DNA of 36,990 nt from an uncultured Planctomycetaceae bacterium. Lineage in GTDB: Bacteria; Planctomycetota; Planctomycetia; Planctomycetales; Planctomycetaceae. Both the position numbers and the translations under genes were made by a program. Below the pieces are notes generated by a model that did not search any database, was not told the origin of the DNA, and saw only the letters and a program-made list of their open reading frames with translations. Positions 1-36,990 of the stretch are shown piece after piece. The first letter of the stretch is position 1, and each line of letters starts with the position of its first letter. The stretch is from NCBI GenBank assembly GCA_903871805.1, contig CAIQIE010000010.1, positions 1 to 36,990 of the forward strand. Direction: 5' to 3'.

Positions 1-82
1 TGACAATGTGCCCTGCGTTGAAGCCCGGAGGGCTTGCAGAGAATAGCCGGTGGCAAGCGAAAGCGCCGCCACCGGAAATGTC
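1..82. repeat. Direct repeat copy 1, hairpin-rich
   Basis: An 82-base unit that recurs with few substitutions at 276-357. It contains two hairpins. One is aagccc/gggctt around a short loop. The other is ccggtggc/gccaccgg enclosing an aagcgaaagc core. No convincing gene overlaps it. It resembles the small intergenic palindromic elements scattered in planctomycete genomes, which is an inference from memory. The bases after the repeat patch (358-505) show nothing recognisable. Confidence 0.75.
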
Positions 83-152
83 ATCCAATGGGATTCCACC
101 CCGTGAGGTGGTGGCAGATAACGGGATTCGGCGGGTGAATCGAAGTCTGGCA

Positions 153-253
153 CCCCATTCGGGGTGCGGTGGGCGTTGTGTGTCGCGGTTCCGGTGGTGG
201 CGCGGGCTTACCACCGGCTATTTTCTGGCAGCCCCATTCGGGGTGCGGTGGGC
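153..253. repeat. Pair of 22-base palindrome-containing repeats
   Basis: The 22 bases at 153-174 are repeated exactly at 232-253. Each begins with the perfect palindrome ccccattcgggg. Between them, 191-198 (ccggtggt) pairs with 210-217 (accaccgg). This second repeat type sits inside the two copies of the 82-base unit, so 1-357 is a composite of at least two palindromic repeat families. Confidence 0.7.
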
Positions 254-275
254 CGACGCCGCGTTTGAAAAGGCC

Positions 276-357
276 TGACAATGTGCCCTGCTTTGAAGCC
301 CTAAGGGCTTGGAGCGAATAGACGGTGGCAAGCGAAAGCGCCGCCACCGGAAATGTC
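276..357. repeat. Direct repeat copy 2, hairpin-rich
   Basis: Second copy of the unit at 1-82, differing at a handful of positions. Some differences lie in the loop between the aagccc and gggctt arms, while the long GC-rich hairpin arms are intact. Preservation of stems with change in loops is what a structured mobile or transcribed element would show. Confidence 0.75.
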
Positions 358-505
358 TTTGCTGCCGGGAACAGCACGTTCTTCGTCCGCATGTCCAGCC
401 GCCTGGATGCACACACCCTGAGGCAGACGTGATCATTCAGGCCGCTTCCTTCAAAGGATGCGTCCTCCCGTCGTTGTCTCGATGCCGCTTCGGACTGAAA
501 TGCCT

Positions 506-1225
506 CTATGGCCGGGCCCGGCCGGTGTCGTCGGGGCGGGGAGTCTGCAGAGTTCCAGCCGACTGCTGCTGAGCCCAGTCGGGCCAGGAGTACGGCACGG
601 GGACAGAAAAATTCATAGCCTGTCCGGTGACCGGATGCTGAAGTGTCAATGAGGCCGAGTGCAGAGCGATTCCCAGAGGAAAAAATTGCCGACTGCCATA
701 CCTGCGGTCTCCAGGAATCAGCAGTCCCGCATGAGCCAACTGGGCGCGAATCTGGTGTTTGCGGCCCGTGTGCAGCTGGATCTCCAGCAGACTCAGCCCC
801 CGCTGACGGCTGATGAGCCGATAGTCCAGTTCGGCCGGTTGTGCTCCGGCAACACCCGCGGAGACAATCTCGGTACGCATTTCCGCGTCATTGCGTTTCA
901 GCCAGTGGTGCAGGGTTCCCACGGGAGCATTCACAGTTCCCTCCACAAGCACGTGGTAGAGTTTCTGCACCGTGCGCGTTCGAAACTGCTCACTGAGTCT
1001 GGCGGCAGCTTTCGAGGTGCGAGCAAAAACAAGCACGCCAGTCACAAGAGCATCCAGCCGGCTCACAACACCAAGGTACACGTTGCCGGGTTTCTGGAAC
1101 CGATACTTCAAATCTTCCTTTGCCAATTCAAGGGCCGTCACGCCCCCCGGCAAGGCTCCCATAGTCGCCAAAGGAACCGGCTTGTTGATCACATACAGAT
1201 GATTATCCTCATACAGCAATTGCAT
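506..1225 (-). CDS. RluA-family RNA pseudouridine synthase
   Basis: Predicted to convert specific uridines in rRNA or tRNA to pseudouridine. The 239-residue protein has the RluA/RsuA catalytic-domain signature: SRLDALVTGVLVFARTSKAA near residue 55, which holds the catalytic Asp of the family's RLD motif, then LHTGRKHQIRAQLAHAG and GDRRYG further on. The N-terminus (LLYEDNHLYVINKP) is the usual start of the catalytic domain, so there is no S4 RNA-binding domain. This resembles the short RluA/TruC/RluE-type members; which uridine is modified cannot be told. A GTG at 1228 directly precedes the ATG at 1225; I chose the ATG, although neither has a clear Shine-Dalgarno site. It follows the minus-strand cluster after about 150 bases and may be its last gene or independent. 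Confidence 0.9.
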   Translation of the reverse strand: MQLLYEDNHLYVINKPVPLATMGALPGGVTALELAKEDLKYRFQKPGNVYLGVVSRLDALVTGVLVFARTSKAAARLSEQFRTRTVQKLYHVLVEGTVNAPVGTLHHWLKRNDAEMRTEIVSAGVAGAQPAELDYRLISRQRGLSLLEIQLHTGRKHQIRAQLAHAGLLIPGDRRYGSRQFFPLGIALHSASLTLQHPVTGQAMNFSVPVPYSWPDWAQQQSAGTLQTPRPDDTGRARP

Positions 1226-1379
1226 CACTTAAAGCCAGTCTGCTGATCGCGTGACTCATGTCTGTCCCTGCAATCCTCTGCATGCCGCCTCAATCGGCTG
1301 AGAGTCGCTTGTTCTGTAATCCCACCGACTTTATCAGCGGCATTCGTTGATCGATGGTTCACGGATCTATCCCGGAGTC

Positions 1380-3137
1380 TTACGGTTGCGCAGCCGCTGG
1401 ATTTTTAGCTCCGGGATTCGCCGGGGGTGACGGGGCTGGCGGAAGATCGGCGGCATCACGAAGCTTCTGCAGCTCATCGGCCTCTTTCACACGCTTTTCC
1501 GCAGAAAAGAAGGTGTTCAATGAATCGCTCATTTTCGTGACCATCGATTCAATTCGCCGTTTTGCCTGAGGGTTTTTTACCTGAGTTGCCTTTTCTACTG
1601 CCGGGGCGCGAATTTCATTCAAGCGCACGTTGAATGCCTCCTTCGCCGGCAAATCATTGATTTCACCAATGACCTCCTCAAACTTAGCCGTATCCCTCGC
1701 GTCCGATGCCTTCTTCGCCAGACTCATGTACACCGCCTTCTCGGCCACCATATCCACCAACTCGTCGCGCAGCAGGTACATGTCCCCTTCAACACCCAGA
1801 CGCAGAGAATCGTCCGGCAACTTCACGGTTTCGCTGGGCACAATCCCCGGTGCATAGGGAACGCGAGCCAGCAACATGCTGCCACTGTAGGCATACAGCC
1901 AAAATGTCGGATTGGCAGGATCGACCTGCAAGTCCAATTCCCCGTTCCGGTCTGTCAGGACGCGTTTTGCCGCCAGGGTGCTGACATCCCCCTGTCGCAG
2001 TTTTAGCACCTGGTCCACACGCAGACAAATCAACGGGCGGTCCGGGCGATTCTGCAACACCAGTTTGACCCGACTGGTTGAGGCCATTGGTCGCTGACGC
2101 AGACCAATTTGCTGCAGATTACGTCCCTTGCCACCGAAGGGTACCAACCCGTGCGACAGCAGCACCCCACGGGCGCGTGCCGTGTCCGTAAAGTCGGTAG
2201 TCGGCGCGATGGTTGTGCCTTCGACGGTCACAGGCTGCTCATCGGCCGGTATACCGCCGGTCCCCAGCTTCTGATTGAATGCCGTGATCCGCACGTAGCA
2301 CAGGTCCAGACGCTGCAGCAGTTTGACTTTGCCAGGAGTCTTGCGGTCCATCTGACGCAGGAACGTTCTTAATACGTCACCTTCCGCGATCTGCGCCGCA
2401 CTCGGATCCGGAGGCAGCAGGTTGCCTGCCTGAATCACAAATTCCAGCTCCGACTTGTCCAGTGTCTGATTGGTGAACATCAGGATTGGCCGAAAACAGT
2501 CTCGCCCAAGTTCACAGACAGCATGCGGCACGCTGAGACGCTCAGATTCCTGACGCGTCAGAATCGGAGACAACTCCTGGATTCGGGTGTCAAATTCCCG
2601 ACAACTGATCTCAAATCCGCTCTCTGTTCCCTCGACGGCCACCACGATCACTTTCTCGGCAACACTCTCCGGAAATCTTGCGAGCAGACTTTCCTGCTCC
2701 AGTCGACTGAGCGTTTCCTGATTGCCCGGAACAAACCAGTCCGATTCCTTAACCTCTGCCTGCCACATGCTGCCATACATTCGCTGAAAGCCATCCCGAA
2801 TCCCACGCACAATGTCGCTGCGATGCGCCGGCAGCGCTGTTGCAGAGCCGCTGAACCCGACTTCCACAGTGACACGGTAGGGACGCTCCTGCAGCGGAAG
2901 CTGACTGGCCGCCGCCGCCGTTCCAGTAGTCTGAGCACTACCGGACAGCCCCGCTGCTGCAGCCTGCTGCGGCGTTGCCGCTGCGCTGTCTTCAGGTTGT
3001 GACGGTTGCTGTGACTTTGCCGCAGTGGCTGGCGCCCCGCCAGTGGTTGCCGCTGCGGGCGTCTGGGCAAGGCACGTTCCGGAAATGAGCGGAATCAGCA
3101 CAATGAGCAATCGGGAGAAAGCGGCCAGTGTTCTCAT
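1380..3137 (-). CDS. Secreted protein of unknown function, Ala/Pro-rich ends
   Basis: A 585-residue protein I cannot assign to a family. A signal peptide is clear: basic MR start, hydrophobic LLIVLIPLISG, probable cleavage after LAQ near residue 25. A low-complexity Ala/Gln/Thr-rich linker follows to about residue 80. Residues 84-300 form a globular region beginning RPYRVTVEVGFSG. Near residue 390, TDRNGELDLQVDP resembles the beta strands of carboxypeptidase-regulatory or Ig-like folds. The C-terminal third is helical and charged and ends in a Pro/Ala-rich tail. Its ATG overlaps the stop codon of the upstream SBP-like gene (ATGA, 3134-3137), so the two are very probably translationally coupled and expressed together. 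A periplasmic or surface role beside the ExbBD-type cluster is inference. Confidence 0.8.
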   Translation of the reverse strand: MRTLAAFSRLLIVLIPLISGTCLAQTPAAATTGGAPATAAKSQQPSQPEDSAAATPQQAAAAGLSGSAQTTGTAAAASQLPLQERPYRVTVEVGFSGSATALPAHRSDIVRGIRDGFQRMYGSMWQAEVKESDWFVPGNQETLSRLEQESLLARFPESVAEKVIVVAVEGTESGFEISCREFDTRIQELSPILTRQESERLSVPHAVCELGRDCFRPILMFTNQTLDKSELEFVIQAGNLLPPDPSAAQIAEGDVLRTFLRQMDRKTPGKVKLLQRLDLCYVRITAFNQKLGTGGIPADEQPVTVEGTTIAPTTDFTDTARARGVLLSHGLVPFGGKGRNLQQIGLRQRPMASTSRVKLVLQNRPDRPLICLRVDQVLKLRQGDVSTLAAKRVLTDRNGELDLQVDPANPTFWLYAYSGSMLLARVPYAPGIVPSETVKLPDDSLRLGVEGDMYLLRDELVDMVAEKAVYMSLAKKASDARDTAKFEEVIGEINDLPAKEAFNVRLNEIRAPAVEKATQVKNPQAKRRIESMVTKMSDSLNTFFSAEKRVKEADELQKLRDAADLPPAPSPPANPGAKNPAAAQP

Positions 3138-5752
3138 GGTCGGATAATCCAGCGCTCGGTGTTGTGGTAGACGGACATCAGTCTGGCAGGCACGCCGGTG
3201 ACGTTCTTTCGAAACACCGCATATTCGTCAACTTCCCAGAGGGGAATCAGAAATGCCTGCGCGGCGATATGGTTGTGAATCCGGAAAAGCTTCTGCTGCG
3301 CATCCACGAAGCTGGTGGCGTAGTCCAGTCCCACCAGTTCCTGACGCATCCAGTCCGGGAACACCCCAAGCCGTTCCATATTGAACGTTGTATCACTTGT
3401 CAGAACCGGCCAAAGTTCCAGTAAAGGTTCTTCCATCCTGACCTGACGATAGCACAGATCCCATTCGTTTTCCTTCAGCGGCTGCCCCGGCTGGTCACCC
3501 TGAATCACGTCCACCTCAAACCCGATTTTCTGCCAGTACGTCACAATCCGCTCGGCGGCTGCACGACTGACCGGTCCTGGCTCCACGACAAATCTAAGGC
3601 GGGGTAGTTTGATGTAGTCCACCTTTGTGTCTTTACGGAACTGCTCTGCGTCAAAGTTGATCTTGTTTTTCTTCGCGTCTTCCCGCGCTGCTTCCGTAAG
3701 TTTTGTCAGCTCCGCAATCTGCAACTGACGCTCTGCCGCAAATCGCAGGGCAAACGCGAGCCGCAAATTGAACTCAGGAGGCGTCTGGCGTGGTTCCGTG
3801 GCATAACTTGCCAGATGCCACGCCGCACTCGTTGGACGACCATGTTTCATTTCGTCGTCACGAAGCACCGTCGATTTCAGAATGCCTTCCCGATTTACAG
3901 CAAATGACAATGCCCGACGCAGCTGTGCGTTGACAATCCGGTCAGACATCGGATTGAACACGATCACATGCGTCATTGGCAGGGCATAGGGACGCACGGT
4001 GAAATCAGAGGCCTGGAAGGCATCAATTTCCCACGGAAGCAGTCGAGGGATATAGTCAATGTCGCCACGGATCAGCGACTGGATCAGCGTTGATCTGTCT
4101 GAAAAACGCTTCTCCTGAACTTCTGCCACATGGTACTTGCTGGAGTCATATCCATCAGGTTCCGGGATGCCACGCGTCCATGTGCTGCCGGTTTCGTCCT
4201 GTTTCACAGCGCGAAATCGACTGGAGATCACGGTGGGCTCCGCAGACAAAGCCAATGGTTTTTCAGTGCCCGCTGTCGCTGTGCCTGCTGCTGTGGCTGT
4301 GCCTGTTGGCCCTGGCTGCGGCGTCTGCGTGACAGGAAACCGCAGCAGCGATTCGATACTGAGTGGAACGCGTGAGAAGCGGATTCGCAACTGAGATGGT
4401 GAGCGGACGGAAACCTCGGACACAAAGGAGGCCAGCCTTGAACTGAACAGCGGATTGCTCTCGTCAATGCGGTGTCCAAGCGCCTCAGCCACTGCGTTGG
4501 CCGTCAACAGGGGCTGCGTTTGCCAGGAGGGACGTGTCTGACGCAGAGTGAATACGACTTCACGGCCAAGATCCGTCGGATCCCAGACTTCGAAAAAGCC
4601 CGATCGGAAGTAGGTGAGTTCATCAGCAGAAGACGGTTCGAACAGACATAACTCTGCAAGCTCTGACAGCCGTTCCCTGTGTTCCATTGGAGCCGGATGC
4701 ACGCCCTGCCCTTCAAACTCGTCAACACCGACCCGAAGCACCTGGTGCCTGGAAAAGAACTGAGTGAAGGATGCTCGCGTATTGCCACTCGTCGGCCAGA
4801 TCAGCTCGGCCTTTCGGGCGAGTTCGGCAGCCTCTGCCAGTTGTCGCTGCGTCGTCTTTCCCGCTGCCTGATCCAGCATCTCCGTGCTGAGCTTCTGCAG
4901 TCGTGCAGAGGCCGAGACCACGGTCTCATGCTGCGGGAAAAGTTTCTGGATACGGCCAATCAGGTATCGCGCCTTCCGATAGTCCTCGGCAACCACGGCC
5001 GTATCAATCATCGGTCCAACGATTGAGGCGACTCGTGAAGGCAGCTCCGCACTGGCAGGGTTTCGCTGGAATACCTCGTCCAGCAAAGCAATCGCGGCAT
5101 AGATTTCTCCCGCCGAGGCACGCTCGGAAGCCTCTACCAGCAGTAGCTTCTCAAATCGCGGGATCGACTTCTCCCAGCCCGGTAATTCTGTCTCTACGCG
5201 CAACAGCAACTCATACGCCGTGCGGAAATCACCGGATTGCAGCAGCAAATCCACACGCTGCAGCATCAGATCTTCAAAAAACAGGATCTCATCCACCTGC
5301 TCTACTGGTACTGCATACTCCGTCAGGTCCCCGGGCAATGTAAACATCAGCTTTTTCAGGCTCTTCAGCCGATTTGCTCGCTGCTCCCGCTCCTTCTGAT
5401 TCTGCGGCCGCGATGCTTCCAGCTTTTTGAACTCTTCTTCCTGTTTCGTCAGAGTGTCCGGGCGAGGGAACAACGGATTCACCACGACGACTCGACGATC
5501 CTCAACGGCCGGGGCCTTGAGCACCACCCAGTCGAACTCCTTGTCGTCGGCATCCGCCCGCAACAGGACATCAGCTGTGGGCACCTGCATCGCCGCTAAT
5601 TTTGGAAGTTCCGTCCGCGCAACCTTTTCCTCGTCCCCGAAAAGACGGCTTGTGTTCACCAGCGCCAGCAGAACAAGAAGCAAACAGCCCGTGTGCCGTC
5701 TGCACAGTGCGGCTGGTCTGAGCAACCTCGGCTCTTCAAATGTTCGATTCAT
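3134..5752 (-). CDS. TPR-like plus SBP_bac_5 (peptide/nickel-binding type) secreted protein
   Basis: An 872-residue exported protein. The frame is open to 5872, but the ATG at 5752 is chosen because it gives a signal peptide (RRHTGCLLLVLLALVNTSR) and avoids overlapping the upstream gene. Residues 60-320 are helical and TPR-like (for example LLLQSGDFRTAYELLLRVE). From about residue 335 the sequence follows the extracellular solute-binding family 5 fold (OppA/DppA/NikA): LRRALSFAVNREGIL, AERIVTYWQKIGFEVDVIQ, and a terminal IHNHIAAQAFLIPLWEVDEY. The family binds oligopeptides, nickel or other solutes for ABC importers. No permease or ATPase gene is nearby, so ABC transport is not supported by context. 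It starts 16 bases after the PQQ-propeller gene and overlaps the next gene by four bases. Confidence 0.88.
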   Translation of the reverse strand: MNRTFEEPRLLRPAALCRRHTGCLLLVLLALVNTSRLFGDEEKVARTELPKLAAMQVPTADVLLRADADDKEFDWVVLKAPAVEDRRVVVVNPLFPRPDTLTKQEEEFKKLEASRPQNQKEREQRANRLKSLKKLMFTLPGDLTEYAVPVEQVDEILFFEDLMLQRVDLLLQSGDFRTAYELLLRVETELPGWEKSIPRFEKLLLVEASERASAGEIYAAIALLDEVFQRNPASAELPSRVASIVGPMIDTAVVAEDYRKARYLIGRIQKLFPQHETVVSASARLQKLSTEMLDQAAGKTTQRQLAEAAELARKAELIWPTSGNTRASFTQFFSRHQVLRVGVDEFEGQGVHPAPMEHRERLSELAELCLFEPSSADELTYFRSGFFEVWDPTDLGREVVFTLRQTRPSWQTQPLLTANAVAEALGHRIDESNPLFSSRLASFVSEVSVRSPSQLRIRFSRVPLSIESLLRFPVTQTPQPGPTGTATAAGTATAGTEKPLALSAEPTVISSRFRAVKQDETGSTWTRGIPEPDGYDSSKYHVAEVQEKRFSDRSTLIQSLIRGDIDYIPRLLPWEIDAFQASDFTVRPYALPMTHVIVFNPMSDRIVNAQLRRALSFAVNREGILKSTVLRDDEMKHGRPTSAAWHLASYATEPRQTPPEFNLRLAFALRFAAERQLQIAELTKLTEAAREDAKKNKINFDAEQFRKDTKVDYIKLPRLRFVVEPGPVSRAAAERIVTYWQKIGFEVDVIQGDQPGQPLKENEWDLCYRQVRMEEPLLELWPVLTSDTTFNMERLGVFPDWMRQELVGLDYATSFVDAQQKLFRIHNHIAAQAFLIPLWEVDEYAVFRKNVTGVPARLMSVYHNTERWIIRP

Positions 5753-5768
5753 AATCCGAAACCTGAAT

Positions 5769-8700
5769 CTATTTCCGGAGTGCCGGATTAATGGAATACA
5801 GACTGCCATCAAGACCCGTAATAATGATCTGCTCGCCGAATTTGACAAATCCTGACTGGATCTGCTGGCCAATCTTCATGGAGACGTCTGTGGCTGCTCC
5901 GTTGTTGTCAAGTTTTGTCAGCAATCCGTCACTGCGAGCGACCAGCAAACCGCCTTCGACCGGCAATGGATTACCGCGAAGCGACCAGCCCTCCAGCGGA
6001 AGCGTGCCTGCCTCAGGAAGCCCCGCGGCGATGCGAAAAATCTTCGCCTGCTGATTGGCAACTTCCACAATCACAAACTGATCGGAAACCTTTGGCTGCG
6101 CACTCGGAACGCCCCCGAGGTCCTTTTCTGCAAGCACCTCCAGCGTGGAGGCCTGCATCATCAATAACTTTCCCTCTGTCGTTGCTGCAAAAAGGAATCC
6201 ACCGGAAACTGCCGGAGGCACTTCGATCGGCGAGGGTACCTTTGTCACGCTGACTTCCGCCAGTTGCGGTCTGGGGCTCTCCCGGTACTCCACCCTCACA
6301 AACTGATTCGCTGCCGTAACGGCCAGAATCTGAGTTCCGGAAAGAGCGACCATGGATTTCCATGGCTGCTGCTGGTTCTGCGTCTGCGACGAGCGATAGT
6401 CTTCCGCCGTCTTTCCTCCGGACATTGCCGTCAGGTGCAGTCGCCCGGAGGACGCAAAGACCACTCCTGCGTCAATCGCCACTGGAGGAATCTCCGGTAC
6501 TGCCGGAAGAGTCCACTTCTGCTCAAGTTGCCCCGTTGTGGTGAATGTCCACATTGAAGGTTCCGGCGCTCCCACCCATGCTGCAGGACGACCATCCGCA
6601 AGGACGATCCCTTCCACGGGAGAAACAAGTTTCTCAGGAAGCCGTAATCGACTGACGGATTCCAGTACAAACGACTCCTTCTGCAGATCGGCCAGCGGCA
6701 CGCGATAGGCTTCGCCGTAGTCTGTCAACGCCAGAACAGATCCTCCTGCCGCAGTTCCGGTCATCGCAACAATTCGCGAACTCAGCACCGTCCTCCAGAC
6801 TCCCTGCATCTGTTCCCGGTCCGCTCTCGTGAAAAAGAAGGAACCTGACTGAGGTGCCCGTGTGGTGACAAAGACCGCTTCGTCGAGCAATTGAATAGGC
6901 TGGGTGTGTACTCCCTGAGCTGTGAGACCGGGGTCGAGCTCCACACCGTTGGTGCGAGTTCGGAATTTTCTCAGATCGCGACCGGCAAGCCAGACCTGGC
7001 CGCCGGGGCCCGCCAGCAGAAACATGCGTGTCTGAGCGGCCTCTTCCAGCTGGTTGGCTCCTACAAATGCCAGCGGCGGCTGCCCAGGCTCATCACCCAC
7101 ACGGAAGGCACTGATACGCTGCGGTGTTGAGGGCACGAACAGCTCATATCCACGCAGTAGCGCCGGATCCTGAATCTGTCCATCCACGCTGTTGGATGCG
7201 ACCACCGTCAGCTCACCACTGGCTTCTTCCTGAAGCGTTTGAATGCGCGACTTTTCTGAACTCTCGTTATCGCACATCAGGTAGTAACGCCCGGCAGAGA
7301 ACATTGGCGCCCGGATACTACCCACGCGGTGCGGAATCTGTGACACAGTCTGACAGGCAAACGGATTCAGCGAGATGCTGTACACCAGTGTCTGGTCGCC
7401 GGGAAGCACCAGTTTTTGGCCATCACTGGAAACGGCTGGTGGACCAATCACTGTCTGAGGAAACTTTATTTTCGCCAGCGCTCGTCCATTAACCGCCGCA
7501 ATCTGCAGCAACTCTCCATCGTCGGTTGTCAGATAAATTGTACCGGACACAATCAACGGCGCCGCACTCGGACGACTGCCCGTCGTCTGCCTCCAGAGAA
7601 CCTTGCCAGTGTCCTCTGCCAGCATCTGCAGTTCAGCAGTCAGGGTACTGTAGACCAGAACTCCCGGTGTCGTCCCGGTGACCGGCAACGGAGCAAACGG
7701 TGCGTCGGCTCCGATAATGTGTTTCCAGCGAGGATCACCAGTGTCGGCATCCACAGAACAGCAGCTGTCCAGACCAATAGTGACAATAAAACGGCCCTGA
7801 GATACCAGATCAGATTGGCCCTGCGTCCTGAGAGACAACGAGACAGCAGGCAGGGGTTCAACAGCCGGGTCTGCCGGAAGGGCATCCCGTCCCACGTCCG
7901 TCCTGACCGTCAGTTCTTTCTCGCGCATCAGGATATCTGACAGCATTTTTCGGACGTCCTTGTCGTCTTTCAGAGAAGGATAACGATCAATCAGTGCCTG
8001 ACGTGTCTCAATGGCGGCAAGCGTGTTGCCAGCCGCCAATTGACTGGCAATCGTCTCGGTTGTGGCTTTAAATGTCAGCTTTCGAGCAATGGCACCCTCG
8101 GCGATTCGTTGCCGTTCCTGCAGGAACTGCTCGCGATTTTGGGGAATCCCGCCGTCACCCGAAAAACGCCGCAGCAGATCCATTGCTTCCCTGCTGACGG
8201 TCAGTGCTTCTTCTGACTGAATGGTTTCAGCAACGATCGCCCCGGCATATGCGAGTCGATCCGCATACCGTCTCAAGGTGTCCTTTATTTCTCCATACCC
8301 CGGCAGATCAGCACACTCACTGATCATGGTTCGCAGTTCCGTCATACCCCGAATGACGTCCGGCGTGTTTGTGAGGATATACTTTTCCACCAGTGTCCGA
8401 TGCAGACCAATTTTAGCCTTTGGAGTGGACACCGTTTTCGGATAGGCCTGCAGGAACTGGGAAAACCTGACTTCGGCATCGATGTACTTCTGCTGTTCCA
8501 GGAATGAGGTGGCTTCTTTCAGCATCCGTTCTTCGGCATTCCACTGATTGATATACCAGAAGATGCCTGACAGAAGGAAACACAGCAGAGTCACTCCGGT
8601 CAGAACCAGAACCACCGGAGAACGCCCGATTTTTTGCTGGCCAGGCCGCTGCGGGCCCCCACTCAGTTTTTCTGCGAACATGGTCAGACGACCACGTTTC

Positions 8701-8831
8701 AGCTGACGCTTTGCCTTTTCCGCAACCGCTTCTTTTGCGGCCTCCGGGTCGTTTTTCTGGTTGTCCATGTTTGAAGCAGCCACAGTGTTTTCCAGTCCCA
8801 ACAGATATCGTATCCCGGAGCCCGCAGACAT
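5769..8831 (-). CDS. Membrane-anchored TPR and PQQ-like beta-propeller protein
   Basis: A 1020-residue single-pass membrane protein. Residues 1-70 are charged and probably cytoplasmic. Residues about 72-94 (PVVLVLTGVTLLCFLLSGIF) form one transmembrane helix. Residues 98-300 are TPR/YbgF-like helices (FLEQQKYIDAEVRFSQFLQ). From about residue 335 come repeated PQQ/Trp-docking-type beta-propeller blades, for example DTGDPRWKHIIGADAPFAP and DTGKVLWRQTTGSRPSAAP. No dehydrogenase active-site residues are evident, so it is more likely a scaffold or sensor like BamB than an enzyme. The start is uncertain: ATG 8831 has a distant GAGGA, while an in-frame ATG at 8768 also gives a plausible charged N-terminus. 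It lies 63 bases after the kinase-ExbD gene and 16 before the SBP gene. Confidence 0.88.
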   Translation of the reverse strand: MSAGSGIRYLLGLENTVAASNMDNQKNDPEAAKEAVAEKAKRQLKRGRLTMFAEKLSGGPQRPGQQKIGRSPVVLVLTGVTLLCFLLSGIFWYINQWNAEERMLKEATSFLEQQKYIDAEVRFSQFLQAYPKTVSTPKAKIGLHRTLVEKYILTNTPDVIRGMTELRTMISECADLPGYGEIKDTLRRYADRLAYAGAIVAETIQSEEALTVSREAMDLLRRFSGDGGIPQNREQFLQERQRIAEGAIARKLTFKATTETIASQLAAGNTLAAIETRQALIDRYPSLKDDKDVRKMLSDILMREKELTVRTDVGRDALPADPAVEPLPAVSLSLRTQGQSDLVSQGRFIVTIGLDSCCSVDADTGDPRWKHIIGADAPFAPLPVTGTTPGVLVYSTLTAELQMLAEDTGKVLWRQTTGSRPSAAPLIVSGTIYLTTDDGELLQIAAVNGRALAKIKFPQTVIGPPAVSSDGQKLVLPGDQTLVYSISLNPFACQTVSQIPHRVGSIRAPMFSAGRYYLMCDNESSEKSRIQTLQEEASGELTVVASNSVDGQIQDPALLRGYELFVPSTPQRISAFRVGDEPGQPPLAFVGANQLEEAAQTRMFLLAGPGGQVWLAGRDLRKFRTRTNGVELDPGLTAQGVHTQPIQLLDEAVFVTTRAPQSGSFFFTRADREQMQGVWRTVLSSRIVAMTGTAAGGSVLALTDYGEAYRVPLADLQKESFVLESVSRLRLPEKLVSPVEGIVLADGRPAAWVGAPEPSMWTFTTTGQLEQKWTLPAVPEIPPVAIDAGVVFASSGRLHLTAMSGGKTAEDYRSSQTQNQQQPWKSMVALSGTQILAVTAANQFVRVEYRESPRPQLAEVSVTKVPSPIEVPPAVSGGFLFAATTEGKLLMMQASTLEVLAEKDLGGVPSAQPKVSDQFVIVEVANQQAKIFRIAAGLPEAGTLPLEGWSLRGNPLPVEGGLLVARSDGLLTKLDNNGAATDVSMKIGQQIQSGFVKFGEQIIITGLDGSLYSINPALRK

Positions 8832-8894
8832 CCGGCGTCTTCAAATTCCTCGTTCAACCAACATGCTCAGTGTTTGTTCCACAACTTCCATGTC

Positions 8895-10415
8895 TTACCA
8901 CTCTGCAATCTTGTTTTTCACCCGGGTAAATCCCGCCTGAGTTGCTGCATCAATCACCATGATACGGGCTTCATGTGTGGAATCCGGATGCAGTTCCAGT
9001 TCCACGTCCGTCAGGTCTGCACTGGCGTTCTTTTCTGCCTTCAGTAACTCAAGAAGTTCCCTGTAACTGGTTGCTTTCTTTGTTTCTTCAATGAAGAAAA
9101 TATTCTCTGCATCAACCTGAACTTTAATGGCTGTCGACGACTGGTCCTGCTCGACAACCACGGATGTCGAGACACCATCAGTCTTCTTTGCGGGCGGAAC
9201 GTCAAAGGCCTTCTGCATGCTGAATGACGCCGTGACCATAAAAAAGATGAGCAGTTGAAAGGTCACGTCCACCGCTGGAGTCAGGTCAATGGCCGCACTT
9301 TCTTCCACTCGTTTTCGCTTTGGCGGTGGATCATCATCATCGTTATCTTCTCCCGACGGCAACACTCCCCGGGCTTCGCTTTGGGGCGGAACTGCCACCT
9401 TCTGCCGGTCCGGCATGATGGTGGTCTCTGTCACGTCCGCAGCAGGAGAAAGTTCCAGACTCTCATCCAGCAGTTCCACAGGAATTGTTCCCGAGGACTT
9501 CAGGTGCTTCTGTCGTTCCTGCTCTGCCTGCTTCTCCAGTTCTTCCAGCCGGGGAAGACGGACGAGGTCCAGCGAACGTCCCTGCTTTTGGGCTGCCACA
9601 AGAGTCTTCAGGTCTTCGAGCACTTCTTCGGCGGACTGATATCGCAACGAGCGCCTTTTGGCCATCATGCGATGCACCATGCGGCACAGGACTTTGGGGA
9701 GTGCCGGGTTTCTTTCGTGCAGCGGGGGCGCCGGATTCTTCAGATGCTGCATGGCAATCTGTATTGCCGTCGTCCCCCGAAACGGTGGCTCCCCACACAG
9801 CAACTGATAACAGGTGACTCCAAACGAATAGACGTCCGATCGAGGATCCAGTTCGCGGCCACTGACCTGCTCAGGGCTCATATACAGCGGAGTTCCCATG
9901 GTCACACCGGAACCCTGCTCTCCGGACTCTCCAAGCTGTGCCAGACCGAAGTCCGCAACTTTCACTTCACCTTTTTTTGTGACCAGTATATTTTCGGGCT
10001 TGATATCCCGATGAACGATGCCCGCCTTACCGGATGCCTTCAGGGCCGCAGCGACCTGTCGCATCACGTGCAGCACCGATGTCAGGTCCAGTTTTCCGCG
10101 TTCGCGTATCAGTGTGGCAAGGTCACTGCCCTGCACAAATTCCTGAGCGATATAGTGCAGCCCGTCCTCCTGTCCAATGGTGTAAACCTGGACAATATTC
10201 GGATGATTTAATCCGGCCGCCATCATGGCTTCCTGCTTGAAGCGGGCAAGCATGTCCTGGCCGGAATGGGCCATCAGCCCGGGCTTCATGACTTTTACAG
10301 CGACATAGCGCTGCAGCGACGTCTGTTCGGCGAGGAACACGTCAGCCATTCCACCGCTGCCAAGATGCCTCAGCAGGTGAAATTCTCCAAGTCGCTTGTC
10401 GGTCAGGTCACTCAT
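8895..10415 (-). CDS. Ser/Thr protein kinase fused to an ExbD/TolR domain
   Basis: A 506-residue two-domain protein. Residues 12-270 are a complete Hanks-type kinase: glycine loop GSGGMADV (19-26), Lys41, Glu62, HRD at 135-137, Asn142, DFG at 155-157 and SPE at 180-182. All catalytic residues are present, so it should be active. A charged linker follows (about 270-370, with a run of Asp and a KRKR stretch). Residues 372-506 are an ExbD/TolR domain: AAIDLTPAVDVTFQLLIFFM with the conserved transmembrane Asp at 383, then a periplasmic region ending AATQAGFTRVKNKIAEW. The topology is consistent, with the kinase in the cytoplasm, one membrane helix and the ExbD tail in the periplasm. It lies directly downstream of exbB and a normal exbD, which argues for a stator complex with a kinase built in. 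The frame is continuous and shows no sign of frameshift or chimera. Confidence 0.93.
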   Translation of the reverse strand: MSDLTDKRLGEFHLLRHLGSGGMADVFLAEQTSLQRYVAVKVMKPGLMAHSGQDMLARFKQEAMMAAGLNHPNIVQVYTIGQEDGLHYIAQEFVQGSDLATLIRERGKLDLTSVLHVMRQVAAALKASGKAGIVHRDIKPENILVTKKGEVKVADFGLAQLGESGEQGSGVTMGTPLYMSPEQVSGRELDPRSDVYSFGVTCYQLLCGEPPFRGTTAIQIAMQHLKNPAPPLHERNPALPKVLCRMVHRMMAKRRSLRYQSAEEVLEDLKTLVAAQKQGRSLDLVRLPRLEELEKQAEQERQKHLKSSGTIPVELLDESLELSPAADVTETTIMPDRQKVAVPPQSEARGVLPSGEDNDDDDPPPKRKRVEESAAIDLTPAVDVTFQLLIFFMVTASFSMQKAFDVPPAKKTDGVSTSVVVEQDQSSTAIKVQVDAENIFFIEETKKATSYRELLELLKAEKNASADLTDVELELHPDSTHEARIMVIDAATQAGFTRVKNKIAEW

Positions 10416-10486
10416 GATTATGGCTGATCTCTGCAGAGTCAGTTTGTTGTTTGCAGCCTCACGGCCACAGTATGGCCATTCGGCAA

Positions 10487-10939
10487 CTATTCCCGTCGAT
10501 CCTGAACCGCGTAATGAAAGCCCACGTTCGGAATCTCCGAAATCATGGACTCAATTTCGCCCGTAAACCGGTTTGGAACGTCCTTGTCCCCCATGATCAT
10601 CAGGTCAATTCCATTCGGCCGGGCTCCTGACTCTTCATTCAATCGGACACGCAGTTCTTCCATCGAAATGGGCTTGCGGTCAATCTCCATCAATGGGTCT
10701 GTTGTGCCATCCACGGGCGCCTTGATCACAAGCTTAAACGCCACTTTTGCCAGCTCCGTGGAGCCACCCGAAACCGAGTGCGGAACAATCGCCGGGGGAT
10801 TGCCCTGCATGGTCGAAGTCACCATGAAGAAAATCAATAACTGGAAAGTTACGTCAATCATCGGTGTGATATCGATCTCGGTATCTTCCGCAGGACGCGT
10901 CTTCTTCTGATACGGTACGTCGTCGTCGTCATCCGCCAT
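10487..10939 (-). CDS. exbD: ExbD/TolR biopolymer-transport family protein
   Basis: A 150-residue stator subunit of the ExbBD/TolQR/MotAB type, which channels protons to drive work in the envelope. After an acidic N-terminus (MADDDDDVPY) comes EIDITPMIDVTFQLLIFFMV, with the membrane-embedded Asp of the family conserved. A periplasmic domain follows, ending in SEIPNVGFHYAVQDRRE. Length matches the family (about 140-150). It lies 80 bases downstream of exbB and 71 bases upstream of the kinase-ExbD fusion, so the cluster carries two ExbD domains for one ExbB. The partner energised by the complex is unknown. Confidence 0.95.
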   Translation of the reverse strand: MADDDDDVPYQKKTRPAEDTEIDITPMIDVTFQLLIFFMVTSTMQGNPPAIVPHSVSGGSTELAKVAFKLVIKAPVDGTTDPLMEIDRKPISMEELRVRLNEESGARPNGIDLMIMGDKDVPNRFTGEIESMISEIPNVGFHYAVQDRRE

Positions 10940-11019
10940 GATCCAGCACTTTCTGCCTTCACGTCGTGTATAACCAGGGTTTCAGAGCGAATACCACGCA
11001 ATAGATCCCTGTGGATCCT

Positions 11020-11739
11020 TCATGCGGACTTTGATTTTGCTGCAGCAAGGTCGTCCAGGAAAATTCCGGTGCCCTCGTCGATGTTCTCCTGCAGCTTCTT
11101 GATGCCGTTGGACGCAGATCCCTGAAGCACGATCAAGGGGATGGAAATGGCCATGCCCGCAGCGGTTGTCCACAACGCAAAGCTGATGTCCGATGAAAGT
11201 TCCTTGGGGTCCACACCCGTTGCCGCCGCGCCGGCGATCTTGGCGAACGCATTGATCATCCCCAGAACAGTTCCCAGCAGTCCCAACTGAGGTGCGGTCT
11301 TGATGCTGGTACCCACCCAGGAATTCATGCGATCAAGGCTTCCAAGAATGTCCCGCTCAAATCGCTCACCAACAATCTGCCGGATCTTCTTCATCGGCTC
11401 GTCCCGGGACTGCAGTGCCATAAGCGCCAACTGGGGCAACGCTCTGTTCCACAGAGACGGATTGTCGCAAACCTGCAGGGCCGCATCAAAGTCCCGACGC
11501 GCAAGACACTCACCCAGCTCGTTCAAAAAGGCCTGCTCTGCTTCCGCTCCTGGAAACTGTTTCTGACCGACTCGCCGAATCAGCAGAATCCCAGCGTACA
11601 TACCACCAGCTGCACAGGCCGCAATCCCAGCCCAGATTGAGTTCTCAATCACCTTCATGAAAGTAGATGGGCCAGCCGCAGGAGCTGCTTCCTGGGCTAG
11701 AATTCCAACGATATCCAAAAAATCAACAACGCTGATCAT
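11020..11739 (-). CDS. exbB: MotA/TolQ/ExbB proton-channel family protein
   Basis: A 239-residue inner-membrane protein with the ExbB/TolQ layout. A first membrane helix lies near residues 35-55 (WAGIAACAAGGMYAGILLI), followed by a long cytoplasmic helical region. The hallmark pair of helices follows: TAPQLGLLGTVLGMINAFAK and SFALWTTAAGMAISIPLIVL. Together with the adjacent ExbD proteins it should form a proton-driven motor subunit. The ATG at 11739 lacks a Shine-Dalgarno site. It is separated by 222 bases from the TonB-like gene upstream. That gap holds no recognisable gene, so a second promoter there is possible. Confidence 0.95.
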   Translation of the reverse strand: MISVVDFLDIVGILAQEAAPAAGPSTFMKVIENSIWAGIAACAAGGMYAGILLIRRVGQKQFPGAEAEQAFLNELGECLARRDFDAALQVCDNPSLWNRALPQLALMALQSRDEPMKKIRQIVGERFERDILGSLDRMNSWVGTSIKTAPQLGLLGTVLGMINAFAKIAGAAATGVDPKELSSDISFALWTTAAGMAISIPLIVLQGSASNGIKKLQENIDEGTGIFLDDLAAAKSKSA

Positions 11740-11961
11740 AGGAGGTTCCAGACTGAATCAAATTCTGAACAAAGACACCGGGTTTGAGTCCAGAGCTACT
11801 TCGTTACTGATCCGCTGATCAGCGCTCCGCACACGATCCCCTGCCAAACACCCGACGCCGCCCCTGAAATTTTTTCCCGTATTCCAATCAGCCCCTGAAA
11901 TTGTCAACCGATCCCCGTTAGCCATGAGGATCGAGGTGAAAATAAGGTCGCTGACCGGCAA

Positions 11962-12876
11962 TCACTTCAACACCTGACGCGTTACAACAAATTCAAACCC
12001 ACTGCCCGCGCGCCGCACCTGAAAGTACGTTTTGCGAACCGCTGACGGCTGCTGGTTTCCATAAGAAACTTCCAGCTGGGCCAGAATCTGCTCCGTGGCC
12101 GCAGGATAAAAGTGCAGGATGACGCCGTTACTCGCATCCAATCCCGCCTTCTTAAACAACTCCATGTCCGCCTTCACTCGATCCTGGCTGCCATCCTGCC
12201 AGTTCAGAAACAGACGTTTCTCACCCTCACCCGTGCGAACTTCACGCTGTGTTGGCGATGGACGACTCATGTTGCTCAAATAAATCAACCGCGAATCTTC
12301 TTTCAAAAGCAGGCCGAGCTCGATTCCGAAGAAATCCAGCTGGGCCGCGTAGCTGTCCAGATCCCCTTTGTCCGCAAACTCAACAATCCAGCCCTGCTCA
12401 CGCTTCGCTCCACCCCGCCCGGGACCGCCGCTACCAAGGGGACGACCACCTGTGCCGTCGGCGCTGCCGGGAATGCCAGTGTTCTGCTGCTGACGCGCCT
12501 CGTTCGGGGCCTCGATCACCGCCGCATTCTCTGCAACCTCAATGACTTGCTCAATCACTTCCTCGATCTGCGTCACATCCGTCTCTTCGTTGGCCAGTGA
12601 CGGATCCGGCACTGCATCCTCTGGAGATTCCACATTCGGAGTCGCATCCGGAGTCCCGTCCTCCCAGCCACCGTCACCAGCCGGCATTAACTCGACCTTC
12701 CTGGAGACCGGAGCCGGAAGCATGTTGGACAGCCAGATCGCCAGCATCACTGCAAATGTCAGTAGCGCGATGAATGCAGATGTCTGAAGTACAGACACCG
12801 CCACGTCGTATTTTGTGAGCTTGATGTGGGGAGCCGTCGCTCGAGATGTGCCTCGGGCGAATTTTACAACCGACAT
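11962..12876 (-). CDS. TonB-like single-pass membrane protein, unknown C-terminal domain
   Basis: A 304-residue protein. The frame is open further upstream (to 13023), but ATG 12876 is chosen because GAGAGG stands six bases before it and it gives a sensible protein. The layout is TonB-like: a basic cytoplasmic N-terminus, one membrane helix at about 25-52 (VLQTSAFIALLTFAVMLAIW), an acidic Pro/Glu linker (about 60-125), a Gly-rich hinge (about 133-155), then a globular C-terminus (about 160-304). I do not recognise the C-terminal domain, and it lacks an obvious TonB YP motif. As first gene of a cluster with ExbB and ExbD it is the natural candidate for the energised partner; that role is inference. 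Confidence 0.8.
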   Translation of the reverse strand: MSVVKFARGTSRATAPHIKLTKYDVAVSVLQTSAFIALLTFAVMLAIWLSNMLPAPVSRKVELMPAGDGGWEDGTPDATPNVESPEDAVPDPSLANEETDVTQIEEVIEQVIEVAENAAVIEAPNEARQQQNTGIPGSADGTGGRPLGSGGPGRGGAKREQGWIVEFADKGDLDSYAAQLDFFGIELGLLLKEDSRLIYLSNMSRPSPTQREVRTGEGEKRLFLNWQDGSQDRVKADMELFKKAGLDASNGVILHFYPAATEQILAQLEVSYGNQQPSAVRKTYFQVRRAGSGFEFVVTRQVLK

Positions 12877-12901
12877 GTCTCGCCTCTCACGATGATTCTG
12901 A

Positions 12902-12978
12902 GCATCATTCCGTTGCTGAAGCATGGAATGATGCACACGATTCGACCGACTTTGCAGATCTTCCGAAATTCTTCGGAA
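12902..12978 (-). promoter_or_regulatory. Two perfect inverted repeats in the leader of the ExbBD-kinase cluster
   Basis: Positions 12902-12911 (gcatcattcc) pair exactly with 12925-12934 (ggaatgatgc) around a 13-base loop. Positions 12961-12967 (ttccgaa) pair exactly with 12972-12978 (ttcggaa) around a four-base loop. The first lies 26 bases upstream of the chosen ATG at 12876. They could be RNA stem-loops in the 5' leader or operator dyads; the sequence alone does not decide. Confidence 0.5.
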
Positions 12979-13069
12979 ACCCCAGTAATCGGGAAATCCA
13001 CTCGTTCTGACCTGCACAAACAAACCCGCTGAATCAAAGTCAACCGATCAACAGTACATACAGTTTTCC

Positions 13070-13146
13070 AACAGGACTTTGGCCAGAGGCGTATCATTCC
13101 CTCTGCCATCGACAAATCGTGCTGGAAGTCCTGTTCGGTTGAACAG
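13070..13146 (-). promoter_or_regulatory. Nested stem-loops with competing pairing, candidate leader RNA
   Basis: An outer stem pairs 13070-13079 (aacaggactt) perfectly with 13126-13135 (aagtcctgtt). Directly stacked inside it, 13080-13089 (tggccagagg) pairs with 13100-13108 (cctctgcca) with a single bulge. The right arm of the outer stem overlaps a second hairpin, 13131-13136 (ctgttc) with 13141-13146 (gaacag) and a ggtt loop. The two structures therefore cannot form together, an arrangement typical of switch-like leaders. It is about 190 bases upstream of the first gene of the minus-strand cluster. I do not recognise it as a known riboswitch class, and the transcribed strand is an inference. 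Confidence 0.45.
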
Positions 13147-13620
13147 CGACTGTGGTTGCAGAATATCTCCTGGAAATGCTACTAGCGGCATCTCCCGTAT
13201 GTCAACGAATCAGACACTCCTGAAGTGAACGATTTTCGACACTGTTTGTGAATCCGACTTCTGTTCGATCCCATCCATGGGCGTAGGCAGCGATCGTAAC
13301 TCACTCGCCCCGGTTCTCTGGATTTTCTCGGAATTTGATTCATTTTTCGGGTTTGCCCTGCCAGTAGTCCATCAGATGCTTCGGGAAATTCCTACTATTT
13401 TCTCCTGATTTTTTCGCATAGACACAAAATACGGGTTTTGGGACACTCCGACGCAGATTACTTGTCGGCACCACCGAAATCGTTGTTCCTGCGGCGAAAG
13501 TGTTCTGGTGCATTTTTAATGCGACCTGGGTTATTGCATGTAGGGCGGTTGTGTCGGGAGGCGAGGCGGTACGGCCCTGCCAGTGAATTTCTCAGGAAAA
13601 TTCCTCATATCGTTAAGTTT

Positions 13621-13687
13621 TGACGGATGCTCTGGCGATGTTTTTGCATGCGTCAGGGTGCGGAATGTTTTCAGGCAAGGATGCCTG
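13621..13687 (+). promoter_or_regulatory. Leader hairpins upstream of the glycosyltransferase cassette
   Basis: Positions 13621-13630 (tgacggatgc) pair with 13646-13655 (gcatgcgtca) with one mismatch. Positions 13672-13677 (caggca) pair exactly with 13682-13687 (tgcctg) around an agga tetraloop. The second ends 23 bases before the ATG at 13711. A leader structure is possible; nothing more can be said. Confidence 0.35.
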
Positions 13688-13710
13688 TGGTTGTTCAAGG
13701 ATGAGTCCTC

Positions 13711-14517
13711 ATGCAACTTTCTGTTGTGATTGCTGCCCACAATGAGTCCCGGAATCTGCCAACCCTGGTTGGTGAGATCTGCACGGCACTCGGCGCGCTG
13801 GAGTCGTTTGAAATTGTCGTTGTGGATGACGGCAGTACTGATGAAACACAGGACGTCCTGAACGAACTGCAGCAATCTGTTCCGGAACTCCGCGTCGTTC
13901 GCCATCGCTCCAGTTGCGGTCAGAGCCAGGCGGTGATGACTGGCATCGATGCGGCGACAGGCGAGGTGGTGGCGACTCTGGATGGTGACGGGCAGAATGA
14001 TCCGGCGGATTTGCCCGGCATGCTGAAAGTTCTGAAAGAGTCTGAGTCGCGTCGGGTGCTGATGGTCGCAGGGCATCGCACAAAACGTAAAGATTCCTAC
14101 TGGCGTATTCTGTCATCTCGAATTGCAAACTCGGTGCGCAGTCGAATCCTTGCAGATGGAACGCCGGATACGGGTTGTGGAATCAAGATCTTTTTCCGCG
14201 ACGCGTTTATGCGACTTCCGAGATTCAATCATATGCACCGGTTTTTACCGGCTCTGATTGTTCGCAGCGGTGGCCTGGTGGTTTCGTTTGCAGTTAATCA
14301 TCGACCGCGGATGCATGGTCGATCTCACTATGACACGCTGCGTCGGCTGATGGTGGGAATAGTGGATCTGGTTGGTGTGGCGTGGCTGATTCGCCGTAGT
14401 TCCCTTCCCGAGATTGAGCGACTGGATGGTGTCAGAGATGAGCGAGAAAATGTGGATAGCATTCGGTTTAGTCGGCCAGCTGGTGTTCACGGGCCGGTTC
14501 GTCGTGCAGTGGCTTAG
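13711..14517 (+). CDS. GT2 glycosyltransferase, polyprenyl-phosphate sugar synthase type
   Basis: Predicted to move a sugar from a nucleotide donor onto a polyprenyl phosphate, like DPM1 or ArnC. The GT-A fold signatures are clear: SVVIAAHNESRNLPTL (4-19), VVVDDGSTDE (37-46), and DGDGQNDPADL (91-101), where the acidic residues bind the nucleotide-sugar and metal. TGCGIKIFFRDAF and a terminal GRSHYDTLRRLMVGIVDLVG stretch are typical of the ArnC/GtrB-like subgroup found beside LAB_N genes. CAAGG ten bases upstream could serve as ribosome site. The final 27 residues are read across the start of the LAB_N gene in another frame and look unlike family members, so the natural end may have been extended. 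First gene of a three-gene cassette. Confidence 0.92.
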   Translation: MQLSVVIAAHNESRNLPTLVGEICTALGALESFEIVVVDDGSTDETQDVLNELQQSVPELRVVRHRSSCGQSQAVMTGIDAATGEVVATLDGDGQNDPADLPGMLKVLKESESRRVLMVAGHRTKRKDSYWRILSSRIANSVRSRILADGTPDTGCGIKIFFRDAFMRLPRFNHMHRFLPALIVRSGGLVVSFAVNHRPRMHGRSHYDTLRRLMVGIVDLVGVAWLIRRSSLPEIERLDGVRDERENVDSIRFSRPAGVHGPVRRAVA

Positions 14518-14785
14518 CAGCGAACGGGAAAAGAAAAGTGTGGTTCCGGTGGCGTTCTGGTATCTGAGCATCGCCGGCGGGATGACTCTGCTGATCTATG
14601 CGGTTCATCGTGCAGATCCGGTGTTTATGCTGGGGCAGGGACTGGGGCTGTTTGTGTATGTTCGCAATCTGCAGTTGATTCATCGGAATGCCGCCGAATC
14701 CGCTCCGCGGCTGAAAATTCATGATGCCAGTGCAGAGGATTCGGTCAGTTCCAGGGACACTCATTCGCAACGAAAAGCGGCTTGA
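14438..14785 (+). CDS. Stand-alone LAB_N (lipid-A-disaccharide synthase N-terminal) membrane protein
   Basis: A 115-residue membrane protein made up almost entirely of the LAB_N domain. The signature runs GLVGQLVFTGRFVVQW (10-25), SEREKKSVVPVAFWYLS (28-44) and GLGLFVYVRNLQLI. The domain is named from the N-terminus of some LpxB proteins but often occurs alone beside GT2 genes, where a flippase or accessory role in lipid-linked sugar metabolism has been suggested. No LpxB catalytic part follows. The frame opens with TTG at 14414; ATG 14438 is preferred because the domain begins right after it. It overlaps the GT2 gene by 80 bases in a different frame, so the two should be co-expressed. Three membrane helices are likely; the tail after residue 83 is polar. 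Confidence 0.9.
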   Translation: MSEKMWIAFGLVGQLVFTGRFVVQWLSSEREKKSVVPVAFWYLSIAGGMTLLIYAVHRADPVFMLGQGLGLFVYVRNLQLIHRNAAESAPRLKIHDASAEDSVSSRDTHSQRKAA

Positions 14786-14917
14786 GGTTCCGGACGCATC
14801 ACATCAACTGATGGACTATTCTCGGATCGGTGCGCGGCAATTTGAGGTTGTTGCAGGAAGTCTGCTCGAATTGGTCACAGGCAGGGAAGCTCTCTGTCCC
14901 GGCGAAAGTCCAGGCTC

Positions 14918-16633
14918 ATGAAGTATTTAATCTGGACGCTGGGCCTCGCTTCCCTGCTAACCCTGACAACCCTTTGGGCGCGACCATTGCTGCCTGTGGA
15001 CGAGACACGTTACCTGACGGTTGCGTGGGAGGCGCATGAGCGACAGGACTTTCTGGTTTCGCATCTGAATGGAGAAACCTACGCCCATAAACCTCCCATC
15101 CTCTTCTGGCTGATCAATATTGTCTGGTCTCTGACGGGAGTCAGTACGCTGGCAGGCCGTATGGTGGCTCCGGCCGCTGGTCTCGCCTGCCTGATGCTCA
15201 GTTACAGACTGGCATGGCGTCTTTGTCCCGAACGCCCCGCCGTGCGGCAGGCAGCCCCGCTGATGCATGCCTCCTGTATGCTGTGGATGTTCTTCTCGCC
15301 GGTGACGATGTTCGACACTCTGCTGACATCCAGTGCAATGCTGGCACTGGATGGCGTGCTTGCTGCGTCACAGCAACGGGGATGGAAGAGCTGGCTCCAG
15401 GCGGGCGTCGGCCTGGGATTGGGAATTCTCTGCAAGGGGCCGGTTGTGCTGGTCTTTGTATTGCCCGCGATGCTGGCCGCACCCTGGTGGTCGCCAAAGG
15501 TCGGTGACTCGCTGCTGCGCTGGTATGGCGGTGTGCTGATGTCGGTGGTCATTGGCGCCGGCATGGCCCTTGCCTGGGCGATCCCTTCGGCTTTGTCCGG
15601 AGGCGACGCGTATGCTCAGGAACTGCTTTTTGGGCAGACAGCGGGCCGTATGGTCAACTCCTTTGCTCATCGACAGCCTTTCTGGTGGTATCTGCCAATC
15701 GCCCCCCTGTGTGCTCTGCCGTGGCTTTTCTTCAGGCCTGTCTGGCAGGGTTGCTTTGGTGCCATGCGTGATTCCAGTGTTCGTTTTTTGCTGAGCTGGC
15801 TTATCGGCGGCGGTCTGATCCTCAGTCTTGTCAGCGGCAAGCAGGTCTATTACCTGATGCCACTTCTGCCCGGGGCTGCGCTGCTGCTGGCAGTTCTTGC
15901 AGATCGCTCCGGCTGTGTGCCATCACGCTGGCAACTGCTGCCTGTCGCTGGTGGAACTCTGGTCATGGGGGCGGTACCGCTGGTCATGAATCATGTGCCG
16001 GCATTTCAGTCGACGGGGCTGCCCGGGTTGGTTTCTGATCCCATGGCCCTGGCGATGATGGCCTGCGGGCCCGCGATTCTGCTGGTTCAGTTTCGCAGTC
16101 TTGTGCAAAGTGTCACGGCTATTGCCACGGCCGCTGTGATTGTTCTGTCGCTGCTGGTGGCAGCTCTCCGTGTCAGCCTTTGGGATGGGTTTGATCTGAA
16201 GCCTCTGGCAAGGTTTGCTGCGTCCTCAGGACAGCCGATTGCCTGGTTTAGTAATTATCATGGGCAGCTGAATTTCCTGGGAAAAATTCCGCGGGTTGAC
16301 GAACCTGAAGTGGAAGCGGATCTTGCCGAGTGGCTGACGCGGCATCCAGCGGGGGTCACCGTAGTCCGACTGAAAATTGCCCGGAACGACGAATCAGAGC
16401 TTGTGCGTCTGCTTCGCACGCTGGATCGAAGCGTGCCAGGGGAAACGGATGTGGAACGGCTGAGTGTGCTGCTGGCGAATGAACCTCAGATGCCGATGAA
16501 GTCCTGCAAACCCGTGATTCGCTATGTGCAGTGGATTCGTACAGGACTGACTCTGACACCGCTGTTGCTGGTTGAGTTTCAGCAGCGAGCGACAGATGCT
16601 GCCCAAAGTGACGCTGTCGTACCAGGTGCCTGA
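14918..16633 (+). CDS. ArnT-like GT-C glycosyltransferase (PMT_2 family)
   Basis: A 571-residue polytopic membrane protein predicted to transfer a sugar from a polyprenyl-phosphate carrier to a lipid (lipid A in ArnT) or protein at the periplasmic face. The first periplasmic loop carries the family signature: PLLPVDETRYLTVAWE (24-38, with the Asp-Glu pair) and then YAHKPPILFWLINI (55-68). About ten further hydrophobic segments follow, for example LGLGILCKGPVVLVFVLPAM and a KQVYYLMPLLPGAALLLAV stretch typical of ArnT-like proteins. The C-terminal part after about residue 430 is a soluble domain. Together with the GT2 and LAB_N genes upstream (132-base gap) it completes a donor-synthesis and transfer cassette. 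The sugar and acceptor are unknown. Confidence 0.9.
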   Translation: MKYLIWTLGLASLLTLTTLWARPLLPVDETRYLTVAWEAHERQDFLVSHLNGETYAHKPPILFWLINIVWSLTGVSTLAGRMVAPAAGLACLMLSYRLAWRLCPERPAVRQAAPLMHASCMLWMFFSPVTMFDTLLTSSAMLALDGVLAASQQRGWKSWLQAGVGLGLGILCKGPVVLVFVLPAMLAAPWWSPKVGDSLLRWYGGVLMSVVIGAGMALAWAIPSALSGGDAYAQELLFGQTAGRMVNSFAHRQPFWWYLPIAPLCALPWLFFRPVWQGCFGAMRDSSVRFLLSWLIGGGLILSLVSGKQVYYLMPLLPGAALLLAVLADRSGCVPSRWQLLPVAGGTLVMGAVPLVMNHVPAFQSTGLPGLVSDPMALAMMACGPAILLVQFRSLVQSVTAIATAAVIVLSLLVAALRVSLWDGFDLKPLARFAASSGQPIAWFSNYHGQLNFLGKIPRVDEPEVEADLAEWLTRHPAGVTVVRLKIARNDESELVRLLRTLDRSVPGETDVERLSVLLANEPQMPMKSCKPVIRYVQWIRTGLTLTPLLLVEFQQRATDAAQSDAVVPGA

Positions 16634-16730
16634 TGGCCGACACCATCACATTTCGGTTCATGCTGCACTCTCGCTGATTACCACGGGTCTTACGAACTGC
16701 GAGCCAGTTCAGGCTGCTTAGCCAACTGTG

Positions 16731-16759
16731 TTGACACTGCAATGTTTGCCCGCAAAACA
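16731..16759 (+). promoter_or_regulatory. Possible weak sigma-70-type promoter upstream of cysS
   Basis: TTGACA at 16731-16736 matches the -35 consensus exactly, but at a 17-base spacing the -10 position reads AAAACA, a poor match. It lies in the 298-base gap between the ArnT-like gene and cysS. That gap otherwise holds nothing recognisable. Confidence 0.25.
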
Positions 16760-16931
16760 CCAGGGGAAATCTGCGATTTGCTGTGCATTCATGCGAAGGC
16801 AAAAAAGTCATCAAAAACGGCCTGCCCTGAATCGCTCAAATTTACTATTCTCGCGCTTTGCCGGCGATGGTGTGCCTGGTGCGGGGAGATCGTGCCCTGG
16901 GAAATGACCCTGTTTTTCACGAGAAAAGACG

Positions 16932-18467
16932 ATGGAACTGCGATTCTACAACACACTGACGAATGCCACTGAGGTCTTTCGCCCTGTTCATTCTGACTGC
17001 GTTCGGATGTACAGTTGTGGTCCGACGGTTTATGACTTTGCACACATCGGAAATTTTCGTTCGTTTCTGTTTGCGGATGTGATTCGAAGAACACTGGAAT
17101 TTTTCGGTCATCGGGTGCATCACGTGATGAACATCACGGATGTGGGGCACATGACGGACGACGGCAATGCGGATGGTGCTGGTGAGGACAAGATGCAGGC
17201 TGCGGCCCGCAGAATGAAGGAGGACAAAAAGTCCGGAAAGGTACCAGTTGGGGCCGTACAGAATCCTGACGACCCCTATCAGATTGCGAAATACTATACG
17301 GACGCGTTTCTGGAGGACGCCCGTACTCTTGGGGTGAAGGTAGCGTTTGAGTACCCCGAAAACATCCTGCATGCGACTCAGAATATCGATTCCATGCTGG
17401 AGATGATCGGGCAGCTGATTGCCAACGGGCATGCGTATGTCGGGCCGGACGGTGTCGTGTATTACAGCGTTGAGAGTTTTCCACAGTATGGTCGACTGAG
17501 TGGGAATACTCTGGATCGTCTGATGACCGGTGCCGGCGGCCGTATCAGTGATGAAAATCAGGCAAACAAACGCCATCCGGCAGACTTCATGCTCTGGAAG
17601 GCGGATTCCTCGCACATTATGAAGTGGGATTCTCCGTGGGGAGCTGGATATCCCGGATGGCATATCGAGTGCTCCTGCATGGCACGCAAACGGCTTGGCA
17701 AAGATGTGATTGATATTCATACGGGTGGCGAGGATCTGATTTTCCCGCATCATGAATGCGAGATTGCTCAGACGTGTGGTGCCACAGGTCAGGATACGTT
17801 TGCCCGATTCTGGATGCATGCTCGCTTTCTGCTGGTGGAAGGTGAAAAAATGTCCAAGAGCAAAGGCAATTTCTACACGGTTCGCGATGTGCTCCAGGGG
17901 CGTGTCAAAGACGAAAAGGGACAGCCGACGGGAGTTTCTGTGCATCCTTCAGTGCTGCGTCTGGAATTGATCAAATCACATTACCGCGGAAATATGAACT
18001 TCACGCACAAGGGACTGATTGATTCCGCCGGTGCAGTCAAACGTCTGAACGACTTCCGAACAAAGCTGGAAGCGGCCAGTGGGGGAAGGGTCGAGCCTGT
18101 AGATCTGAGTTATCCGGTGCTGAAGGAATTCGCCGCGGCGATTGCGGACGATCTGAATATCGCCGGTGCCCTCGGCGCGATCCTGCCCTGGGCGGCCTCA
18201 ACTCCAGCGGATCCCGCTGCCGCTCTGGGAGCCCTGAATCGGATTAACGAAGTGCTGGCCGTTGCTCCGCTGCAGCCGGTGGCAGCGGCTGATTCGGGAG
18301 CGTCTGACGAGGCGGCTGAGATTCAGGATCTCTGCCGACAACTTGACGACGCGCGTAAACGGAAAGATTTTGCTGCGGCTGATGGTCTGCGAGGACAGAT
18401 TCAGAAGCGGGGCTACGATGTGAAAACATCTCCGGGAGGAACGCTTGCGGAAAAACGATTGGCATAA
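16932..18467 (+). CDS. cysS: Cysteinyl-tRNA synthetase
   Basis: Charges tRNA-Cys with cysteine in the cytoplasm. The class I signatures are intact: [18 protein letters not shown] (27-44) contains the zinc-binding Cys29 and the HIGN form of the HIGH motif. WHIECSCMA and PHHECEIAQ supply the remaining zinc ligands, and [13 protein letters not shown] near residue 305 is the KMSKS loop. The C-terminal helical DALR-like anticodon part follows. At 511 residues it is slightly longer than many bacterial CysRS, because of an insert around residues 95-115 ([19 protein letters not shown]). That region is one of the variable parts of the family. GAGAAAAG upstream may act as ribosome site. It is likely a monocistronic housekeeping gene. 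Confidence 0.97.
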
Positions 18468-18828
18468 TCCGGCAGAAGTCCGGTGACTTGAGTCTGGCTT
18501 CAGCGGTCACACCGCGTCAGCGCCCGGCCCCAAACCGTGGGCCGGCCTGCCTCTGCCAGAGAGGTCGAGAACGTCTCGGCGATTTAGCCAGGCGAAGTGG
18601 GTCGGATCGTGGAATGAGGCTGTGACATTCCCATCGCAATGGGCGGAACCTGGCGGTTGTTTCCGGGAGGCGTCGGTTCCGTAGGCCTGCTATTTGTCAG
18701 CCTGGCGGTGTCTGCCTGCGGAGAATGTGGCTGGACCGGACAGGCCGAAAAGACAGTGGTTTTCCCGGTAAGTGTGGATGGCGAATTGGTTTTCAGGGTG
18801 ATTCTGGAGTTCTCTGGGAGTTGGTACC
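18468..18828. other. Intergenic region with small hairpins, no supported gene
   Basis: 361 bases between cysS and the DUF1295 gene. A GC-rich hairpin (18524-18530 ccggccc with 18539-18545 gggccgg, eight-base loop) lies 57 bases after the cysS stop. It could act in termination, but it has no T tract. Two further five-base stems (cctct/agagg and cgaga/tctcg) follow directly. A small frame starting at 18639 is discussed among the rejected items. Confidence 0.45.
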
Positions 18829-19620
18829 ATGGCCGATGTACTACTCTGGACGCTGGCGACTTCGCTGGCTTACATGTTTCTGGTATGGCTGTTGAGCCTG
18901 TCCGCTGGGCGAGTCTGCGTCATTGACGCATTCTGGGGGCCGGGGTTTGGTTTGCTTGCGGGGGCGACCGTTATGCTGCGCCCAGCATTGGGGCTGTCGC
19001 TGGAACAGAAAATACTGCTGGCCATGGTACTGATCTGGGGGCTGCGTCTGGGGATGCATCTGGGCATTCGAATTGCGTCGGATCCGCACGAGGATCGTCG
19101 TTATGCAGCGATGCGTGACAAGTATTCGCCCAATTTTCACTTGAAGAGTCTGGGCATTGTATTTTTGCTTCAGGGTGCGATTCTCTGGTTGATCGCGATA
19201 CCGGTGACGCTGGGATTAGCTGCGACTGCAGGCCGAGGCCAGCCAAGTTTGCTGGTGTCCGGCGGAATTCTATGGGCGTTGGGACTTGCGTTCGAGGCTG
19301 TCGGGGATTGGCAACTGGGGAGATTTCGCGCGGATCCTGCGAACCGTAGTCGCGTCCTGGATACGGGGCTCTGGGGTTGGACCAGGCACCCCAACTATTT
19401 TGGTGACTTCTGCGTCTGGTGGGGATTGTGGCTGGTCAGTATTGCTGCGGGGGCTCCACTATGGACGATTCTTTCGCCTGCTGTCATGGGGTTCTTTCTG
19501 CGGAAAGTCTCTGGCGTGACGTTGCTGGAGAAGGACATTGAGGAGCGACGCCCGGGCTATGCCGAGTATGTAAAACGTACCAACGCATTTTTTCCACTGC
19601 CACCAGGACGACGGGTGTGA
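18829..19620 (+). CDS. DUF1295 / steroid 5-alpha-reductase-like membrane protein
   Basis: A 263-residue polytopic membrane protein of the DUF1295 family, distantly related to 3-oxo-5-alpha-steroid 4-dehydrogenase C-terminal domains and isoprenylcysteine methyltransferases. Characteristic stretches are VIDAFWGPGFGLLAG near residue 27, LIWGLRLGMHLGIRI, and the C-terminal signature LDTGLWGWTRHPNYFGDFCVWW, where RHPNYFGD is the conserved cofactor-binding motif. LLEKDIEERRPGYAEYVKRT closes the domain. Family members are presumed NAD(P)H-dependent reductases of lipid-like substrates, but no substrate is established. GGGAG eight bases upstream of the ATG is a good ribosome site. The next gene on this strand is far away, so it is probably transcribed alone. 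Confidence 0.92.
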   Translation: MADVLLWTLATSLAYMFLVWLLSLSAGRVCVIDAFWGPGFGLLAGATVMLRPALGLSLEQKILLAMVLIWGLRLGMHLGIRIASDPHEDRRYAAMRDKYSPNFHLKSLGIVFLLQGAILWLIAIPVTLGLAATAGRGQPSLLVSGGILWALGLAFEAVGDWQLGRFRADPANRSRVLDTGLWGWTRHPNYFGDFCVWWGLWLVSIAAGAPLWTILSPAVMGFFLRKVSGVTLLEKDIEERRPGYAEYVKRTNAFFPLPPGRRV

Positions 19621-19742
19621 ATACGGGCAGGCTTTTATTGAGCAAATGCTGCCTAGATGGAATTTGGCGTGCGGCTCTTGTGGCTGATGTCCTGGATCAC
19701 GAGTTCGGCTTTGGGCTTTGGTGCTGTCTGTTTCGAGGCATC

Positions 19743-19778
19743 AAAAAAGAAAGGCGAGCAGAAGTTTCTGCTCGCCTT
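19743..19778 (-). terminator. Intrinsic terminator of the RRM protein gene
   Basis: Positions 19751-19762 pair perfectly with 19767-19778 (aaggcgagcaga / tctgctcgcctt) around a four-base loop. Read on the minus strand the stem is followed by TTTCTTTTTT (19752 down to 19743). It lies 32 bases after the stop codon of the RRM gene. This is the best intrinsic terminator in the window. Confidence 0.9.
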
Positions 19779-19810
19779 AGTATGATCAGTCTGGGATTCA
19801 GGCTGGTCGA

Positions 19811-20182
19811 TTAGTAACGATCACGGCCACCGCCGCCGCCACCACCGTAACCGCCGCGTCCGCCACTGCGTCCACCGCCGCCACCGCCACCACCACCGAA
19901 CCCACCACGTCCGCCGCCACCGCCACCGCCGCTACCGGCTTCGCGAGGACGTGCTTCGTTGACTACGATCGAACGACCATCGAGGTCGGAGCCATTCAGT
20001 GCACGAATTGCTTCGTCGCCGCCGGATTCCATTTCGACGAAACCGAAACCCTTGGAACGTCCTGTTTCCCGGTCACTTACGACCTTTGCTGACTTGACTA
20101 CTCCGTACTTTGCGAAGGCTCGTTCCAGGCCTTCAGATGTCGTGGCCCACGCGAGGCTTCCGACAAAGATGTTCTTACTCAT
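19811..20182 (-). CDS. Glycine-rich RRM RNA-binding protein
   Basis: A 123-residue cytoplasmic RNA-binding protein. Residues 1-80 are one RNA recognition motif: RNP2 is NIFVGSL (4-10) and RNP1 is KGFGFVEM near residue 45. The rest is almost pure Gly with scattered Arg, Ser, Phe and Tyr (GGGGR, RGGYGGGG), ending GRDRY. This architecture is shared with cyanobacterial Rbp and eukaryotic GRP proteins, which bind RNA and are often cold-regulated. The Gly/Arg tail is low-complexity and may promote condensation. A TTG at 20185 directly precedes the ATG at 20182; the ATG has AAGGGTG eight bases upstream and is preferred. It has its own terminator. The gene upstream on this strand (trkA) ends 464 bases away, so it is monocistronic. 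Confidence 0.95.
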   Translation of the reverse strand: MSKNIFVGSLAWATTSEGLERAFAKYGVVKSAKVVSDRETGRSKGFGFVEMESGGDEAIRALNGSDLDGRSIVVNEARPREAGSGGGGGGGRGGFGGGGGGGGGRSGGRGGYGGGGGGGRDRY

Positions 20183-20646
20183 CAATCACCCTTGAGCTTT
20201 GCAGCTTCAAAAACACAAATCGCTGCCACAACGACAGCCGTTGGAACACAAATTCAGGCAAAGGTCCAGACCCTGCGGGCCAGGACGCCGTACCAACCAG
20301 TCAGATGCTGCAGGAGAATTCAGGGGCGGGCGAGACTTCAGAGAGTAGCGACTGTCACTTTGAAAACTGATGCGAACGCTGGCAAACATGGAACCACCGG
20401 CAACAACCGGTTTCCATAGTTTTAGACCTTATCGACAGCGGGAGAGAATAGCAATCCTGAAAGGTAAATGTTTTGTGTGGATTTCCTCAGGCGCTACCGA
20501 AATCTGACCGGAAAAACCGTTGTGTATACCTGCAATGGCATTCCCCTCCCTGAAATTTGGGGGCAGGGTTAGAAAAAACAACTGGTTGTCACGTCATTTT
20601 TGGGAGTCTTTTCCGGAATTTCCGGTTTGCCTTATTCAGACGCCAA
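20183..20646. other. Intergenic region upstream of the RRM gene with a bulged hairpin
   Basis: 464 bases without a supported gene. The one clear structure is an inverted repeat at 20388-20417: atggaa plus accgg on the left (two-base bulge between them), a caacaa loop, then ccggt and ttccat on the right. Just after the trkA stop, ccggaaattccgg is a short palindrome that could help end the trkHA transcript, but it has no T tract. A long leader for the RRM gene would fit cold-shock-type regulation; this is speculation. Confidence 0.4.
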
Positions 20647-21303
20647 TCACTGGATGTCGGCTGTTCGAGCCAGATCTTCGTCTTTTCCGGCGACAATCAG
20701 GGCGTCAGATTCTTTGAGGACTGTGTCAGGGTCGGAGGCAAACGACATTTTGTCCGAAAGAACGTCGTGAATTGCGACGACTGTGATGCCGAAGTTTTGT
20801 CGCAGTGCCAGAGCACGCAATGTTTTGCCATTCCAACTGCCCGGAACCCCCATTTCCTGAATACTGAATCCAGTGCCGATGGAGACGTAGTTCAGAAGAC
20901 CGGATCCAGACATGCGTTTACCGAGACTGATGGCGGATTCCCGTTCCGGAAAAATCGTCTCAGCCACACCGAGGCGTTCCATGACGCGTGCATGGTCTCT
21001 GGAGATCACTTTGACGTAGACTTCCCGAATTCCAAGGTCGTGCAGTGCCATGGTTGTCAAAATGCTGGCAGTGATGTCGTCACCGGTGCTGACGACCGCA
21101 GCATCTGCGCCTTTTGCTCCCAGGCGTTCAAGGGTTTGCAGGTTTTTAGCGTCGCCGACCGCTGCGCGGGAGACGAAGGGGGCAATTCGGTCGACAGCCT
21201 CTTCGTTCATATCAATTGCAATTACCTCGTGTCGCTGCGTAAACAGCGATTCGGCAACGCTGGAACCAAAGTTTCCCAGTCCTACAACGACAAATCTTTT
21301 CAT
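20647..21303 (-). CDS. trkA: Trk/Ktr potassium-uptake regulatory subunit (RCK domains)
   Basis: A 218-residue cytoplasmic gating subunit of the KtrA/TrkA type. Residues 1-140 are an RCK_N (TrkA_N) Rossmann domain: VVVGLGNFGSSVAESL (5-20) is the dinucleotide-binding glycine motif, followed by VIAIDMNEEAVD with the acidic residue expected to contact the ribose. The C-terminal part (NYVSIGTGFSIQEMGVPGSW onwards) is the RCK_C domain, ending in VAGKDEDL. One RCK unit of this size matches KtrA rather than the double-unit TrkA of enterobacteria. Its ATG lies three bases after the stop of the channel gene, so the pair forms one operon. A long open frame on the opposite strand is a shadow. Confidence 0.95.
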   Translation of the reverse strand: MKRFVVVGLGNFGSSVAESLFTQRHEVIAIDMNEEAVDRIAPFVSRAAVGDAKNLQTLERLGAKGADAAVVSTGDDITASILTTMALHDLGIREVYVKVISRDHARVMERLGVAETIFPERESAISLGKRMSGSGLLNYVSIGTGFSIQEMGVPGSWNGKTLRALALRQNFGITVVAIHDVLSDKMSFASDPDTVLKESDALIVAGKDEDLARTADIQ

Positions 21304-21306
21304 AGC

Positions 21307-22716
21307 TTAACCTACTACAACGTCCTCATTTGCATACCGAAAATCACGGGCTCCCTTGCGCGGGACCGTCAGAGCGGCAGCCAGTGTGAGCAGTCCCACT
21401 CGTCCAAAGAACATCAGCAATATTGCTGTGGATTTGCCGACGAACGAAAGCTTTGGTGTGATTCCCATGGAGAGGCCGACCGTGTTGAACGCAGAGATGG
21501 CTTCGAACATACATTCGGTCAGAACTTCTTCATTGTCCTTCAGGTGACTTTCCGAAATTGTCATCAGCAGAATTCCGGCCAGAGCGACACCGCTGGTAAT
21601 CGTGAATAGCCCGACGGCGCGAGACGTAGTCTCTTCGGGGATCGAGCGATACCAGACAGTCGTGTTTTCCTGTCCCCGCAGTCGGGACCACGCCAGAATC
21701 AACATCAAAGCCAGGGTCGTGGTCTTGATGCCACCTGCTGTTGAACCCGGAGATCCGCCAATCATCATCAGCACCATGGTAACCAGGTTGGAACTGTCGG
21801 CGGCCTTGCCATAGTCGATCGAGTTGAATCCGGCGGTACGGGTAGTGATGCTCATAAACAGGCCGTTGATCACGCGATCAAACGGGGGAAGGTGCTGAAG
21901 GGTTCTGTCCCATTCCAGAATTGTCAGCGGAATCCAGCCCCCAATGATCAGAGCAATCGTGGTCACCAGCACAATACGTGATTGCAGAGACAGTCGGAAC
22001 GCCCGCTTGCTTCGGCGGGCACGGAGTGTTTCCAGGACTTCTTCATGTGTGAGAAATCCGAGTCCCCCGAGAACGATGAGGCCACCAATGACCAGCAGAA
22101 TTCCCGGAGAACTTTGAAAGCTCATGAGATTGTCAGAAAATGTTGAGAAACCCGCATTACAGAAGGCACTGACCGAGTGAAAAACGGCGGGCCATAACGC
22201 ACCAGACCAGCCCAGCGCAGGGGCCCAGAAAACGTACAGCAACAACGCGCCAATTGCTTCCAGAATCAGAGTGTACCGGACGATATTCCAGGTAATCTGA
22301 CCCGGAGTCAGATGCGGTGCGGCTTCGGCAGTGTAAATGCACAGAGACTCTTCTCGAAGTGACAGTCGTTTTCCAAGGGCTGAAATGATCAGGCTGGTGA
22401 ATGTGAGAATTCCGAGGCCACCGAACTGTACCAGCAGCAGAAGAAAGGCTTCACCGGAAAAAGTCAGAAACGTTCCCGGGTCCACCACCGCCAGCCCGGT
22501 CACACAGACAGCACTGGTGGACATAAATGTCGCATCGATCCACGTGAAGTCTTTGTCGGTGCAAAGACCTGGGATCAGACGCAGCCCGGAGGCGCCAAAG
22601 AGGATAAGCAGGGCAAAAGATGCAACAAACAGTTGCGGAGGCGTAATCTTTTGCCAGATGGTCAGACGAGTTCCCTGAGAGAGATCCCATCTGGACCATG
22701 CGGTGCGACGGTACAT
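21307..22716 (-). CDS. TrkH/KtrB-type potassium channel subunit
   Basis: Membrane-embedded K+ translocating subunit working with the RCK protein downstream. All four pore-loop repeats can be read: STSAVCVTGLAVVDPGTF, SVSAFCNAGFSTFSDN, TTRTAGFNSIDYG and ISAFNTVGLSMG. Each holds the selectivity-filter Gly. ATG 22716 gives a 469-residue protein, near the usual KtrB length. The frame is open up to 23130, but that extension is arginine-rich, unlike the family, and runs into the divergent gene, so it was not used. No good Shine-Dalgarno is seen at 22716 and a slightly longer N-terminus is possible. The divergent plus-strand gene begins 268 bases away. Confidence 0.93.
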   Translation of the reverse strand: MYRRTAWSRWDLSQGTRLTIWQKITPPQLFVASFALLILFGASGLRLIPGLCTDKDFTWIDATFMSTSAVCVTGLAVVDPGTFLTFSGEAFLLLLVQFGGLGILTFTSLIISALGKRLSLREESLCIYTAEAAPHLTPGQITWNIVRYTLILEAIGALLLYVFWAPALGWSGALWPAVFHSVSAFCNAGFSTFSDNLMSFQSSPGILLVIGGLIVLGGLGFLTHEEVLETLRARRSKRAFRLSLQSRIVLVTTIALIIGGWIPLTILEWDRTLQHLPPFDRVINGLFMSITTRTAGFNSIDYGKAADSSNLVTMVLMMIGGSPGSTAGGIKTTTLALMLILAWSRLRGQENTTVWYRSIPEETTSRAVGLFTITSGVALAGILLMTISESHLKDNEEVLTECMFEAISAFNTVGLSMGITPKLSFVGKSTAILLMFFGRVGLLTLAAALTVPRKGARDFRYANEDVVVG

Positions 22717-22900
22717 ATATGCTCGTACTGCGGGCCTGAGAATTCGGCGCGACAGGTGTACAGTCACCTGCCATACCGAGATCGCAAAATTGTGCCCATT
22801 TGGATGGGAAAAGGAAAGTGAATGCCACAGAATGCGAGGTTTTTTTTGAACGGGGGCCGATGATGTCAGGAAAACCCATCGATTCCACAGCCGCTCATTA

Positions 22901-22929
22901 CTGTCATGCCTCGCGGAAATTGCTATGAT
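22901..22929 (+). promoter_or_regulatory. Candidate extended -10 promoter for the uronate isomerase-like gene
   Basis: TATGAT at 22924-22929 preceded by TGC forms an extended -10 element. CTGTCA at 22901-22906 lies 17 bases upstream and matches four of six -35 bases. It would give a 5' leader of about 45-50 bases before the ATG at 22984, which has AGGAAAG as ribosome site. Confidence 0.4.
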
Positions 22930-22983
22930 TTCGCTCAGATTTGCGGCGTTGATGTCCGTTTTTGAACAGGAAAGTGTCGCCCT

Positions 22984-24273
22984 ATGTCGCTCAGTCTGCC
23001 TGAGGAAATTTTTCAGCAACTTCAGTCTCTGCGACTGATCGATCCTCACACGCACATCAATCCGCATCAGCCCGCTTCCCGATGCCTTGCCGATATTCTG
23101 GGCTATCACTACTACACCGAACTGGCTCATTCGGCCGGGCTGGCGAAGTCACAAATTGAAGAGCCGGGTCTGGATTCCCGGGAAAAAGTCCGACGACTGG
23201 TGCCGTGGCTGGCCACCATCGAAAACACGGCGCAGTACAGCTGGCTGCTGGAGATGTGTCGCGAGTTCTTCGGTTTTCAGGAAGAACGGATCACCCCGTC
23301 CAACTGGGAGTCTCTATACGAGTCTTCGAAAACCCGTATGGCCCAGCCTGACTGGGAGCAGCACGTGTTGAACCAGTCCGGGCTGGATCAGGTCTACCTG
23401 ACTAACGATTTCGATGACCCTCTGGAGGGCTTTGATCGAAACTTTTACGTTCCCTGTCTGCGCACCGATGACCTTGTTTTTCATCTCTGCAGGCCAGCTG
23501 TGCGGGAGCGACTGACGAAGGCGACGGGGGCGTCACCAGGATCCGCCCGTGCCTTGAAAGATGCGATCGGTCTGCTGTTTCAGCACTTCAAAAATCGGAA
23601 TGCACGTGCCTGTGCGATTTCTCTGCCACCGGACTTTTCGCCGCAGCCGGTTAGTGAGGCAGTCGCAGATCCCCTTGTTGCCCGGGCGTTCGCCGGTGCG
23701 GACCTGACTGCGGACGAACTGGTCAGTCTCAGCCGGTTTGTCTTCTGGACGCTGGCGGAATTCTGCGATCAGTTTCAGTTCCCGTTCGATCTCATGATCG
23801 GTGTGAATCGCAGGGTTTGCGAAAATGGCGTATTTCAGGGACAGGATCTGTTTGATTCAAGGGTTTCCCTGATTCAGTACAAAACACTGCTGAATGCGTT
23901 TCCCCGCGTCCTGTTTCCCATTTCTGTCCTTGCGGAAACAAGTAATCAGGAACTGGTCAGCTACGCCTGGATCTTTCCCAACGTCATCACATCCGGACAC
24001 TGGTGGTATTCCAACATTCCAGTCTTTATTGAACGGGACACAAAAGCGCGGCTGCAGGCTGTACCGTCGACAAAACAGATTGGATACTACAGCGACATGT
24101 ACAAGCTGGAATTTGCCCTGCCAAAATTCGCAATGTACCGACGTATCCTGGCAAAGGTGCTGGCAGAAGACTTTGTGATTGGGCGACGATGGGGTGTCGA
24201 ACGGGCATTGGAACTGGGCCGGCAGGTCCTTCGTGGTAACGTGGAAACGATTTTTGGCGGCAGTGATGCCTGA
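22984..24273 (+). CDS. Glucuronate isomerase (UxaC)-family protein, divergent
   Basis: A 429-residue member of the uronate isomerase family within the amidohydrolase superfamily. Canonical enzymes convert glucuronate or galacturonate to the keto form. RLIDPHTHINPHQ (17-29) carries the HxH metal-binding pair at residues 22 and 24. SGHWWYSNIPVF and GYYSDMYKLEFALPKFAMYRRIL correspond to the conserved C-terminal active-site region (GxWWF and TDSRSF...YxRHEYFRR in UxaC). It is shorter than canonical UxaC (about 470), and several residues in that last block differ: the usual arginine-rich RHEYFRR is replaced by LPKFAMYRRI. It may therefore act on another substrate. No other uronate-pathway gene (uxaA, uxaB, kdg) is in the window. 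It is divergent to the potassium channel operon. Confidence 0.85.
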   Translation: MSLSLPEEIFQQLQSLRLIDPHTHINPHQPASRCLADILGYHYYTELAHSAGLAKSQIEEPGLDSREKVRRLVPWLATIENTAQYSWLLEMCREFFGFQEERITPSNWESLYESSKTRMAQPDWEQHVLNQSGLDQVYLTNDFDDPLEGFDRNFYVPCLRTDDLVFHLCRPAVRERLTKATGASPGSARALKDAIGLLFQHFKNRNARACAISLPPDFSPQPVSEAVADPLVARAFAGADLTADELVSLSRFVFWTLAEFCDQFQFPFDLMIGVNRRVCENGVFQGQDLFDSRVSLIQYKTLLNAFPRVLFPISVLAETSNQELVSYAWIFPNVITSGHWWYSNIPVFIERDTKARLQAVPSTKQIGYYSDMYKLEFALPKFAMYRRILAKVLAEDFVIGRRWGVERALELGRQVLRGNVETIFGGSDA

Positions 24274-24412
24274 TTCCAGCAATCGGAACCCGAAGTTTTC
24301 CCTGATGACAGCGTGGGATTCAAGATTCGGTTGGACCGCACAAGCAGTCAATGCTGGCGGGATCGGGTAAGTTCTGTTCCGGATTTTTGCGGGATTTTGG
24401 GGCTAGGGCACT

Positions 24413-26071
24413 ATGGCACGCATCGTTTTACTGACGGAACCAGAATCCGTTACTTTCGAAATAAAAAAGTCCCCGTTTATCATGGGCAGGCAGCCAGATT
24501 GTGATCTGCAGGTCGATTCCGGGCAGGTCTCGAGGACGCATGCTCAGATTATCATCCGGGGAGATACCTTTCTGCTGGAAGATCTCAAGAGCGGAAATGG
24601 GACCTTTCTGAACGGAAAACCTCTGGAGAAAGGCCAGGTATGCCCAATTCCCCTGCAGGACGGTGACCGCATTAAGCTGGGGCCCATCAAACTCCGCTTT
24701 GAACTGGTGGCTTCCCCAAAAGGAAGCGAATCTGAAGACGCGGGTGTTGCGTTCAGCGACAACAATTCCTCGACCATTATGGGCAGTGCGGCTGCCCGGG
24801 GGTTCGGACTGTTTGAAGTTCGTCCGGAAGAAAAGCTGAAGGGAATCCTGAAGATCAATCAGGCCCTTGCCGGACAGGTGGAGCTCTCAAAAATCGCTCC
24901 CCTGATTCTCGATACTCTGTTCGATATCTTTCCGCAGGCCGACCGCGGCACAATTCTGGTGAAAATGGGAACCAGTGAGCGATTGGTTCCCATCGCTCAG
25001 AAACAACGTGCGGACGGCAATGACGAATCCGTTCGACTCAGCAGAACCATCATCATGAAGGTCCTGGAGGACCGCACCGGAATTCTCTCCGCAGATGCCG
25101 TAAACGATGCGCGATTCAATGCCAGTGAATCAATCAGCAATCTGGAACTGCGTTCCATGATGTGCGTGCCACTGCTGGATCTTTCAGGGAAACCCTTTGG
25201 CATCATCAATCTTGATACACAGAATCCCATGAAGCTGTTTACTGAAGGAGATCTGGAACTGCTGCTGGCAGTGGCAAGTCAGGCCGCTAATTCGTACGAA
25301 AATGTGCGTCTGCTGAAAAGTTACCTCGACAAGCAGAAGCAGGACGAAGAAATGCGGATTGCCATGCATGTCCAGAAAGCTCTGCTGCCGGAAAGCCTCC
25401 CAGCCGTACCCGGGTACAGCTTTTATGCGTCCTATGATGCCGCTCAGGCGGTGGGGGGAGACTACTTCGACTGCTTCCTGACCGGCAGCAATAAAATCTG
25501 TATCTCGTTCGGTGATGTGGCCGGAAAAGGAGTCCCGGGTGCTCTGATCATGTCCCGTATCTCCAGCGTCGTGCAAAATACCCTGAGCTTTACCGATGAC
25601 GTCGCCGTTGCCATCGATCGCATCAATCGCCACATGTGCCACAATATGGCTGCTGGTCGTTTTGTCACCTACACTCTGGGGGTAATTGATCTGTCGACCA
25701 ACAGAATTTCTCTGGCGAACGCTGGTCATTATGCTCTACTGATTCGCAAAACCAATGGAGAACTGGAACTCTTCGGCTCGGAAGCAGTCGGCATCCCGCT
25801 GGGAATCATGGATGACTACGCCTACGAAGTTGTTGAACGCGAAATTGCGCCCGGCGAGCTGTTTCTGCTGCGGACCGATGGCGTCGACGAAGCCATGGCG
25901 CCCGACAACAGCCTGTATTCCACAGAGAAGGTTCTGGATTTCATGAAAAACGGATCGACAAATCCCGAAGAGCTTGGGAAGTCTCTGCTGGCCGATGTGC
26001 GACGACACGCCAACGGCAGGCCTCAGAATGATGACATCGCGATCATGACATTCGGAAGACTCATGGAATAA
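24413..26071 (+). CDS. FHA-GAF-SpoIIE (PP2C) signalling phosphatase
   Basis: A 552-residue cytoplasmic signalling protein with three domains. Residues 1-100 are an FHA phosphothreonine-binding domain: MGRQPDC (24-30), SRTHA (40-44) and SGNGTFLNG (60-68). Residues about 145-305 are a GAF domain (LDTLFDIFPQADRGTILV, then MCVPLLDLSGKPFGIINLDT). Residues about 312-552 are an RsbU/SpoIIE-type PP2C phosphatase: MRIAMHVQKALLPESLP, GGDYFD near 348, GDVAGKGVPGALIMS near 366, and TDGVDEAM near 488 supply the metal-binding acidic residues. No membrane helix is seen. Such proteins typically counter Hanks-type kinases or act in anti-sigma partner switching. The FHA domain could dock on a kinase such as the ExbD-fused one here, but that link is speculative. 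Its stop is 79 bases from the convergent stop of the next gene. Confidence 0.95.
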   Translation: MARIVLLTEPESVTFEIKKSPFIMGRQPDCDLQVDSGQVSRTHAQIIIRGDTFLLEDLKSGNGTFLNGKPLEKGQVCPIPLQDGDRIKLGPIKLRFELVASPKGSESEDAGVAFSDNNSSTIMGSAAARGFGLFEVRPEEKLKGILKINQALAGQVELSKIAPLILDTLFDIFPQADRGTILVKMGTSERLVPIAQKQRADGNDESVRLSRTIIMKVLEDRTGILSADAVNDARFNASESISNLELRSMMCVPLLDLSGKPFGIINLDTQNPMKLFTEGDLELLLAVASQAANSYENVRLLKSYLDKQKQDEEMRIAMHVQKALLPESLPAVPGYSFYASYDAAQAVGGDYFDCFLTGSNKICISFGDVAGKGVPGALIMSRISSVVQNTLSFTDDVAVAIDRINRHMCHNMAAGRFVTYTLGVIDLSTNRISLANAGHYALLIRKTNGELELFGSEAVGIPLGIMDDYAYEVVEREIAPGELFLLRTDGVDEAMAPDNSLYSTEKVLDFMKNGSTNPEELGKSLLADVRRHANGRPQNDDIAIMTFGRLME

Positions 26072-26150
26072 AAACCGACTGTCTTCTGCATCTGTCACAA
26101 AACCCATGTCGCCTCTGTCAGGGGTTTTCCTGCCGCACAGACCTCGGCCT

Positions 26151-27830
26151 CTACTTGTCTGACCTTCCCGACTTTTCATCAAAACGACGATAAATCGGCA
26201 GATGCCGATAATAGATTTCCAGCGTCATGATACTGAGTGCCGTCTGGTAAATTCTGCCGCCGCTGTCGCCATGCGGATCCGTCACGTTCCAGCTGCCGGC
26301 TCCGGGGCCATCCTGCACCTGGGTCGACACAAGCTGGTTACGCATGCGCAGGTTCCACTGATCCCACAATTCACCGCCCCAGTGGTGAAGAACCTGCGAC
26401 GCATAATAGTTGTAATAAATGTTCTCGCGACTTGGTCCCACCTTTGAAAGGTGTTCCACGCCAGCCTTCAGCTCTGGCCGGTCACGCTGCCAGCCAAGAT
26501 ACATCTGACAAAGCAGCCCGACTGCCGTCATCGTATCTGTCGGTCCCCCCCGCGCTACGTAGCTGTACATCGACCCATTGTTGACGGACGCAGACTTCAG
26601 GAATTCCCGCGCACCCCGAAAGGTATCACCATCCACCGAAATTCGACAGGTTTTTGCGCTTTGCAGGGCCATGATCTGCCAACCCGTTACCGATGTATCT
26701 CCGGGTTCATTCGGTCGATAACGCCAGCCTCCACCCTGATGATCCTGGGCCTTTTCTATGAATTTGATCGCACCCGTTGCTGCCCGCCGCAGCACACGGT
26801 CTCCCGGTTCCATGGCAGATGCCTCACACAGACAAATGGTTGCCAAACCCTGAACGTACATGCCAGAGTTGCCCTGTGCTGTTCCGCGAAGATCGAGGCC
26901 CGAGGATGTCTGCTCGGCTTTGCTGATCAGATAGGTCAGACCTTTATTGACGGTCTCTTGAAACTGGCCTTTGCTTCTGTGTGTATGACCGCCTCCAAGA
27001 AATGTCAGCATCGCCATCGAAGTGGCACCCATTGTTGTGGCCTGCAACGATCCCCTCTGCCCGGCTTCTCCCACTTCCGCAAAATTCCATGAACCGTCTG
27101 GCTGCTGGATCTTCTGCAGCCATGTCAGTCCAAAGTTGACAGCCCGCTCACTTTCCGCGTTTCCACCATATTTTCTGACGGCCGCCTGTCTGCCGGCTTC
27201 GGATCGTCCGCCAAAGTCCCCCTTGATAAAGGGGATTTCCGGAACTTCCGTCAGATCTTCAAGCGGTAGCGTGACATCCTTGATGTCCTGAGATTCCATC
27301 TGCATCCGGTGCACTCCGTTGTCCAGTTCCGCCAGCATTTGCTGCATGGTGCTGTCCACGTGCAGGTCCTGCAGTGAATCCGGCTGCACTATTTCTACCA
27401 GCTCTTCGGGACGAATTGAGTCGTCTGCTGGTTCGACAGGGACTCCCAGTAATGTCAGAAGATCCCCCTGAACACTGGCAGGCATCAGCCACGCTGCGAG
27501 CAAAAGTCCCAGCATCACATGCATCAGAATACTGATCAGCACGATCACAATTTCCTGACGTCGCTTCTTTAAACCCGCAGGAAGCCGCGTCCGCAGAAAC
27601 AGTCTGAATTGCTGCAGTCGCTGAGTCAGTGCAATTGCCCATGCCGGTGGTCGAGACCTGCGACGACGTGTTTGTGACTGAACCCGCTGCAGGACTGACG
27701 ACGAAACCGCCGACGTTTCGGAGTTTGAGTCCAGAGCCCGCCGGCCAACCTGCGCCCCACTGCGGGGTGAATCTGTCGATTCTTCCGAGATACGTTTCTG
27801 ATGGGGTAACTTCGGCGATTCGTCAGACAT
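26151..27830 (-). CDS. Membrane-anchored prenyltransferase/squalene-oxidase-repeat protein
   Basis: A 559-residue protein. Residues 1-90 are polar and very basic (QTRRRRSRPP), and presumably cytoplasmic. One transmembrane helix spans about 94-117 (IVIVLISILMHVMLGLLLAAW). After an acidic spacer with PEEL and PLEDL motifs, residues about 215-555 contain alpha/alpha-toroid repeats of the squalene cyclase/prenyltransferase type: NFGLTWLQKIQQPDGSWNF, GLTYLISKAEQ, IKFIEKAQDHQGGGWRY, ALSIMTLEIYY. The DXDD catalytic motif of squalene-hopene cyclase was not seen, so it is more likely a binding protein of the kind common in planctomycetes than a cyclase. A weak aaaaccc/gggtttt dyad (26099-26128) lies between its stop and the convergent upstream gene. 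Confidence 0.9.
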   Translation of the reverse strand: MSDESPKLPHQKRISEESTDSPRSGAQVGRRALDSNSETSAVSSSVLQRVQSQTRRRRSRPPAWAIALTQRLQQFRLFLRTRLPAGLKKRRQEIVIVLISILMHVMLGLLLAAWLMPASVQGDLLTLLGVPVEPADDSIRPEELVEIVQPDSLQDLHVDSTMQQMLAELDNGVHRMQMESQDIKDVTLPLEDLTEVPEIPFIKGDFGGRSEAGRQAAVRKYGGNAESERAVNFGLTWLQKIQQPDGSWNFAEVGEAGQRGSLQATTMGATSMAMLTFLGGGHTHRSKGQFQETVNKGLTYLISKAEQTSSGLDLRGTAQGNSGMYVQGLATICLCEASAMEPGDRVLRRAATGAIKFIEKAQDHQGGGWRYRPNEPGDTSVTGWQIMALQSAKTCRISVDGDTFRGAREFLKSASVNNGSMYSYVARGGPTDTMTAVGLLCQMYLGWQRDRPELKAGVEHLSKVGPSRENIYYNYYASQVLHHWGGELWDQWNLRMRNQLVSTQVQDGPGAGSWNVTDPHGDSGGRIYQTALSIMTLEIYYRHLPIYRRFDEKSGRSDK

Positions 27831-28198
27831 CTGAAGTCCATTGAAAACCAGAGAGAACTGGCTGAAACCAAGGACTGAAGGACGGGAGAAACAGTGATGA
27901 CAGAGACAACTTTACGAGCTGTTTTTTTTGAGAACGATGGTGGACTACTTTGACCTCAGTTGCCGTCCGAAGCATCGGAGGCACATCGCTGCGGCAAACA
28001 GATTCTACCGGCAGCTGGCCAGCATTTGGTACTTAATTAAAACCGCAAAAGGTGAATCGAGCAAGGATGATGGCCCGGGTTGACGAAATTCACCGGAAAA
28101 CCTGACAGAAAATGCCCCCTGAAGATCGGCAAAGTTCCACATGTCAGCAAGCCGAATACAGTCTGAGCATCAGCTTCCTGCCTCGACCGTTGATCTCT
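27831..28198. other. Intergenic region, nothing recognised
   Basis: 368 bases between the OleC-like gene and the prenyltransferase-repeat gene, both on the minus strand. I see no gene, no T-tract terminator on the minus strand and no strong promoter. A ttaattaa octamer sits in its middle. The promoter of the repeat-protein gene is expected here. Confidence 0.4.
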
Positions 28199-29875
28199 TC
28201 AGTCGCTCTGTTTCTGCTGTGACGCCCATTCCGTAAGCGCTTCCCGATTGATTTTGACGTTGTGCCGCGTATCCACCGGAAATGAGGAATAAAACAGGAC
28301 ACGTTGAATGGTCGCGGTCAATTCGTTTTTCCTGCCCAATTCCAGAAGCTCACCACTCAGTTTCCGTCTTTCAGCGGCTGATTTCGGGAAACACCCCTGC
28401 TCTGGTTCGACAATGATCACGGGCCGTTGTCGTCCTGTCGGCCCCAATCCTGCGAGTGCCGAACGATACACCGCCGGATGCTGATCAAAGATCGCCTCGC
28501 AGCAAACTGAATACATCGGACCCTGCTCTGATGTCACAATGTGCGCTTTGCGACCACAAAACCAGAGCTGTCGCGTGGTATCCAGATACCCGACATCCCC
28601 CATGCGATGCCAGAAGGTCTCTCCATCCGAAATTTTTGCCAACGCGGTCGCTCGTGGATTGCGGAAGTACTGTCGCGTCGCCACAGGTCCACGCACGATG
28701 ATTTCGCCAATCTGTCCGGTGGGCAATGGCGTCGCAGCACTGATGTCCGCAATCGCTTCATCGCTGGCCGCAATAATTCGAACCTCAATACCGGGAAATA
28801 CTCGTCCCACACAGGTGCCCATTCCCATAGCCGTTTGCTGCGCGGTCCGGGAGAGCACTTCACGACCACCAATCGATGCTACCGGCAGGCACTCGGTTGC
28901 TCCGTAAGGTGTATAAACATCGGCCTGCGAAGAGAGTGCTGATGTCATTCTGCCCAGCACATGCAGTGGGACAGGTGCTCCCGCTGAAAGTATGCGTTTC
29001 AGGTTCGTCAGTGTCAGACTCTGATCTTCGCAGTACCGCCCCACCCTGTTCCACATCGCCGGAGATCCGTAAGCCTGAGTCACGTGATGTTCCCGGATCG
29101 CCCTCAGAATCTTCTCCGGATCGACTGTAGCCGGTCGCGTCGGGTCCATCTCCGGAATCACCGTCGTGACCTGCATGGCCAGATTGAACAGCGAAAACAG
29201 GGGAAAGCCAGGAAGGTCCGTTTCACCAGGAGCAATTCCATAGTGGTCGCGAATCAGGTCCACCTGAGCATTGAACATTCCGTGTTCAAAGACCACCCCT
29301 TTCGGCGTGCCCGTGCTGCCACTGGTAAAGATGATGGCGGCGTCGTCGCTGGCACGAGTTTCCGGAAATTCCTGCGGGATGTTTCGTCCGCTTTCCAGCA
29401 GTGTCTGATATGTTCGGCATCCCAGGGTTAGTCGGCGAGGTCGAACAATCACATTAAAGCGAGCGGATCGGTAGCGCCAGGGCATGATTCGACGAATCAG
29501 ATGCACCTGCGGAATCGCCACAAAACCATCCGGTACCACGTCATCCAGACATTTTAGAATACTGCGTTTGCCCATACCCGGGTCAACCAGAACACACACT
29601 GCACCCGCCCGAAATATCCCGAAGGTCAGGGCAATGAATTCAATCGAAGGACGCACCATCAACACCAGACGATGGCCCGGACGCACGCCCAGCTGTTTCA
29701 AACCGGCCGCTATCGCATCCACTTCCCTGTCCAGTTCCGCGAACGATATCTGAGTCCATGCTGTGCGACCACAGGGGTCGTGCGCCTCGGGGGCCACAAT
29801 CGCCTTCTGGTCCGGAACGAGACGTGCTGAATCCCGAAGTCGATCGGCGATATTGTGAACGATGCTACCCGTCAC
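28199..29875 (-). CDS. oleC: OleC-like AMP-forming acyl ligase (olefin beta-lactone synthetase type)
   Basis: A 558-residue member of the ANL adenylating superfamily. The AMP-binding P-loop IIFTSGSTGTPKGVVF (181-196), YTPYGATECLP near 317 and a C-terminal HNVKINREAL with a candidate catalytic Lys at 541 are all present. Several stretches are typical of OleC rather than general acyl-CoA ligases: GAVCVLVDPGMGKRSILKCL (91-110), CGRKAHIVTSEQGPMYSVCC, IFDQHPAVYRSALAG and SSFPVDTRHNVKI. OleC converts beta-hydroxy acids to beta-lactones in long-chain olefin synthesis with OleA, OleB and OleD. None of those partners is in the window, so either the pathway is split or the substrate differs. The start is GTG at 29875; no clear Shine-Dalgarno. 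The gene is flanked by gene-free DNA on both sides. Confidence 0.85.
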   Translation of the reverse strand: MTGSIVHNIADRLRDSARLVPDQKAIVAPEAHDPCGRTAWTQISFAELDREVDAIAAGLKQLGVRPGHRLVLMVRPSIEFIALTFGIFRAGAVCVLVDPGMGKRSILKCLDDVVPDGFVAIPQVHLIRRIMPWRYRSARFNVIVRPRRLTLGCRTYQTLLESGRNIPQEFPETRASDDAAIIFTSGSTGTPKGVVFEHGMFNAQVDLIRDHYGIAPGETDLPGFPLFSLFNLAMQVTTVIPEMDPTRPATVDPEKILRAIREHHVTQAYGSPAMWNRVGRYCEDQSLTLTNLKRILSAGAPVPLHVLGRMTSALSSQADVYTPYGATECLPVASIGGREVLSRTAQQTAMGMGTCVGRVFPGIEVRIIAASDEAIADISAATPLPTGQIGEIIVRGPVATRQYFRNPRATALAKISDGETFWHRMGDVGYLDTTRQLWFCGRKAHIVTSEQGPMYSVCCEAIFDQHPAVYRSALAGLGPTGRQRPVIIVEPEQGCFPKSAAERRKLSGELLELGRKNELTATIQRVLFYSSFPVDTRHNVKINREALTEWASQQKQSD

Positions 29876-30115
29876 TGGATTTTACCCTGAGTGGCTTTGG
29901 GATCCTGACTTGAGGGCCTTGCAGGCCTCGCCAGGATTATAACGTCCGTCGCCGTCCTGTCGTCGTTGCCTGACCAGTGTTTGCTGGATTGGGATAGGCT
30001 TCGATTCCAGACATGCCGTCTGTCTGGAAGGCCCCTGACGAAGGATCAAATCGCCGTGGATCAGAGGAATTCAAACCCCTTGTTGCGTTGCAGCTTGTTG
30101 TGCTCCAGAGTTGCG

Positions 30116-30364
30116 TTACTGACCTGCCTGCTCTTGTGACCGCACGGCGGGTTGCCGGGGCCGAGCATGCCCCCTCGACATCTCTGGTGCTGTAAGGCTC
30201 GGTTCCAGAGCATGATGGAAACGCGTTCGCCGCGCCGCTCGCACTGCTGGCAGCAACTGACCTGCGACAATTCCAACCGCAGTAATGTCCAGAGACGCTT
30301 CGATGAGTGTAAATCTTCGAATGCCTGCCCGTGCCGCCTTGTGATGCTGACACCATTCCAACAT
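30116..30364 (-). pseudogene. Decayed prepilin-like (DUF1559-type) fragment
   Basis: A short frame contains RRFTLIEASLDITAVGIVAG then QLLPAVRAARRTRFHHAL (about 30319 down to 30212). It is close to the N-terminal prepilin-like signature of the planctomycete DUF1559 family ([34 protein letters not shown]). The usual hydrophobic core is eroded by polar and small substitutions. The expected 250 or more residues after it are missing: the frame ends at 30116, and the other two frames in 29937-30276 give no clear continuation. A full-length gene is therefore ruled out, and a remnant is the best reading. A type IV pilin-like gene other than DUF1559 is also possible. Confidence 0.6.
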
Positions 30365-31203
30365 CATCTCACCCACCCTTGTGATCCCGGACACAAGAAC
30401 GTTGCCGGTTCTCAGAACCCTGGCAACAGCAGGAAGACGAACGACGCGACGACATGGGGACATCAGGCATGTGCCATCACACGTTGAGCACATGGACGAC
30501 CGCGTTCTCGATTAAAGAGAGCTTGCATATCAATAGGGATTGCACGGCACTGATGCCCTTCGATCTGGCGCGTGACAACAGTCGGTGCAGGAATCATGTC
30601 CGGAGGATTGTGCGGGCTATGGTTAAACGGCTGAGCCACCTCTATTGCCTGCCGTCAATGCCTGCGGAAAGGGACCCTGAGCAGTGTCACTTAACGCTCC
30701 AGGTGGTGTCCATGCGCCGTCTGCAGGCGTACCGCAGGTTGCTTCCGTACCGTAAACTGAGCAGTCTGTCTGCGAGCCTTCCGATTGCACAGTCTGGCCG
30801 TGTTCTGCTGATTCCTGAGGGCTCTGCGTTTTCCCGCCGTAAACCAGCGGTTATTGCCGAAAGCCGGAAAAGTTCAGGTCGGGATTTGACGATTTCCTGA
30901 AAGACGTATCGGTTTCTTCTCCGGTCAGGGCATGTTGCAGGGCGGGAAGAAATCAACGCGGAGCCGTTTGCATCCCTCTGGGGGATGCGCGTTTCAGTGC
31001 TTTCTGCCAGCCCCTTGATCCGGACGTTTTTGATCCCCTTCGCATTTGAATTTTTCCAGCTGACTTCTTTGTTCCGGAAGGGAATCCGGCCGGCTTTTCG
31101 ACAGAGTTTCGGAATCTTCCGACTCCGTCAGCTCCCTTTCCGAGCGGTGTGTCTGCAATCGAAGGACTCGGCAGGCCCGTGTTTCCGTCAAGGTTCCCAC
31201 GAA
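30365..31203. other. Gene-poor stretch, no recognised gene
   Basis: Together with the decayed fragment this makes about 1.3 kb (29876-31203) without an intact recognisable gene. Open frames at 30454-30900 (plus) and 30687-30956 (minus) overlap each other and have Arg/Ser-rich compositions typical of chance frames. The plus-strand frame that becomes the DUF1571 protein is open from 30985, but its part before 31204 looks non-coding. The stretch may be a graveyard of degraded genes. Confidence 0.45.
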
Positions 31204-32181
31204 ATGTCGATTGGCCGTCCTTCCAGTGGTGCTCGTCATCACAACGCCGCAGCCTTTCTTGCCATCAGCGCCTCCGCGTTTATCGCCTTCTCCTGCTTTG
31301 ATCCGGTCCCTGCAGGCGAAGAACCGCCTCAGCTACGGACTCCGCGCGAGGCCGAGATCGCGGTGCCGGTTCCACCTGAGGCCGCAGATATTGCTGCAGG
31401 AGAACGAAAAAACGTGATGGGACAGGAGACTCCTGTCGTGTCAGCCGGCAGTCTGGCTTTGTCAGAGCAGGAAACCGCGATTTTCTGCCTCCTGATGCTG
31501 GAAGATGGTGCCCGATTTCTCAGGAATCTGAACAGTTACTCCGCTGTCTTCCACAAGCAGGAACGCATCGGCGGCGATCTGAGTGATCTTCATCAGATTG
31601 ATTTGAAGGTTCGTCACTCACCGGCGTTCGGCGTCTATATGAAATGGCGTAATGGAGATAAAGGCCGCCAGGTGCTGTTCAACTCCGAGGAAGAAGACAA
31701 ACGCATGGTTGTAAAACTGGGCGGTCTGAAAGGTAAGTTTTTGCCGGCTGTGAAACTGGATCCGGAAGGCTCCCAGGCCATGGCAGAGGCACGCTATCCC
31801 GTGACAAAAGTCGGTTTGCTGGCAATGGCGGAACGGATTATTGAATTGCGTCGTGAAGAAATAAACCGGGATATCGCTGTGACGTGCCGGAGACTCGCGA
31901 ATCAGCACGTTGACGAGCGGTCCTGCTACTGCTTTCTTTTCGAATACGCTTCACGTGACATCAGCCCGGTCTATCGCAAAAGCCTCGTGATGATCGACAC
32001 TCGGTATCATGTCCCAATGAGAGTGCTGAACCATACATGGACAAACGATGAGGATGGCCTGACTGCTGAGCAGATCGACGAGAACACTTTGATCGAACAC
32101 TATTCCTTCTCTGACATCAATTTCGCAAAGGAATATGTGGCCGAGGATTTCAGCCGTGATAATCCGCTCTATCGGATGTGA
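31204..32181 (+). CDS. DUF1571-family exported protein
   Basis: A 325-residue protein of the DUF1571 family, known chiefly from planctomycetes and proteobacteria and without assigned function. It resembles outer-membrane lipoprotein carrier-type beta folds. Family signatures are LNSYSAVFHKQERIGGDLSD, LKVRHSPAFGVYMKWRNGDK, GRQVLFNSEEEDKRMVVKLG, GLKGKFLPAVKLDPEGSQAM and RYPVTKVGLLAMAERIIEL. The frame is open from 30985; ATG 31204 is preferred because it yields a signal sequence (AAAFLAISASAFIAFSC) with likely cleavage near VPAGEE or a lipid-modified Cys. The family link to lipoprotein or lipid handling is only structural analogy. A hairpin follows 41 bases after the stop. Confidence 0.9.
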   Translation: MSIGRPSSGARHHNAAAFLAISASAFIAFSCFDPVPAGEEPPQLRTPREAEIAVPVPPEAADIAAGERKNVMGQETPVVSAGSLALSEQETAIFCLLMLEDGARFLRNLNSYSAVFHKQERIGGDLSDLHQIDLKVRHSPAFGVYMKWRNGDKGRQVLFNSEEEDKRMVVKLGGLKGKFLPAVKLDPEGSQAMAEARYPVTKVGLLAMAERIIELRREEINRDIAVTCRRLANQHVDERSCYCFLFEYASRDISPVYRKSLVMIDTRYHVPMRVLNHTWTNDEDGLTAEQIDENTLIEHYSFSDINFAKEYVAEDFSRDNPLYRM

Positions 32182-32222
32182 TCTGATCGCTCACCGATCC
32201 AGTTTCTGACCGCCGGAAACAC

Positions 32223-32255
32223 AACCACCGCCCGTTTTCGGGACCGGCGGTGGTT
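32223..32255 (+). terminator. GC-rich hairpin after the DUF1571 gene
   Basis: Positions 32223-32232 (aaccaccgcc) pair perfectly with 32246-32255 (ggcggtggtt) around a 13-base loop, 41 bases after the stop codon at 32181. There is no T tract, so efficient intrinsic termination is uncertain. The rest of the 383-base gap to the convergent gene (32256-32564) shows nothing I recognise. Confidence 0.5.
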
Positions 32256-32564
32256 CAATCCCGGCAGGGGAAACTCAACCGTTCCAGCCGCACTGACTGG
32301 CTTCGTGGGCAAAGGGAACTCCAGGGCCGTGCGCTGCTGCGGTTTTTGTCTGACAAGTGTGGCCCGGGAACAACAAGCCTTTCGCCCACATCTCTACCGC
32401 TTGCTCCCATCCTTGCAGCAAGAGTTGCATGCATTCGATATCGCGGTTCCGCTGCGGGAACGCCAGTTCCCCGGACCGGTGATATCTTCCTGCCGTGGCC
32501 TGAGGGGTTTGCAGGCAGTACTCCGAACCCACTGGCGGAATCCCATGCCTCGCGAGGATCCAGG

Positions 32565-33479
32565 TCAGGCTGCATTTCGGCGACTGGGCACTGACGGCAA
32601 CTGCGGTTGCGACTGATGCCATGCCAGAATGCCCTGCAGCTTCGCCGCGTTCTCTGCGTCGCCCACAGCTTTCAGGATTCCTGCCGCGATCGGGCAGGTG
32701 AATCGATTCAGCAGCGGTCGCAACCACCCCGTGATTTCCACTCGCTGGCTTGCCGGAACCTTTTCAAAGCCCATACCCGTCTTGAATTGGTCCAGTGACT
32801 GCAGGTCCGACTGAATCGACTCGTAGCCATAGCACACCTGGGAAATGTCTTCGGACCTCAGACGCTCAGAGAGAAATCGAAACAGGAGTGCGTTGTTCGG
32901 AAAAGACTCCAGATGCTTCAGTGAGGATCGCACAATCACGAGATTGGCGACATCCCCCATCGTGAAGGAAATCAAGTAGGCAGCAAGATCACTTCCGACA
33001 AAGGAGGCCCATGCCTCGGCACCCTCGGTCTTCGCTGCCTCTTCATAATAGCGAGTCCACCAGGCCGCCAGATTTCCCGGAACCCGGCGCCCCTGACGAA
33101 TCAGCGTATCGGCATTCAACGGGATTGCCCGCTCTCGCAGCGTTTCAAACCCCACGCGCTCCACATGGCAGGCTTCAAGCCCGCGACGAACCTGGGTGCG
33201 GGTCCGGCTTCGCAGAGCCGGAAAGTCATAGTCCTTGCGGGAACACAGGACACGAAAACTTTCAACCCCCTGACCCGGCGGGCACCCAAAACGCGCAATC
33301 AGCCCATCACGTCCCAGAATCTCCGGTAATACAACCTTCGTGGCGTCGATGCTCTGATCAAACGGGAATGACGAATAAACACCACGCTGCGAGTTGAACC
33401 AGTAAAGTCCCCCGGATTGACGCACCGTATGCCCGATTCGCGAAAGAAAATCCGCAAAATGTCCCGGACTGACTGACAT
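32565..33479 (-). CDS. FemAB/GNAT-like acyltransferase-fold protein
   Basis: A 304-residue protein with features of the FemAB-like or BioF2-like GNAT domain. RTRTQVRRGLEACHVERV near residue 90 matches the helix-turn seen at the core of these proteins (R...IRRAE..G). A second half-domain follows with AYLISFTMGDVANLVIVRSS, then NNALLFRFLSERLRSEDISQVCYGYESI, where the acceptor/cofactor strand and the terminal alpha-beta unit are expected. Members transfer aminoacyl or acyl groups, for example in cell-wall or exopolysaccharide formation. The substrate cannot be read. The start at 33479 has GGAAAG some distance upstream. A perfect inverted repeat lies 30 bases before the ATG. It is convergent with the DUF1571 gene and follows the CehA-like gene at 360 bases. 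Confidence 0.7.
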   Translation of the reverse strand: MSVSPGHFADFLSRIGHTVRQSGGLYWFNSQRGVYSSFPFDQSIDATKVVLPEILGRDGLIARFGCPPGQGVESFRVLCSRKDYDFPALRSRTRTQVRRGLEACHVERVGFETLRERAIPLNADTLIRQGRRVPGNLAAWWTRYYEEAAKTEGAEAWASFVGSDLAAYLISFTMGDVANLVIVRSSLKHLESFPNNALLFRFLSERLRSEDISQVCYGYESIQSDLQSLDQFKTGMGFEKVPASQRVEITGWLRPLLNRFTCPIAAGILKAVGDAENAAKLQGILAWHQSQPQLPSVPSRRNAA

Positions 33480-33839
33480 GGACCATGCTTTCCGACAGAA
33501 TTCTTAAGGGACACACCGCTGCCAACACTGACTGCGGTGTGTCCGACGCTTCTTCTGCAGTTTATGCCGGTTCCGAAATTGACCTCAAGACCGGTTCCTG
33601 TCGCCGGACAACGAATGCCTTGTGACAGCAACGATTCCGCGGGAAATTGCCGCAGCAACCCCTCGCTGGCTCAGGCGGCCTGAACCGCTCGCCGACGCAT
33701 TTCGCCTGATGGAACCCAACCCAACGGCAATTCCGCACACAGCGGAACCAACTTGATTAAACAGTGGCGATAGTGGTGAGTCTGGGTTGAGTGGCGAAAA
33801 CAGGGCGAGGCGTGGCCCGGCCCTGGTTAAGCACCACAA
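33480..33839. other. Intergenic region between the CehA-like and FemAB-like genes
   Basis: 360 bases, both neighbours on the minus strand. Apart from the inverted repeat at 33509-33544 nothing stands out. Two overlapping open frames on the minus strand lack family resemblance. No T-tract terminator follows the CehA-like stop at 33840. Confidence 0.4.
33509..33544 (-). promoter_or_regulatory. Perfect 11-base inverted repeat upstream of the FemAB-like gene
   Basis: Positions 33509-33519 (ggacacaccgc) are the exact reverse complement of 33534-33544 (gcggtgtgtcc), with 14 bases between. It starts 30 bases upstream of the ATG at 33479, where an operator dyad or a leader hairpin is expected. Without a T tract on the minus strand it is unlikely to be a terminator of the upstream gene. 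Confidence 0.5.
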
Positions 33840-36245
33840 CTACTTCGCCGAAATTTCCTGAAGCACACTCCGGTAGACTGACCGCGCAAAGTCATAAGCC
33901 GCCGCCGCTTCCTCGCGTTCCCCGGGACGAATGTTATTTTTTTTGGCGTCCCAGCAGACATCCACCGCCTTCAGACACCACTCCGCACTGCGACGATTGG
34001 CCCGGATTGGGTTGTTGTTGACATGGACGAAAACCGGGTTCGTATGCACCGATGGCAGAATACGCACCGCAACCCAGGAAGACTGCGTCAACTCAATCGG
34101 AATCTGAAACGACTCGATATGTCCGTCAGCCACCAGCTCTTTCTTTGCGGCCACTTCGCCATTCACAATGATCTCAACGGGTACGCTGCGAGTTTCCCCG
34201 ATGCGACACCGTTCCAGATGCCAGTAAGGCTTGTCGTCCAGACGACGCTGTCGAATGGATTCTGTGAATTCCGTGGGCTTTTCTTCCAGTAATGCTGCTG
34301 CATCAAATGTCACGTTGACAGTTTGCGATGTCGGAATATCAAGTCGGCTAACGCCGGTCTCACTGCGTTCGCCAACACCCCGGCCGTTGACCTGAAAGTC
34401 CAGGATATGACTCAGGCCATCTCCACAGTAGCTGCGGCCATCCCGCAGTCCCTCAACCCACGCGTCGTATGTCAGTTCTTTCATATCCTTCAATCCGACA
34501 TAGATCCGGCCAAGGCCGACTCGATCCCCGTAAATGCAGGGGAAGTCAGTCTCACCGCTGATGCGTGTTGTCATGCCGCAGTTCAGGGTGTGATACCAGA
34601 CGTTCAGTTCCCAGATGGCAGGCGTGTCGACGGCAGAAATAAAATCACACACGTCATGCGTTGCTGTGACGACGAATTCATTGGCACCAATTCCATCGAA
34701 TCGGGGCATAGCGTAGTCTGGAAGAACGGATGCTGCTCGGCCCTGCCATCCTTGAGGTGCTCCTCCCCAGGGTTGTCCATGGAATTCACGCTGGCCGTCT
34801 GGCATCACATCCGGTAATGCCAACCCCCAGCCACTGTGGCTGTATCCCACAACGCCTCCCTGCTCACGCCCCCATCGCAGCACAGGCAGAGTCCAGCTGG
34901 GCCACTGTTCCAGTCGAGTTGTGCCAGGGTAGTCATCTTCCGTCAGCTTCAGAAGACACAGATGTCCGGCATGAGACGAGGGAAAACCACTGACCTCAAT
35001 GTCATAACGCATCAATGAGCCATTCCTTGAAAGCTGAGAAACACCGCCTTCAAAGAACTGCTTTTGCGTGTACCAGCAGGGCCCCCAGCTCAGCACACAT
35101 CCGACGTTCAGGTCTTCACCCAGAATATGCCGCATCATGTCCTCCGGACCAACTCCTTCCGTTGGGCTGTCGTAATGCGCACATCCGGCCGCATGGACAT
35201 GATGGTCACCCGAGTACCAGCCGTGCTTCGCAATATGAATCCAGCGCTTGAGCCGGAAGGACACACTGTGCTCGGCAACATCCGGGACCGTGACCGGGAT
35301 CGACTGGGGCAAATACTCGGGCCCCCGATTGACGAGAAAGGTGTAGTCTCCGGGAGGCAACATCACAAACTCGCCGTCTGCCCGATAGACCTGCTCGTGA
35401 AAAAAGAAATCCGGAGCCAGACGACGCGATGGCAGGGGATAAATACGGCCCTGTGTGTCCCTGATGATAAAATTGGCTGTCGTCGGCAGTTCGTCCACAT
35501 CCTGAATCTTCAGACTCACCTTCACCGCGGATCGACAATTGAACAAAACGGGAATCCCGCTGCGAAAGCCGAGGTCCTGCGTTCCCGCTCCGATGTGAAA
35601 AGACAGGACCGCTTCTCGCTGACCCGCATCCCGGCTGTACAGCAGAACCACCTGGTACTCCACCAGCAGGCCTGACAGCGTGGGTTTTAAGGGCTCGCGA
35701 CGCAGGACCGAGATGTCCAGAAAGCGGTCTCCAATGGATTCCGGATTGACCAGCTTTTCTTTCGTCCGCGGCTCCTCTCTGGATCCCTTTCCCTGCTGAT
35801 ACACGGGAAGTGCGTTCGGACTTTCCAGCTGCAGCGGAGGATTGATTCCGGCCTCATTGTGTACCTTGACCAGAAATGCACGCCACCCCTGCTGCATGAG
35901 TTCCTTCTTGACGGCACCCTCCTGAACTTTGACTCGACTTTCTGGATTGATGTTAATGAATGCCAGACAGTGCGGGTCCAGAATCTGCTGGATCGCCACA
36001 ACGGCTTTCCTGTCGTCCTCCAGCCGCGTGGCCTGTTCATACTGCTCAAGAACCTGCGGTGGAAGCGGTGATCCCGCGTAACTGAGGGCCTCAATCAAAC
36101 GTCGCGTTGCCGCGACAAACGGCTGACGCTCGACCTCAGCAATGACAGGCACCTCCTGCGCCTGACCATGTCCCGCCAGCAGGGCCATGAGCATGAACAG
36201 AACACGACCATACGGATTCCATGTGGCTTCAAAAATTCTACGCAT
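33840..36245 (-). CDS. CehA/McbA-family secreted metallohydrolase-like protein
   Basis: An 801-residue exported protein. ATG 36245 is chosen because it gives a signal peptide (YGRVLFMLMALLAGHGQAQ, cleavage near residue 30); an ATG at 36287 in the same frame adds an unlikely extension. Residues 30-330 include a helical N-terminal part and beta-rich Ig/regulatory-like segments (GEFVMLPPGDYTFLVNRGPE). From about residue 340 the PHP-type domain begins with HGWYSGDHHVHAAG, the DxHxH metal-binding motif of the CehA/McbA group (carbaryl hydrolase and relatives). Later parts include VVGYSHSGWG, ANEFVVTATHD and SGETDFPCIYGDRVG, placed like the remaining metal ligands. Planctomycetes carry many such proteins and their natural substrates are largely unknown, so hydrolysis of an ester or amide is inference. 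Confidence 0.88.
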   Translation of the reverse strand: MRRIFEATWNPYGRVLFMLMALLAGHGQAQEVPVIAEVERQPFVAATRRLIEALSYAGSPLPPQVLEQYEQATRLEDDRKAVVAIQQILDPHCLAFININPESRVKVQEGAVKKELMQQGWRAFLVKVHNEAGINPPLQLESPNALPVYQQGKGSREEPRTKEKLVNPESIGDRFLDISVLRREPLKPTLSGLLVEYQVVLLYSRDAGQREAVLSFHIGAGTQDLGFRSGIPVLFNCRSAVKVSLKIQDVDELPTTANFIIRDTQGRIYPLPSRRLAPDFFFHEQVYRADGEFVMLPPGDYTFLVNRGPEYLPQSIPVTVPDVAEHSVSFRLKRWIHIAKHGWYSGDHHVHAAGCAHYDSPTEGVGPEDMMRHILGEDLNVGCVLSWGPCWYTQKQFFEGGVSQLSRNGSLMRYDIEVSGFPSSHAGHLCLLKLTEDDYPGTTRLEQWPSWTLPVLRWGREQGGVVGYSHSGWGLALPDVMPDGQREFHGQPWGGAPQGWQGRAASVLPDYAMPRFDGIGANEFVVTATHDVCDFISAVDTPAIWELNVWYHTLNCGMTTRISGETDFPCIYGDRVGLGRIYVGLKDMKELTYDAWVEGLRDGRSYCGDGLSHILDFQVNGRGVGERSETGVSRLDIPTSQTVNVTFDAAALLEEKPTEFTESIRQRRLDDKPYWHLERCRIGETRSVPVEIIVNGEVAAKKELVADGHIESFQIPIELTQSSWVAVRILPSVHTNPVFVHVNNNPIRANRRSAEWCLKAVDVCWDAKKNNIRPGEREEAAAAYDFARSVYRSVLQEISAK

Positions 36246-36605
36246 GTATCTGTACTCCCGACAAGCCCCGCCTCTGGCAACACTCAACTCCGACAGCAGG
36301 AATTATTGTTGCGGGAAATGAGGACAACGTCGAGCGAGTCCGATGGGGGGCGGCCACGGACGCGATGCCGACAAAAAGAATCGGGGGGCCAAAAGCACGA
36401 GGCACCAGTCAGCTCGTGTTGTCAATACTAACCCGCAGCGCCAGCAAGGACATGGGTTCTGTGAAGCACCTCGCTGGCGTTTTTTTAAGCGGCGTTCTTT
36501 CTTTGCGGGGGACGTGACAGACGCCTATAATCTGAGTTGGTCACATGTCGAGCCCTCAGCGTAAACGCTGGGTGTTTTTGTTGATCACGCAGCAGGGAAA
36601 ACAGG
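36246..36605. other. Intergenic region with a terminator-like element, no supported gene
   Basis: 360 bases upstream of the CehA-like gene. Plus-strand frames here have no family resemblance. The promoter of the CehA-like gene should lie close to 36246-36330 but no clear -35/-10 pair is seen. The stretch ends in the terminator-like hairpin at 36439-36486 and then a plain 120 bases before the tandem repeat. Confidence 0.4.
36439..36486 (+). terminator. Terminator-like hairpin with T tract, no upstream gene
   Basis: Positions 36439-36445 (cgccagc) pair with 36473-36479 (gctggcg). After one mismatch the stem continues with agg/cct, and the loop is about 19 bases. Seven T follow (36480-36486). 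It has the form of an intrinsic terminator on the plus strand, yet the nearest plus-strand gene ends at 32181. It may end a small RNA begun between 36246 and 36438, or belong to a dispersed repeat: the aacccgcagcgccagc wording is reminiscent of a common planctomycete intergenic motif (from memory). Confidence 0.6.
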
Positions 36606-36778
36606 GTCAGGTCTTGTTTCTTCACCGGGCAGGACAGACCGGCGCGCCAAGCCGACGGAAAATCGCGGCTGGAAAACGCAAACTCTACGTGTTTGACCCT
36701 TTGCGTTTTTGCGTGACCAACACATCCTCACGCAAAGGCGCAAAGACGCAAAGAAAACGAGGAAGCAGGCAAGACAAT
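36606..36778. repeat. Tandem repeat copy A with internal inverted repeat
   Basis: First copy of a unit of about 175-185 bases, starting gtcaggtcttgtttcttc and ending in cgcaaagacgcaaag plus a short tail. Its inverted repeat has a shortened left arm (36699-36716, 18 bases) facing the full right arm (36728-36753), with the loop ccaacacatcc between. Relative to copy B it lacks eight bases in the left arm and a short block after cggcgcg. Confidence 0.85.
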
Positions 36779-36965
36779 GTCAGGTCTTGTTTCTTCACCG
36801 GGCAGGACAGACCGGCGCGCGTTTCAGCCCGCCAAGCCGGTGGAAAATCGCCGCTGTAAAACACAACCTCTACGTGTTTGACCCTTTGTGTCTTTGCGTC
36901 TTTGCGTGACCAACACATCCTCACGCAAAGGCGCAAAGACGCAAAGAAAACGAGGATGCAGGGTT
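36779..36965. repeat. Tandem repeat copy B with 26-base inverted repeat
   Basis: Second copy, directly adjoining copy A. Here the inverted repeat is complete: 36884-36909 pairs with 36921-36946 over 26 bases, with only two G-U-type mismatches, around an 11-base loop. The arms are built from ctttgcg/cgcaaag heptamers, a motif seen in many bacterial genomes. After it, gtcaggtc at 36972 may begin a third, diverging copy at the window edge. Confidence 0.85.
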
Positions 36966-36990
36966 AGGGGTGTCAGGTCGCATTTGGTCA

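Follow-up and report, generated by a model that had tools for sequence, protein, structure and literature searches.

In one lineage of the Planctomycetaceae, the second ExbD protein (ExbD2) of an ExbB–ExbD1–ExbD2 operon is joined in a single reading frame to a PknB-type Ser/Thr kinase. Comparison with related operons gives about an even chance that the kinase has been swapped in for the motor's cytoplasmic zinc ribbon and acts on the motor; the comparative evidence leans towards the kinase controlling the motor. To our knowledge, how cells switch the proton-gradient motors of the ExbB–ExbD, TolQ–TolR and Agl types is poorly known. The fusion makes a regulatory enzyme a covalent part of a motor subunit, at a position that other modules fill in related operons.

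The fusion lies in a 36,990-nucleotide stretch of DNA (the window) from an uncultured Planctomycetaceae bacterium. The gene runs on the minus strand from an ATG at 10415 to a stop codon whose end is at 8895 (Table 1); on the plus strand of this interval, stops are present in the one frame translated. The first-pass annotation, made from the letters alone, had proposed one uninterrupted kinase–ExbD frame here, and its coordinates are exact, the strand having been left unsaid. The Pfam Pkinase match scores 176.1 bits (cut-off 31.7) and the ExbD match 63.6 bits (cut-off 25.4). The kinase is complete, as had been claimed, with Lys41 (within AVKVM), HRD (135–137) and DFG (155–157) at the positions assigned to them. 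A profile of the whole fusion finds the StkP and PknB kinases in the PDB (best 2.1e-65), and these are the closest solved relatives of the kinase domain. With all catalytic residues present, the fused kinase is probably active. Asp383, which the annotation had picked out as the key membrane aspartate, sits in a TPAVDV motif in the membrane helix; a profile of the ExbD part matches the solved ExbD chains 7ajq (2.4e-10) and 6tyi (6.2e-10), whose TPFIDV aspartate falls in the same alignment column.

Table 1 Features of the kinase–ExbD2 fusion and its operon, in window coordinates
Feature	Position	Strand	Length or residues	Remarks
585-aa conserved protein	1380..3137	(-)	585 aa	Final operon gene; signal-peptide-like start (by eye); no Pfam match
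Family 5 extracellular solute-binding protein	3134..5872	(-)		Pfam SBP_bac_5 1.4e-14
BamB/PQQ-type propeller protein	5769..8831	(-)		Pfam PQQ_2 3.2e-12; by eye, an N-terminal tail and a single membrane helix
Kinase–ExbD2 fusion	8895..10415	(-)	506 aa	Single reading frame
ExbD/TolR domain of fusion	8916..9305	(-)	Residues 371–500	PF02472 2.4e-17; membrane helix with Asp383 and periplasmic part
Linker of fusion			Residues ~301–365	Variable
Juxtamembrane stretch of fusion			Residues ~266–300	Conserved
PknB-like Ser/Thr kinase domain of fusion	9621..10382	(-)	Residues 12–265	PF00069 1.2e-51
ExbD1	10487..10939	(-)	150 aa	TPMIDV aspartate; Pfam ExbD 6.5e-15
ExbB/TolQ/MotA-type proton channel protein	11020..11739	(-)	239 aa	Pfam MotA_ExbB 1.6e-19
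353-aa ORF	11962..13023	(-)	353 aa	TTG start, though translation may begin further in; one membrane helix

The sole strongly hydrophobic stretch of the protein is the ExbD helix (windows starting at 374–382 in a hydropathy scan). From this and from homology to ExbD, we infer an N-in protein with a single helix and a cytoplasmic kinase. An AlphaFold2 model built from seven sequences has an overall pLDDT of 63, with residues 308–427 (linker and membrane helix) below 50, which leaves the arrangement at the pore mouth to guesswork. Its kinase part matches PknB in Foldseek (6i2p, E 1.2e-20), and the ExbD part has no separate fold match among the best 50 Foldseek rows.

The fusion belongs to a run of seven same-direction genes on the minus strand, encoding a 353-aa membrane-anchored protein, ExbB, ExbD1, kinase–ExbD2, a propeller protein, a solute-binding protein and a 585-aa protein. 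ExbB, ExbD1 and ExbD2 would form a proton-driven motor, with ExbD1 as a possible partner of ExbD2. The 353-aa protein comprises a poorly predicted stretch followed by a C-terminal α/β domain of unknown fold (model pLDDT 73.6), and has no Pfam match and no PDB fold match at E ≤ 0.001. Its place in the layout would allow a TonB-like coupling role; a TonB-like identity was considered and dropped, since neither sequence (Pfam) nor fold (PDB) supports it. No TonB match was found by Pfam among the seven operon proteins. A promoter and terminator scan of the operon performed no better than shuffled sequence.

The gene order from the 353-aa gene through the solute-binding gene is kept at all 11 kinase-type loci compared (at L029 with the fusion in two frames). 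The 585-aa gene occupies the same final place in relatives' operons and is present in nine of the 11, one other locus being cut by a contig end and one having no such gene found. In a wider set of 30 loci (six of them kinase-type, of which L072 is the contig of L025 again), the ExbB–ExbD1–ExbD2–propeller core appears in order in every case. Of these loci, 28 also have the 353-aa gene and 29 the solute-binding gene; L108 and L109 hold an additional ExbD gene. The operon is common to other families of the same class (Planctomycetia in the NCBI taxonomy), including Pirellulaceae records.

Three further features of the window and its relatives were observed. The propeller's N-terminal tail in kinase-type operons (~8600–8710, minus strand) bears a conserved RRQLxRGRL...GGPxRPGEQ...RSP stretch immediately ahead of the membrane helix; it is a candidate site for docking or a candidate substrate. 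The 552-aa product of 24413–26071 (plus strand), encoded about 14 kb away from the fusion, combines FHA, GAF and SpoIIE-type phosphatase domains and is possibly the opponent of a Ser/Thr kinase. At 26151–27830 (minus strand) lies a gene for a 559-aa protein with weak, below-cut-off matches to prenyltransferase/squalene–hopene cyclase toroid domains.

Relatives bear directly on whether the gene is real. Among 18 genomes of the genus, 13 carry the fusion in a single frame, four are cut by a contig end yet stay open to the edge (in one of these, G015, only linker and ExbD are visible) and one is broken. Outside the genus, a frame open through both domains occurs in 17 genomes of five genera, bringing the fusions aligned to 30 open frames in six genera, one of them in a single-contig 8.9-Mb genome. 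An assembly or sequencing artefact that merged two genes might be suspected, as the window's genome is fragmented (446 contigs) and the broken copy, G007 (L029 7538–9057, plus strand), has its kinase and ExbD halves in different frames, with the break inside the variable linker. The 30 open frames, one of them in the single-contig genome, refute an artefact, which we regard as extremely improbable; the G007 break is either a sequencing error or a real split. The first-pass annotation had made its claim depend on a frame without shift or stop between the domains and on the presence of the fusion in close relatives. An open fusion frame is kept across the six genera, with G007 frame-broken. In G031, a genome outside the genus, the frame lacks the glycine loop and has its first start codon just after the catalytic Lys. 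As assembled, the G031 gene is therefore not intact, leaving 29 of 30 intact; its residues were read stop to stop for the alignment.

K41, E62, H135, R136, D137, K139, N142, D155, F156, G157, T175 and D383 are invariant across all 30 fusions, and the activation-loop T172 is conserved in 29. Averaged over alignment columns, the most frequent residue has a share of 0.82 in the kinase, 0.70 in the juxtamembrane stretch, 0.34 in the linker and 0.64 in the ExbD part, reaching 0.90 in the membrane helix. With dS at or near saturation, dN/dS is 0.017–0.06 for the kinase (computable for three of four relatives), 0.035–0.06 for the ExbD part (two of four) and 0.16–0.36 for the linker (two of four). Judged by those two of four comparisons, with dS near saturation, the ExbD part is under purifying selection. 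The kinase might be a catalytically idle scaffold, its fold kept for binding as a bulky substitute for the zinc ribbon; loss of the FHA partner domain (below) would suit this, as would the G031 frame, without a glycine loop and without a start ahead of the catalytic Lys. Invariance of K41, E62, HRD, N142 and DFG in 30 of 30 fusions, of T172 in 29, and the low dN/dS speak against an idle domain, and we hold it to be very improbable.

The kinase is attached to one particular ExbD. Of nine ExbD matches in the window's genome one is fused, the other eight lying in frames of 149–205 residues. Six fusion genomes scanned have one ExbD frame above 500 residues each, and two other genomes have none. 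Across the family, ExbD2 was matched at E ≤ 1e-20 in 139 of 170 genomes, 31 having no match at that threshold; the 60 further stretches taken from the 139 are a selected survey, made up of non-genus frames of at least 500 residues plus mostly one per genus of the remainder. In a phylum sample of 392 genomes, six long ExbD frames chosen among the matches listed (G037, G138, G191, G273, G321 and G345) have no kinase motif, and their upstream stretches resemble overlapping frames in most cases. Other phyla were covered by one pattern scan, again among the matches listed. The ExbD2 frame of one relative, L253 (G488:C3:7500-16600), has 2326 residues, ~2190 of which precede the ExbD domain and are repetitive where seen.

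What stands in the kinase's place in relatives is a zinc ribbon. A motif scan finds C-x2-C...C-x2-C at the N-terminus of their ExbD2 proteins, and Pfam zinc-ribbon models match below their own cut-offs in the three such proteins scanned. Surveying 131 loci, of which seven were duplicates, left 124 distinct loci; ExbD2 begins with a kinase in 27 of these (28 with the window), with a zinc ribbon in 82 and with neither in 15, the last including some cut loci and the broken G007. One of the neither type, L219 (4222–4932, minus strand; the second ExbD2 match of G034), has an N-terminal part of ~80 residues, with no Pfam match, that we take by eye to be GYF-like.

The adjoining propeller gene varies too. 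By Pfam (E ≤ 0.05), 37 of 43 zinc-ribbon operons scanned in the family encode a propeller with an N-terminal FHA domain, against none of 28 kinase-type operons, that of the window included. All three propeller FHA matches compared with the Pfam cut-off pass it, and the six zinc-ribbon operons without the domain include L177, whose gene start is uncertain. This count leaves aside five zinc-ribbon loci of the family in which no propeller was matched; L215 and L216 (fragment match elsewhere); L029, L178, L206, L219 and L223, whose ExbD2 has neither module (L206 has an FHA domain by small profile); six zinc-ribbon loci from named records, which have FHA by small profile; and G002 and G008, two of the 30 fusions. 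In operons outside the family, a different domain heads the propeller protein, with no above-cut-off Pfam match in the three proteins scanned: ~60 residues with an LTxxQA motif (L105 6071–6265, L264, L267 and others). Four such planctomycete genomes contain 13 matches to this domain, four on the operon's propeller and nine elsewhere, and each of these nine directly precedes, in frame, a Ser/Thr kinase domain. By small profiles, a kinase, FHA or kinase-associated domain is found on the cytoplasmic side of the machine at 102 of the 124 loci.

Judged by domain content, the propeller gene is thus tied to Ser/Thr phosphorylation in the non-kinase lineages too, through an FHA or a kinase-associated domain. 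The first-pass annotation had described a proton-channel subunit sitting where such kinases carry sensors. That architecture stands; the emphasis does not, because relatives show the zinc ribbon of ExbD replaced by a kinase. Seen through these operons, the fusion is an ExbD whose cytoplasmic zinc-ribbon module gave way to a kinase, and less a kinase with a replaced sensor. Of the two roles that the annotation had suggested, sensing of stator activity and gating of the motor by phosphorylation, the comparison leans towards control of the motor. It is attractive to think that the gained kinase compensates for the lost FHA domain. The mutual exclusion of FHA and kinase amounts to one independent contrast, and FHA is missing from six of the 43 zinc-ribbon operons as well, so its absence may be plain loss.

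The fused kinase domain most likely had a single origin. In a likelihood tree (LG+G4) of concatenated operon proteins, with 75 rows picked from 117, the fusion needs one change; 25 fusions without G031 are fully supported, and support with G031 is 74, which is not strong. The smallest group in this tree that holds all fusions also contains one zinc-ribbon/FHA row, L202. Independent, repeated fusions were raised by a FastTree of the 117 operons, in which L031 (from G031) falls apart from the other 25 fusion rows. They are disfavoured by the 75-row tree, at its support of 74, and by a kinase-domain tree of 62 rows, which groups all 26 fusion kinases in one clade (91/50, and 90% of 200 bootstrap trees). 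One change in the likelihood tree and one clade in the kinase tree together favour a single origin. That clade nests in a well-supported (100/98), widespread family of apparently membrane-bound kinases, a non-fused member of which is retained in the window's genome at C174. By identity, the single kinase closest to the one in G031 is likewise non-fused (60%, G494). By eye, the nearest non-fused kinases consist of a kinase, a membrane helix and an outer tail; a TPR label for the tail was dropped, as one of the two scanned had weak, below-cut-off matches. In the simplest history, the catalytic domain of a membrane kinase would have been duplicated onto ExbD2, and the zinc ribbon and FHA domain lost.

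An origin in a widespread kinase family would also suit a general kinase that uses ExbD2 as an anchor to reach unrelated membrane proteins, with no interplay between motor and kinase, and so would the linker's variability and its poor order in the model. Against this, the remaining eight ExbD matches of the window's genome carry no kinase; the same operon surrounds the fusion at every fusion locus examined, and the fusion has been kept across six genera. We consider an anchoring role improbable.

The motor might instead be a sensor. Load, periplasmic cargo or proton flux would shift the position or dimer state of ExbD2 and switch the kinase on, and the signal would go to other targets in the cell, as with transmembrane kinases that have periplasmic sensors. 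The by-eye resemblance of the nearest non-fused kinases to this layout (kinase, membrane helix, outer tail) is consistent with sensing, as is purifying selection on the ExbD part in the two of four comparisons computable. Set against it, the zinc ribbon in the same slot of relatives, with FHA or kinase-associated domains adjoining, looks like a control input. The linker, long and poorly conserved (0.34), would also make a poor rod for passing on a twist. Sensing by the motor is in our judgement rather unlikely.

The likeliest reading, in our view, is a kinase that acts on its own motor. Held in the cytoplasm by a flexible linker, it would sit where the ExbB pentamer opens inwards. Its substrates would be those portions of the machine that are exposed to the cytoplasm, namely the fusion's own activation loop and linker, the tail of ExbD1, the ExbB loops and the propeller tail. 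Such local phosphorylation would switch whether the motor assembles or works. Relatives would achieve this switching in trans, through a separate kinase read by the propeller's FHA or kinase-associated domain. In 5:2 motors, which protons drive, ExbD is the dimer on the inside and has a cytoplasmic N-terminus. Whether ExbD1 and ExbD2 form a heterodimer or homodimers would decide whether a motor has one kinase or two. MotAB, AglQ and AglS share the inner-dimer arrangement with a cytoplasmic N-terminus, and whether AglQ and AglS form hetero- or homodimers is not known, according to the available text of PMC9389320. A kinase built into the motor's axle could go further: riding on the part that moves against the pentamer, it would have its pairing and activity set directly by proton flux or stall while it phosphorylates the motor in turn. 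We find this doubtful; if true, it would be a closed mechano-chemical feedback loop within one complex, and the operons would form a natural series of one motor with different modules (zinc ribbon plus FHA, zinc ribbon plus kinase-associated domain, and kinase).

The fusion suggests a direct coupling between the motor and cell signalling. It gives access to an envelope machine that is widespread in planctomycetes, and makes phosphorylation control in this motor class directly testable through point mutants of K41 and D383. Rhodopirellula baltica exbB (RB12053) and exbD (RB12055) are reported to be induced at high salinity (PMC2754498). The annotation's remark that no example had been described agrees with searches of an open library, in which the titles and abstract openings listed gave no description of a kinase–ExbD fusion. 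In the main texts, the word ExbD is absent from a 2024 survey of planctomycete kinase architectures (PMC11032199), and the word kinase from PMC12204202.

The closest precedents each share part of the design. The operon resembles the ExbB–ExbD and TolQ–TolR 5:2 motors in its ExbB-type channel protein and adjoining ExbD with a TPxxD helix and periplasmic domain, but has two different ExbDs, one of them kinase-bearing at its cytoplasmic end, and seven proteins without a TonB match. From the kinase's side, the order of kinase, juxtamembrane stretch, single membrane helix and periplasmic domain, with all catalytic motifs, is that of the PknB and StkP transmembrane kinases. Helix and periplasmic part differ, being here an ExbD with its proton-binding aspartate in place of a PASTA or other sensor. 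A foreign domain on an ExbD-type pore helix has been proposed before: PMC12204202 describes a fusion to a vWA domain, mostly in heterologous pairs, and reports, for the PVC group, TolQ-like genes accompanied by two TolR-like genes each. There the foreign domain replaces the outer part of the TolR/ExbD partner, whereas in the kinase fusion a cytoplasmic enzyme is added and the outer part kept.

PpkA of type VI secretion is a membrane kinase, and switching by PpkA and the phosphothreonine reader Fha is the nearest functional model for the motor. The PpkA, Fha and PppA threonine phosphorylation pathway is described as having a Ser/Thr kinase and an FHA reader that control an envelope machine. It differs in that the kinase here is covalently part of a motor subunit, and the neighbouring gene lacks FHA where the kinase is present: no FHA partner is encoded on the propeller in any of the 28 kinase-type operons (Pfam). 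In layout, which is all that was compared, the Myxococcus Agl–Glt gliding machine is similar: its motor proteins are AglR, which is TolQ/ExbB-like, and the TolR/ExbD-like AglQ and AglS, and a membrane partner, GltG, bears a cytosolic FHA domain (PMC3169522 and PMC9389320). AglQ and AglS have no fused kinase in the table of PMC3169522, and the FHA domain sits there on a TonB-matching protein, whereas in the zinc-ribbon operons it heads the propeller.
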